The notes under the pieces are model-generated. The model was not told where the DNA came from. It made no database searches and worked only from the letters and a program-made list of their open reading frames with translations. Positions 1 through 64,000 of a DNA stretch of 64,000 nucleotides are shown here, in pieces (the first letter of the stretch is position 1; every line of letters starts with the position of its first letter). The DNA is from Phlyctochytrium arcticum (Eukaryota; Chytridiomycota; Chytridiomycetes; Chytridiales; Chytridiaceae), in assembly GCA_025602905.1 (NCBI GenBank), contig JAHLKI010000002.1, positions 868,001 through 932,000 on the forward strand. The letters run 5' to 3'. A program made the translations under genes and the position numbers.

Positions 1-65
1 TCTATGAAGGTAGCCCCTATTGAGACGTGCAGCACTTGACGTACTTGAGCTGAACATAAAAGTAG

Positions 66-917
66 GTCAAAGTTAAGAAGCGACACCACAAGGCCGTGCA
101 ACCACGTCCACAGCCTGGTCTCTTAAGCAATCCTATTGCAGAACGTGACCCTTGGACCCTGTGGAAGATGAGCAAGTTCGACAAGGTCGGGCCGCATCTG
201 AACACTTGGCGCGAGTCTGAAGATCCTGCCATGAATTTTGAATCCCAACATCAAAACCCTTTCCGTGTAGTCAATGATAAGTGGCTAGGAGTGCAACCAC
301 GGGAGATGACACGGCCAATATATATGCAGCCTGTCGCGGCAGCTGCAGAGAAGTTGACTAAAGGTCGAAGAACCCCCCAGAAAGCCAAGGCGCGGCAAGA
401 TGAGGGTAAAGTTCGGGGAGGCAAGGAAGTACGGTTTGTAGTAGAAGAATGGAAGGATTCAGCAGGAAACGTACGAACAAGGTCACAACTCCCGAAACCT
501 GGTGAAATTCCGGATGACACTCATCATGAAGCAAGAATTACCACCACCCAGGCTCATATAAGCCCAGCCTATATTGATTCAAAAACTATTCAAACTACTA
601 AAGCAGCTAATGGAAAAATCACTCAGGCCACCGAGATTGCGTCGCATGCTTGCCCCATCGCAGGTACCTCTACTGTGCGAACAACCGAGATCAAGGAAGG
701 CAAGGCCCCAAGAACTACAGTGACGGAAACATCAACGGACCCAGTTACAAAAATGCAATTCGTTGACTCGTACGCCATGGGTGCCGCACCACTCTCGACG
801 GGTAAGCCTGCGCCAGTGACCAGCACAGCGGCGCGAATGGACAAAGTTAAGGCTCTCCCAGGGCTTCCTGCAAAGACCGGCGATTTCACTGCTGTCGCCG
901 GGGCAATTACAGTGTAA
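66..917 (+). CDS. Unrecognised basic, Thr-rich protein; 3' exon, gene probably starts upstream
   Basis: The frame is open from the base after a TAG at 63-65, which could be an intron acceptor, to the stop at 915-917. The first internal ATG is at 168, but the codons before it already read like protein (LLSNPIAERDPWTLWKM), so I think an upstream exon joins here. A possible one is ATG-AAG at 4-9 followed by a GTAGCC donor, or the gene may begin outside the window. The protein has an N-terminal stretch rich in Trp, Asn and Pro, then a basic Lys/Arg segment, then a long Thr/Ala/Lys-rich tail with repeated TT/TK pairs. I see no signal peptide and no membrane segment. I do not recognise a family. 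The short Trp/Pro motifs with a disordered tail would suit a cytoskeletal or axonemal protein, but that is a guess. An AATAAA lies about 105 bases past the stop. Confidence 0.6.
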   Translation, partial: VKVKKRHHKAVQPRPQPGLLSNPIAERDPWTLWKMSKFDKVGPHLNTWRESEDPAMNFESQHQNPFRVVNDKWLGVQPREMTRPIYMQPVAAAAEKLTKGRRTPQKAKARQDEGKVRGGKEVRFVVEEWKDSAGNVRTRSQLPKPGEIPDDTHHEARITTTQAHISPAYIDSKTIQTTKAANGKITQATEIASHACPIAGTSTVRTTEIKEGKAPRTTVTETSTDPVTKMQFVDSYAMGAAPLSTGKPAPVTSTAARMDKVKALPGLPAKTGDFTAVAGAITV

Positions 918-1313
918 AAATTGGGCACCTTGCTGAACCTGCCATAATCTTTTTACAAACAGAGAGTTACGCGCTCGAATCCAGCCCTTATGTTTCTGTG
1001 ATTTAATTGTACAACTGAATGAATAAAAAACCGACCTTCACGAACTTGAAAGTCCCAAAATCTAAATCGCAATGATATGACTACATACACCGTACACCCC
1101 CTTCCACGCCACCGACCTCCATGTCTCCAAACTGAGAAAGAGGGTGATAAATACTATAATTAATGGGTTATGGCAGTGACTGGGACAAACGGGTCCATTC
1201 GTAGTACCATTCCGGGCTTGGAACAGGGGCCGCTCGAAAATCCCTCATTTTCGAGTCTATAACACAAATACGGTGCCTGTCCCATTTGGCCGTTGGGGAA
1301 GCATGGAAGGACA
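918..1313. other. Intergenic between convergent genes
   Basis: About 400 bases between the stop of the first gene and the probable stop of the F-box/LRR gene on the other strand. It holds a poly(A)-signal-like GAATAAA near 1020. I see no coding frame or repeat in it. Confidence 0.6.
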
Positions 1314-3625
1314 CTAGAGATGGATGTCAAATTCATTGTCGTCTAAAATGCAAACGCGTGTGTAAAGACATACCGTTTTTATACCGAGGTTCATCTGCCC
1401 ATGCTCGCAAACCTTCATCAGTGCCGACCCGGATAATTCGTGGAATTACCCTACCATTTCTGCGCCGCCTTGGTTCAGTGCCAAGCAGGCGGTCACATCC
1501 CGAGAGATTGATTCGCTTCAGATGTTTGCCTTGCTTTGCCATAGAGAACACAACCCTTGGATCTACCAAACCATGGCAGTGTGAGACATCCAGCTCAACA
1601 AGTTTGGGAGCAAGCACGGGTAAGACACGCAAGCAGTCATCAGAAAGAACACCGATCTGAGATAGACTAATGCGCTGAAGCGAAGGTGAAGCCAACATTG
1701 CTGCGGCAGAACAAGGTGCAGTCGCTCCCGCACACAGCACGCCTTCTAGTGCCAAAAAATGAGGCCCTGCATGAGGACAGAGTGCTAGCTGCAATTTTTC
1801 TTCCGGGCGTAAGGTCGGGGATGTCAACAAACGGTGCTTGATGTTGGTGAAAGTTTGGTACAAGTTTATTCCACGATTGCATGCCAAACACAAGTTCTGC
1901 AATTTGCGACAATTCATCAAAATGGGAGCTACACCTACTGCAGTAACTTTGCAATGTGACAGGTCTAGGTAGGTAAGCTCGTGACAGTGCTCAGCTAGCG
2001 CCTCCGCAAAGTCGTCATCAACCTGACCTGTAGAGGCCAACACAAGGCGTGAGAGATGAGCCAGGGCCGGGGCAACAATACTCGAAACGGATGGTGAGCC
2101 TGAAATTTCCAAGGTACTGATTGTGGGAAACTTGCGCAGTATCTGCGGCAAATGCGTGTTCATCTCTTCTCCACTGTACATGGAGAGCCCAAGTGTTTTG
2201 AGATTGCCCACAGCCGGTCGCTTCAGGAGGGCTTGCAAAACAGGATTGGGGTTGGCGGAGTCCTCTGCCAAGCCGAAGCGTGGGTATACGAAGCATGGCA
2301 GTTTTATGTGTTCCAGCTTGTGACATTTGGCCAGAATAACGGTGAGAGATTTTTGTGTGAGCATAAAGCTATAGAAAGACAATCAGCCCTGGCCATCATG
2401 CCTCAAGACAGCAGCTATATCCTCACCAGTCTTCGAGATCCAAAGTCCTTAACTCTGTGCAAAAAACGCCCACAAACATGACACCCACGTCGCCAATATT
2501 GCAGGCTGTCATGATTAAATGGATCATGCTTTTGTTGCCTTCCTCTGCTAAAACAGCGATTCCTTTGTCGCCAACGAGTACACAATGAGAGACATCGAGC
2601 CTTTGCAAACGACGACAGCCACGCGCGACTGTGCATATGGCATCATCTGTCACTAGATAGCCATTCGCAAGCGACAAATCCTCCAAGGTCTTGCCGCAGA
2701 ATTTGACTAATGTATTTACAACATCATCCTGCAGCCAGTCTGCACAGTTGGACAGGTCCAATCGGCGCAGATTGCACATTGTTTGCCCAGCCAGCCCCAA
2801 AATATCCTTCCACTTCCGCCTTGCGCTCCACCGATTATATCGTCTTGCTATGCTCACTGGATGTCCCAACTTTGAGGATGTGCCGACTGCCGCAAGCCCG
2901 AGCGAGCCGAGGCGGACGGATGTGACCAAATGCAGACTAGAGGGGGGTGAGTTGTTCCTTTTCTTGGCTTTCGTCCCTTGTCCGGGAGAGCGGCCGAAGA
3001 TTTTGGGTTCAACATTTTTGCAGACCGCAGGCAAATCTTCCATGACCTTGTCTCGGTAGGAAACTGTGGAGATCTCAGGTCCCAAACTGTAATCTTCCGC
3101 TGCAAGCGCCTGATGGATCAACCGTCCTTGACGATGTTTGACGGCTTCTTCCAATATCTTCCCCAATCGCAGCATCGCGCCTGAGGACCACACCTCTACA
3201 GATCCCCACAGTCGCGGCGACAGTATACGATGCCATCGTTTGCATACTAAAGTGCAGCTAGCAAGATCTTTGCTTGGCCTGGACATTAAAGAAAATATCT
3301 CCTCCAATATCTCATCCGGTACACGCATCGCCGCAGGGTAAGTAGGCATGGCATCCTCTTGAAAGGTACTGCTTTGTATTATGTCTTGCCTTTCAGGTGG
3401 GTGAGGCCGCGGCTGGCGACGTAATGTCTTCCATGAAGCAAAGCGAGCGCTTTCAGAAGGTGCCGACGATAGCAGAGGTGCCGTTCGAAGGGAACTCTTT
3501 ATCTTGTAGATCAACGACGGACGAGCATTGTTCTTGATGGATTCACAGGTATGGAAGGGCTGAAACATAGCATTCTCACGGTCATGGATTGTGCTTGAGC
3601 TGTTGCCACCAGAGTGATCTGCCAT
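1314..3625 (-). CDS. F-box/leucine-rich-repeat protein, AMN1/FBXL type
   Basis: Likely a substrate adaptor of an SCF ubiquitin ligase: the F-box binds Skp1 and the LRR horseshoe binds the target. Exon 1 (3625-2427) starts at an ATG. It carries a disordered N-terminus and an F-box at about residues 101-146 (RVPDEILEEIFSLM, then CTLVCKRWHRILSPRLW). Cysteine-containing LRRs follow (LRRLDLSNC, LQRLDVSHC, LRTLDLED). A 58-base GT-AG intron (2426-2369) joins in phase to exon 2, which continues the LRRs (LTYLDLSHC, LVELDVSHC, LKRINLSGCDRL). The 3' end is ambiguous. Reading straight through stops at 1333. Alternatively a GTATGT donor at 1373 and an acceptor at 1343 remove 31 bases and end the protein with DDNEFDIHL at 1314. 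Both keep the frame (744 or 740 residues). The cysteine-rich LRRs resemble the AMN1/FBXL group, but the partner cannot be told from sequence. Confidence 0.85.
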
Positions 3626-4271
3626 GTCTTACACGTGTCGGCCAGATGTCAAAAACTCGGCAATCCTCAAAGACACAGGACGAAACCACTTGAGGAGGCC
3701 AATCTCACGTTGATCCTTTGATAAATTTTCCGACCGAGCGCATCACCTGAGAATACCCGTAAACTGTAATTGCAACAAGTGAATCCGGAGATTTGAGGGT
3801 TCGCGTCAAAAGAAGGATATGGGACACCACTTTAACCAAACGTTGAGGCCCTCACAAAAACTCGAGAATGCAAAGGAGAATGACCTTTTGGGACCATTCT
3901 TTGAGTACAGCTTTCTGACGTGCGAATGAAAGTGTAAAAACGCGCGGGATTTTGTTCGATTTTATCGCGTTACGTAAGCCAAATGCCCGATCTCCAGACG
4001 CGTCGCTGTCGACGCGTTCATTTTCACACGCGATTGTAGATGGCAGGAGGTAGTAGGATTGCAACTACGGGCTTTACACTCGAATTCTTACTGAATCTCC
4101 CAAAATCAACAACTATGCTTACAAGAACGAGTAATGTCGTGTGGCAATGTAACCCTCAACGACTTGTTCTTTTCTAACCGTCCGCGAAATCATCTGAAAA
4201 AAGGGCCAACATTGCAACAGTGTGATCTTGTCAAAATATATACATATGTAACATCTCAATTACCCCCAGCG
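3626..4271. other. Intergenic, nothing recognised
   Basis: About 650 bases between the start of the F-box/LRR gene and the 3' end of the CORVET gene, both on the minus strand. It should hold the F-box gene's promoter. Short open frames here show no protein-like composition and I see no repeat. Confidence 0.5.
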
Positions 4272-7200
4272 CTATATCTCCTTGTTCGCGCCAGAGTGAC
4301 AGTGCAGATGCATGACGCGTCCATTCGCTGAGCGCACAAATACAGTGGGGTCATTGACGATTTTTCCGCATGTCGTGCAAGGCAGACCATTTTCGGTTAT
4401 AACTACAGGAGGAAATCTTTGCATGGTCTGATTGGTTCTGCTCTGTACCTGAAAATGGAGTGTTGGTCGTAGTTCTTCATCATTCACTGCGGATCTTACC
4501 TTAATATGATGCGCACGGGACACGGCACGGATAATTTGCACTTCGCGATGAACGTGCAATGATTTCCGCATAGAAGACGTCAAGTAGCCACTTAGAGCAC
4601 CGACCGACCAGTCGTCTGGTATTATTGCAAGAACCTGGGCAAATTATGTAAAGAAATTGCCCTGGAAACAGATAAGCTGGCAAAAAAAATACCTCCAAGA
4701 TATCAAAGTCCGCAGAATGACGTGTAAGAAGTCTCACAGCTGTTGGCAACATCTTTCCGGCAAGATACATCTTGAATAGAATAAACAAAAGACGTTGGCG
4801 AAGCGACTCTCGCTCCGTTTGAGGTATACTTGAGGTGTTGCCGGACGTGTCATTCCCTACTGCGCGCAGGCAATATTCTTCAGCACTGGAGCCATCTTTC
4901 AAGGCTAAAAATGCTTCCAGGGCCCCGATATGGTCATTTGCCTGAAGAGCCGATTAGATTTAAAGAAGCACGTGGCCATCACTCCCGGACGTACCCGTCC
5001 CAATAAAATGGCACGTGCGGAATGCAAGGAAGTGTGTTGGAGGCGCGTTGATATTGATGAGACGGAATAGTGTATGGATGTGGACAGAAATTTGAGAAGG
5101 TGAAAATGGGTTTGACTCAGTTGGTCAGCCCGGCGAGAAAGGAATGTGGGAAATGTTGGACGTGGTTCGAGCTCCAGATAATCCTGCTCTGCTTAGGTGT
5201 CATTGGGTATTTTGGACAGAAAGGCGCTATCAAAACATACCTGCTTCATCTAGGGCAGCTTGGTTTGCCTCAATTGCTATTTCGTTGATGAAGGACATGG
5301 CAAGCTTTGTATGAGTTTCCTCACTCTGGGACAAAATGAATACGGATTGTAACATATATGATATGTCGGATTTACCTGGTCCCCATGGTCGATTAAATGT
5401 TGTATATATTGCTGGTATGCTTTGGGATCCACGCTTTCAAGTTCGCGCAGCACATCACCTTCCTCGAGCGAGGCGTTGGTAGTGAAAACCTTCAATCCGA
5501 GTTCAAAATCAAACTGGAGAATGTCTTTGCCGTATTCAACGACCATCGAGGGATCTGAGATCCGGGAGATTTTCTCCAACAGCAACGAGGATCCTGGGAA
5601 GTCTGGGTCCTCTAAACGTTTGCTTGCCATACTAATCAAATTCATTAGCGGCTGTATGTGTCTCCTACGATTACCGGCTTACCCGATGTTGAGGCTCAGC
5701 GACTTTTCTAGCAATCCGTGACGTTCGTACAGAATGCTTAACGCATAGAACATCTGGAGGACAGACTCAGCGATCTCTCCGTTCAAAGCGGTTGAATGCG
5801 CCATACCTTTGCACTTTCCAGAAACTCTTCCGCTTCTTCCAAGGGTAGTGCATTGTCGCTTTGCAACATTTTATAAAAGAGTACCCGGTCGGTTCCGGCG
5901 AAGATTTTGAGCAATACCATATCCAGCAACTGTTTGATTTAGCCCCTGTTGCGCGAAATCAAAAACAAGACCATACCTGTTGTTCTGCAACCGCCAAATG
6001 ATCTCGGTGTGATTGTATGTATTTTGCAAATGTTTCCTGTGAACTTCAATTGTACTGCATGTGGCAAAGATACCGAGAAGACTGACAAACCTGCGCATTG
6101 CCTATAAGTGCACCCCGAAATGATTCCAGGGTTTCAGAGTCGGCATCTGGATAGTCTCGAGAGAGACTGTCATCCACTGATGGCTCCTTGTCAGCTAGGC
6201 CCATTCTTCTATTTTGCGCCAGTGACATTACCAATTTGACGGATGGTCCCCAACTGCAACAACAAATCCGACCGTTGATTTCCAACCAATTGTGGGACCT
6301 GGACCGATTGAACCTCACTTTCTTTCGGGGGTATATCGGCCTTTGCAGGTTCGTCAATGTCTCCAGTGGTCTCGGTAGGTCCCTCTGGCACATCAGAAGT
6401 AGCATTGGGCTCAGTACATTCTATGGTCGCTTTGGGCTCCAAGGAATTATCGGGTGCTAATGGTGCTTTTAATTCGTCCTTCGAGGGATCCTCTGTCATG
6501 AGTGTTTCTACAGTTGCTTTCGGCTCCACAAAACTATCATTTGTCGAGGATTCTATTGGCGCCCCTTTTACGAGATCCGGAAACAGTGGTAAGAGGTCGA
6601 TCGGCGAAACATGCGCTTTGTGCATTAAGGAAAATGCTTCTTGGAAAAGTGTGTTTTTGAATTGTATGATTGCTCCTCGACGGTAAAGTTTAATCATTTC
6701 CTCTTCCTGGAATGTGAAATTGTCAATTTCTTCCCATCCTTCTGCAGAGCAGTAGGCCCACCTTCTTGTCTGTATCATTATACTCTTGATTTCGTAGTTG
6801 TTTCGCAAGAGCGAGGGCGCGCTCAACAAATTGAAGGTTGAACAGCTGCTCTACTTGCTCGGTCAGGGACACCATTCGCAAAGCCAGCACCCGGTCTTTA
6901 CAGCCAACCAGCAAGCGGATACTACTTGACGAATTGTATGGATCGCTTGGTAATTCCATCTCGAAAGTCGCTTCAGCAATAAATTGAGGATGGAATGCGG
7001 CAGGAAGAGAGATGCTTTGGATGCGTTGCTGGTTTATCGAATTATGCACTTCTATGGTATTGTTTTTCAACAGAGCAACAACATATGGAAACTGGAATGC
7101 TTAAAATTTGTATTTGGTCAGAGAGGAGCTCACAGCGACCTGACAGTACCACTCACCCAACGACTTTGGGATAGCGCGCCATTCGAGAGTTCCTAAAGAA

Positions 7201-8302
7201 AAATTGATACCTACGCCCGTAATGTCCTAAATTATCGTACCAACCTCTGACTGGTTCGCCGTTCGCGCTAATAAAAAGGCCCAAACCTAAGCCTTGTGGG
7301 GTGGGTGTTGCCAGAAGAAATTCCCCACCATTTACGGCAGCCACTAATGGAGATTGAAGAGCGCGATCGTAAGGAAATAAAGGGGTTATTTCCCGAGTTT
7401 CCAGGTTAATCAATTTGTACTGCTGCTGATCAGCCGCCATTATTCGATTTCCGTGCCGCACTAAAATTTGAGCACCGTCTGGCAGTGGAATCTCCTAAAA
7501 ACAAAATCAGCTCCAGTATAAGGACTGTTTTTCTCTTTGAATCCGCACCCGTTCATTTTCTAGCATGTCGCCAAGATACGAGAGGAGAAGGGACCGCCGC
7601 TTTGCAAAAGCCAATGGCATAGGCGATTGTATTTCTCGGTCGGCACCGAAGCATGTGATGGCTTTTACAGGTTGGGCAATGAGATTCGAGACAGAGGTGA
7701 GGGAGTCCAACTCGAAAAAGTGGGCCGACGCATCTATCCGCGTATAATGCTCAGGAACCTGCAGTGGCTGGATATGTGTTCCTTAGCAATACTGACCGCA
7801 TTGAATAACCAACTTCGATTCTGTTGGCACGGCCAATATCGCATCTACGTGCCTTCTGCCCAAGGCGAGGTGCACCTTTGCGTTCAATGATCCAACCACT
7901 GGAGTCTGAATAGCATTCCTTAGCACGCAGATGTCATGTATTCAGGAAGTAACCCACATCAGCATCGACTACATCTCTCGAAAGGGTATGATGATGGAGA
8001 TGGCCGTCCGATGTTCCAATATATAGGTGAGAGTCTGTAATGCCATTCAGCGTCAGATCGCGCTTCGTTCATGCCATTCTTCAAGGCATACCGCATAATT
8101 CCAGGGCAGTGATAGCGGTGCTGTTCAATTTCGGAGATCCTGGTGCCGTTGGGGTGCTGCTACCACTGGCTGCTTGATTGGCTCCTTTGCCTGTCCTTGT
8201 AAAGATCGTTGACGTTGATCGTTGTGGTTCTGTCACCTCATCCTGCGCATGATTTTTGACTAGTGTTGTGAGCTTGTATGGTGCAAAAGTCCCAGAACTC
8301 AT
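4272..8302 (-). CDS. CORVET tethering subunit, TGFBRAP1/Vps3-like
   Basis: Tethers early endosomes as the Rab5-binding subunit of CORVET. The gene is cut into about ten exons. Exon 1 (8302-8092, ATG then SSGTFAPYKLTTLV) joins across a 57-base intron to exon 2, starting at 8034 with DSHLYIGTSDGHLHHH. These are first blades of a CNH (citron homology) domain, which continues near 7880-7790, 7710-7507 and 7461-7153 (LFPYDRALQSPLVAAVNG, EFLLATP). Helical clathrin-repeat exons follow (about 7070-6209, 5645-5277 with GLKVFTTNASLEEGDV, 4902-4700). The last exon has the Vps39/TGFBRAP1-type zinc-finger tail (CTTCGKIVNDPTVFV, then NGRVMHLHC). Order and motifs match TGFBRAP1 better than Vps39. The exon near 6829-6209 has an acidic, repetitive insert. 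The start shares a 331-base divergent promoter region with glutaminyl-tRNA synthetase. Inner exon edges are approximate. Confidence 0.85.
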
Positions 8303-8633
8303 TTCGAGTCGCTAATGTGGCTCGCCCACCAGAGGTGGGAAGTAATTGCGTCCGGCAAACCGTGATTATATCCTCCTTATTCCCTCCTTTCAGCAAGCAG
8401 AGATCGGAAAAGACTTTCGAGAAATCGCCGTGAGATCGCTGTCTGCCGCTGTCACTGGAATTTGATACCAAGCACGCCGAGCTGTCACTGCCAATGAGTC
8501 ATGTCGGATCCATCCAACTTTTCGAAGTTGTTCAAGTTGCTTCAGAGATCTTGACGAAATCAATAGGATCTCCTGAGGATTTCAGCACTAAAACTATCAA
8601 AAAAGTCCTTCTCCGTCCTAATATCCCGTCGCC
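8303..8633. promoter_or_regulatory. Divergent promoter region, CORVET subunit and GlnRS
   Basis: 331 bases between two start codons pointing away from each other, so both promoters must lie here. I see no clear TATA box. Confidence 0.5.
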
Positions 8634-11129
8634 ATGGCGGACCACCTCGCTGACTTGTTTCAGAAAATCGGTTTGTCAGATGTAAAGGCCAAAGAAACGG
8701 CTGCAAACAAGAAGCTTGCACCCAGGCTCGAGCAAGTTATCCGCGAGGCTGGGGACGAACAGGGAGCCGAACGATCTCTAGGAGCACTCTATTACACTCT
8801 TGCTTCAACGATAACCCCCAAGGCGCAGCCCCATCTGCCCTATATTGCCAAAGCTATCAAGGCCAAAAAGTTGACTACCGGTGACCAAATTGCTGCAGCC
8901 ATCAAATACTCGGAGAAAACTGATCCATCCATTGATGAGGCAAAGTTTGACCAAGAATGTGGTGTTGGTACGACCTTGAAGTGAGATGAATCAAAGAGTT
9001 AAAGCTCATTTTCACGTTCATCTTGTAGGTATTGAGGTTTCCCCAGAGGAGATCAATGAGACCGTGGCCAAGCTTTTCCAAAGGAGATCAAAGGATCTGG
9101 AAGAGAAGCGATACACTATGCTGGGACCACTCTTGGGAGAGTTGCGTACCACCCTAAAGTGGGCAAATCCGCAACTTGTCAAGGAAAAGCTCGACAGGCG
9201 TTTGTTGGCAACATTAGGGCCTAAAGATGAACGCGATAACCCAAAGACAAAGGTATGTGAATCAGGGCTAGATAGACCATCAATCACTAATACTATTCCC
9301 TCTCTCTGTAGAAGAAGCAGGAAAAGAAGGAAAAGGAAGCGGCCAACTCATCTGCCACAAAGAGCTCTGTAAAAGCTGCCCCAACCCCCACGGGTAGCAG
9401 AGTTACTGAAGTTGCGAAGAGCACAAAGTTCATCTTCGAGGGAGAGCTTTCCCGATTGCACAAAGCTGGAGAAAATCCGCAAATCGATCCAAAGCTGATG
9501 CAGGAGCATTTGAAGCGGACTGGCGGAAAAGTCATCACACGATTCCCCCCGGAACCCAACGGTTTCCTGCATATTGGACACGCAAAGGCCATCAACGTCA
9601 ACTTCGGTTTCGCAGCTGCCCACAAGGGAATTACCTACTTGCGATACGATGACACAAATCCCGAAGCTGAAGAGGAGATTTACTTTACATCAATTTTGGA
9701 AACGATTCGCTGGCTCGGCTATGAGCCGTCCGATATCACATACTCTTCCGATCACTTCCAGCGGTTGTATGATCTGGCCGTAGAGCTGATCAAGCGCGAT
9801 AAGGGTTACATCTGTCATTGTACCGGCGAAGAGATCCATGCTCACCGCGGTGGTGATGCCAAGGGACCGCGCACAGAATGCGTTCACCGTAATCGACCGA
9901 TCGAAGAATCGCTTGCAGAGTTCCAAAAGATGAAGGATGGCAAGTACAAAGAGGGGGAGGCGATTTTGCGTATGAAGATGGACATGCAAAACCCAAACCC
10001 GCAGTTCTGGGATTTGGTGGCTTACCGTGTACTCAAAGCACCCCATCATCGCACTGCCGACAAATGGTGCATTTACCCTACGTATGACTTTACCCACTGC
10101 CTGTGCGATTCCTTTGAAGATATTACTCATTCACTTTGCACGACCGAATTTACGCTGTCCCGCGAGTCTTACTACTGGCTAGTTGATGCACTGGGCATTT
10201 ACAAACCTGTGCAGTGGGAATATGGGCGTCTCAACCTTGCGTACACGGTCATGTCAAAACGAAAGCTTAGGAAGCTTGTGGAGGGAAAGTTGGTGAACGG
10301 ATGGGACGATCCTCGTTTGTTTACTATGGCCGGCATCCGTCGTCGCGGTTTCACACCGGAGGCCATTAATGCCTTTGTACGCGAATTGGGCGTGACAACC
10401 GCCAACAGCGTAATTCACCCGGAGCGGCTTGAAAACATCGTACGCGAACACTTGAATGATGTTGCGCCGCGTATCATGCTAATCCTTGAGCCATTGAAAA
10501 TCACCATAACCAACCTTCCGGAAGACCACTTCGAAGAGATTACCCTCCCCAACAAACCTCGTGATGACTCAATGGGCACACATGTTGTCCCATTCACACG
10601 GACCGTTTACATCGACCGCTCCGATTTCCGTGAGCAGGATGATCCAAATTTCTACCGGCTGGCTCCCGGCAAGACTGTTGGCCTGCTGAACGTCGCACAC
10701 CCTATTACCGCCACGGACATCATCAAAGACGCAGCGGGACATGTTGTGGAAGTCAAAGCGCGCTACGAAAATGGACCTGAAGGCACCAAGAAGCCAAAAA
10801 CGTACATTCACTGGATCGCCGAGTCTCCCAAGCACAACTCGCCTGCCAAGGTTGAAGTGCGTCTGTATTCCAACCTTTTCCTTCACGAGAACCCGCAAAG
10901 TGAAAAAGAGGTACCTGGTGGTTGGTTATCAGACATCAACCCCGAATCGCTGGTTGTCGTTCCAGAAGCGTTTGCTGAAGTGGGAATCAATGCGCTCAAT
11001 GTGGAGGATAAGTTCCAAGCCGTACGGACGGGTTACTTTTGCGTCGATAAAGACTCGGATGTAAAAAGCAAACGTTATGTTTTAAACAGGACGGTCAAGC
11101 TGCGCGAGGACAGCAGTAAAGATAAATAA
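8634..11129 (+). CDS. GLN4: Glutaminyl-tRNA synthetase, cytosolic
   Basis: Charges tRNA-Gln with glutamine. Three exons join in frame: 8634-8967, 9029-9252 and 9312-11129, giving about 791 residues. Introns are 61 and 59 bases with GTACGA/TAG and GTATGT/TAG ends. Residues 1-185 form the helical N-terminal domain typical of eukaryotic GlnRS (LFQKIGLSDVKAKETAANKK). A Lys-rich linker follows (KKQEKKEKEAANSS). The class I catalytic core carries the HIGH motif in PEPNGFLHIGHAKA, the tRNA-acceptor contact region LRYDDTNPEAEEE, and the KMSKS counterpart VMSKRKL. The C-terminal beta-barrel anticodon domain ends in a basic tail. The start ATG sits in a CGCCATGG context and begins MADHLADLFQKIG, matching the family N-terminus. 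Codon use in exon 3 is more GC-rich than in neighbours, as expected for a well expressed gene. Confidence 0.96.
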
Positions 11130-11229
11130 GTAGACCGCATTTAGCATTTATCGGCACATCCGTGACCTAATATGACAATTGACACACATATCCATAAACT
11201 TGCACCAGTTTTCTGGTTTTTAACAACAT

Positions 11230-12611
11230 TTATTTGGCAACAGCGACTTTAGACTTAGATCGACTTCTTCCAACTACTTTTTTTATGCAGAATGCACTGG
11301 CAGCGATTGCTATTTTGAAAATGGGAAGGCGCATTGGTATGAATCGTGAGGCTACCAGCTCATTCGACCGCGGCAGAGGTTTCGCTCGATTTGACATGAT
11401 GATGTACTAGCAAATGAAATGAATACAGACAATGACAGACAGCGTATGTAATTTACACTTACAATTGGAAAAAGAATAGCAAATAGGCCTTGGCTCACGA
11501 AGAGGGGGAAGAAGTATGTACAGATTGTGCAAGGCAATCCTGTATGTATTTTTGAGTAAGTGTTTGAGCTCCCTTCCTGGTGCGGACCTCAACATACCAA
11601 AGCCGATGTAATACGCCCATCGTTCTTCAAAATGATCGACCCGCTGCTGAAGTGTCCACCCTTGACTCATCCACTTGTACTCAAAGGAGTAAAAACTAGC
11701 CAACCAGCAAAACGATATAAAGCAGAGAAACGGTCCAACATAAGGTATGAACTTGATCAGGAGGGGGAGGATAAGAAAGTTGAGAAGGAGCAGCGTCCGA
11801 TATGCTTCGCCAGATATCATGGCCAAAAGTCTAGAATCCGCATCAGCATACTGCTGGCGACAGTACGCAAGTCATCAAGATACACTCACTTGTCGTAGTT
11901 CAGCTTCGTGGCCACAGGCTTGCCGACCTGTATACTATACGAGCGGTCCGCGATTTTCTGATACCACATAGCATTTGCTAAGAAACTTATTGCATACATT
12001 GGATATAGCCACAGGACCTGAATTTGAGCAAGATTGGGTCAACCCTCAGAATACTGTGGGAGTTAGTTACTTACATAATAAGCTATTGTGAAGAGTGAAT
12101 CAAGATATGGTGGGTGAGACTGTTGTGTAGCGGAGGAGTAGATGTAGCGGGAAAGCGGGAGTATCAGGGAATGGAAGAGTAACAGGGAACCGAGAAAGAT
12201 AAAGCCGTTGAGAAGCACACATTTGAAGGTGTAAAGTTGAATGGTTTTGGAGCTATTATCCCCAACGAATAACAACGGTCAACTTCATGAACCATTCCAA
12301 CCGTGCTGAAGATTGAAGTCTTACCCATAAATCGTTAACAAAGATGTGGGCCATGCAGACGCATCCTTGATCCCGGCATAAACAAATCCCGCGTGCAGCA
12401 GAACGGCGTCTTTTATGGAGACTACCCGAATTTCCCGACGCTTGAGTGAGGATGAAGGCTTTTCCCCCTTGTTCTCAACCACCTTATCCTCCTTGCGGCT
12501 GGCCCCAGCTGTCGAATTGATGGGGGTTCCCGGTGCGTGTGAAGTTTTGGGCGAGGCCGGCGACGGGGGAGACGCGTTCTTCTTGAGCGCAGAGCGGAGC
12601 GGTCGCTCCAT
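11230..12611 (-). CDS. EI24/Lds2-like multi-pass membrane protein
   Basis: A polytopic membrane protein of the EI24 (etoposide-induced 2.4) family, which sits in the ER in animals and is linked to autophagy. Exon 1 (12611-12325) has a Ser/Pro/Lys-rich cytosolic N-terminus, then KDAVLLHAGFVYAGIKDASAW, the first family motif region. A second exon near 12260-12070 encodes two hydrophobic segments (VLLNGFIFLGSLLLFHSLIL). A short exon near 12020-11890 and one near 11830-11575 follow; the latter has IPYVGPFLCFISFCWLASF and the signature ERWAYYIGFG. A GTATGT intron leads to LPCTICTYFFPLFVSQG at about 11520, and a GTAAGT intron to the last exon, which ends with a basic tail (VVGRSRSKSKVAVAK) at a TAA. 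Reading through these introns gives false C-termini. The gene converges on GlnRS with 100 bases between stops. Confidence 0.85.
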
Positions 12612-12847
12612 TCAAGAAACTTGCGGACGCTCACTGTGAATAAACTGAATGACTTGAATAAATCGGGCAACTTGTATCGGGTCGTTTTGTCGTTGTGCCA
12701 ATAGGAAAAGTTGGAGGGTGCAATATGGATGACATCCGTTCGCGCAACGGCAAGTCACGGGAGCCACCTGGATGACAGGATGTCATTTTCCAACCAGCGC
12801 CAAAATTTGAAACTTTTGACATTGGTTATTAATGCACCACGCGCAAG

Positions 12848-13743
12848 ATGTCTCGTATCAAACCGTTCACAGAGGCCAATGTTCGCATCGGATCGTCGCA
12901 TGTTCCCTCCAATATCGCTTCTGCCCTGGCCGGCTCCCGAGAAATACCCTCACCCGTTGCCAATGTTGACACGGTTCCGTCCATGAACATTCCGCACTCT
13001 GCCTTTGAAAAGAAGTTTCATGCAAATCATGACGCTTTTAAAGGTATTCATTTGTAAATGGATCGAAATCGGGGTCTGGAAAGTCATCTTATGCCGCCAA
13101 TATTTCTTCCACGTCATCAGATTTAGTAAAGTTTGAAGGGCGACTAAGGATTGAAATGTATAGATCAACAGAAACACAAAGAAAATGGCGAGGTAATGAG
13201 ATTCACAATACCACCTATACATGGCTAATGACCTCTTCTTGATAGCTGGATTTGCTGCACTACTTCTAGTAGCCATGTCATACGCATATCGACATTTTAC
13301 TGAAGCACGTCAGCGGGTATCGGTTAGTTTCCCGCCATGTCCATCCGTTTGGAGAGTCAATCTAACGTGTCGTGCACCAGCAAGATGATCGTTCACCAAA
13401 CAAGTGGCAACCGCTCGGTTTCACTATCCTCGTAACAGCGGTCATCCTGTTCACTAGTGGTAGTATGATTCGGGCCAAGCTCTTCCCACTGGCCATGTAT
13501 GTTTTGTTCCTCGCCTTTACGCCTTGAATACTATCTCATGTCTCCTCAAGGTACAACGAACGTTGCAACAACTCACTGAGACCATTCAACATGCACTTCA
13601 ATCGGGACAAGAAGGGTGGGATCGCTTTCTTGTCAAAAGTTCCAAAAGAATATCAAACCGCTTTCGAGCGGTATCGAACAGAGCACTGGGCGGAGCAAGA
13701 AGCCTCAAGAAAATTCAAATCTGGGGTCAAAAAGGGTGGATAA
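12848..13743 (+). CDS. Unrecognised small protein with two membrane segments
   Basis: Five exons join cleanly: 12848-13053, 13164-13192, 13246-13316, 13381-13496 and 13551-13743, giving 204 residues. The soluble N-terminus is Ser/Pro-rich (MSRIKPFTEANVRIG). Then come a first hydrophobic helix, AGFAALLLVAMSYAYRHF, a short polar loop, a second helix, GFTILVTAVILFTSGSMI, and a basic C-terminal tail (HFNRDKKGGIAFLS, ending KSGVKKGG). The loop and both ends are charged, so a hairpin in an organelle membrane is likely. I do not recognise the family. It shares a 236-base divergent promoter with the EI24 gene. The last exon is also open in another frame, and its stop overlaps an ATG as TAATG; see the findings. 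Confidence 0.7.
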
Positions 13744-14061
13744 TGTCGGACACGTTCAGCGTGAAACAACTACCGCAAAAGCCACAAAGAGACTTGGGAG
13801 CTCCTCCACGCACCATTTCAATTTCAGTTGGGGGAACACCCGATCGTTATAAGTTCAAAGCATCAGGTTCGCCTTCGCGGGAAATATATTTCCCACACAC
13901 AGATCATGCCATTACCGTCAAGGTAGCTGCCGCATAAATCGGAAGGGGATAGTATGAACAGCAAAGGGTTCTCTAACTTATCCTAGTCGACGTGCCGGAT
14001 ATTCTAGGAACGACTCATGTATATAACCAGGACCACGAATTCCAAGTCTATCTACTTCTAA
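13744..14061. other. Intergenic between convergent genes; open frame of uncertain status
   Basis: Between the stop of the two-TM gene and the stop of the AMMECR1 gene. A 64-codon frame runs from an ATG at 13743 to 13937 (MSDTFSVKQLPQKPQRDLG). It may be chance 3' untranslated sequence. Nothing else stands out. Confidence 0.4.
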
Positions 14062-14842
<781 letters not shown>

Positions 14843-15560
14843 ATCTTTCTTGACTCGCCCAAGACGACGTGTATTAGGCTGCTTGAACGCTGATGTTGGA
14901 GATTGTGTCTGGAAAATTGTGGAAATCCTCTCGGGGGTGATGACACGGCGGGACTGCTGGTTCGAGCGCGTTGAACTCCGCTCTGCAAAATAATTTTTCA
15001 GCCATCTGGTCCATCTCCCATCTCTGCACATCCTAGTATACAAAATCACTATCGTACCATTAGTCCTAGGCATCAGCCATCCTCCCCTTCACTCCCACTA
15101 GCCGTCATGCTGCCCGAGTCTAAGTACCTTGTGCTGGTTTCCAGTCCGCACGGACGAACGCCAAGATGCGCCATCTGAAGGAAAGTGCGGGGCACCGAAG
15201 ACGTGTCTGGCAGTCCAATAACTTAGACCAGGAGTCCGCGATGATTGAGGACCAAAAGGTTGGCGTTGACGACCCAATGGATTCGTCGGCAAACGAGACA
15301 TCTAGCGACTCGGTGTCGGATCCTGGTGTGGGAGGTGAAGAGGCGATTTGGGATGGTGACGCAGGCAGCTAGCTGCCTTCTCGTTGATCACCCCATGTTC
15401 GCCGTGGAAGAGTTGGATGGTTCAGTCAATTTTGGTGACAACTAAAGTGAGGATGGCGAAGAGTATCTGTCCAGAGCAGTTAGAGACGTTCAATTTAGAC
15501 ACCGGCAGATGCTGAATTGGCACCCGTATGGCACACGATCAGGGGCCACGCGTCATCACA
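14843..15560. other. Intergenic, edge of the transposon graveyard
   Basis: Upstream of AMMECR1, leading into transposon remnants. An open frame at 15166-15372 is Ser/Asp/Glu-rich (SSANETSSDSVSDPG) and may be a decayed linker of the same elements, but I cannot match it to a known protein. Confidence 0.35.
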
Positions 15561-15584
15561 GCAAACTCTATCGAAGAGATGAAC

Positions 15585-15943
15585 CATGTTGACGATTGCC
15601 TTATAAGCACCCCAACGGAGGAAATGGCGATTGAAATTGAGGACCGACTTGCGGACAAGACCAGTTGACTAGAGAAGGGGACGTTCATTAATTTCTGAAA
15701 AAGGAGATCACACGAAATCCAAACAATACCTTCACACTCAAGCAAACGGGATACATCACGGATATGGTTTTGAGATTCAAAGAACACCTGGCAACAACTG
15801 CACCCCATCCATACACGCCCATGCTCCCTAGCCAAATGGATCACATTCCAGATTCCAAAATACCAGATGCGGAGGTGATAACGGATGTTCCGTACCGAAA
15901 ATTAGTAGGCTCCCTTATTCACGCGACCCACACTCACCCGGAA
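15585..15943 (+). pseudogene. Ty1/copia reverse transcriptase, C-terminal half, frameshifted
   Basis: The catalytic box appears as HVDDCLISTP (normally YVDDML) followed by EEMAIEIEDRLAD. After a frame change comes EITRNPNNTFTLKQTGYITD and MVLRFKEHL, then TPMLPSQMD and PYRKLVGSLIHATHTHPE. These match, in order, the copia RT blocks ending in the YR-x-x-(I/V)GSL-x-Y-x-T-x-TRPD motif. The frame switch and an in-frame stop near 15666 show it is dead. The last block is joined directly to the duplicated segment that follows. Confidence 0.7.
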
Positions 15944-17130
15944 ATGGGCAGCAAAAAGAACTGGGCCCATCTCCTTTTGCCACTCTTCCAATACCTTTCT
16001 GTGTACGAGTATGAACACCGACCGCAACCAATTCCAGGCGGACCTCGGATCAGATCAGAAAAACACTCCGTCATGTCAAGCTCTCCCCGGAACGAACCGA
16101 TCGAGGACCTGAAAATGTTTACGCGCAGTTCGACTATTATGCACTTTGCCAAATTCTCGGACATTGGATGGGTGACAAGCCGTTAGAAGTGATGCACCCA
16201 GGAGCGACGGCCCCGAAGAACTTGTCGCGCACTGGTAGCAACCTTCGTATGCCCGCACCAATGTAATTAGCCAATTTTTCCGCTTTGGCAAGATCAAGTC
16301 TCTGCGCAATGGCACAACACTGGACAGTCCGAAATCGGGGACAAGACCTGCCCTCAAAAAAAGTCAGCATCATCACTTACGGGGACAAGACCATGCTGAC
16401 CTTTGAGGTCCAGGCATCGCCACATTCCATCGTACGTCTTGTACGTCTTGTACTCTTAATCTTTTTTTTTGCGCAGCATATTAACAAGTATCATAATAGG
16501 GCGTATTCCCACTGTAGCCGACCTGAAAGACAACTTCCACCCCGCCCACCAAGAATTTCGCCGCGTGGAAAATCCGGATCAAGCTGGAGGAGCTTTTCAT
16601 CAACTCAACCGACGCCCCATCATGACAGCCGCTCGCGCACATCTCCTCCTTCCTCCTCTACAGTACTTGTATGAGTACGAGTGCGCGCACCGCCCCCAAC
16701 ATATTCCCGGTCAGCGTACCCCACCTCGTACCTTGAAGCATGTCAAACTGTCACCGGAAAGGACGAGCCGCGGACCGGATTATGCCCAATTCGGCTTCTG
16801 GGCGCCGTGTCAGACACTGGGCCATAGGATGAGAGATACCCGATTTTTGTTTCTGTGCCCGGCCTTGTTGGACCCCAACCACTCTTGCCCCTTATCATCG
16901 CACACTTCACGGGACGACCCGCGGCTCGGTTAGAACTTATCGCCCGGATTTTCAACATCGGCAAGATTAAGAGCCCGCGACAATGTGCACCGGCTGCTGC
17001 TTGGAGTTTCCGCAATCAAGGTCTTGACATGTTGATTGACAAGATGAGCATCATCACCAACGGCGATAACACCATGTTGGGATGTGAGGTCCAAGCGCCG
17101 GCAAACGTTCAGCATGAGTATTGGACATTT
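15944..17130 (+). repeat. Diverged tandem duplication within the transposon cluster
   Basis: Two related copies lie about 670-680 bases apart. Copy 1 begins near 15968 (LLLPLFQYL, then EYEHRPQPIPG). Copy 2 begins near 16640 (LLLPPLQYL, then EYECAHRPQHIPG). Both continue with HVKLSPERT and a GHWMGD/GHRM block. They end with a KIKS...VSIITYGDKTML (16357) or MSIITNGDNTML (17045) block followed by EVQA. The shared blocks fall in different frames in copy 1, so it has at least one frameshift. The source protein is not one I can name. Confidence 0.6.
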
Positions 17131-18271
17131 CTTGCTTAAACTGAGCGGCATCATTTTAAAGGTCAAGTTTGTCATTCTAGACGAGGTATCGATGCTGGAA
17201 CCGGGAGTATTTACGATGTTTGAAGAGGCAACGCGATGTAAAAACGAGGATACTCGATCGTTTGGGGGACTGCACGTAGTGTTGTTGTTTGATCAACTGC
17301 AACTGCCGCCGGTAGGACGCTACTTCCTGTATAGGGACGTTATTGGAGATGCAAAGGCGAGAAGGGGACACCAACTGTACCGTCAATTCAAGCGAGTCAT
17401 CTATCTCGAGGAACTTATAGGTCGCATTCCCGCTGTAGACCCCGCCCACCAAGAATTTCGCCGCGTGGAAAATCCGGATCTGGCTGGTGGTGCGTTGCAT
17501 GCACTGGACCGACGCCCCATTATGACCGCAGCTCGCGCATTGAATCTGACCACCCCCGGCGCAGCAACACCCAGTGCCCATTTTCCAAACGCCGTTGTCC
17601 CCCACATTCGCCCCATCATCGGCATCGATCTCGGCCAGAGGTTCCAAGCGGTTGCGGTGTATGACAATCTGAGCCCCGCCGCTCTCCGGACCCACTCCAT
17701 CGCACAGGCCCAACCCAATCAAATCGCAATTATCAAACAGCTGTCCCGCCACTCGCGACGCCAACAGATACGCCGAGTTCGAGGTCGCCAGTATCGAGAA
17801 ATAGACAAATCTGCATGGTTTGAACGGAAACATGCGTGTCGGGTCGCTCAGAGTGAGGAGCTCCAAGGTACAACAAAAAAGGACATGTCCCTTTTATAAC
17901 GATTCCCTGACTAATCTGAAGTTTATTTCAACAGATTTAATTCAGTTGTTTAGAGGACGGAAAGACGCACTTTGGGGAGCCGGAGTCGCTCGAGCAACAA
18001 ACTACCTGAACATCGTTTACCTCCAACTGGACCAAATCCGCGCGCATTTCTACTCCCCATTTTACTACCGATCATCGGTAACCAGAGCAACATATCAGCA
18101 ACGGGCACTTGACCTGACGGCTCGCTCTCTAATCCACCCAACATTTAGGAATGTCCATGGTGAATCCATCAAGACGTCCCTTGACAGTATCGATTTTCGA
18201 CAGACTCCCGTCACTAAGCAACTTCTATCTCGACCAACCCATTATACATACTCTAAAACAGTCAGTCTATA
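17084..18271 (+). pseudogene. Pif1/Helitron-like helicase fragment joined to a RuvC (Fanzor/TnpB-like) fragment
   Basis: The first frame (17084-17867) carries helicase motif II as FVILDEVSMLEPG and motif III as LFDQLQLPPVG, where the usual GDF-x-QLPPV has lost its glycine. A decayed arm (DPAHQEFRRVENPDLAGG) follows. No Walker A is present. From about 17606 the character changes to IIGIDLGQRFQAVAVYD, the form of a RuvC-I strand with its catalytic Asp, and then to basic helices (SRHSRRQQIRRVRGRQYRE). A 67-base intron (17868-17934, GTACAA...CAACAG) joins in phase to LIQLFRGRKDALWGAG, HFYSPFYYRSS and QQRALDLTARSLIHPTF, resembling the FY...Y-x-x-RQRAL helix of Fanzor1. RuvC-II, the zinc finger and RuvC-III are not visible, so this is a remnant. 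The Fanzor assignment is moderate, the helicase assignment firmer. Confidence 0.5.
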
Positions 18272-18401
18272 GGAGTGTTATTTGAGTTCGTACTTTCGGC
18301 TACTACATCTTTCATGTCGATCGAACCAAATCTCGGAGGTCCCTATAATACAGAACCCATTGTGGGGCAGATGTTTGCCCATTCCTACATACATGAAGGA
18401 A

Positions 18402-18473
18402 CATTCAAGGCAGACCCTTCGCCTGATTTTTGGACTTGCTTTTAATCACGATCTGCCGGTTCATCAAATGGAC
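18402..18473 (+). pseudogene. Ty1/copia reverse transcriptase, N-terminal block
   Basis: TLRLIFGLAFNHDLPVHQMD matches the start of copia RT, normally TIRLLLALAA...LHQMDVKTAFL. The match stops right after the catalytic-site Asp. This N-terminal block lies 2.5 kb downstream of the C-terminal half, opposite to their order in an intact element. Confidence 0.6.
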
Positions 18474-18734
18474 ATCCTTCCTCTGGGTGCAGCTCTGGGT
18501 GTGATTGTTACAGTCCATTATTGACTATTGCGTTTCCCCCATATCAAATAACTGATTTAATCATTGCGACAGAGTAGCTCACTAACCACACGCCTCCCAT
18601 CTTTCTTTTCCCTCCCCTCTTTACTTTCCTTGGTTCCTCACTCTCTCTCTCAACTGTTGTTCTTGAACTTCTTGTATCGTAAACTCAATAAGCCTCATTT
18701 TGTGTCAAATGAACAATGACCAAGTGGTCAACAA
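18474..18734. promoter_or_regulatory. Pyrimidine-rich promoter/leader of FPGS
   Basis: From about 18590 to 18670 the plus strand is strongly C/T-rich, a feature common in fungal promoters and leaders, just before the folylpolyglutamate synthase start. I see no TATA box. Confidence 0.4.
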
Positions 18735-20945
18735 ATGATGGGGTGCCAAATTTTCGAGAAACCCATGTCTCTCAGAGCATTTAACAAGACAGTCTTTGGG
18801 AGTGCTGTGGTCCCTCCCTTCGGCAACCGTAAAGCTACGATTGGCTCCACACACTTGTGGAGGAAAATGACTTCGACGTCCAATAACTCTTACGAGGCGG
18901 CAGTCACGAAACTGAACAACCTGCAAACCAATGCTGCCGTACTTGAAGTCCTCAAGAAGGCCGGCATGGCAATGAACCAGCGGAGTCTTCCTGAAATGAA
19001 GCGGTATATTGAGCGGATCGGATACCAGGTACCATTTTCAGTGGAAATCATACGCGGACGCCATTAAAACCCGTTGTAATCAGCCCGCAGATCTTGATAA
19101 ATTGAACATCATACATGTTGCGGGGACGAAGGGGAAAGGATCAACATCAGCGATTGTGGAGTCGATCTTGAGAAGGGTAAATATTGTGGAGAATGGCACA
19201 TCACGACCTTTGAGAACTGGTTCGTATGATTGATCATTTATCAAACCCAACACTAACGTTCTCATCTCGTCTTAACAGGGCTCTTCACGTCTCCACATTT
19301 GATAGAAGCACGGGAACGCATTCGAATAAATGGAAAACCCATAGACAGAGACTTATTTGCAAAGTACTTCTTTGATGTATGGGGTGCATTAGAGAAAAAC
19401 AAGGTACGCTCGTAAATCCAAGTGTTGAATGACTAGTGCACTGACAGTTGGTAAGGAAGCCTGCCGATACAGACGTTGATATGCCAGACAAGCCACAGTA
19501 CTTTCGGTACCTGACGCTAATGGCTTTCCATGCTCTTCTCAGCGAAAAGGTTTGGTTTGCGCACTCCTCCATGATTATGCTATATAATACTCATCGTCAT
19601 TAAAGGTTGATGTGGTTCTACTAGAAGTGGGGATGGGTGGACAATTTGACTCCACCAACATAGTGCCGAAGCCGGTAGTCTGTGGTATCACGTCATTGGG
19701 ATACGACCATGTTCCATTGCTTGGCACGACCCTAGCAGACATTGCATGGCATAAAGCTGGAATAATGAAGGTGGGTTTCGAGAGGCTCTTATCTATCCCT
19801 TCTCTTCTAACTTATTATTGTTTAGCCCGGCGTCCCTGTCCTGTCCGTATCCCAAGATGAAGAAGCGATGCCAGTACTGCATGCCCGTGCCAAAGAACTT
19901 GAGGTATGCCAGACATTTTCCTGTTTTGAGAATGCCTGGTTAATGGGACAGCAGGTGTCAAAGCTGACTGTGGTACCGTCAGACTCGGCACCGGAAGTCA
20001 GTCAAACGACCTTGGGTAGGAAAACCCCGATGATTTGCTCGACATAATTGTTTCTTACAGGACTTGATTCTAGGGATGGCTGCTTCATATCAACTTATAA
20101 ATGCCACGCTCGCCGTGGCCCTATCGAAGGAATGGATAGCGCAGATGCGGAGGAATGGGCTGAGTTTGGAGGGTGTAGATGAAGCAATAAAGATTGGGCT
20201 GGCAGAAGCAAAGTGGCCAGGGCGGGCACAAAAGTTTGTCTCCAATGAATTTTCTTCAATATCCTGGTATCTCGACGGCGCTCACACGAAGGAGAGTATG
20301 TCGGTAAGTTACGAATGTAGTCGGATCTTGTAATTGCATTCAAATCATATTTTCAACAGGTTTGTGCGGATTGGTTTCGGGACGAGGTAATCTCCGAAGA
20401 GAAGACTGGAAAGTAAGCTTGGTACGGCTGGATGTATTCAAATTGCTAAAATAAAATCCTAGGTCTGGCGAGCAGGTTTTACTTTTTAACTGCACAAAAG
20501 GGCGCGAAGGTGTTACGCTACTCCGAGCACTTGCTGAAATGCACAAGACTACTGTACCGTTTTCAAAAATTGTTTTCAGTACAAACGAGTGCTTCCCCCC
20601 AAAGTCCGGGAAATCAAGTAAGGGGGTGAAATGATCTTCTTTGAACTGGTTTTTGACAATACCCTGATTGTAGAAACGGACCAGACAAATCATACTGTCT
20701 CCAAGGAAGAAGTTAACCGTACACAGCAAGAGCTGCGTGAGGCGTGGAAAACATTGGTCGGAAACAGCGAATCATGTGCAAACAAAATAGCGGATGTTGA
20801 AATTCATCCCAATATTGAGGACGCCATCCACGCGATCAAACGCCACTTTGATGTTTCTCATCCTGCTACTGCGCGGGTGCTGGTCACCGGCAGCCTATAT
20901 CTCGTAGGGGGGCTCCTGACCGTTCTTAAGGCAGATGTCGTTTAG
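18735..20945 (+). CDS. MET7: Folylpolyglutamate synthase
   Basis: Adds glutamates to folates, retaining them in the cell and in mitochondria. There are about nine exons. Exon 1 begins [16 protein letters not shown], a basic, acid-poor leader, and reaches [20 protein letters not shown], where the mature enzyme normally starts. A 55-base intron (19029-19083) joins ERIGYQ to [14 protein letters not shown] and the P-loop GTKGKGST. Then come [48 protein letters not shown] and the Lys-containing [10 protein letters not shown]. Later exons carry the linker to the C-terminal domain with [12 protein letters not shown], then [11 protein letters not shown] and the end [17 protein letters not shown]. All the family landmarks are present. 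The two in-frame Met starts suggest mitochondrial and cytosolic forms, as known in other eukaryotes. The next gene starts 117 bases downstream on the same strand. Confidence 0.93.
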
Positions 20946-21062
20946 GTCGATAGCTTTCCCACGCGACGCGTCGCGTTTTAGATAAGCAGCTCTTTTGTTT
21001 ATTCTCTAGATCAGGATAGAAATTTGTAAACGTCACAAAACAACAAATGTTCAAACCAGCCA

Positions 21063-24000
21063 ATGATGCTTAGTGATCTGGAACGGCCGCGAACTGGAGT
21101 TGGCAAGGAGGTTGCTGATCGAGCTAGACGACGGATATACCTGTTCGAAAATGACAAAGATGTTGCGCTCCTGGTAAATTCATGAGGCCCTATTGTAAAG
21201 TAAAATTTGTCTTAACGTGCGTCTACCACTACCAGTGTACGCACAACAACATCACCCCGGCTGCCTTCTCCGAACTCCCAAATACAATCAGCTCTTTGGA
21301 AATGTGCTTTTATAACTTGTCCAAGCTGGCGGGGTTCCAACATTTTCCTGCGTTGCAGTCAATGTGTATTATTGCTCAAGACATAGACGAAATCGAAGCC
21401 CTAGAAGCTTGCCCTTCATTGGAAAAACTTTGGATATGTGAAACTGGAGTGACGAGAATCAAAAACCTTCAACATCTGACTGAGCTCCGGGAACTATACC
21501 TGTAAGATTGCTATCAAGCTTGGCGTTACCCGTCCAAGTCTGATGCGGAATTAACAGATACGGCAACCGGATTCAACGCATTGAAGGGCTAGATTATTGC
21601 CAGAAGCTCGAAAAACTCTGGCTTTCCGACAATGGTAGTTACACCATACTGACACGCATGTAGTTTACGCCAAAGATTGAATGAAATTCTGGAGGTATTA
21701 GTGTTTTGGAAAACCTTCAACGCCTTTCGAAGTTGAAGGTATTACATATGGGAAACAACAAGATCATGTCGGTAGGGGATGCTTTGGACGAAAATACCAA
21801 CATCGAGGTATGCCCAAATTATAACATGGACTATTGGTCGTGTCGAATGCTTATGCATGTCCGATTATAGGAACTCAACATCTCTGGGAATCTGATATCG
21901 TCCTTTCGAGAAGTTCTCTTCTTCGCCCGGCTCCCAAAACTGACATCACTATGCCTAAGTGATCCCAATTTCGCTGACAACCCAATATGCTCGCTTTGCA
22001 ACTATCAGACCCATGTCATTTATCACCTCCCCAAACTACGATGGCTGGATACTTTGGAAGTCACGGAAGAATCTCGACGCATCATCAACTCCACCGTGAT
22101 GAAGAAGCGCATGTAGGCCAGTAAGCACCTCTTGCTTGCGGCTGACATAGCTGACTTGCGAATTAGGTATTACAACATGCGTATCCGTACCATTAAGCGA
22201 AACACGAACTTCCTTTTAAAACTACTGGATGTACGAACTGGTACAGAACAAAGCCGTATTGAAGCGGATGTCCGTTGTCTCGTAGAACGAGTGAAGAAAG
22301 TTCAAAAACGTTACGATGATCATCTTTTGGAATCTCCTGCAGCCAACAGTACGCAGGTAATGCGCAGTCATCTTCTTCTCTCAATGTTTTGCCCGACTGA
22401 ACCCTCCATAGCCCACTAGTCTAGCCAAAGTTCTTTCAGACGCGAAGTACCGATTGCGGCAGTTTGTAGAAATAAAAACACGTACCTTGAATAGGCTTCA
22501 TTTGCATAAAGATCAGGTACATCTGCAAATTATTCAACAGAGTGACATGGCCATAAGGTAAGATTTTCTGCACGCCATGCCCGATTGCGTTCACCAATTT
22601 AGTATATTAGGAAGCTGCTTTTGGAACTGGAAACCGGAGGGAATGTACGATTTGAGGACGGCCACCGTGATGATCCCTGGATGCAAGAGTGCGATGAGCT
22701 GATATCCACATTCTTAACACGCGGGCGCGATGCCGATGACAACAAACGCGTCCAAGTGCACCGAGTTTCTCGGCTTCACAATCGCTTCCTGAAGAACAAT
22801 TTTGAGGTACGGCCGGCTTGAACCTTGTAGACGTTTATTTCCTCAAGCCCTTGTTTCCTCAGAGCAAGTTAAATCAAAGGCCCGATATCGAAAGGGAGAG
22901 TTTCCGATATCTGAGTTTCCAAAGTCATGATGAGAACTTTGAAGATCTTTTCTCTGTGATCGAGTATGGTTTTCCTGACGAGAATGTTACACAATTGCAC
23001 AACTATCTCGATTGGGAGGATTTCGGAGCTGAGGAAAATCTGGGGGAGGTGCAGGGGCCAAGAAAAAAGCTGCGACAGGCCTTGCTCGTGAAAGCGTATA
23101 CATTGGACAGCGCACAATCACTGGACGTTCTGGGTAAGTGCGAAACTTTTCCTGAAGTCTCACCACTCACCTTTCCGTCTAGCCATGCTGCATGCCAATT
23201 CACCAGCATTACAAAATAAAGACTGCATTTATCAAGATCTTCCTGGGAAACTTTCCAGCATGGATGACACCGAACCTCGCCGCAAGTATGTTTTCACGGA
23301 CCGCCATCTTCTACTACCGGAGTTTTTCGTGGAGTACTCTGTCGAAACTGACTTGGATCGACTCACTACCAAGGCGGAAAAGGTCATGATGAACATGGCA
23401 TTTTCTAATAAGCTTGCACAAGCGGGGATGCCAGGTCATTTTATGGACGCCATTAAGAAACTGCCAGAATCAGCTGTACGTTCAAGGCGCAGGCAGGATT
23501 TCCTTTAACGTACCAACTGACAATTCTTAGTCAGTCAATCCCGGGGTTCATGATATGTCATTGCCAACAATAGAAGCGCAGTATCCTGAAGTTAAAATCA
23601 CGGAGGATTTGGTAATTTTCCCACGCGCCTCATTTGCGGTAAGTGGCTTCTACCGGTCTTGAAAATCGCGTATATTTCTCACGCGTGCTTAGTCACCTCT
23701 CCCAAGTAATCCGGCGGTGGTTCAGTTCCTCAACCTCACCAATAGCTCCCAAAAAACAATTGACAACTGCGCAGCATTCGTTCACATCACCATTCTTAAA
23801 TTGTCAAATTGCGGGCTGAAGAGTGTGCCCCCCCTTGCGTTTCCGAAACTAGAAAAGCTGGACCTAAGTTTTAACAGCATCACTACGCTGGATAAGCTTG
23901 TCGTCAAGGATGTGAACCTCCAACACTTGGACGTTGCCGGGAATTTGATCGAAGATCGAGGCGGCCTCAGTGCACTATACGAGCTCGGTGGGTGCGGTTC

Positions 24001-26351
24001 TCACGATTAAACTAAATTTCACTGATCGACAGAAGTAGCAAACTCGCTGACAGTCCTTGACACGCGTTTCAACGGCGTTTGCAAGTCGAAGAGTTACCGA
24101 CGATATATTTGCCAGAAACTGCCCAACATTCAAAGACTTGATGGTATATTATGCAAGCCCAAGGAAGAGGTAAATTGTGTTTGGCCTTTATGGGAATGAG
24201 ACTCTCCGCTAATGTTTTTGCAGGAAAGTCACGCAAATATGGACCTGAAGGCCATAATTGATCACGCCTCCACCCAACCTCATCTGTTCCGGCCTCTTAG
24301 TGTACGGACCCAAACTGGTTACGGGTTTTCGGCCGCACAAAACGAATACTGGCGGTTAGCACATTGCCCGCACTTGCATGAGTCCGTGATGGTGGAAGCC
24401 ATTACTACACTAGAGCTGGACGGCTGTTATTTATTTGACTTGAACGCGCTACCCGATGGATTGGTAAATTTGAGATGGGCGAGTTTCCGAAACAATAGCA
24501 TCCGTGATGTCAGCAAACTGGCACAGTACCCGCTTCTGGAAGAGCTATCACTGGAGAATAATGAAATCGAGTCCATAGATCCGCTGACGGCACTAACAGG
24601 ACTGATTAAGCTCGACGTTAGCATCAATAGGATATCGTCCATCGACTGCGCAAGAGAGTTTCAATCATTGATGCTCTTGTCGCTAGAGAACAACTCTATC
24701 CGGAGTCTGCGGCCTTTAACAGAGCTACCGACATTAATGGAGTTCTGTGAGTAGTTTCATGACTTGTGTTAACTATTCCTAACTTGTCTGCTTATAGATT
24801 GTGGCAATAATAGCATCGAAGATCTTTTGAGCATCTTCCCACTGAAAGAATTGCCAAGATTGATCATTCTTGATTTCACTGGAAACGCAGTCTGTCACCT
24901 TGAGAACTATCGCTTGTTCACGATTTATCACCTCGCCAGATTGAAGGTACTCACAGGTGTGTACCAGTGTGTGATATGCCTCTGAACCCTTCCAAAAAGA
25001 TTTTAGACGGTACCGGTATCGCTCTAAAGGAACAGAATGCTGCCCGCGAGGCATACCTTGGAAAACTTACGATTGAGCTTTTGGGAGAGAAAGTTGGGCA
25101 TCTAACGTTCAAAAATATATCTGAACTCGATCTGCGGAACTGCAAAATACGTGAAATCGATTGTTTTGCCGGCTTCGACTTTCGTAACCTCCGCAAGCTT
25201 ACATTTGACAACAATCTGTTGACAAATATCGATTGCTTTGTTGGCTTGACCGGGCTCAGATATCTCTCGCTAAACAATAATAAGTTGGAGCGATTGCTAT
25301 CCACGGACCAGCCTGCGCCAATGACCATGGGAAATGGAATGATGCGCTTGGACACCCCAGAGTATGGCAGACAGTTTGTGCGCACATTACTACCGAACCT
25401 CGAAGAGCTGCACCTGGGACATAATGTGATCAGTCGTATCGCTGACTTGGCTCTTTATCGTTTGTCACATTTGAAGTTGCTCTACCTGCCGGGAAATCGC
25501 ATCAGTAAGGTTGGACACCAAGGCACACTGATGGGAAAAAAACATCTTAACCGATAAGGGATTACTAGGTCGATGGTCTTGACCACATGACAAATCTCAT
25601 TGAGTTGGTACTGGACAAGAATCAAATCAAGGCAGCGGAGCCATCCTCCTTCGTATCTTTGATCAATCTCAGAGAGCTGCACGTTAAGTGCGTTGACAAT
25701 GTCACTTACACAGTTCCTTGGAGCAATACTAACAAATCGTTACATAGAGAGAATCGGATCAAGACTCTGTCCCACTTCGATTGCCTCCCTAACTTGCAAC
25801 ACCTCAATTTGAGTAGCAACCGAGTACACGATATTAACGAGATAGAGGTACGCAATTGAATCCGATACTACGCCAAGAACAATCATAACTCACCGTTGCG
25901 ACAGAAAATGAAACTTCCAAGTTTATTGAAACTCTCCCTCGGGTCCAATGCCGTTGCGCGCAAGCAAATGTACCGTCCGTGTATCGTCCTTCGGTTTCCC
26001 CATATTCTTGCGATCGACAGCAAAGAGGTTCTACCCGACGAGCGTATGCGTGCTGAATCCTACTTCATGGAGCAATGTGTGATGAGAGAAGACAACAGTC
26101 CAATGACCAAATTGGCTGCGCAAAGCGGGCATTTGGGACCAAACTCAAGTAATTCAAATGCTTGTTCAACACAGAATTTAAATGGCATGAACAAGCTACC
26201 GATCAAGATAACCTCCGTTGTGCTTGACGGTGAGTTGTGGAGGAGAACATACTGTCACTCTTGAATGTTGTACTCATATCACTGATACATAGGTTTGGAA
26301 ATGAAACTTGCGGCGAATTCATCAGGTTTTGGCGGATCAGGAAGAAATTAG
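21063..26351 (+). CDS. LRRC9-like giant leucine-rich-repeat protein
   Basis: A long LRR protein split by about twenty short introns; the spliced product should exceed 1,300 residues. It starts MMLSDLERPRTGVGKEVADR. The first LRR block has LEKLWICETGVTRIKNLQHL, LEKLWLSDNG and LKVLHMGNNKIMSVGDAL, capped by NPICSLCNYQTHVIYHLPKL and YYNMRIRTIKRN. That cap order matches animal LRRC9. A charged helical middle follows (22200-22800), then a region around GFPDENVTQLHNYLDWEDFG. More LRR blocks come next (LEKLDLSFNSITTLDKL, LEELSLENNEIESIDPL, LEELHLGHNVISRIADL, LQHLNLSSNRVHDINEI), with a tail ending FGGSGRN. LRRC9 is found in ciliated eukaryotes, which supports a zoosporic fungus. Only some exon edges were verified. 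Confidence 0.85.
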
Positions 26352-26564
26352 ATTGAAAAATTGACAAAATGACAAGTTGTAAATATACATGCAAATAATC
26401 TAGACTAGAGAGATGAGTAGCAGACACGGCCGAAAAGGGATGTTGTGATGGAGGCATGTCGGCAGTTGAGACTTGAAAGAGTGGGAAATGTTGGTCGGAG
26501 CCACATGTGTAAACAAATGGATGCTCCAGTTATAAATAATGCGAACGAGGTAGTGTATAGATCG

Positions 26565-26861
26565 TCATCTTCGTTTCTCCAGCATGTCCTTTGCCTCGTT
26601 GATCTTACTGGCCAGATATGGGCTACCCCCTCGATCAGGATGGTTCAACAACATGATTCGGCGATGAGCTTCCTTGAGTTTTTCCTTTGGTGCATTTTCC
26701 CTAATACCCAACAAAAGTGCAGCTTCCCGACGAGTCATTTTGCTTTCGAATCCTCCACGGTAGAAAGAGGTGCCTCCAACACGACCGGACGCTCGTATTG
26801 CCGCCCGACCGACCAGAGCGGCGACAGCAACTCCGGCGCCGACAAGGATAGCTGTGGCCAT
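26565..26861 (-). CDS. PAM18: TIM14/Pam18 J-domain protein of the mitochondrial import motor
   Basis: Stimulates the ATPase of mitochondrial Hsp70 at the inner-membrane TIM23 translocase. It is 98 residues in one exon. The N-terminal membrane anchor is MATAILVGAGVAVAALVGRA, then the family linker FYRGGFESKMTRREAALLLG. The J-domain has the diagnostic HPD in RRIMLLNHPDRGGSPYLASK and ends INEAKDMLEKRR. Length and motif order match animal DNAJC19 closely, more than the longer yeast form. The ATG at 26861 is chosen because the anchor starts there. The frame is open further upstream but reads as leader. It converges on the LRRC9-like gene, with 213 bases between stops. Confidence 0.95.
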   Translation of the reverse strand: MATAILVGAGVAVAALVGRAAIRASGRVGGTSFYRGGFESKMTRREAALLLGIRENAPKEKLKEAHRRIMLLNHPDRGGSPYLASKINEAKDMLEKRR

Positions 26862-27338
26862 TGAGGGAGCTTGTTTTTGTGAAGTTTGTTGGGAAGCCAG
26901 CGTGCCTGAAATATCTCCGTCAAGACTATGTGCCTTTCCTAAGTGTAGTTTTTGAGGGAAAACTGCTGCAAAAGTGAAGAGCAGTTGGAGTTTGGCTTGG
27001 GAGTTGGTGAACAGGACCGGAGCTTCGCAGCGGGGTTTGACCGGGTTGCCATTTGTTGTTATGGCAATAGAGCGCGACATCTGGAACCCCCGCCCAAGTC
27101 TTGCTCCAAAGTGTTTTCCGAGTGTAAAACTGAACCGAACTATGCTCAAATTCGTCGACAAACTAGTGCTGAACTTTGCTCCTCTGAGCCCTGCATCTCG
27201 ATCGGTCCGGTAGGTCATATTTGCTGGATGTATCGTGGCATTTGTATCTTAAAATTTGGACTTTTTAGAGGTTTTATGCAACAATTGGTAACAACCCGGA
27301 ACCGTGCCAGTAACCCCAAGTGCAATCTTATCATCAAC
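26862..27338. promoter_or_regulatory. Divergent promoter region, TIM14 and 53-residue gene
   Basis: 477 bases between two divergent starts. Both strands stay open in places (26952-27599 plus, 26862-27218 minus), but neither reading has protein-like features. Confidence 0.45.
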
Positions 27339-27626
27339 ATGTCAGATCAGGTCAAGAAACCGAGCATTGAAGTTGCATACTGTACGTTCGTGTCTGTGGC
27401 TCGCACTCACACTGTAACATTAATGTTGCATGCTTTGTTTATAGCGAATAAGGCCACTCTGAAGCTGGACACACAAACAATGACAGCAGCAGAAATTGTC
27501 AAGGATGTTAACCGAGTATCTAAGCGGTTACAGCTTGTAAGGGCCTGCTGCAAACTTTTCCCCCAAGTCTTGTTATTAACCCCGCTTTCGTCTTTTTAGG
27601 AAGAAGATATCGCTCAAGCTAGCTAG
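27339..27626 (+). CDS. Conserved-looking 53-residue protein, three exons
   Basis: Exons 27339-27381, 27445-27536 and 27600-27626 join in frame with good GT-AG ends (GTACGT...TATAG and GTAAGG...TTTTTAG). The product starts MSDQVKKPSIEVAY, continues KATLKLDTQTMTAAEIVKDV, and ends SKRLQL then EEDIAQAS. It is highly charged, mostly helical by eye, and has no signal or membrane segment. A small amphipathic helical protein like this could be a subunit of a larger complex. I do not recognise the family. The neat splicing of such a small frame is the main evidence that it is real. Confidence 0.6.
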
Positions 27627-27827
27627 ATCAGTGGACAGCGACGACATCACACCATTATTTATGCATATATTTGCTTCAACCCCCATACCCATCCTCCAAG
27701 GCACATCATCTCCATCAAGGCGTCACTTCTCTCTCGAAGATTATTCCGGAATCACCAACTCTCGTCCTATAACCGCAACAACTGTCACTATTGTACATAT
27801 TGTAATACATGCAAGCAAATGCATCTC

Positions 27828-30182
27828 TTATGAACCTTTAAGATAAACCCCGTTCTCCACACGCTCACTTTCCAGTAGATTTAGCAATTTTTCCCCCTTC
27901 GGCACAGATCCTTGCGCCCAACCGTCGACCATGTACATAAATTTGGCTACATCTTCACTCTTCACGTCAACCTTCTGCTCATCGATCAATTGCCACACGC
28001 GGAATCCATATTGAAGTTTTCGATGAGCTGCGCAGGTCCGGAGAATGCTCTTAGCAACGACAGGGTGAATCTTGAACCCTTCAGGTTCTTGGGCGGAAAT
28101 AAATGCGTAGCGCCGACTTGGTTTTCGCTTCGATAGGCCCTCACCCAAATTGATATACTCCTTCCAGAGATACCAAGCCCTCCCAAAGTTCTGATACCAA
28201 CGGGAGTGAATAAATATTAAGACGGCAAACGTGTAATGATCCCAAGAGACTTGTTTTTTCCGCATATCCGCCAAGATCGAATCCATATGGTCCGAACTAT
28301 GAAACGATGCAAGCAGCAAATGATTATAAGTCATTGCCGTTGGCTGATGATCGTCCTTGAGCATTTCCTGGTAAAACTGAAAGGGCCTTTGGGGATCGGC
28401 GACTAGTGTTGTAGCCCTTATCAAAGCATTATAGAGATGCGCACTCGGGCGGTGGCCGGCTGCCAACAACGCTTCCAGCCAGCGCAAGCCACTCTTCACG
28501 TCCAAAGACTTGAGATATCCGAGAATAACAGGTTCCAAGACCGCAGCCGAAGGAGTAAATCCAAGCGACATCATTTCATTGACGAGTTCGACGGCTTGCC
28601 CCATCATGCCAGCATATGTGAGATGTGGGATGAACAAGATATATGTTTGCTTGAGAGTAAATCCAGTTGCTGATCGCATCTTATGGAAAACAGTGAGAGC
28701 TTCTTTAATCTTTGATTGTGAGAGCCACCCTTTCAAAAGGGTCTCGTACGCGTGATAGTCAGGTTTGACACCGACCATTTGCATCTGCTCCAGAAGCGCC
28801 TTTGCCCTTGATATGTCACCCTGCTTGATCCATGCATCCATCATGATTGTGTAATCGAACACGTTCGGCCGGAATTGCAACATAAGGTCCCGCCAAACTT
28901 CCTGACATGTTTCCATATCACCCGCCGCGACAAATGCGCTCAACATGATGGTAAGATGAATTTGCTCAAGTTTTAAGCCTGATGTATTGAGTCGATGATA
29001 GTATTCCAAAGCATTGATCATCAACCCCGAACGCGCGAATGCTTGGATTAAGATAGCATAAGTATACGAATCGGGCTGAACTCCAAAATCCTTCAAGTTT
29101 TCAAAGATGGTCGTCGCGTCCGTCAGTCGCCCGGACTTGGCCAGGTTATGCATTATGATGTTGTAAGTGTCGGTTCCAATTCTTTTCCCCTTTTGCTGCA
29201 TTTGGGAAAGCAACTTTTCGGCGGACTGAAATTCCTTGCGTCCATAAAACATATCCAGCAGCGAATTGAATGTTTTCGAAGTAGGTCGAATGCCTGCGTT
29301 CACCATCTCAGTTAGAATTACTGAAGCCGTCTTTGTCTTCCTTTGACGAGTGAATGCAGATATAAGTGTTGTGTAGGATTCAACCGAGGGCAGAATTCCA
29401 GCCTTCTGCATTACTCGAAAGGTATTCATGGCCTGTTCTCCCCTCCGAGCCTTCGCATAACCATATATGATGGAATGATAAGCGCGTCCATTTGCTTGAT
29501 ATCCTGCAGCTGTCATCCGGGACACAATCTCTGAAGCACCAACTCCGTCTCCATTCCTCCCTACGGCAGAAGCCAAAAGCAAGTAAGTCGTTTTTCTTGG
29601 TTTCAGCCCATCCTTCTCCATCTCTTCCAAAATGCTCCTCGCTGTAGCAATGTCGAAATGTTGGGCTCCTCGCCGAATGTTTTCGTGCACCTCAAGGACC
29701 CTGGGATCGGTCCAGCTCATTTGAGTCACCTGTTCCTCCACGAAATCAAGCTTGTCATTATCGATACTCCCAGCCGGGCTCCGGAATAGCATATGCGTCA
29801 CAGCCTGGTCGGCCAGCGAAAGGGGAAGGGCCTGCCGCATCTTTTCATCGGAGCAGATTTCCGAAAAAACGTCCCAAACATCTTGCGGCCTTGCAGATGG
29901 GGCCTTGACGGCCGAACGCAGCTGGGTGAACAAGGACGTTCTTCTGCCCGTACTCTTCGGTATTTCGGCAGTTCCGTTGTTATCATTATGTTTTGAGTCT
30001 GATTTGGCGAGCGATCTGTCATCCTGATTTTGGTGAAGGATGGGAGAGTTGCTAGCACGACCAGAGCTTTCGTGGCGACACTGAATTTGAAAAGGTTGTT
30101 GACGAATAGTTCCCTGGCGCACTGCTTGCCTCAAAACATTCGCGGCCCAGCGCCGGAAAATAATGGTCTCTATACCCAGCAT
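27828..30182 (-). CDS. Mitochondrial pentatricopeptide-repeat (PPR) protein
   Basis: An RNA-binding helical-repeat protein, probably acting on mitochondrial transcripts or the mitoribosome. It is one exon of 784 residues. The chosen ATG starts MLGIETIIFRRWAANVLRQA, an Arg-rich, acid-poor presequence; another ATG lies 15 bases upstream. From about residue 190 there are a dozen or more 35-residue PPR units, for example SYTTLISAFTRQRKTKTASV, DTYNIIMHNLAKSGRLTDA, YTYAILIQAFARSGLMINAL and DYTIMMDAWIKQGDISRAK. No DYW or SMR domain is seen at the end. Fungal PPR proteins diverge fast, so an ortholog cannot be named. It lies divergent to the nucleoporin gene. Confidence 0.9.
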   Translation of the reverse strand: MLGIETIIFRRWAANVLRQAVRQGTIRQQPFQIQCRHESSGRASNSPILHQNQDDRSLAKSDSKHNDNNGTAEIPKSTGRRTSLFTQLRSAVKAPSARPQDVWDVFSEICSDEKMRQALPLSLADQAVTHMLFRSPAGSIDNDKLDFVEEQVTQMSWTDPRVLEVHENIRRGAQHFDIATARSILEEMEKDGLKPRKTTYLLLASAVGRNGDGVGASEIVSRMTAAGYQANGRAYHSIIYGYAKARRGEQAMNTFRVMQKAGILPSVESYTTLISAFTRQRKTKTASVILTEMVNAGIRPTSKTFNSLLDMFYGRKEFQSAEKLLSQMQQKGKRIGTDTYNIIMHNLAKSGRLTDATTIFENLKDFGVQPDSYTYAILIQAFARSGLMINALEYYHRLNTSGLKLEQIHLTIMLSAFVAAGDMETCQEVWRDLMLQFRPNVFDYTIMMDAWIKQGDISRAKALLEQMQMVGVKPDYHAYETLLKGWLSQSKIKEALTVFHKMRSATGFTLKQTYILFIPHLTYAGMMGQAVELVNEMMSLGFTPSAAVLEPVILGYLKSLDVKSGLRWLEALLAAGHRPSAHLYNALIRATTLVADPQRPFQFYQEMLKDDHQPTAMTYNHLLLASFHSSDHMDSILADMRKKQVSWDHYTFAVLIFIHSRWYQNFGRAWYLWKEYINLGEGLSKRKPSRRYAFISAQEPEGFKIHPVVAKSILRTCAAHRKLQYGFRVWQLIDEQKVDVKSEDVAKFMYMVDGWAQGSVPKGEKLLNLLESERVENGVYLKGS

Positions 30183-30197
30183 GGAGACCAACTGCAT

Positions 30198-30656
30198 GCA
30201 GGTCGTTCCTTCGTCGTTGGGTCCAATGCTGATTTCCACGACGTCTAATTTGAAGCAACTATTCCTGGCGACGTAGCCCAAGATCCAAAAGGAAAAGACA
30301 TGTATGGTTGCGCGAACTTGTACATACGCCCCACAATGATTTCTTTTTGGGAAGATCTGCAAACTTTTTGATGTTGCTTTGACTTCTCCGACCGCGCTGC
30401 GCACTTAATCCTTTTTGGGAAGCTTCGCGAACACAAGCAGCTTTTGGCCAGCGCTTTTTGTGGAGCAACTTTTGTCACAATCCGCGCAGAGTTCCTTCGT
30501 TGTCCAGTGGAAAACGGATCAAGTTCTAGCAAGTTGCTTTCCGACGTGCGTCAAGCCTTGGGGTTACCTGCAGAAGTGTCATACGGCGATTATTGAAGTC
30601 TTGTCGCCAGAAGGAGAGCCTCTTAGCTCAAATTTCACCGTAGATCCGCTTGCAGA
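30198..30656. promoter_or_regulatory. Divergent promoter region, PPR protein and nucleoporin
   Basis: About 460 bases between two divergent starts. It contains no recognised gene or repeat. Confidence 0.45.
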
Positions 30657-33164
30657 ATGAAGTTCTTGAAGCAGATAACGAGATATTGGGTGGCGGGCAG
30701 CAGAACAGAGGATGAGCAGGCCGCTCGGTCCCCACCGGCCAACGGATCCATGGAGGTATGTGGGGGTTATGCACTGGACCTTTAAACTGAGCCAAAAACT
30801 AATATCGGTCCTGTGTGATAGATATCTGTCCAGCAAAGCCCACCTCTTGCAGAGCGATCGTTGAAATCGCCAGGATCCAGATGGGCTGCTGGGCGATCAC
30901 CGCCATATGCCAGCCCAAGCTCAACCAATCTTGGTAATGAGTACATGTTGGCAGGTTCCCCACCAGCGTCTCCTACTCGACCATATGACAGACGAGGACT
31001 ATCTGATTTGATCAGAAGCCCGAATGGCGCAGACGACTCACCATGCAAGCCTTCGTCTGTACAGTTGCAGATTATGCAGCAGTTGAAGCCAGAAAATGGA
31101 TGGATTACCTCGGCCAGTCGACGACTTGGTATCCAGCCAACCATGTCGCGCAATTTACCCAGTAGAATACCCATCGATAGTTTGACGCGAGACGAAAGCA
31201 CTGTTGCTGGCGCAAAGCGTTCGCGCGATCACGGTGATGATGATGACGCTGATGATTTGATCCGCGGTCCGGAAGCATCCCCAACCCCCGCCAAGCGACG
31301 ACAAGTGGAGCACTATGAATACTCTCAACCGGTTGCTCTATCACCAATGACCCCTACCCGTCCAAAGTTGCCTCGATCGCGCATACGTCTGAAATCAAGT
31401 CGGCCTACTCCCCAAAGTGCTCGTTGGATGTCCACCCGACTTCCCCATGTAGATCATAACAAGGCCGATCAGGTTGCGAAAGAGCTATTGGCTAATTCAG
31501 AACGAGCATTTCGTGAGGCACGGGAGGCTGAAGAGAGAAAAATCCGGGAAGAAGAGGATCGAGCGGCGCGCTTGCGGGAAGCAGAGGAATTACGTCGCAA
31601 GGAAGAGCAGCGCAGATTGGATACCGAGAGGAAGCGGCAGGAAGAGGAGCGGAGACGGCAAGAAGAAGATCGCCAGAGGCAGGAGGCTGAGCGTCGAGAT
31701 CAGGAGCGTAAACAAGCTGAAGCCCAGAGTCGGCAAGAGGAGGCTCGTAAGGCGGCAGCTGCTCAGGCAGAGAAACAACGACAGGCTGAGGAACAAAAAA
31801 GACAGCAAGATGCTGCACCGAGCTCAGGTACTAGCGCACCTGCACCCGCACCCGGAATCTCGGCCGGGGGACTGTTCGGCTCCTTACCGTCATCGACAGT
31901 GGCTCCACCAGCATCTGATTCTGCAGCTGCGCCCTTCTCATTCGGCGGGGCGAGCGGGGCAGTTGGAGGAGGAACTGGATTTGGTGCGAAACCTTCACAA
32001 CCTACTGAAAAAAGCGGCACGGCGGGTTTTGGGGGCACCGGATTCACGCTCGGAGGGGCCACCAGCCAGCCTGCTTCAACAGGGGCTACAAGCGTAGCAG
32101 CGACACCATTCGCAGGCTTTGGAGCTGCTCCTGCGACCACTTCCTCAGCATCTACAGCACCAGCTCCCGCAACAACTGCTTCCAGTACGTTCAGTTTTGG
32201 AGCTGCATCCGCTCCCACAGTGACAACTACCGCCGGCTCAGGTGCAACGCCCGCTACTGGTGGCTTCTCGTTCGGTGGAGGAGGGTTGAGCAAACCTGCC
32301 GCTACTCCCGGCAGTTTCTCGTTCGGGGCTACCGCCCCGACAAGCACCGCATCCGCACCAATTACATTCGGCAGTACCCCTGCGTCAAGTGCACCCGCAT
32401 CAACCGCTTCATCATTTTCCTTCAATGCGGCAAATAATGCATCTACTTTGCCGGGATCGACGCCTGCCCCCTTTTCATTTGGCAATACTCCCGCTTCGAC
32501 CCTCACAGCTCCGTCATCGACGGCGGCCCCATTTTCCTTTGCGCCATCTTCAACCGCGGCCCCAGCCGCTTCTACTGGAACGTTTTCCTTTGGCGCCCCA
32601 ACCAGCGTTGCATCCAGTGCCCCGGCCCCTTTCACATTTGGCGCCCCCGCTCCTGGCCCTACTTCTACTCCTTCCTTTGGCGCATCAACCGGACTTGGAA
32701 TATCCCAGCCTGCATTCGGTGCCTCCGCCCCTGCAGCCGCTCCAGCAGCCTTTAGTTTTGGAGGACCAACGACTACTACTGCTCCGACATTTGGCGCCGC
32801 GTCACCCGCTGTACCAAGTCCTGGAGGCTTCACCTTTGGGGCAGCAGCTCCCGCTCCCACACCTCCAGCCGGCAATTTCGGGTTTTCGTTTGGGGCCAAT
32901 ACCAATTCTGCGGCCGCTCCCACTACCCCAAGTGCGGCACCTACTGGCGCTTTCCAGTTTGGTGCTTCTCCCAGTATAGCTTCACCAGGCACGCCTACGG
33001 GCGGCGCATTCCAATTTGGTGGAGCTGGTGGTTCAGCAGCCCCGCCCTTATTCCAGATGGGAACCTCGGCTCCGTCGTCAGGCTCAGCGCCAAGTACTGC
33101 GCAGCGACGGATTAAGCCTTTCAAACCGTTGAAGCGTATGACAAACAGTCCCAAATTGAAGTAG
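30657..33164 (+). CDS. FG-repeat nucleoporin of the nuclear basket (Nup1/Nup60/Nup153-like)
   Basis: A nuclear pore protein whose Phe-Gly repeats bind transport receptors. Exon 1 (30657-30755) encodes MKFLKQITRYWVAGS, a short amphipathic helix of the kind that anchors basket nucleoporins to the inner nuclear membrane. A 66-base intron joins in phase to exon 2 (30822-33164); 813 residues in total. A disordered region follows, then a strongly charged Glu/Arg coiled coil at about 210-310. The C-terminal 480 residues are Ala/Ser/Thr/Pro-rich with many FSFG, FGA and FG units. The very C-terminus is basic (RRIKPFKPLKRMTNSPKLK), a likely importin-binding or nuclear-localisation tail as in Nup1 and Nup153. 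Low complexity makes orthology uncertain. The coiled coil followed by FG could also suggest another FG protein, but the two ends favour a basket Nup. Confidence 0.85.
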
Positions 33165-33407
33165 TTCTGTGCAGATAGAAATGTTTCGGCGACGGAAAAT
33201 CGTTTGTGGTTGTTTCCATCATCGATGATATTTGTAAACTATTTGTTTTCTTACGTGTATACGATTCCCCTCGAGTGTTGATTTGTGATTAATGTACCCT
33301 GTGACAAAGGATATTGTCAATCGTCCCCAACTTATCGAGCGTGCTGTAAGGTCCATCTCTATAAGTTATATATATACAGGCTAATAAGAGTCTACATGAC
33401 TAAACTT

Positions 33408-35701
33408 CTATACTACTCGGTGAGCGCCATACGAAGTGGATGACCGGCGAGCGAGCGTAGCTTTAAGATCATCACCCAGCCACTAAGAGATGAGAGTGAT
33501 TAGTAGAGTAACGGGGATATTTTGACAGCTACCAATTCCGTTACCTGATGAGATTGCATTTCCGTGAGTCGAGAGACTGCACGTTGGAACGCAAAAATTT
33601 CTTCCGCGCCCGTAAAAATAGGGCTGGTCAGCTGTGAGCCCGGCATGTTAGGTTTTTTTGTACAAAAGGGCAATTCGACCGCAAAGAATACAGACCTGCT
33701 CGGGGGACAGCTTCAAATCGTCCATCAGCAAGCGTTGCGCGGCCACCATTTCCTTCTCACTGCTGGTCGGACCTCCTTTTGCAGCACCCGCTCCATTGCC
33801 ATTGAACAAACGCGTCACGTCGGCATCGGCCGATAGGATCAATCGCGTCTTGTTCTCGTACATTGTATCAATGAAGGTGATGAAACGCCGTGCTTCGTTT
33901 CTGTGATCAAGAGTCATGGCGGGAATGTCCTCGAGGAGGATAGTGTGGAACTTTGAGACGACCTCGAGGTAGTCTACGGCCGAATGTGGCTAGAAGAAGC
34001 AGACCAAGGTATTGAGTACATCATGACGGAATAAATCTAAGAAAAAAACGGAATAGCTACCTCGCCGCACGCTTCTTTGAACGAAATTTTGGCGACACCA
34101 TCAGCAGCTTGTGGAATCACAAACTGTCGTCCAAGGAAGTTTAAAATTACAGGCCCGACTGTAGAAGATCGGGTCAGTAAGCGTCCATGTGCAAGTTGTG
34201 CAAAGACGTTACCGGTATGTCCCGCAGTGAGTGCTGCAAATATGTCATCCATTGCGCCACGGGTAGCATCATTAAGAGGACTAAAGAATGGTTTAATGTT
34301 CGAATAGCCACTCTTTGAGTTGCGTAACGACACTCACTAGTAGTAGACCTTCAGACGTTCCCTTTCTGTTAAATCACCAAAGTTAGTCGAACTGTGTTCC
34401 ACTGATCATGAAGCTCCATACCAAGCTTGCGGTAGTCGATACCGGAATTGAGGGAATGGACTGCGCACCTTTCCTTCAACAGAGCGATGCAGGGAAGGAA
34501 GCTCTGACGCTGGATACCATTCTTGTAAAGTTCTGTACGGATCCAAACAATGGTCATTCAGGTGGGTCAACATAACATATTGACAGCTGGATCTCACCAT
34601 CTGGGGGCCGGTTTGATGTTGTGACCACAACGACACCACGCTTAAAGAGCTCGTCAAACAAGCGCCTAGTGGAAGTATTCCGTTAGACATGTTTTGAGAG
34701 GTTCATCAGGATCCAGCGTACCTTAATATCATAGCATCTGTAATATCTGTAACTTGTAATTCATCGAAGCAGAGTAGCCATGCCTCATTGGCAAGATCCG
34801 TAGCAATGATCGGGATGGGGTCGTAAGTGATTCCGCGCTTGACGCGGAGTTTATGTATACGTCGGTGGACATCTTGCATAAACGCGTGGAAATGAACACG
34901 TCGCTTGCGGGGGATGTTGATGGAGTTGTAAAACAGATCTAGGGAGAGCATGAGTACCGCCCAAATGAAGGACGTCAATCGCGGCAAAAGTCGTACCCAT
35001 GACCATAGTTTTGCCAGTTCCAACATCTCCAAAGAGATATAGACCAGTGGGTCCAATAATAGCTTCATCCTCAGCGTTTGAGTTCGACCACCAACTGGAC
35101 AACTGAGGGCAAAATGAATGAGTAAGTTATAACAAACCCGCAAAACTCGACCACTTACCTTGTCAAATAAGCCACTTGAGCTATCATTCTGTTTGATCCA
35201 CGCAAAATCTGGAGATTCCATATCATCTCTTCCCTTTTGTTTATGTGATGGCAGATTGGCATCCTGATCCAAGTCTGGTTCGCGTATTGGGGGTTCGGAG
35301 TAAGTTTGTAGACGGTCAAAGAGCTCCTGCAGGAGAGTGACTGTTGCAATTTGATGCTCATCCCGATTCAACTTCGATTGAGCTACAAGAAGGTCGTAGT
35401 CGGCAGCAGGTCCCTTGCCTGTCGTGGTGGGCGTAGTTGAGGTTGAGGCTGTTGCATAATGGCGGGTAGAGTGGACCGGGGATAGTTGACAGGCGGGTAT
35501 AGATAAATATGAATGGAATGAACTTGAGCTGATATGTGCGTTAACGCCTCGTTTCTGTTGTTGTATGAGGGTTTCCGGAAATGAGTGCTTGCTACAAGGC
35601 GATCGTCTTGCAAAGGTTGGAGAAGGACGGGCCGTTGATGAATACAAGGCCCTACAAAGCGGGGTCCCGGCCGCCTTGCCCAGCACTTTCCGTCCCTTCA
35701 T
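33408..35701 (-). CDS. AFG1: AFG1/LACE1 mitochondrial AAA-type ATPase
   Basis: A mitochondrial inner-membrane ATPase that helps clear unassembled respiratory-chain subunits. Exon 1 starts [20 protein letters not shown], an Arg-rich presequence ending near [10 protein letters not shown], and then [18 protein letters not shown]. Next comes the P-loop exon near 35100-34990 ([17 protein letters not shown]), then [20 protein letters not shown] and the Walker B region [38 protein letters not shown] follows at about 34680-34600. Later exons carry [40 protein letters not shown] and [20 protein letters not shown], all conserved blocks of the family. About eight introns. An apparent longer frame reads through the intron around 35000 and should be ignored. 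It converges on the nucleoporin gene, with 243 bases between stops. Confidence 0.93.
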
Positions 35702-36963
35702 GTCTATACTTTGCTCCCCAGGATTCCGGTTTTAATTCCATTTCAAAAGCTGGAAAACGTCGCTCGCAAGTCAAATTTCGGAAAAGTCCGCTTGCGACAC
35801 GTGCTGCGCCATTATACCGGATCCGGGTAAATAACAGCCTCCGGCCATTTCCGTGAGCGTGGGAATGTTTTTTAACGCGCAGTTGGGACTGGGTCTCCTC
35901 GTACGGGGCAATGGGGCAGGATGCAGAAGTGCCCGTCAATGAATCAATAGTCTTGGCTATAGGTGGCGCGCTGGGGTCCAAGAAGCGCAACTTGGTTTGC
36001 AGCGCGATGGAAGCTCCCGCGAATATCTTTAAGAGAACCGGCCAGCGTTTCTATTGATTCCGTTCTTCCTGTCTGTTTTGCGATTTGCCTCGATATCGAA
36101 TTGGTTGAAGGCAGAACGAAACAACTTGCTCATTACTACATTTCGGGTGACCCCGTCCGACCAATTTGGAAGCGCGCCAGAAGCTCTTTTCTATAGCTGG
36201 TTTGTCACCTGCACAGGCATCAGCAGCATCAACAACGGTAAATTAAAGCTCGACATCCCAACATGAATATTGACAACGTGAGACCATCATAAAACCATAT
36301 TAAGGTAGCGCGCGAAGAGGTGAAGGTAAAGATTTTCCCACGTTGGCACCATGTCCTGCAAACAAACTCCCCTGTAGGGCACCGACATTTTTAACCCAGT
36401 CTCACCGGAACGTATCCGTCAGAATTCCCTGCGGTAGAGGCTGCGCTTGGCGATGGCAAAGTCACGGACGGCCTGGCCTGTTTCAGGATTAGGTAAGCTA
36501 AACAGCGACCCAGCGAACCCCCATTTTCGTGAGCGGATGACACTGTGCATGACCGGTAAAGAAAGCTGGAGAAGCTGTGTGTCTTTTAAGGTTGTTCATA
36601 TCCGAAAGCCTGGCATCCATTACTCACTCGAAAGGCGAGCAGGAACCCCGTCCCCAACCCTTCTTCCTGGGCGGTATTCTTGGTATTCTTGGGGGTCGTC
36701 GAATTCTGCGCAAGAAGGTCCACCTATTTCAAAGCTTGCCAAACCTCACCAACGCTTTCGACCGACGTAGAGTAGTTGCCTGTCTATACCCTTTGGACAT
36801 TCCACCGGCAAGCAGCTAACTAGGGCACGCTTAAACGAATTTGCCTGGGTTTATTTAAATAGCAGCAGCAAGTTGACCACCTGCTGGACGCAACATAAAC
36901 AGAGCATTTGTTAAAAGACTCTAAACACCACTTTTGCTCCCAACCTTTCACTCTTCGCCAACC
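35702..36963. other. Gene-poor stretch, with a TATA-like box at its end
   Basis: About 1.26 kb upstream of both AFG1 and the Ser-rich gene. Several open frames of 65-112 codons overlap on both strands, but none has protein-like composition, a clear domain or spliceable partners. A TATTTAAATA at 36852-36861 lies about 100 bases before the next ATG and is a fair TATA candidate. Confidence 0.45.
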
Positions 36964-37461
36964 ATGTTATCGTATGTTACATCACCCATTCGTCGCCTGG
37001 TAGACTATTCCCTTTCTTTTGTCTTTACGCCGGGTCGACAAGAAGCTTCGTCGGCTGCATCACGCCTATCACCGGCCTCTAACCAGTCTTCTCCCCCAAC
37101 AAGCTCCCGCTGCTCATCCACGTCTAATCAATCATCCTCACAACCGATGCTCCAACTTGAGCCTGGAACACCACCACTACCTGACTTTTACGAGGCATTG
37201 CACAATACCTTGAAAGAACGGGGTGACTGGACTGGAAAGATCATCATGGATAGAACAGCATCCATTCAGCCAGTCCCGTCCGCTTCTGAGGGGAATCAAA
37301 ATGTATCGACCGAGTCAACGCTGGATGAGACCGCCGTGGCGGCAGTCGCGGCAGAAGCAGCAGCAGCCGAATACTTGAAGCGCGTAGCCTCTGCCCCTCC
37401 CGCATACGGTGGGATGCGTATCCATCATCACCAATTCACCTCCCCACCTGTTAGAATATGA
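36964..37461 (+). CDS. Hypothetical Ser-rich 165-residue protein
   Basis: One exon starting MLSYVTSPIRRLVDYSLSFV, preceded by a TATA-like box about 100 bases upstream. A Ser/Pro/Gln-rich stretch follows (residues 20-65), then a folded-looking block LPDFYEALHNTLKERGDWTG. After that come a Thr/Ala-rich helix (TAVAAVAAEAAAAEYLKRVA) and a His-rich end. No signal peptide, no membrane segment. I do not recognise a family. The central block has balanced composition and the frame is clean, so I think it is real. An in-frame ATG ten codons further upstream is less likely. Confidence 0.55.
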   Translation: MLSYVTSPIRRLVDYSLSFVFTPGRQEASSAASRLSPASNQSSPPTSSRCSSTSNQSSSQPMLQLEPGTPPLPDFYEALHNTLKERGDWTGKIIMDRTASIQPVPSASEGNQNVSTESTLDETAVAAVAAEAAAAEYLKRVASAPPAYGGMRIHHHQFTSPPVRI

Positions 37462-38301
37462 AAACTGTCGCCCACATACCATCAAGCATCTGCCACCCAC
37501 TTTTTGCATTATATCCGTCGTGACTAATTTACCCAGCATCTGGTGTCTTTCCTTGTTTTTCGCTTTTGCCCCGTATATCCGATACGACTCTTTGATTCAC
37601 CGCTTTTGCTTACATGTGACTCTCTTTTTTCTTAAACATGCTAGTTTCTTGCTAATTGTCGACTGTATCTAAAGTGTTCTACTTTAAAAAGATCGCTTTT
37701 GCTATACGCTCTCCTTCTTGTGGTCCAGGACTTTTGCGTCAGACATCAAGTCGCTCCTATATACAAATCGTCTGATATAAACAAACACTAACTCATCAGG
37801 TTTGAACAGTCAAGACCCTGACGTGATCAAACACTGGTTTTGCATGGGCAGGTGAAGTTGCCGACACGCCGCCAGCCTTTGCATTCAGGTACGTTTCGGC
37901 GGGCACCCAACCGTTATAATGACGGTCGCCAAATCCACCAATCCATCGTACAGCATGCACATTGAGACGGTAGAACGCCGAACGATGCGGGAAAGTGTGC
38001 GGTGTGTCTGGATGCGCTTTTGTAAAGCATTCACGCGCAGCGGCCGCCTATATCGGTATTCTACAATGAGTTCTCGAGTCTTTTCCAACAAGAAAGCGCA
38101 ATTTTACCTCTTCTGCATCTGTTATCTGCTCCAATTCACCAACCAGTGAAACTCGGGCTTCGTCAAGTCGTCCACGGGATTCGGGCGGTGTCAACGTAAA
38201 ATTTGGGTGTCGGATGGAGACGCTTGCTCGCGGATCTAAGCGGACGTTTCTGGCATGCGTCTGGGGTCAAGGGTTACTTTACATTACACAAACAATGGTG
38301 G
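37462..38301. other. Intergenic, nothing recognised
   Basis: About 840 bases with AT-rich sections (37490-37680) and short frames without protein character. I see no repeat. Confidence 0.4.
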
Positions 38302-38671
38302 TCAAGATGTGGTAATACGCACCCCCCAAGTGACAAAATACAACAGTGGTTGTCCGGAGGATGGGCAGTCATCGGCAATATACTCTGGCGTGCTGAACGG
38401 GAAACCTATAAGAGCGTGTCAGTACGATAATGTCAAACATCGCATCAAAGTATAATGTATAGGTACCTTCAATCCCTTCCTTGACACCCTTGCCCACTGT
38501 CGTAGCAACCTCCCCGAGAGTGACTGTCGCAACCAATTCTCTCGCCAATGGTGCCGCTTGACTGGGAGTGTGTTCGTCCCGCGGTACAACCCCAGCTGCG
38601 GCTAACGGGCTGAATGCAGAGTGTATGAGGAATAGGGCGGGGGCGAGGCGACATACTGTAGAGAAGAACAT
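38302..38671 (-). CDS. Small secreted protein, two exons
   Basis: Exon 1 (38671-38467) begins MFFSTVCRLAPALFLIHSAF, a good signal peptide with likely cleavage after SPLAAAG. It continues LARELVATVTLGEVATTVGK. A 61-base GT-AG intron joins in phase to exon 2 (38405-38302), giving FPFSTPEYIADDCPSSGQPL and ending VTWGVRITTS: 102 residues. Only a few cysteines are present. No family recognised; it could be an extracellular or effector-type protein, but that is speculation. The opposite strand is also open at 38255-38455. Confidence 0.45.
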
Positions 38672-40194
38672 GGTGGGAGAAGTGTCGCCGTTGTCAGTCT
38701 GCTGGAATGTATAAAGTCAGGTCCTATTTTCTCGCAGAATCTCCCAGGCCAGGTGATGTGTCATCGCGTCAAAATCGTCGGCCGTTGCACTTTGTCCACT
38801 TACGCTGAGAGTGGGTGGGTTTGCTTAGCGCAATTGAAGAGGAAGTAATCTGTAAGCTGTAAATGTGTCTTTCCAAAAAACGCTTTCGATCTGTTTATGT
38901 GCGGGAGCCCAACACTCAACTGAAGCTTCACTTCTTTTGTTTATCTTGGCCGCGTTCCCGTCAACTTCCCTACCACCGGAGCAAACCAACAACCTTCCGC
39001 GATCGTTCGGAACAGCGAACCCGACAAACTCTGCCGTTCCCTTTCTGGCAGTGATCTCAAACACTTCAGCGGTTGTAGCCTTAGATATATATATAGGATG
39101 GCATCAGCATTCAACCCTGTAAAGTCAGATTCGCGGACATGGAACATCAGTAGCATAGGATGTCGCTTCAATTACCATTGCTATTAGGGGGTTTGACCGA
39201 TGTGAGATTTTCTAAAGTAACTGATATTTCCACTGGATAGCGGTCTGGGCAACGCAAGGACTTTGTAGCCAACTTTCATTGTAGACATCATTTGCTGGGC
39301 ATCAGAGCAGGCTTCTGAGAACAGCGAAGTCGCAATTGTAGCCCCTTCAACTATTCCGGCATCGATTTCTCAAATACGGACGAGGCACGAGCTGACATTC
39401 GATGATTCAAGACCTCTTGGAAGGCCGGTAAACAGTCTGAAAGCATCACCTCGCACAGGTCGCAATATCAAGGGATGGGTTTTAAGTAGACGACCGTAGA
39501 TCCAGTGGGCCAGAAATGCTATGTGCAGGGTCCCGATGAGGACAAACGGGCTCTGGGATCGGGCAGTCGCGATGGGATAATGGTGCCATTTTGCATGCTC
39601 CGTGGTCGGGATCGTGGACCTCGCTGGTCTTTGCGAGATATTGAGCCGATTGCTGGTGCAATCGAAACGGCACTCCGATCAGCACGGGAAGCGACGCAAT
39701 GATTCATGTGCGAATCAACCCGTCCATGGTGCGGACCCACCTATGTCGAAACATTATCAACTATGTCGAAACATTATCAACATTTCGGGTCAGTACATAG
39801 TCATAGTAGCGTTAACACCCTTTCTCAGATGGGGTGACCAAAGGAGGCAAGGAACTATGAGCCAGACCAATATGGCGCATCGCACATTGTTTGTTTGCAT
39901 ATCAGTCCCATCGGCTCTGTCCCAAAATACAATATAAAGTCCCATACTTGCGACCGTAATTCTCATAGAATAAAAGATCAATTTTACAATCCAACGCCTT
40001 CAGCGCCGTTGGTCAAAATACTCGTAATAGCTTCCAGGAAAGGCTCCGCTAAATGTCCTGCATATGTTTTGGTCGAGACCAAGCAATTTCGCATTGATCG
40101 ATCCAGCTTCAATTCGGATAGGAAAATAGCACCATCGGAAAGCCGGGTGGACGTGTACATGAGTTGCTAGAGGGTTCCCGAGTCCATTAGGAAT
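38672..40194. other. Gene-poor stretch with a short tandem duplication
   Basis: About 1.5 kb without a supportable gene. Overlapping open frames at 39482-39740 on both strands are probably chance. A 20-base unit is duplicated at 39741-39780. Confidence 0.45.
39741..39780. repeat. Perfect 2 x 20-base tandem repeat
   Basis: The unit starting CTATGTCGAA occurs twice in a row without a mismatch, indicating a recent slippage or small duplication. Confidence 0.9.
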
Positions 40195-43100
40195 TCAATC
40201 TGGGTTGAAAAATGATGACCAAAAACGTACCACGCCTTCGATTTCTCGTTGAGCCACACAGAAGACGTTGACGCTCTTCAAGCGCCCTTTGACGCTTTCC
40301 ACATCACCATCCACATTGCCTACGCTCCTCTTTGTTTCTCGCTCCCCAATCTCCCCCCACATGCGTAACCAATTCGCTTGGTCAAGAGCGCCTGTTTCCG
40401 AGAACAAAACATACAGCGGTATCAGTGTTTGGAAATACACAATGCCTGCCGTGGTCTTGAGAGCAACTTGGAGGTTGTTGATTGGATCAGACTGTTGTGG
40501 GAGGCCTTCGGTGCGGAGCGGAATCGATATTTCTGCACTGGCGTTGGGGAAAATGGCGCTACGGGGTTCCGTGTTACTCGGAACAAGACTAAAACTGTTT
40601 TTGTTAAACAGCATTCCCTGGACTTGAAGAGGCTGCAGGGCTTTATTTGTGTAGATGACGTCCATGAAGATTTGACCCTGTCGACGGTGAAAGGCACCGT
40701 CGACTTGAATACCGCGTCCTTGGGCCGCACTGAGCCAGGACGTTTTGCGGGGTGTATATGCGTTGATGGAGAGAGACACCAGGTCGCCCAAGACATTGGC
40801 GCCCGGTCCGCCAGCGCCAAACAAGCTGCCCGTATTATTGCTGTTGTTCGCTGAAGGTACAGGTTGTGGAGCGTTGGATAGGGATCCGGAAGTTTTGGAG
40901 AATGGATCTAAAGTTGCCATGGGATTCGGCGTGATCCCGGTCAAGCCGGTCAAATCACCAATCCCTTGGTTACCAACATGTGGTGACGAGTTCAGCGAGC
41001 CTGTATTGCTGCTTGCAGTTGCGCGAAACTGCTGCTGCTGCATTCCCATAAGATTCTGGCCTCCAAACAGGGACGCACTGGGTTGCGAACTCTGCCCCAT
41101 TGCCATACCAAGGGCAGCAGGTGACTGGAAAGGTGACGACTGTGGTGGCACGTTTTGCTGATACTGCGACGGTTGGAATCCCTGTGGTTTCGAATATCCG
41201 GTGTCAAAAGGAGTGCTGTATGCGGGCGTGCCATTACCGGCACCGCTTCCGGCGCCGAAAAAGTCATTTCCTCTGTTGCTGTCCATCATTCCCATTCCAC
41301 CACCCATGCCCATGCCCATGCCCATGCCAGCACCCATACCCATTCCCATTCCCATACCACCACCCATTCCAAAGGCCAAGTTTCCCAGGTCGCTTGACGG
41401 TGAATTATCTGTCTCACCCATGCCACCAAAAGCACCTCCAACGTCAATAGACTCGTCGGCGGCCCCATAGCTGATATCCAAATCCAAAAGATTGCCAGCG
41501 TCGGCATTGCCCGCTGAATTCATTTGCACGTCCGCAGCGTACGGGTTATCCATTGTTCCACTGTAGACATTAACTTCTCTATTTTTACAGAGTTTGATGA
41601 GTTACCGGCCTCTGGACCATTTCTCGTTGATGGACTTACCCTGGTGCATCTTCCGGGAGTCCTTCGGAAGCTTGGTTCCGGAAAACCAGAGCTTTGCTCG
41701 GCATCAGTCGCCGTGGTTTGATACCGCCGATAAAGGAAGTTGCTGGTTTATGATAGATGGAGGAAAGGGTGGATACGTGCAAAAGTAACTCCTGCAAGAG
41801 CGTATTGTCGATATTATCTGTTTCTGTAGACACGGCCGGCTTGTCAGACAAGATGATGGCCTAGGGTCATACGGGATTTAGAAATGGAATGGTAAGATTC
41901 CCAAATCCAATTATACTAACCTTGGCCGCAACAGGATCTGTCGACAGTAATCGCCAGTAGATGTAACCTCGATCCCTGAGATCTGGGTTGTCGCTGTCAT
42001 CCGTGGCCAACTTGAGAACTCTAGGCACCAGCTCCTGCCCAACCGACGGACGTTTGATGAACAGTTTGACAATTGCAGTCAATAAAGACAGCTGGACTTG
42101 AGGTGTCTCTTCCAGAAACTTCCCCAAGAACTGTTCCAATAGCTCGTCAGCGTTCTCAATACGGTCAGCATACTGTCCAACAATCCAAATCATGGATGCC
42201 TTCGCGTCAGGTTCATCAAGGGAGTCCAAATTCTCACATAAAGTCCCAATGATGGACTCGTAGCGATTAGGGTACTTTCGAAAAATGTCCTATTTGCGTT
42301 ACATGTATCAGTAGGATATCCGAATTGGCATAAAGGATTGAGTTTTCTCCTTACTTTGATAACTACGATGGCCTCCTGAACCACATAGTTTACTTTGGTT
42401 TGGATCAAGTCAACCAACGCAGCGATGCATTTGTCGGCTGCCGTATCAATTTTGATTGCACATCGGCCAATTGATCGAACTGATTTTCGAACAAAATCCA
42501 CATCCACCTCAGATCCATACCTTTTGCGTGAATCGTCAGTCAACTAAACTCATTTGTGCTGGTATTTGCAATGCCACTCACTCCTTCAATTCTGGCAAAA
42601 CCTGATCTATGTTCTCTTCCGTCGCCAAACGAACCATAATTTCCAACTTGGCGAGTTTGACATAGATGGGATCGTTGTATTTACAAAAGAATACTTTCAG
42701 TTCATTTTTGAGGATATCGGGCTTCCGTTGGAGGAGAAGTAAGATATTGCGGAGAGCAACATACTGTACTTCTGCACCGTTGTGGAGAAGGGTGACTACA
42801 CAGATAGAGCGTGTCAATAAAATGCCTGGCTCTCACAAAACAAAGTTCATGTCATACCTAGTGGTGGGCCAAGACGCTTTAGAAGAGTATTGACGACTTC
42901 GTCTTTGGGGATATAGTTTGTGAGGTATAAAATGACGCGAATGGCAGTCAAGACGACAGCGGAATTTGCATGCTGGAGTCGCGGGCTGATTCGATCCGCC
43001 AATAATTCTGCATCATCTGGATCTTGGGGCACAACTCTCATAATGGCATCCAAAAGATATGCTTGGCCCCATCTGCAGAAATTAGTTTTCAGAATGAATT

Positions 43101-43936
43101 CAGTGCGAATAAAAGAGATCTCCTGCAAGCTTACTCGGAAGTTTCGTTTAACGCAGTCAACAGCTTGTTCGCTTGTGAAACATCCAAAGTAAACTCCATA
43201 GTGTCTGAGCGGTCCGAGATTTCCATCAATGCCGCTACAGCATTAGCCACGACTGTTGAGTTCTCATGATTCAACAGGCCCTTCAGCTGGTCCAAAAACC
43301 CTTCCTTCTCGGCCAACTCTCGACTGTGGACAAAGAGCTTCGCGACACAGATAGCAGCTGTTTTGCACACATAGGGGTCCTTGTCTCCGAGACACCGATG
43401 CAGAGGCCGTAATAACTCGTCCAGAATGCGGTCGACGGACATATATCCCATTGTGCGAATGGCCAGAGCGCGAATCATGGGATTTGAGTCTTCGGCGTCC
43501 TATAAGCGACAATATAGCTTAGTTTCCATACCAGCGCACCTTTCTTATCTTAACTCCGTACCCTCGCCAGTGTATTCACAGCCAAAACGGCCATATCTGG
43601 CTTGCTCTTGGCGTAGTTGATGAGGTATAGGTACACCATCTTCTTGACTTCCAGAGCTGGAACACTCATGCATGCAACAACATCAGAAAATAGGGGCGAC
43701 ATGTCGTTCCCCATCGTCATATTGGCGACAATCTTCTTCATGGCCACCTTCTTCTTGGTGTGTTTGGGATCCTTGCGGTCCGAGTTGAGCTCGGTGCGAA
43801 GGTCATGAATCTTCCCTAAAGGCCGTTGTTAGCACAGAGTGCTTTGATACCAGTGACCCCCTCCTGCCACTGCAATGAGGCAGGACAGCCGACGAAGATA
43901 TGTCTTACCCCGAGCAAAGTACTTTGCGTCTGACAT
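40195..43936 (-). CDS. AP-1/AP-2 adaptor complex, large beta subunit
   Basis: Clathrin adaptor large subunit; it links clathrin to cargo at the trans-Golgi, endosomes or plasma membrane. It starts [10 protein letters not shown] at 43936, then after an intron [20 protein letters not shown] and [20 protein letters not shown], the signature N-terminus of beta 1/2 adaptins. Armadillo-type trunk exons follow ([80 protein letters not shown]). The trunk ends [10 protein letters not shown], then the hinge exon has the clathrin-box motif LLDLD at 41490-41476. A Gly-Met run (41373-41284) and a Gln/Ser/Pro-rich linker come next. The C-terminal ear resembles beta appendage domains ([40 protein letters not shown]). 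The sequence does not decide between beta-1 and beta-2; some lineages share one. Confidence 0.95.
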
Positions 43937-44281
43937 CTTGAGCAATCACCGCTTCGCGAGGGTCCAGGCCGGTGATGAGCAGAGAACGGTGGCAACTTCC
44001 GCCGATGCAAGGGAGATCCAGAGACTCGATCTGGCAGCTAAAGTGCCTTTGCTCTTGCTCGTGTTCTTCTATTAGATGTTCTTCAAGTTTGACGGGCGAT
44101 GTTGAGCGGAAAGTCTGTCGTAGGTTTGCTGACGCGAACTGAGCCACTTTGGAATCCAGCGGTCAGCACCGTGGCAGGCACCGCGAAATCGGCGAAATGC
44201 AACCCAGGATCTGACCTAGAAAAGCAAGACAATAGGAAAACATCCACAGGAAGACATCCCCAAAGTTTGCGTTTATTGAAT
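43937..44281. promoter_or_regulatory. Divergent promoter region, beta-adaptin and apyrase
   Basis: 345 bases between two divergent start codons. No TATA box or known site seen. Confidence 0.45.
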
Positions 44282-46707
44282 ATGCAGCGTACCTCGTCTT
44301 TCGAGCGAGTGCGAGGACTCAATCGTCCCGAGTCGCCGTTCCCAGTTCATTCACCATCCCCCCTTCGAAATAGTACCTCTTCACCAATACCCGTTAGCAA
44401 TAGCAACAGCCCTTCAGCTTTCTCAAGCTCTCTGAACGCCAAACTTGCTGGGGCATCACAAAATCCAGCTGGCGGTCTGCCTCCAAGTACACCCCCATTA
44501 CCGCGACCGTCGTATGATCGGAACCCGAACGCACCTCTGATTGATACCGGTCGGATACTGTCTGGGACCCCTTCATTTGGCGGACAGAAGGGAAAGTTTC
44601 GCTTTCCAAATACCTGGGTTTCCGCAAGACACTGGCTTGTTGGCGGTAAGACGGAGATGGTATGTAACTACGAGACCACCGCTAACCTATTTTGACCTGT
44701 ATAGGGAGACGAGGGAGCAAATTGATCCTTTTGCTGATATTTATCGGAATTAGCGTTCTAACATGGATTCTAATCTGGCCAAATAGTGATCAGCGACGGC
44801 CATCTGAGGATGAAAAGCTACCAGATCTGTCAGATCTGCCTCCTCCCGCCAGCCCTGTAACGGGTCCTGACCAACGCGTTCTCAATCTTGACATTCCCTT
44901 CCAACCTTATTACGAGGAAGACGAGAAAAAGCACATTGCGGCTTGGAAACGCAACCGGCAATACGGAATAGTAATTGACGCTGGTAGTTCCGGCTCTCGC
45001 GTGCAAATCTATTCCTGGCAAAATCCAACTCATATTCGCAAAGTTGCTCAAGAAGCACCAACAGAATTGCGGGATCAGTTATTAGATGTGTTACCCGCAA
45101 TTGAGAAAGGAGAGGAAACTGGGGAGCATTGGCAGATGAAGGAGGAACCTGGCATTTCAACGTTTGCCACTTCACCAAACACGGTCGGCACGCATCATCT
45201 CAAACCATTACTTGACTTTGCAAATGCCACAATACCCGAGCGGCGTCATGCACAAACACCTATATATCTTCTGGCCACAGCAGGCATGCGGCTAGTTGAC
45301 CAAAAAGCACGCGATGCAGTATTGCAGACAGCATGCGACTTCGTGCGGCAGAATTACAAATTTTCCATTGCAAGTGGTTGTGACATGCACTTTAGGGTCA
45401 TATCTGGCGAGTTGGAAGGGATATATGGTTGGCTTACCGTCAACTATTTGAAAGGAGGCTTTGACCGACCATCCGTCAGCGAGGGCAAGCGGCCAAGTAA
45501 ACATACGTACGGCTTCCTCGATATGGGTGGAGCCTCAACCCAAATTGCATTTGAACCAACGACGGATATGGCGGTTGCACATTCCGACGATCTTACTGAT
45601 CTCAAACTACGATTTCTCGGTGGGGTAGAGCATAAGTTTAAGGTGTTTGTCACAACCTTCCTTGGATTTGGCATGAACGAAGCCCGACGACGCTATCTAG
45701 AAGGACTGATAGCGCCCGAAACAAACCAAAAGCTGAAAGCAGATCATCTGATAGCGACACATTCATTGCGGGAAGCACCATCCAGGGAGACCACGGACTC
45801 TCCCAATAATACCACCAAAACAATATTGGATCCATGCCTTCCCAAGGGATTGATTCTGGACGATAAATCCCACTCACCACCCACTGTCTTACCAGTCCGC
45901 TTTCAGGGCACTGGGGACTTTTCAACCTGCATGGCCTCCCAGTTGCCATTGCTTAACAAGAGCCTGCCCTGCCCGGATATGCCTTGCCTGTTTAATGGTG
46001 TTCATGCGCCAATTTCCAACGCACTGCATTTCCTCGGCGTCTCAGAGTACTGGTACACGTCCTCACAAGTGTACGGACTGGGCGGCGCGTATGACCACAA
46101 AATCTTTCTCAAGACGACCGAAGAATTTTGTACGCAGGAGTGGTCTACAATCGAGAAAATGTTCAACGAGAAAAAATATACCCGCGTTTCGGATCTCGAT
46201 CGTCTGCACTTACAGTGCTTCAAGAGTGCATGGATTATGAATGTTTTGCACGAAGGTTTGGGTGTACCGCGAGAACGCGTGCGTGTTCCTGGAGACGAAG
46301 ATGAGGGCGGTAGTGGTGTTGATGTGAGCGGAGAGGGGGCTTCCAATTTCGAGAGTGTGGATCAGATTGGTAATTTTGGCGTATCGTGGACATTGGGTGC
46401 CATCCTATTACATGTTGTTGCCACTATTCCAAACGAGCCCGTGCAATTTCCTCGCTCTGTTAGCTTCGGAGCTTGGCTGGTGGGCGTAGTTTTCTTCGTT
46501 GTAGTAGTCATTTACTTTATGAGGCGTATGAAGGAGAGGAGGAAGGCTCAGTTAGCGAAGAGTGGATATGGGCTCCTTGGCGAAAACGACGAGGTGGGAA
46601 TGCGTCGTTTGGATGATGAGGCCATCGACATTGTGCATGACGGAGGGTCAAGTTCGTTGAATCCATGGCAAGACAATGCCAAAACGCCAATGAGGATGTT
46701 ACAGTAG
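44282..46707 (+). CDS. YND1: Golgi-type nucleoside diphosphatase, GDA1/CD39 (YND1/ENTPD4-like)
   Basis: Hydrolyses nucleoside di- and triphosphates in the secretory-pathway lumen, removing the by-product of glycosylation. Exon 1 (44282-44645) is a Ser/Pro-rich cytosolic tail. A 59-base intron joins in phase to exon 2 (44705-46707); 788 residues in all. A first membrane helix follows (LILLLIFIGISVLTWILIW). The apyrase regions are complete: ACR1 YGIVIDAGSSGSRVQIYSW, ACR2 IYLLATAGMRL, ACR3 GELEGIYGWLTVNYL, ACR4 GFLDMGGASTQIAFEP. Later comes EYWYTSSQVYGLGGAYDH. A second membrane helix lies near the C-terminus (FGAWLVGVVFFVVVVIYFMR), then a short cytosolic tail. Two membrane anchors match ENTPD4/7 topology better than single-anchor forms. 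Confidence 0.95.
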
Positions 46708-46816
46708 GAGCGCTGGGTCGTTCCCAGCTTTGTACGCAATGCATAGGTATATAATTTCTGCATAAATATATATAAATGTGCTTAGTGGTGATCCCAAAAA
46801 AAGGTGGCAGGATGAT

Positions 46817-47786
46817 TTAGAAGCAAAACCACTCGTCCTCCCCGCACTGTCCCGTAACTAGTCGCCAGCCGGGTACCCATATCCACAAACGACGTCGCAA
46901 AATGCTCAACACCGTCAAGGAGAACACGACCAGTCCAAACATGAGTAACAACCGGTCAGTCCAATCACGACGCTGAAGTTTGGTGACCAGTTGCCGCGAT
47001 GTTTGCAATATTGATGAGAAGGCGTGATATTCTCCCACTGTTTGACTCATGACTCGTGTCGATTCCTCTATGGCATATCTGTTAGTGGCTAGGCTAGCTG
47101 CGCAAGGCAACTAATCTCATAAATGACCTACCGAAAGCCTTGTTGACCTCTGCGCTCCTTCCGACCTCCGTCGACATCATTTCCACCGCCTGCTGTAAAG
47201 ATCTCGTGAGCTCTGAGCTCGCCTTTGCCAATGTCCCTTCATCATGCATCTTTCGCATCCTCAGTTGTCGTTCATCTACGCTGCCCTTCAGAAGCTCTGA
47301 CCGCTCCTGTACAGCCATTCGTTCCATATTCCGTTTTGCAGATAGATTGGCTTTACGATGAGCCAGCTGCAGATGTTTCAGTTGCTCAACATGGTAATCG
47401 AGTCGGTCAAGAATAGCTTGGGTGTCGGAAGGTCGGTCCTGCTCTTCTGCGGTATACCTAAGGTTCTATCCAAAAACAACGTCAATTCATCTGAACAGAG
47501 TTCCCGCTAGGAAAGTGGACCATACCTCAATCATTTTCTCCAGGGTTTTCATGTTGTTCCGTATTGCATCATTCTGCTGAACTATGGCTGTCATGGGCCC
47601 ATTACTTTCGCCAAGAACCGTGTTGCCATTCTGCACCGCAAGTTCGAGTTTTGTGAGTGCATCCAGTTGGCGTTGGATCGGATGGGGGAACCGGTGCGTT
47701 GAGGAAGATGGGGTATTGTTGGACTGGGAATATTGCTGAAAGGATGTCCTTGCCCCTTCAGACGGAAGAACTTGTTGTTGTGGCAT
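46817..47786 (-). CDS. SEC20: SNARE Sec20 (BNIP1/Use-complex) for Golgi-to-ER traffic
   Basis: Qb-SNARE of COPI vesicle fusion at the ER. Exon 1 begins MPQQQVLPSEGARTSFQQYS at 47786, has a Ser/Pro-rich region and then a helix (RQLDALTKLELAVQNGNTVL), ending KTLEKMIE. Next exons: AEEQDRPSDTQAILDRLDYH, then MERMAVQERSELLKGSVDER and SSELTRSLQQAVEMMSTEVG, which begins the SNARE motif. It continues after an intron with EESTRVMSQTVGEYHAFSSI and LQTSRQLVTKLQRRD, then the membrane anchor LLLMFGLVVFSLTVLSILRR. A short lumenal tail follows (LWIWVPGWRLVTG). The arrangement of SNARE helix, Lys/Arg/Asp linker and anchor fits Sec20/BNIP1. It is divergent to inositol monophosphatase, with only 110 bases between start codons. 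Confidence 0.85.
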
Positions 47787-47896
47787 GTATAATGTAGTTG
47801 TCGATATGATCTCTGGCCTGTGATTGTGCTTGACACATCGGCTGCGCGAAGCATCACTTGCTTTGATTTCAACATTTTGCAGATCCAACACACAAA

Positions 47897-48802
47897 ATGG
47901 CCGACCCATCACAGTACCCAACCTTCCTCAAAGAAGCCCAATCCATTGCCCGTACCGCCGGAGCAATCATCAAAGATGCCTTTACCAATCGCGGCAGTCT
48001 TGAAATTGATCTCAAAAACGAGAACGACGCCGATCTCGTCACTCAGTGCGATCGCAAAGTCGAGGCTCTCATTTTCAATCATTTAAAAACCACCTTTCCC
48101 ACCCACAAATTCGTCGGTGAAGAAACTGTCTCAGAGTCGGAGAGCAAGACGACGGGACTGGATGAGACGCCTACCTGGGTCGTTGATCCCATTGATGGAA
48201 CCACCAATTTTGTGCACGGATTTCCGTTTGTAGCGGTTGCTATTGGATTGGTCGTCAAGAAGGAGCCCGTCGTGGGGGTCGTATTCAACCCCATTATGGA
48301 CGAGATGTTTCACGCTGTAAAGGGCCAGGGAGCGTTTTTGAATGATGTTGCCTTGCCGTTGCCTCCTGTACGGCCATTAAAGTCGTTGGCGCGGGCATTG
48401 GTAGCTAGCGAGTACGGAGCAGACCGAGTACCAGAGATTGTCGACCCCAAGATGCGAACCCTGCACAAAGTCATTGCGGATCCCGTCCGAGGAGTGCGAA
48501 CTTTGGGATCCTGCGCCTTGACCATGTGCTACGTCGCTCGGGCTTCATTGGACTGCTACTGGGAAGCGGGTGTTCATGCCTGGGATGTCGCCGCTGCCGC
48601 CATCATTGTACGGGAGGCTGGAGGGATTGTGGTCAACTGGGATCAACAAGAAACTGAGCAGGCCGCTGGAGGCCGGGAGTATTTCGATATTTGCAGTCGG
48701 AATGTATTGTGCGTGCGAAAGACGGCCGGTGAAGGGGAAGGAGCAGCTATTTTAAAAACAGTACGAGCTGCTATAGAGCCTGTAACGTATGCTCGGGATT
48801 GA
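47897..48802 (+). CDS. Inositol monophosphatase
   Basis: Mg2+-dependent dephosphorylation of inositol monophosphates, the last step of inositol synthesis and recycling. It is a single exon of 301 residues. Metal-binding motifs are complete: GEET near residue 75, WVVDPIDGTTNFVHGFP, and HAWDVAAAAIIVREAGG toward the C-terminus. The N-terminus (KEAQSIARTAGAIIKDAF) and VEALIFNHLKTTFPTHKFVG are family-typical. It may also act on related sugar phosphates, as some family members do. The minimal spacer to SEC20 means the two promoters must overlap. Confidence 0.97.
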   Translation: MADPSQYPTFLKEAQSIARTAGAIIKDAFTNRGSLEIDLKNENDADLVTQCDRKVEALIFNHLKTTFPTHKFVGEETVSESESKTTGLDETPTWVVDPIDGTTNFVHGFPFVAVAIGLVVKKEPVVGVVFNPIMDEMFHAVKGQGAFLNDVALPLPPVRPLKSLARALVASEYGADRVPEIVDPKMRTLHKVIADPVRGVRTLGSCALTMCYVARASLDCYWEAGVHAWDVAAAAIIVREAGGIVVNWDQQETEQAAGGREYFDICSRNVLCVRKTAGEGEGAAILKTVRAAIEPVTYARD

Positions 48803-48880
48803 TCTTTATGATATTACTTCAGTGCATATATGGTACATTAAAATACTCGGTGAAACATAGAGGGCATGAAGTAGGTCTCC

Positions 48881-50285
48881 CTACCCAAAATAATACACGG
48901 ATGCCGCAAACATGGCCGCGGCCGTCCCTAAACCACTGGCGAAACCCATCGCAGCAGCTGGTAGACCGTTAGAGAGGCGTTTCGCGGGACGCTCGGCTGA
49001 CCCCAACTCTTCTATCTCCGAAACCTTTCGCTTGGTGACAGTAGAAGCGGTTACTGTCGGTGGGCTAACGTCTCTCCCGTGGTCCGCACCATGCAAATGA
49101 TCTTCAGGGCTATCTACAAAGCTCCCGGATGTAAGGTCAAGGCATCGCGTGACCTCATTTAAATGGCCAAGGATGCGCTGGTCATTGTTAACAATGTCAA
49201 GATTCCACAAACGCTGAGTACGTCGTCTCATCTCTGCAGACCAGTCGTGATATTCCTGGCGATTTTTCAGGCTGTTCCAACGGTCAAAGCACTGCTTGAG
49301 CTCACTCGCCAAGACATCATACTCGTCACGCTCGACCCGATTGCGTTCATCAACCAAGGCGGGACGTCGTTCATTTTCACGGTCAAGGTCGGCTGGGCTA
49401 CATGCATCGGTCAATCCGGTATCAGGCCCTTTCCCTTTCGGATCTACGACCGAATCAGCCGCCAGGCTATCAGCAAACTTATCCTTTCGCTGACAAGCAG
49501 AGTTCACGCTGATGACCTCCACATCGCTGAAATCAACGGTTCTAGAATCCTTCTGGTTTTTGAAGCAACTACCAGTGCTGATAAGTTGAGCCTCATCCTC
49601 GCTGCCGATTATATCCACATCATCACTAGTGTTCCCATCCTCATCAGTAAGCAGGATACACTCGTTGTCGGATAACTTTCCAAGTTTGTATGTCCGTATG
49701 GCTTCAGATTCAAGTACACTCAATGAGGAGTGTGATGACGAGTCGTCCACACTGGTGGTCCATGATGAGGAAGTATGGTCTGAACTGGCGGAATCCTCAT
49801 TTTTTGGATGAATTGGTACGGGGACACGACCCGCCAAAGTTCTTTCAACGGCTATAGCAGCCTGAACGCAGACCTCATCGTCATCATCTACGCAAAAACA
49901 AACTCATGGTTTAGGAACAATGAGTATCTAGTTATTAGATGGGATTCTTACCAGACATATCGAATAGCGATGGCAAATACGACTTTGGCAATTCCATCAT
50001 CCTTGTTGAAAAAGATCCAGTAAGATTTAAACTCAGTCCGTGCTCAACAAGAAAAGTTTGTAAAATCCGCGGAATTCGTGGAGGTGAACCCCCCGTTTGC
50101 ACTTTTCCAATATTTTTTCTCCAATCTGTCAAACTAACCCATCTTGACATGGGTAAAAACCCTATGTGTGAAATATACTCTCCATTCCTCCCAATCTTGG
50201 GCAAAGTTTTCCCACACTCTAGCTTTGACGGACCCGGAAACATGGCATACGCTCCTACCTTCTTTATCCAAATTTCCGGGTCCAT
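48881..50285 (-). CDS. Hypothetical acidic protein with a C-terminal membrane tail
   Basis: Two exons join in phase: 50285-49952 and 49887-48881, separated by a 64-base intron (GTAAGA...GCGTAG), giving 446 residues. The N-terminal 110 residues look folded (MDPEIWIKKVGAYAMFPGPS, HIGFLPMSRWVSLTDWRKNI, RIPRILQTFLVEHGLSLNL). After a run of four Asp comes a long Ser/Asp-rich acidic region. A helical block follows (LASELKQCFDRWNSLKNRQE, MRRRTQRLWNLDIV). The C-terminus is Gly/Ala-rich and hydrophobic (AAAMGFASGLGTAAAMFAAS, ending VYYFG), like a tail anchor. Family not recognised. A non-ATG start within exon 2 can be dismissed because the spliced upstream exon fits. Confidence 0.65.
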
Positions 50286-50432
50286 CCACACAAAATAGAA
50301 TTCACGGTGATCTTACCGACATCAACGACCAGCATGTATGCTATGTACGGCGAGCAGGAGGATGATGGTCTCAAAAGACGCGCGCACCTGTCAAAATCCC
50401 CCAACAACAACTTCCCACACCCCGCAAAAAAT

Positions 50433-51281
50433 ATGACACTCCCAATAATCCTAGGCTCATCCTCCAAATTCCGGGCCCAAATCCTCCGTGACCATGGCCT
50501 AGACTTTACAGTCCTCAAGCCCGACATTGACGAAAAGAATGTTGCAGGCCGGGAAGATGCATTGTTGACGCCCAGTCAAATCTGTCTGGCCGTCGCCAAA
50601 GCCAAAGCTGATGCACTGATACCCAAAGTCGAGGGGAAGCAAGTGTTGGTTATCACGTATGTTGGTTGTGGTTTAGTGTTTTGTATTGTAGGAAATTGAC
50701 GGTTTTTGGATAGCTGTGACCAGGTCGTTGCATTCAATGGTGGGGTGAGAGAGAAACCAGAGGACGAAGAGGTTCTGTATATAAACAAACCCCATTTTTT
50801 GGTGCCGTACTGTGGAATTGATGTGTTGAATAAATAGCAATGCCGAGAGTATCTCCGCTCATACGCTTCTCAACCCGCCGAAACGCATTCAGCCATCGTC
50901 ATCAGTAAGCAATGGAAAATCATGATCTTGACTACCACCCACCGAGCCTAATGAGATTCCATCTAGCCAATATTCGGACCGGTAAACAAGTGTCGGGGGT
51001 AGATGTGGCCCGACAGTACTTTCAATCCATACCAGAGCACATCATGACTGAGTTGATTGGGAAGGGGGATGTCATGTATTGTGCAGGAGGGTTCATGATT
51101 GATGACCGTGAGTTCAGAAACTTGAGGATTGTCCTTTTTGGTCGATTCTTACCGGTGGTTTTTTTTAGCATTATTGGAACCGTACTTGGACCGGAGAGAA
51201 GGAGACGAGGATTCGATTATCGGAATGCCGATGAAACTCCTCCACCGACTGATGAACGAAGCCACAGATTCAGAGTCATGA
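50433..51281 (+). CDS. Maf/ASMTL-type nucleotide pyrophosphatase
   Basis: Hydrolyses nucleoside triphosphates, probably modified ones, to monophosphates: a house-cleaning enzyme. Five exons join in frame: 50433-50656, 50714-50771, 50838-50904, 50967-51107 and 51169-51281, for 200 residues. Motifs are complete. They are the N-terminal loop PIILGSSSKFRAQILRDHG, the central TCDQVVAFNGGVREKPED with the catalytic Asp and the KP signature, and the late YCAGGFMIDDPLLEPYLDRR and DSIIGMPMKLLHRLM. The frame is open upstream to other ATGs (for example MYGEQEDDGLKRRAHL), but the chosen ATG starts right at the conserved beta strand. It is divergent to the acidic hypothetical gene with 147 bases between. 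Confidence 0.93.
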
Positions 51282-51425
51282 GAGTTGGGGCAGACAGATG
51301 TAGCTCATTCTTGTGTATGGTATACGAAAAAAAAGGACAAAATGGATGTAAAGAAGACTGCTCTAGCTCTGTACAAGTGGGAGACCAAAGATATGTACAA
51401 TTATAAAGAAAATCGGAGGAGATGT

Positions 51426-53198
51426 CTATGCAAGTGCAGGTGTGGAGCGTTTCTCATGGGTCCGACGATGCCGCGCAACCTGATCCGGGCGAGCAAACTT
51501 TTTGGCGCATTGCTGCATGGGGCATTTGAATGGTTTTTCGCCGGTATGTACGCGCAACTAATGAAAAGATATCCCAAGTCAGTCAAAAGAAAGATTATAA
51601 AAGTAAGGAAGGTTTGGAGACTTACGTGTTTGGTCAAGTTACTGCTTTCCGCAAACCGCTTTTCGCAACCGTCCATTTTGCATTTGAAGGGTTTTTCGCC
51701 AGTGTGTTTTCGGATGTGGATGGTAAGGGCGCCTGGGATGGCGAATTGGCGTTGGCAGGCCGGTTCAGGGCATTTGTAGGGTCGTTCGCCTAAAGAATTG
51801 CTATAAGTACAAGTGGAAGAAAACACTGGATGAAAACGTTGAAAGTATACCTGTATGTGTCCGCATGTGTTGTGTCATGATGCCCGATTCCGAGAAACGC
51901 TGGTTGCAGACGGTGCATTGGTACGGTTTATCCCCGGTATGTGTCTGAATATGCCGCATAACCTTTTGTCGCTGGTTGAAGGGTTTTCCATTCCGTTCAC
52001 AGCCTTCCCAGTTACAGACGTATTCGTGCTGGCCGGATCCGATATGGTCTTCGGAGACGTGGTCGGTCAGTTCGTCAAATGTTGGGAACCGGTCAGAGCA
52101 GTTGCGCCATAGGCATCCGTGAGGACGATCGTCGCTTGCGGCAATCGCCAGATGGTCCGAGCACAAGTGTTGGATCAAGTCGTCGACAGAGAAGAAGCTG
52201 GAGAGGCTGCAGAGAGCCCACTTGCAGGCATGCAAAAAGGAAGAGCGAACTGTTGTGGGGGATGAGACGATTTCGGTCATGGCGCCTTCGGTAGCAGCAA
52301 TGGCAGCATTAGCAGGTTGAACAATGGCAATTTCTTGTACGTCATCAGTGGGTGACATTTCTGTTGGGGCACAAGAGTAGACAGAGTCGGTGGGGGAAAT
52401 GGAGCGGGAGCGCTTCCCGAGTTTGCCCAGACGGTTGGCCGACAAATGCAACTTGCTAATGTGGGGCAATAACTCGTCATTGTTGCGAAATTCGGCTGTG
52501 CAGGTGGCCCATCGGCATTTCGTGTCTGGTTCCTTAAGCATGGTTTGAGAGGTGATGAGAATGTCGTCCATGGCGTCGCTGCTGTTACCATCTTCGATTT
52601 TGATTGTTGGCGAGTAAGCGCGGGATGGCGCGTGGGAATCTGTAGAGTAGGAGAGGAGTGTCACGTCCGCATCAGAGGGGGGTTGGGGAGGTAGAGCAGA
52701 GATGGGAGGGAAGGGGCGTTGGACTTGGCGGAGGGGAAAGAAGGTTGAGCCGCAAGCCAGGGAGGGGATGACTTGGGTGTTGTGCGGGGCATGAGACGTT
52801 GTTCCTGGGATGGCCATGGTTGATGGTAGATCTGATGGATCTGATGATGTTGGTAACGGGGAGGGTTCTCGCTCTTGCGAAGCGACAGAGATGGGGGATG
52901 ATGGTTCTGGTTCTGGTTCTGGTGGTGGTGGTGGTGGTGGTGGTGATGAGCGAGTAGGTGCAAGTGTGGGTGATGATGATGATGGTTGATATGGTGGTTG
53001 TGGTTGAGAGGATGGAAGAGGAGGAGGGAAAGCAATGGATGCGCTGCTACTTATGGACGAGAGCTGAGCGAGCAGGGTCTGGTAGCGCTGCAGAATGTCT
53101 GTGCAAAACGAGTTGTCGCACGGCCCGGAACAGGAGCGCTGCTCCGCCGCTGCTGGCTCTTCCGCCGCGACCAAACGCTCCGGGCCTCCCTGAGCCAT
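51426..53198 (-). CDS. C2H2 zinc-finger transcription factor with eight finger-like units
   Basis: Starts [20 protein letters not shown]. The N-terminal 230 residues are low complexity, with a Pro run and an alternating Pro/Glu run and Ser/Pro stretches, probably an activation region. Separated fingers follow, at [19 protein letters not shown] and [20 protein letters not shown], then a C-terminal cluster: [34 protein letters not shown] (with HIQTH), [55 protein letters not shown] and [19 protein letters not shown]. Linkers of the TGEKP type ([16 protein letters not shown]) show DNA binding. Two introns interrupt the cluster, near 51830 and 51625-51545. Paired CxW-type fingers before a classic cluster recall zinc-responsive Zap1 and the GLI/ZIC group. 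The target is unknown. It converges on the Maf gene. Confidence 0.88.
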
Positions 53199-54764
53199 CC
53201 TTCCGCGACCGAACCGCCTTTGCCGCCCCGCCCTCCGGAACGCCCTTGTTTATTGTTTTTTGTTTACCCTGGGAAGAGTTTGCTCCTACTCACTCCTCTG
53301 GGCTCCTTTAGTTCCTAGTCCTGTCCTATAGTCCACCTCTACAGCTAGTTATTCCTCAGGACTAAATGACCTTGACAGATTTTCGCCCCGTTCCCACAGG
53401 CAGTGTCTTCACTCCAAGTATTCCGAGTTCTTGCACCGGCCGCTGCCGTAAGCCGTTATAGTAGGTGATAGATAGTGTTTGATAAAATGTCGCTGCTGCT
53501 GGGATTCCAGCGATTTCGGCGACGGGGCCGGACTGGCAATTTGTGGCAATCGCTTTCCGCGGTGTCAAACCAGCTCGGGTTCACTGCAGCCGGCTGTGGC
53601 GCATTTCACTCCCTGCATCCAGATCCAGGGAGCTGTCACAAACGGCGAGCCTCGGGAATTTTGCACTGATGCCCATAATGACTTTTGTGTTTGCAACTGT
53701 CAAGCACATGGCATTGTCATGAGCAAGAATGTGGAGTGTTCAGCCTGGGATTCCACCAGAAAAGAGTGGATTCGATGAGTATGGCTATCCTACGCCAACG
53801 GTATGGACACCCTTCTCTCGAAGTACTCACCGTTGAATGTGGTAGAACGACAAGATTGCACTGTGAAATGGAGAATATACTGGAAAGATTCGATCCCCAG
53901 TTTACCTACGTGGCCGGCATGGTCCGTGCAGCGAGGGGTGACGATGGCATATGCCCAAAACGCCAGGGAACTTATGCGGCATCAACCCCTCACTCCTTTC
54001 CTTTATCGTGCACCGAAAATTGTGACTATAACGAACGGCAGGGAAGAATTCGCTGCCCCAGAGCTGTTTTCTTATTCATTAGCAAAGTTTTTACATCGTG
54101 GCCATCACAAGATTGAAATTTCTCGAAACTAAAAGCAATCGACCTCACTGGGACGCCAATCAACAAGAAAACAACTCTGGACTTAAACAGGAAATGCCTC
54201 GATTTGACAACATTGATATTGGAAGACATTTTCGAACCTGTACATCCCCAAGCGAGAGGACACAACCTCGCCATCGAAAGATTCACAACAAGATCTCCGC
54301 CAGCTGGAAGGGCCTAACTTCCAAGTCGGCAAGTGGGTCGATTCCACAGCTCTTTGTAGAAGATGGGCCTTCTTGTAGTCTGGTCGATGGCAATGCCGCC
54401 GGCCACGACGTTCAAGAGCTGCGACCCCTGTGATCTTGGGCATGTGTGTATAGAAAGACTTTGTTCTTTGTGAATAAAATGTACATGTTAAAGGGTATGA
54501 TCTTATAATCCCCCCCACAAAAATGACCATGTCAAAATGCAAAATACCGATGTGTTCCCGCGGATCCGGGCCGGCCCGATCGGTCGCGTGCCTCCCCCAA
54601 AAGTTCGCTCAAACCCCATTTCCTTTGCAACATCTTGCGTCTGTCTCGTTTCTTCTCTCGCAGCTCCCTTATAGCCGCCGTCACCCGTCGTTGTTGTCGC
54701 CGTCGTCGTAGTCGTCGTCCTGCTAAATCTTTCTTACCCGCTTCAAACTTGAACTCTAACTGCA
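53199..54764. other. Intergenic, doubtful open frames
   Basis: About 1.5 kb between the zinc-finger start and the acyl-CoA dehydrogenase start. Plus-strand frames at 53479-53778, 53685-54132 and 54098-54433 overlap in different frames. Some stretches read like protein (for example PAPELFSY-like AAPELFSYSLAKFLHRGHH), but I could not splice them into one product or match a family. A decayed gene is possible. Confidence 0.35.
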
Positions 54765-56421
54765 ATGGCTGCTACGATCCGTTTGAACGCTGTCGCCGCA
54801 AGGATGGCCCGCGCCGCCGTGGTAAAGCCGGCCCCAACCTTTACCAACAGCATCCGGTACATATCTCTCTCGCCGTTTCCCAGTGATTGTGTGTTCTAAC
54901 TGCGATATCTCGCTTTTGTTTATAACAGAGCTTTCTCGCGCTCAGTCGTGGCCCGCAATGAGGAGGAAATGCAGCGCCTTCCTTCCCTCTACACGTTGAC
55001 CGACGAGGAGGAGATGATGAGGGATGCTGGTGGGTTTTGTGCATTTGTACAAACGTCGCGTAACAAAGGCTCACCACCTGCCTAGTCCGCAAGTTTGCCA
55101 CGGAGCAAGTCAAACCCCGTGTCTTTGAGATGGACGAAGCCGAAGTCATGGACAAGGAAATCTTCCAGGCTATGTTTGACCAGGGTGTATGTGAACAAGC
55201 TCGTTTCATTTACTAGAAAACCAGAAATCTCACTTTAGTATCAACAATTAGCTGATGGCAATTGAGACACCCGTCGAGTACGGTGGTTCTGGTGCTTCCT
55301 TCACATCTGCCATCATTGCCGTCGAGGGTATGAAAATGCGGAGACTGGGCTGTAAGATGAAAGTTTCTCATTATTTTTGCCAGAACTCGCCAAGATCGAT
55401 GCTTCCGTTAGTGTTGCTTGCGATGTGCACAACACGTTGGTCAACACCCTCGTCCGGGCTTACGGAACTGATGCCCAAAAGGAAAAGTACCTTACCCGTC
55501 TGGCCCAGGGCACTGTACGTTTTACTTCAAAATCTACGTGTGATTGCAAAAGTTGACTTGGGTCATTTAGGTCGGTTCTTTTGGTTTGACCGAGGCTGGA
55601 GCTGGCAGTGATGCTTTTGCCCTCAAGACGACGGCCAAAAAGGACGGAAACAACTACATCCTGAACGGCGGAAAGATGTGGATCACCAACTCTGCGGAGG
55701 CTGGAATTTTCCTTGTTTTCGCCAATGTTGCTCCCGAGAACGGATACAAGGGCATTACATGCTTTATTGTTGAGAAGGAGTGGGGTGTCAAGGTTGCCAA
55801 GAAGGAGCGAAAGGTATGGTTTGGGGGTCATTTTCAACTGGGTATGTATCCGGAGTATTGAAATTCTGTCATCAGCTCGGCATCAAGTCTTCTTCCACAT
55901 GTGCCTTGGACTTTGACGATGTTGTTGTCCCTGCCGAGAACGTGCTCGGTGAAGTCGGAAAGGGTTACAAATACGCCATTGAAATCCTGAACGAAGGTCG
56001 TATCGGTATCGCCGCCCAGATGATTGGTATCGCCCAGGGCGCCGTCGACCTGGCCATGCCCTACATGTACCAGCGCAAACAGTTCGGAACCGCTATTGCC
56101 GATTTCCAAGGCGTCCAGCACCAAGTCGCCCAAGTCGCTGTCGAAATCGAAGCTGCGCGCCTGTTGACCTACAATGCCGCCCGCATGAAGGAGGAAGGCC
56201 GCGATTTCATCAAGCAGGCCGCCATGGCCAAATTGTACGCTAGTCAGGTTGCCGAGAAGGCATCAAGCAAGGCGATTGAGTGGGTCGGCGGTGTTGGATT
56301 CACCCGTGATTTCGGGGTTGAAAAGTTTTACCGTGATGCAAAGATTGGAGCGATTTACGAGGGTACCTCCAACATCCAGTTGCAGACCATTGCCAAGCTG
56401 ATGAAGAAGGACTACAATTAA
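54765..56421 (+). CDS. Mitochondrial acyl-CoA dehydrogenase, short/branched-chain type
   Basis: Oxidises short or branched acyl-CoA to the enoyl-CoA with FAD. There are about seven exons. Exon 1 (54765-54856) encodes a mitochondrial presequence ([20 protein letters not shown]), completed after an intron by [13 protein letters not shown]. Then come [20 protein letters not shown] and the helix [20 protein letters not shown]. The active-site loop is [19 protein letters not shown]. The FAD/substrate motif is [18 protein letters not shown], then [16 protein letters not shown]. The C-terminal domain has [40 protein letters not shown] and the catalytic-base region [16 protein letters not shown]. Codons are GC-rich and strongly biased, as for a highly expressed gene. 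It resembles ACADSB more than medium- or long-chain forms. Confidence 0.95.
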
Positions 56422-57575
56422 GCTCCTCTTTGTCCTTCTTTCTCTCTCTCCATTGTTACCCTCACTTACACACATCGTCACCTTTTGCCACTGCAACCAC
56501 CCTCTTCCGTCATTTAGATGCAATTCTCCTATCTCACTCTTTTTTATATGTTTTTGTTTCATTTGTTGATGCTTTTCTTCTATTTACGAATACACGGATT
56601 TTACGCTCGTATGCTTTTTTGTTTGCGCGAGGAGAGGTTTTGCCACCAAAGCTACTGTTTTTGACTGCGTGTGCGTGTGTGTGAACTTATGTGCGCAGTC
56701 CGATCCGCAACGCATCTGGCTATCGATCGAAACGCCTCAGATGCTATCTGGACGATCGTTAGTAGTGACTTGACTTATGATGTAGATCCAGGCATCAAGG
56801 GTCCAATCTCCTCCTATCCCTGCTGGTTTGAATGAAGCTTGATGATGCTTCAAATTACGAGGCCAGGACGGGGGAAAAACAAACGAGCGAATAGCAACTT
56901 GCGAGCAAATTGTTCAGTTGTGTGATCCTTGGAAATCTCGGGAATGGAGACAATTAAATCTAGTACAGTACTGTGTGTTTAGATGATACATGATGATTCT
57001 GATTCTCGATAGCCACGTTAGATGCCATGCCTGGAAATGGACTGGAGGTAATGTATCGGGAAGGGGGCATTTATGGTACTTTAAAATCCTAGTCACCGCA
57101 TCGCCTACATAAAGAGGACCACCCCTTCACCAAGTCACTATCTGATGTCTCTTTCTCTCATCCTTCCCTACTCTAATTTCTCATTTTGCTCTGCAAAAAT
57201 TAGCGCCGACAAGCTGGCCTACATGGGGCATCACTTTTCTTTTTAAAATCTCCCCAGATCGAAAATAGAAGCATTTTGGCTAGGCGCTTCCAAAAGTCTG
57301 TATAGAATAGACTTTTTGCTCACGTCAGCTCGTGTTCTAAATTTAGCGAAAACAAAACAACAAACACCAACGGATTTACACATTTTCTTTCCTAAAGCTG
57401 GTACTTTCTTTTTTCCGTCCACGGTTCTAAGCGTCAAGAGTGCTCGCAGATATAAAAGACAAGGACCAGGCATCTTGAGAATCACGTCCCCAAGAACACA
57501 TTCGGCATCCCACACGCGTCGCGTCGCACATCGTAGCTTTTCACCAGTTTTAGAACAGAGAAATCGAAGTGAATC
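56422..57575. other. Intergenic: C/T-rich 3' end and synaptobrevin promoter
   Basis: About 1.15 kb. The first 120 bases are C/T-rich and probably the 3' untranslated region of the acyl-CoA dehydrogenase. No gene is seen in the middle. The end holds the synaptobrevin promoter. Confidence 0.5.
57451..57458 (+). promoter_or_regulatory. TATA box candidate for the synaptobrevin gene
   Basis: TATAAAAG lies 118-125 bases before the start codon, a fitting distance for a fungal TATA promoter. Seen directly; function inferred. Confidence 0.5.
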
Positions 57576-57969
57576 ATGTCATCCCAACAGCAAACCTCGC
57601 CCGGCAAGTCTGCCCAGGTCCAGAACCAAGTCGACGAAGTCATTGGCATCATGCACAACAATATCGAGAAAGTGATGCAGCGCGGTGAACGGCTCGAATC
57701 CCTCCAAAACAAAACGGACGATTTGCAGCAGGGAGCGTTGCAGTTTAAACGGGGTGCGACCAAAGTCCGGAAACAAATGTAAGCCTGTGAATTTTTCATC
57801 TGCGTATTGAGAGCAACATGAATTGACTTTTTTTCCGTTCTTTAGGTGGTGGAAAGACTTAAAATTGAAATTGATTATTGCGGCGATTGTGATTGTGGTT
57901 TTGATCATTATCATTGTGCCGATTGTCAATAATGTCAAGTCGAATAGCCCAAAGGCTCCGGGTACATAG
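57576..57969 (+). CDS. SNC1: Synaptobrevin/VAMP R-SNARE (Snc1/2-like)
   Basis: Vesicle SNARE for Golgi/endosome to plasma membrane fusion. Exons 57576-57778 and 57846-57969 join in phase across a 67-base GTAAGC...TTTAG intron, giving 108 residues. A short Gln/Ser-rich N-terminus leads into the SNARE motif VQNQVDEVIGIMHNNIEKVM, with the zero-layer Arg in QRGERLESLQNKTDDL. The juxtamembrane segment is FKRGATKVRKQM then WWKDLKLK, and the anchor is LIIAAIVIVVLIIIIVPIV. The Trp pair before the anchor is typical of VAMPs. Only a short tail follows. The intron position just before the WWK is shared with many fungal SNC genes as I recall, which I could not check. Confidence 0.95.
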
Positions 57970-58232
57970 AGGGGTAGTGCTTAGACGAGTCATCTGTTGG
58001 TGTTGGGGGGGGGGATGTATGGGGTGTTTTCGTGCATTTTTTTATATATATCCAAGACACTTTTTCTTTCGATTGTTCTCTGTTATGATATCTCTCGTTT
58101 TTATTCAAGAATGTACGAGGATGTTGTTACAGGTTTAAAACTATAGGTGAAACCGCTCACGCAACAGTTGCATATATACGATTGAGTGTCCAACGTCCAA
58201 AGAGCGTTTATACAGAACGGAGTTCAAATTAA

Positions 58233-58616
58233 CTAAAACAATCCAGGAAATGCCCGCTTCACCGCATCCACCGTCGTATCCGGTGTCGTATTGAACAACA
58301 ACCGACAGCCCTCTCCTCCTTCCTTCCGAATAACCTCAATCAACTCCTCCATCCACGCCGTCAACTCCATATTACTCCGAATCCCATTCCCAATCACGAC
58401 AGCATCGGGTCGCTTGAGCTGCATAGTTTGCTTCAAATCGGCACATTTCGATTCGGGGGTGACGGGGATGAATGTGTAGTTGATGGGGGTGTCGGCGAAC
58501 AGGGTGTCGACTTGGGCGAGACCGTCTTTGACGCGTTGTTGGATCTCGGCCGGGACTTTGGGATGGTTGTAGGGAAGTCCAATGAGGATGACGGTTGGAG
58601 ATGAGTTTGTTGACAT
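58233..58616 (-). CDS. Hypothetical 127-residue protein
   Basis: One exon. It begins MSTNSSPTVILIGLPYNHPK; a beta strand followed by a Pro/Asn/His turn, then a helix (EIQQRVKDGLAQVDTLF), strand (INYTFIPVTPES), helix and another strand (PDAVVIGNGIRSNMELTAWM). This gives an alpha/beta, Rossmann-like pattern. The GNGIR turn could bind a phosphate or nucleotide, but that is only a guess. The end is LLFNTTPDTTVDAVKRAFPG. The composition is clearly protein-like. The frame is open to 58742 but the first good Met is here. I do not recognise a named family. Confidence 0.65.
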   Translation of the reverse strand: MSTNSSPTVILIGLPYNHPKVPAEIQQRVKDGLAQVDTLFADTPINYTFIPVTPESKCADLKQTMQLKRPDAVVIGNGIRSNMELTAWMEELIEVIRKEGGEGCRLLFNTTPDTTVDAVKRAFPGLF

Positions 58617-59135
58617 GGTTCTTGATTTTGGCGAGGTGTCTGTATCGTATTTCGTTTGCGTCTTTGGACTTGGTGAGCGGTTTTTATAAGGTCGGAAGAG
58701 GATGACAAATGCTCGTGCTGTCACTTTTATCACAAATGTCATTCGAAATCATTCTTGACCAGATCTAAAGAGTACATAGCTTCGCTCCGCCGAACCTTGA
58801 TCCCCTCACTCAGTTTACTTTCACTTCAAGAACGCTAGTCATCAAATAGAGTCGTTGCCTGCTCAACCGATCTCGGCATGACACGTCGCTCGAATGCTCG
58901 TTGCACTCCAAAGCCTTGGGCTCCAAGATGCCCATTCATTCATTAGATCGTAATTTAGGGAACCTCCTTCAAAGTATTCCCTACGCTGTTGCTCGGAAAT
59001 TCAGGTGGCATGTGGATCAGAAATGATTTATTTTGCTGCTCCTCAAATTCGCGTATTTCAATAGCCAAGTTGGTAAAATTTCCTTATACACGTACCACCT
59101 AATAACTTCTAGAACATTTCTTAACCCCTTCGATC
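58617..59135. promoter_or_regulatory. Divergent promoter region, 127-residue gene and RNA-repair gene
   Basis: 519 bases between divergent start codons. No clear TATA or repeat. Confidence 0.45.
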
Positions 59136-61976
59136 ATGTATTCTCTCAAGCTGTATCGTGGCTACATTGGCCTGTTCGGTCCCGGTGTCGATGACATTGC
59201 ATCACACGCCAAGGATGATATTCCTGTCCCGCGTCAAACCAGTCCGTTCCATATCACCCTATACACCAAAGAAGAGTCGCATTCGGCAAATCCAGATTCA
59301 GTTTTGATGGAGAATATGGATATCAGGCCACCTATCGACTTGGGTCTGGGAAAGCGGGGAGAGGTTTACTTTAGCGTGCTCTGGTGGCCTCAAGGACACC
59401 AAATCCGGGCAGCTGCCCGACTTCCTGCCAAGGATTTCCACATTACTCTTAGTGCCTCGGATCGACATGATGTGGACAAATCCATCGCGAGCCTTGTGAA
59501 AAGCCGGAAACTGACGCGTGATGAAGCTGGTCAGATTGTCAAAGATCTTCAGGCTACGACCAGTCCAGAGGAACATAGCGTCAAAATGGCAGAACACTTG
59601 GTAGGACAGCTACTGTCTCAGGAACATGATCTTGCTCTGTCTGATCAGCAGTTCAACTTCCTATGGAACATTCTCGAGCGAGCTGGAAAACGGGATACAT
59701 CCAAGACTTTAATTGAGCATCAGCTCGGGAATGACTCTGTCGCCGCGCTCGTACGACTGGCTGACACATATTACAAGGAAGCAAGATGGAAAACGGCCAT
59801 GTTGGTTTACGCAAAAGCTGCGCTAAAGGTTGGCTGCGGTGCTAAGAAGAATGATGACGTGCAAGAGCTGGAACTGAGGCAGGAAAAGGAACGTCGCGTC
59901 TACTCTTACTGTGTCGATGGGATCCGGAAATGTGCCAGCAAGACTGAATTTGGCCTCGTTTTCACCCCAGCAGAATTACAGGAGTATGAACCTGATAAGC
60001 AAGGAATGCTTGCCGGCGCTCTTCAACTCGATGACGACGTATTTAGGAACACCTCTCTTGCCAGGAATGTACGAGACAGTTTCACGGCTGCCGTAGCAGC
60101 ACACCCTGACTTGACCAAGTTTGATTTCTTGTGCCGGGAAAAGCGAGAGCAATTGGTTGTCCCAAGATCACCAAACAGCGAATATTATCGCCTGCCTCGC
60201 TTCTTTCGATGGGTGGTCCCGTTCTTTTTCGCGGTGATGAGTACACCGAGACACAGAGAAGACATTGATGCTCTTCGTTCTTCTCTCGGTATCAACCTGG
60301 TGGTAACTCTGACTCGAGAAACACCGTTACCAGCCGAATGGTTTAAAGGGACGCCCAGCAGGAATGTGTTTCTCCCTGTGGACAACTACCGAGTCCCTAC
60401 AATTGAGCAAGTCGGCCTCTTTATGGATCTGGTCACGGGCTTACCAGACGGTGAATCCGCACTGGTGCACTGTGGGGGAGGGGTCGGACGGGCTGGTATT
60501 TTTGTTGCTTGCTACTTGTGCGCATGTGGGTTTACCCGGCAGAGACAAGAAACCCCAGTCTTATCCGCTGCGGATGCTATCCGGATACTGCGCTCCATGC
60601 GACCAACCAGTATAGAAAACAAGGAGCAGGAAGATTTCGTCGGGCGGTACGTTCAGCACCTGTACAAGACAGTCTCGCAACCGCCAAAAACACTCATTCC
60701 GGAACCCACCGGAGAGCTTGCGATAACCGGACAGTGGATTCGGAAACCATCGTTGATTGTCTGTTGCGGCTTACCGGGAAGTGGCAAATCGACCTTTGCT
60801 GCCACATTAGGCGACCATTTTGGTTTTGACGTCGTCTGTCAAGATGAGCTAGGAAGCCGAGATGCATGCGAAGCAGCCATTTCCACCGCGGCAAAGTCGG
60901 GCAAATCTGTCATTGTCGATCGGTGCAATCCGACGCCAGAACAACGACATTTGTGGGTGTCACTGTCTTTTGCTCCTACAGATGCTTTATGTGTATGGTT
61001 TGATTATCCCGTGGACCTTTGCATGCAACGCGCCAATTCCCGCACGGCCCATCCCACTATCACTCAAGGTCGAGCTGGCCCCGCCATCACATCATTTGAG
61101 AAGCAGTTTGTTCCGCCAACGCTGAAAGAGGGATTTTCTTGTATCGCCCGAGTTCCGTCTTTATCTGCCGCGGACGCATTACAAAAACGGTTCGGTATAA
61201 TCCTCCAGAATTCACCTACGAATCTCGCTGCTGTAACAAAGACCCCAAGAAATGTGACGGCTCCTATTTCCAAAATCGGTTTATACAAGTTCCCCCGAAC
61301 CCGCCATTTGATCCCCTCACTGGGGGCATCCCGCGACGACTTGATACTTTCACCCGACGATGCAGCATCCTTCCTCGACACTTCCGACGGCTCAACTCTG
61401 ATTTTGGAGGAAAAGGTCGACGGAAGCAATATGGGAATTTCTATCGACGATGAAACGCTCCAGTTTCGAGTACAAAACCGGTCCCATTACGTGAATGTGA
61501 AATCTCATCAGCAGTTTCGACTCTTAGATAATTGGCTGTCCGATCACAGTTCCGAATTGTTTGAGTTGCTCAGACCGCCCGATTTAGAGTCAACCACCAG
61601 CAATCCCCACACTGCCAAAAAGTGCAAATACATCTTGTACGGCGAATGGCTCTACGCTCGGCACTCTATCCGCTACGAAAGCTTGCCCGATCTCTTTCTC
61701 GTTTTCGATTTATTTGAAGCGCATTCTGGCGTGTTTCTCAGTCGGGCAGAAATTGCGCAGCGATTGGCAACCGCCGCTCCCTCACTCCACCAAGTCCCCC
61801 AACTGAATCCTCCTCCTTCTGTGGGTCGTTTGAATGCGACGCATATACAAGATATGGTACTCACTACCCGATCAACCTTTTATGACGGGATCGTCGAGGG
61901 TATATCTGCGCAGAGAAAAGAATGGGCGTGTGCTGGACAGGGCAAAAGTGGTTCGGCCCGACTTTATCTGTGGTAA
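59136..61976 (+). CDS. Multidomain RNA-repair protein: 2H phosphoesterase-like, dual-specificity phosphatase, P-loop kinase, RNA ligase
   Basis: A single exon of 946 residues. Residues 1-115 hold two H-I-T-L motifs (PFHITLYTKEE at 37-47, DFHITLSASD at 100-109), the paired H-x-T of the 2H/LigT cyclic phosphodiesterases. Residues 145-340 are mostly helical, with a TPR-like hairpin near 203-233. Residues 350-510 are a dual-specificity phosphatase with likely acid Asp416 (PVDNYRVP) and signature HCGGGVGRAG, Cys446 and Arg452. Residues 535-690 are a polynucleotide-kinase-like P-loop domain (CGLPGSGKST; SVIVDRCNPT). Residues 715-946 are an Rnl2-type ATP-dependent RNA ligase: motif I EEKVDGSNMG with nucleophile Lys760, then YGEWLYARHSIRY, LFLVFDLF, YDGIVEGIS and GQGKSGSARLYLW. 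Every catalytic motif looks intact. It would heal cyclic-phosphate and 5'-OH ends and seal them. Yeast Trl1 has a different domain order. Confidence 0.88.
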   Translation: MYSLKLYRGYIGLFGPGVDDIASHAKDDIPVPRQTSPFHITLYTKEESHSANPDSVLMENMDIRPPIDLGLGKRGEVYFSVLWWPQGHQIRAAARLPAKDFHITLSASDRHDVDKSIASLVKSRKLTRDEAGQIVKDLQATTSPEEHSVKMAEHLVGQLLSQEHDLALSDQQFNFLWNILERAGKRDTSKTLIEHQLGNDSVAALVRLADTYYKEARWKTAMLVYAKAALKVGCGAKKNDDVQELELRQEKERRVYSYCVDGIRKCASKTEFGLVFTPAELQEYEPDKQGMLAGALQLDDDVFRNTSLARNVRDSFTAAVAAHPDLTKFDFLCREKREQLVVPRSPNSEYYRLPRFFRWVVPFFFAVMSTPRHREDIDALRSSLGINLVVTLTRETPLPAEWFKGTPSRNVFLPVDNYRVPTIEQVGLFMDLVTGLPDGESALVHCGGGVGRAGIFVACYLCACGFTRQRQETPVLSAADAIRILRSMRPTSIENKEQEDFVGRYVQHLYKTVSQPPKTLIPEPTGELAITGQWIRKPSLIVCCGLPGSGKSTFAATLGDHFGFDVVCQDELGSRDACEAAISTAAKSGKSVIVDRCNPTPEQRHLWVSLSFAPTDALCVWFDYPVDLCMQRANSRTAHPTITQGRAGPAITSFEKQFVPPTLKEGFSCIARVPSLSAADALQKRFGIILQNSPTNLAAVTKTPRNVTAPISKIGLYKFPRTRHLIPSLGASRDDLILSPDDAASFLDTSDGSTLILEEKVDGSNMGISIDDETLQFRVQNRSHYVNVKSHQQFRLLDNWLSDHSSELFELLRPPDLESTTSNPHTAKKCKYILYGEWLYARHSIRYESLPDLFLVFDLFEAHSGVFLSRAEIAQRLATAAPSLHQVPQLNPPPSVGRLNATHIQDMVLTTRSTFYDGIVEGISAQRKEWACAGQGKSGSARLYLW

Positions 61977-62701
61977 TGAGCACTGGAGTAAAGGAATTAT
62001 TGTGCAGAATAGAGTTTATAGTAGCTATACGGAAATGTAACCGATTTGTATTATTCCAGCAGGCTTCTCGCTGTTGGTCTTAATCAAAACGTATAATAGA
62101 ACATTACACGAATGAAAAAGCCCAGTATCAGAAATTCGATGTAAAATATATGGTGTTCGTGCCGTACGAAAACTCCCACGGACACCAGACAAGAAAGACT
62201 CATTTGCACTTCCTGCCGAGCTCCTAAAGATGTAGAAGGAAGGTTCTTGCCAGAATCAATACCTGTGAACTGAAGCAAACGATGTTGAGCTTCCAGTCAA
62301 AAACCTCAAAGTATACTCATGCCGGTAGATACATTTGGTATTGCGCATTTCAATGTAGAATAATCATGTATTGATGCGTTGAATAAAGGTCGTCGAACAG
62401 GGCCACCAAATAAGTGACCAACTGCGCATTGGCGAGTATAGTGTGATGACATTTGTAAATTGGTACGTTGGCAAAATTACAGTTGAAGATCGTTCTGGTA
62501 AACCACAAGCAGCACAATGTAGATCCTTGAGGCCCGCAAATTCAAATTCCCCGGTGCTTCGCGGTGCCATTACTATTTTTGTTTGCTCTTTGGACCCGCA
62601 AATAAAGCGTAATTTCCGGTCTGCCATATCTATAAAAGGCCATACCCACTTCGTTTCCCCCTCCCTTCTCACATGTTTTCTCATGTTTTCTGCCCCATCA
62701 T
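61977..62701. other. Intergenic downstream of the RNA-repair gene, with a TATA-like box
   Basis: No gene I can support. TATAAAAG at 62631-62638 is followed by a C/T-rich tract and, 71 bases later, an ATG. Confidence 0.45.
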
Positions 62702-62896
62702 ATGTACATGCCTCTGCCAAATGCGGTCCACGACTCGGACTGCGCGGATGTCATCAGACACTTGACGGCTAGAAAATACGGCAACAAATGCATAATCTTC
62801 CCGACCTGCAACCTGGACTCTAAAGCTTCATTTGAATGGACGCTGTGGAAACAGCCATGCGCACTTGTGATCTACATGTGGGCTCAAGATAATTAA
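62702..62896 (+). CDS. Doubtful 64-residue open frame behind a TATA box
   Basis: It begins MYMPLPNAVHDSDCADVIRH, continues KYGNKCIIFPTCNLDSKASF and ends before an in-frame stop. A TATA-like box and a pyrimidine tract sit just upstream, which is the main reason to list it. There is no signal peptide, no domain and no family. It may be a first exon, a small gene or chance. Confidence 0.25.
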   Translation: MYMPLPNAVHDSDCADVIRHLTARKYGNKCIIFPTCNLDSKASFEWTLWKQPCALVIYMWAQDN

Positions 62897-62907
62897 AAGT
62901 AGCGCTG

Positions 62908-63232
62908 CGCTGAATTTATAAACATTGCGATGACAGCAAGATGCTGGAGATGATGCCGAGTTTTGACGATGAGGTAGGCCCGGTATTAGCCTGACAAGCA
63001 TTGGGAATGCTTATTCATTGCTTGTCCCAAGATCCGAGACTGGAAGCGCGGCCTGCGCGAGTGAGGAAGGCTCCGCTGAAATCATAAACATTGTGATGAC
63101 AGCAAAATGTCGGAGATGATGCCGATTTTGACGATAAGGTAGGCCCGTTATCAGCCTGGCAAGCATTGGAAATGCTTATTCATTGATTGTCCCAAGATTC
63201 AAGACTGGAAGCGCGGCCTGCGCGAGTGAGGA
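62908..63232. repeat. Tandem duplication, about 165 bases x 2, with conserved hairpin
   Basis: Two copies (about 62908-63073 and 63074-63232) differ at scattered bases and small indels. Both end with GCGCGGCCTGCGCGAGTGAG. Each holds a short palindrome with 7-base arms AAGCATT/AATGCTT and a 3-base loop; the loop differs between copies, the arms do not. Confidence 0.85.
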
Positions 63233-64000
63233 AGGCTGATGAGACGCAAAAAGTATCGGAACGCGGCTAATCGTCGGCGTCGATGAAATGAGGACAAATC
63301 ACCTGCTGGCCATGATTTTCGAGGGTACTCCTCTTCGATCAATCATCGTGGGAGATTGTTGTAGCCGTGAAAGAGCAAGTGGTCCGTGATGAAGCGATCA
63401 TGAGTGACATTTGGTGAGTGACGGTTGTTGATTGACATTTGAGGATTGACAGTTGATGGCTGACGTTTCCTGGTGGCTACATCGGCAGATGAACGGTGAA
63501 AGTGGAAAGGATGGAGGAGGGGCGGTACGTCGAACGACGTGGTGGTTGCTCTCTGCGTACTCGCTGGATCTGGGACGCACTACCAGAAGAACAAGGTGTA
63601 AATTAGAAGAGGGCGCAAAACCCGCCAATTTTGCCGGAGCTTACCAGGATGGACGACAAAGAGATGTTCCTACTCGCAGTCCCTAGTCCCTAGTCGCAGG
63701 TCGAAACGCCGACAATATGACGGGTGTCTTAATTGGGTTGACGCGCGCAAAGGCAATTCCGAGGTCTGAGTTGGTGGTAGGCGGTTCGCAAATCAAGTGC
63801 TCCGTTTCCGAGCGTGGGTTTCCGTCAAGCCTGTAGGCTTCATAAGAGTAGTAGGACTTGGTTCTGATGGGTCAGTATTCTTGCGGTCCAGTGGAAGGAG
63901 CTACCAGTTTAGCGCGCACGAGAGATCAACGTTTGGTTTCCCCCCTTGGTTCATTTCATGTCATGTGACCTCAACTCCAGATGGATTTCCGCTACTGACG
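63233..64000. other. Window end, no gene recognised
   Basis: Apart from the 14-base repeat, this holds only short frames, such as 63453-63686, without protein character. Confidence 0.4.
63405..63473. repeat. Five-unit 14-base tandem repeat
   Basis: Successive units begin TGACATTTGG, TGACGGTTGT, TGACATTTGA, TGACAGTTGA and TGACGTTTCC, each 14 bases apart (the last incomplete). All keep TGAC at the same position. Confidence 0.75.

Follow-up and report, generated by a model that had tools for sequence, protein, structure and literature searches.

Domain architecture and database record

The window, the 64,000-nucleotide stretch of the Phlyctochytrium arcticum genome analysed here, carries on its forward strand a real open reading frame of 946 codons. 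The encoded protein (P0001) is a member of a known, Pfam-named family, "Swiss Army Knife" (SAK; PF22547 and PF22784). From the N- to the C-terminus it comprises a 2H phosphoesterase, a helical TPR-like spacer, a DSP-type phosphatase, a PNK-like kinase and a PF09414 RNA ligase, and SAK relatives carry the same domains in the same order over their whole length. The features, in window coordinates, are:

59136..61976, + strand: open reading frame of the SAK protein (P0001), 946 codons
59160..59468, + strand: 2H phosphoesterase domain (residues 9-111), with His39-x-Thr and His102-x-Thr
59517..60101, + strand: tentative helical TPR-like spacer (residues 128-322), helices in the model
60195..60641, + strand: DSP-type phosphatase (residues 354-502), with Cys446, Arg452 and Asn417
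60747..61193, + strand: P-loop 5'-kinase domain (residues 538-686), with GLPGSGKS and DRCN
61398..61899, + strand: in-frame part of the RNA ligase, motifs I (Lys760) to IV (Glu921), from PF09414 and alignment
61900..62040, + strand: conserved tail of the ligase, containing motif V and read in a frame other than that of the ORF, ending at a stop; matches the tails of relatives

The neighbouring genes, which we take to encode a Maf-like protein, a zinc finger protein and an acyl-CoA dehydrogenase, look ordinary.

The nearest match in the database is the record of this very gene, P0002, a 925 aa hypothetical protein of Phlyctochytrium arcticum, 98% identical to P0001. Its gene model omits 21 residues (284-304), which correspond to an in-frame GT-AG stretch of 63 bases (window 59984-60046) across which the ORF stays open. 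The relatives do not decide on this intron, and it is doubtful because they differ in length at that point.

The profile searches proposed with the original prediction recovered all four domains, each against a cut-off of 27 bits: 55.9 and 174.3 bits for Pfam 2H-SAK and PTP-SAK (PF22547 and PF22784) and, downstream in the same chain, 44.1 bits for AAA_33 and 84.3 bits for RNA_ligase, PF09414 matching residues 755-896 at 1.5e-23. Both hallmarks of the 2H phosphoesterase superfamily are present. The paired His-x-Thr motifs read at the outset coincide with the profile matches, and the predicted structure of the N-terminus shows a 2H fold, the absence of which had been named as grounds for giving up the repair reading. 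No PDB sequence matched the 2H profile at E ≤ 5. The spacer has profile similarity to designed TPR chains and to CTR9, with no single stretch passing alone.

The predicted dual-specificity phosphatase has the HCx5R signature (Cys446, Arg452) together with the predicted DSP/PTP fold. The general-acid Asp expected in such enzymes is absent. In its place stands Asn417; the solved phosphatases 25xa and DUSP23 have an Asp, the general acid, at the aligned position, and Asn is invariant here in all 56 relatives. Catalytic residues in general are nearly invariant over the 56 relatives, the gaps stemming from partial models. GLPGSGKS and the AAA_33 score bear out the P-loop kinase, and the predicted fold also supports this assignment. 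The kinase resembles PNKP (TIGR01663 at 3.4e-16, but 58.7 bits against a cut-off of 502.8; also 3u7g); the literature searched yielded no paper on the kinases 9drz and 9d8a. Structure prediction, likewise proposed, gave folds for three parts, the 2H domain, the phosphatase and the kinase, and the 50 PDB matches listed for the full-length model are phosphatases and kinases.

Against the PDB, the ligase matched 15 sequences at E ≤ 1, none of them named T4 Rnl2 (best 3qwu, 8uce, 2vug and a Naegleria ligase); one ligase sequence searched there gave chance matches only. The separate C-terminal domain that Rnl2 RNA ligases, the type originally assigned, have after motif V is absent from the 16 aligned relatives, in which only about 25-35 residues come after that motif.

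Loss of the ligase reading frame

Unlike its SAK relatives, this copy no longer has the ligase in frame by the time motif V is reached. Motif IV (VEG) ends at 61899, and from there the ORF continues with residues that do not resemble those of the relatives until it stops. The other frame, from 61900 to the stop at 62040, reads VYLRREKNGRVLDRAKVVRPDFICGNEHWSKG and on, and corresponds to the relatives' motif V and tail. An alignment of four SAK and seven bacterial ligases shows no variation at the motif V residues R, K and V or at the F, HW and N that follow. Motif V is found in 46 of the 47 proteins of at least 840 aa among the 57 database proteins (P0002 to P0058), the sole exception being P0002. 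Two paralogous stretches differ from the window by two bases in length at the break. A frame-rescuing intron was tried as an explanation (donors 61780-61934, lengths 31-250 bases): ten GT-AG pairs bring the tail into frame, and none keeps both motif IV and motif V.

Motifs I to IV and the PF09414 match uphold most of the ligase as originally described. Because the in-frame ORF lacks motif V, the claim that all nucleotidyltransferase motifs (I to V) are present is incorrect here. Similarly, the proposed single uninterrupted frame with four activities holds as a 946-codon ORF with all four domains, but the ligase tail lies in another frame from 61900. The copy as assembled should still heal ends, but for lack of motif V would probably fail at sealing. 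A 946-codon open frame that conceals an incomplete ligase is a warning for annotation.

Further copies and constraint

The genome searched comprises 31,481,740 bases in 91 contigs. Some 133 kb from the window copy, within C2:790500-795600 of the same contig, lies a degenerate copy with 89% DNA identity to it, 13 gaps and four stop codons in register. Further copies are a 112-base piece (C2:839363-839474) and fragments on contig C42. No second intact copy was found among the best candidates scored, the other copies found being degenerate. A PF09414 match on contig C41, considered as a further SAK gene, was read as a DNA ligase IV with BRCT-like parts.

Differences between the window copy and the degenerate copy number 61, 52 and 125 at the three codon positions, with dN 0.061 and dS 0.199 (NG86), a dN/dS of about 0.31. 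By part, dN/dS is 0.47 in the 2H domain, 0.36 in the middle, 0.30 in the phosphatase, 0.25 in the kinase and 0.22 in the ligase. At 33 conserved sites where the two copies differ, the window copy fits the family at 21, the degenerate copy at four and neither at eight. The dN/dS values and the fit to the family at conserved sites suggest that constraint acted on the window copy until recently, and on its ligase most of all. What speaks against this is that the window copy deviates at seven of 115 otherwise invariant columns, of which three fall in the tail that is out of frame; each of the other 16 rows has between 0 and 10 such deviations.

A dispersed repeat without long ORFs occupies window 62421-64000 and continues into L012. 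It recurs at 92-94% identity at C2:789684, C3:311782, C26:168312 and C10:140219-141895, and contains direct repeats (window 62904-63237: two copies of a 112-base unit and two of a 60-base unit, at a spacing of about 165). At C2 the repeat adjoins the degenerate SAK copy, the two being ordered as they are in the window, which indicates that gene and repeat were duplicated together.

What, then, is the break? It may be a real mutation in a decaying copy, leaving a strain without a working SAK ligase, an explanation to which we give somewhat less than an even chance. The loss of the frame before motif V, the two-base length difference from both paralogous stretches, the degeneracy of the remaining copies found in the genome and the failure of all ten candidate introns point that way, but the 922 codons without a stop apart from the break, the low dN/dS and the better fit of the window copy to the family do not. 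Decay would concern this copy, not the family, and is compatible with the main reading of SAK proteins given below. Alternatively, an assembly or sequencing error in an intact gene, which we hold to be very nearly an even bet, is consistent with constraint on the ligase part, with motif V in all 46 other database proteins of at least 840 aa and with a tail intact in its own frame; the database record P0002, however, has the same tail.

Distribution and proposed horizontal spread of the SAK family

Two protein searches, with the 7997 best candidates scored each time, gave 56 and 52 matches. The family includes at least 57 database proteins, of which one is this gene's record, leaving at least 56 relatives. 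Hosts among the matches listed are chytrids, Aureobasidium, Agaricomycetes, Tilletia, Ceraceosorus, bdelloid rotifers, Phytophthora and unnamed metagenomes. Five of the proteins (P0037, P0038, P0039, P0041 and P0054) carry the misleading database names ATP dependent DNA ligase or Dual specificity protein phosphatase 23. The original prediction left undecided whether this exact domain order had been described. The architecture is in fact not new: it recurs in fungi, rotifers and oomycetes, and Pfam has named two of its domains. No paper describing the family was found in the literature searched, and PADLOC has no model matching P0001 or the Gaertneriomyces relative P0003.

In a tree of 35 of 58 sequences, Aureobasidium groups with the chytrids, and the rotifers and Phytophthora group with the basidiomycetes (100/99), although the tree has several long branches and may contain false joins. 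As these groupings are unlike the species tree, we read the family as having spread by horizontal transfer.

Related bacterial ligases

Bacterial PF09414 ligases are 36-42% identical to the ligase of P0003, including motif V and the HW tail. In contrast to the ligase of the four-domain SAK chain, they stand alone. In 82 loci encoding such ligases (the best 80 of 533 bacterial loci encoding a relative, and two viral contigs), the 2H or PTP part occurs in none and the kinase in one, and three matches in phage records are to the ligase alone.

The ligases nevertheless have recurrent neighbours. A small HEC-03A-like ORF accompanies the ligase in 70, and a HEC-03B-like AAA ATPase ORF in 71, of the 82 loci (phmmer E ≤ 1e-4; bacterial loci again the best 80 of 533); the clustered neighbours are on the ligase's strand and no more than 2,500 bases away. 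At L087:3067-5675 these neighbours match the PADLOC models HEC-03A (5.8e-29) and HEC-03B (2.8e-127), and many of loci L032-L111 are arranged alike. From its VDTN motif we take the small protein to be a putative PIN nuclease; Pfam found nothing in the two copies tested. Since PADLOC has no model for the adjoining ligase, HEC-03, a candidate defence system, may comprise three genes, for an ATPase, a nuclease and an RNA ligase. No description of HEC-03 was found in the literature searched, including passages of PMC9252829.

In a Myxococcales locus (L077:4896-6922), the ligase lies beside an HD plus AAA_33 protein. Pairs of HD-Pnk and ligase are known in bacteria, and the arrangement here is similar. 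In a quick tree built from 97 ligases, of which 16 are SAK ligases, 68 have both neighbours and 13 are others, the SAK ligases fall into one group (98), next to that of L077 (92) as the nearest bacterial ligase; the tree is unrooted and without bootstrap, and 42 of its 94 forks are open.

Comparison with known RNA repair systems

The P. arcticum genome also has the parts of Trl1, on contig C1 in the order PF09511, PF08303, PF08302, as well as Tpt1 (matched by two neighbouring stretches) and RtcB (two stretches, one frame). Like SAK proteins, Trl1 combines ligase, 5'-kinase and 2H phosphodiesterase in one chain. As originally predicted, the orders differ: ligase-kinase-phosphodiesterase in Trl1 is the reverse of that in SAK, which does not show the series PF09511, PF08303, PF08302 and has a PF09414 rather than a PF09511 ligase. 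Trl1 has no phosphatase, hence its need for Tpt1. Given Trl1, Tpt1 and RtcB in the same genome, the SAK protein is probably not needed for tRNA splicing and probably serves as a spare repair route. It is very improbable that it is itself the cell's tRNA-splicing or HAC1-type ligase: its healing and sealing domains are equivalent to those of Trl1, but the genome already encodes Tpt1 and all three parts of Trl1, and the SAK family is patchy in distribution.

A DNA substrate, which would make this a PNKP-like DNA end-repair protein, also seems unlikely. The resemblance of the kinase to PNKP and the naming of some relatives as ATP dependent DNA ligase would fit, but 2H domains, one of which is present, act on 2',3'-cyclic phosphates, which only RNA has, and the ligase matches PF09414 RNA_ligase and the bacterial PF09414 ligases. 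Among bacterial systems, Pnkp1-Rnl-Hen1 resembles the role proposed here for SAK in repairing ribotoxin damage to RNA; according to the abstract of PMC4411300, it consists of three separate proteins in a heterohexamer, whereas SAK is a single chain.

Proposed function

We consider it likely that SAK proteins are self-contained RNA end-healing and sealing proteins, whose likeliest task is to mend RNA after cleavage by stress or hostile ribonucleases. Domain content, conserved residues and folds fit the RNA repair reading originally proposed. It holds for the family but is less secure in the present copy, where motif V is out of frame. Going beyond these observations, the three predicted folds and the presence of Trl1, Tpt1 and RtcB, we infer the catalytic steps and the biological role as follows. 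The 2H domain would open the 2',3'-cyclic phosphate left by a metal-independent ribonuclease, yielding a 2'-phosphate if it works like CNPase. The DSP-type phosphatase would then remove the monophosphate, which on this proposal makes Tpt1 unnecessary. The kinase would phosphorylate the 5'-OH, possibly from GTP, and the ligase would join 3'-OH to 5'-phosphate using ATP, with the TPR-like spacer holding the modules or a partner. Such repair would run beside the housekeeping Trl1-Tpt1 route. A 2H enzyme that leaves a 2'-phosphate removable by KptA/Tpt1 is described in PMC9503650, and by analogy the SAK phosphatase plausibly does the job of KptA/Tpt1.

We infer the link to stress or anti-element ribonucleases, and favour it because this genome also encodes Trl1 and Tpt1, because the distribution of SAK is patchy and because related bacterial ligases adjoin candidate defence genes. 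In bdelloid rotifers, RNA ligase genes of foreign origin are induced by a fungal pathogen and by radiation, according to PMC11258130 and PMC10809525, the former of which refers to Burroughs and Aravind, who reviewed RNA repair in biological conflicts.

More speculatively, and less likely than not, SAK may be a horizontally spread, one-chain eukaryotic answer to ribonuclease attack. Its ligase would derive from a bacterial RNA-conflict module (beside HD-kinase or HEC-03 genes), and its DSP-type phosphatase, with Asn for the acid, would strip 2'- or 3'-phosphates from RNA ends, allowing scar-free repair without Tpt1. To our knowledge, this job is not known for the DSP-type fold. The predictions are clear: a single chain on which four activities can be assayed, and an RNA phosphatase that has a PTP fold but lacks the acid usual in such enzymes. 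If true, some eukaryotes would possess a way of repairing RNA that is separate from tRNA splicing and whose ligase is kin to those of bacterial conflict modules.
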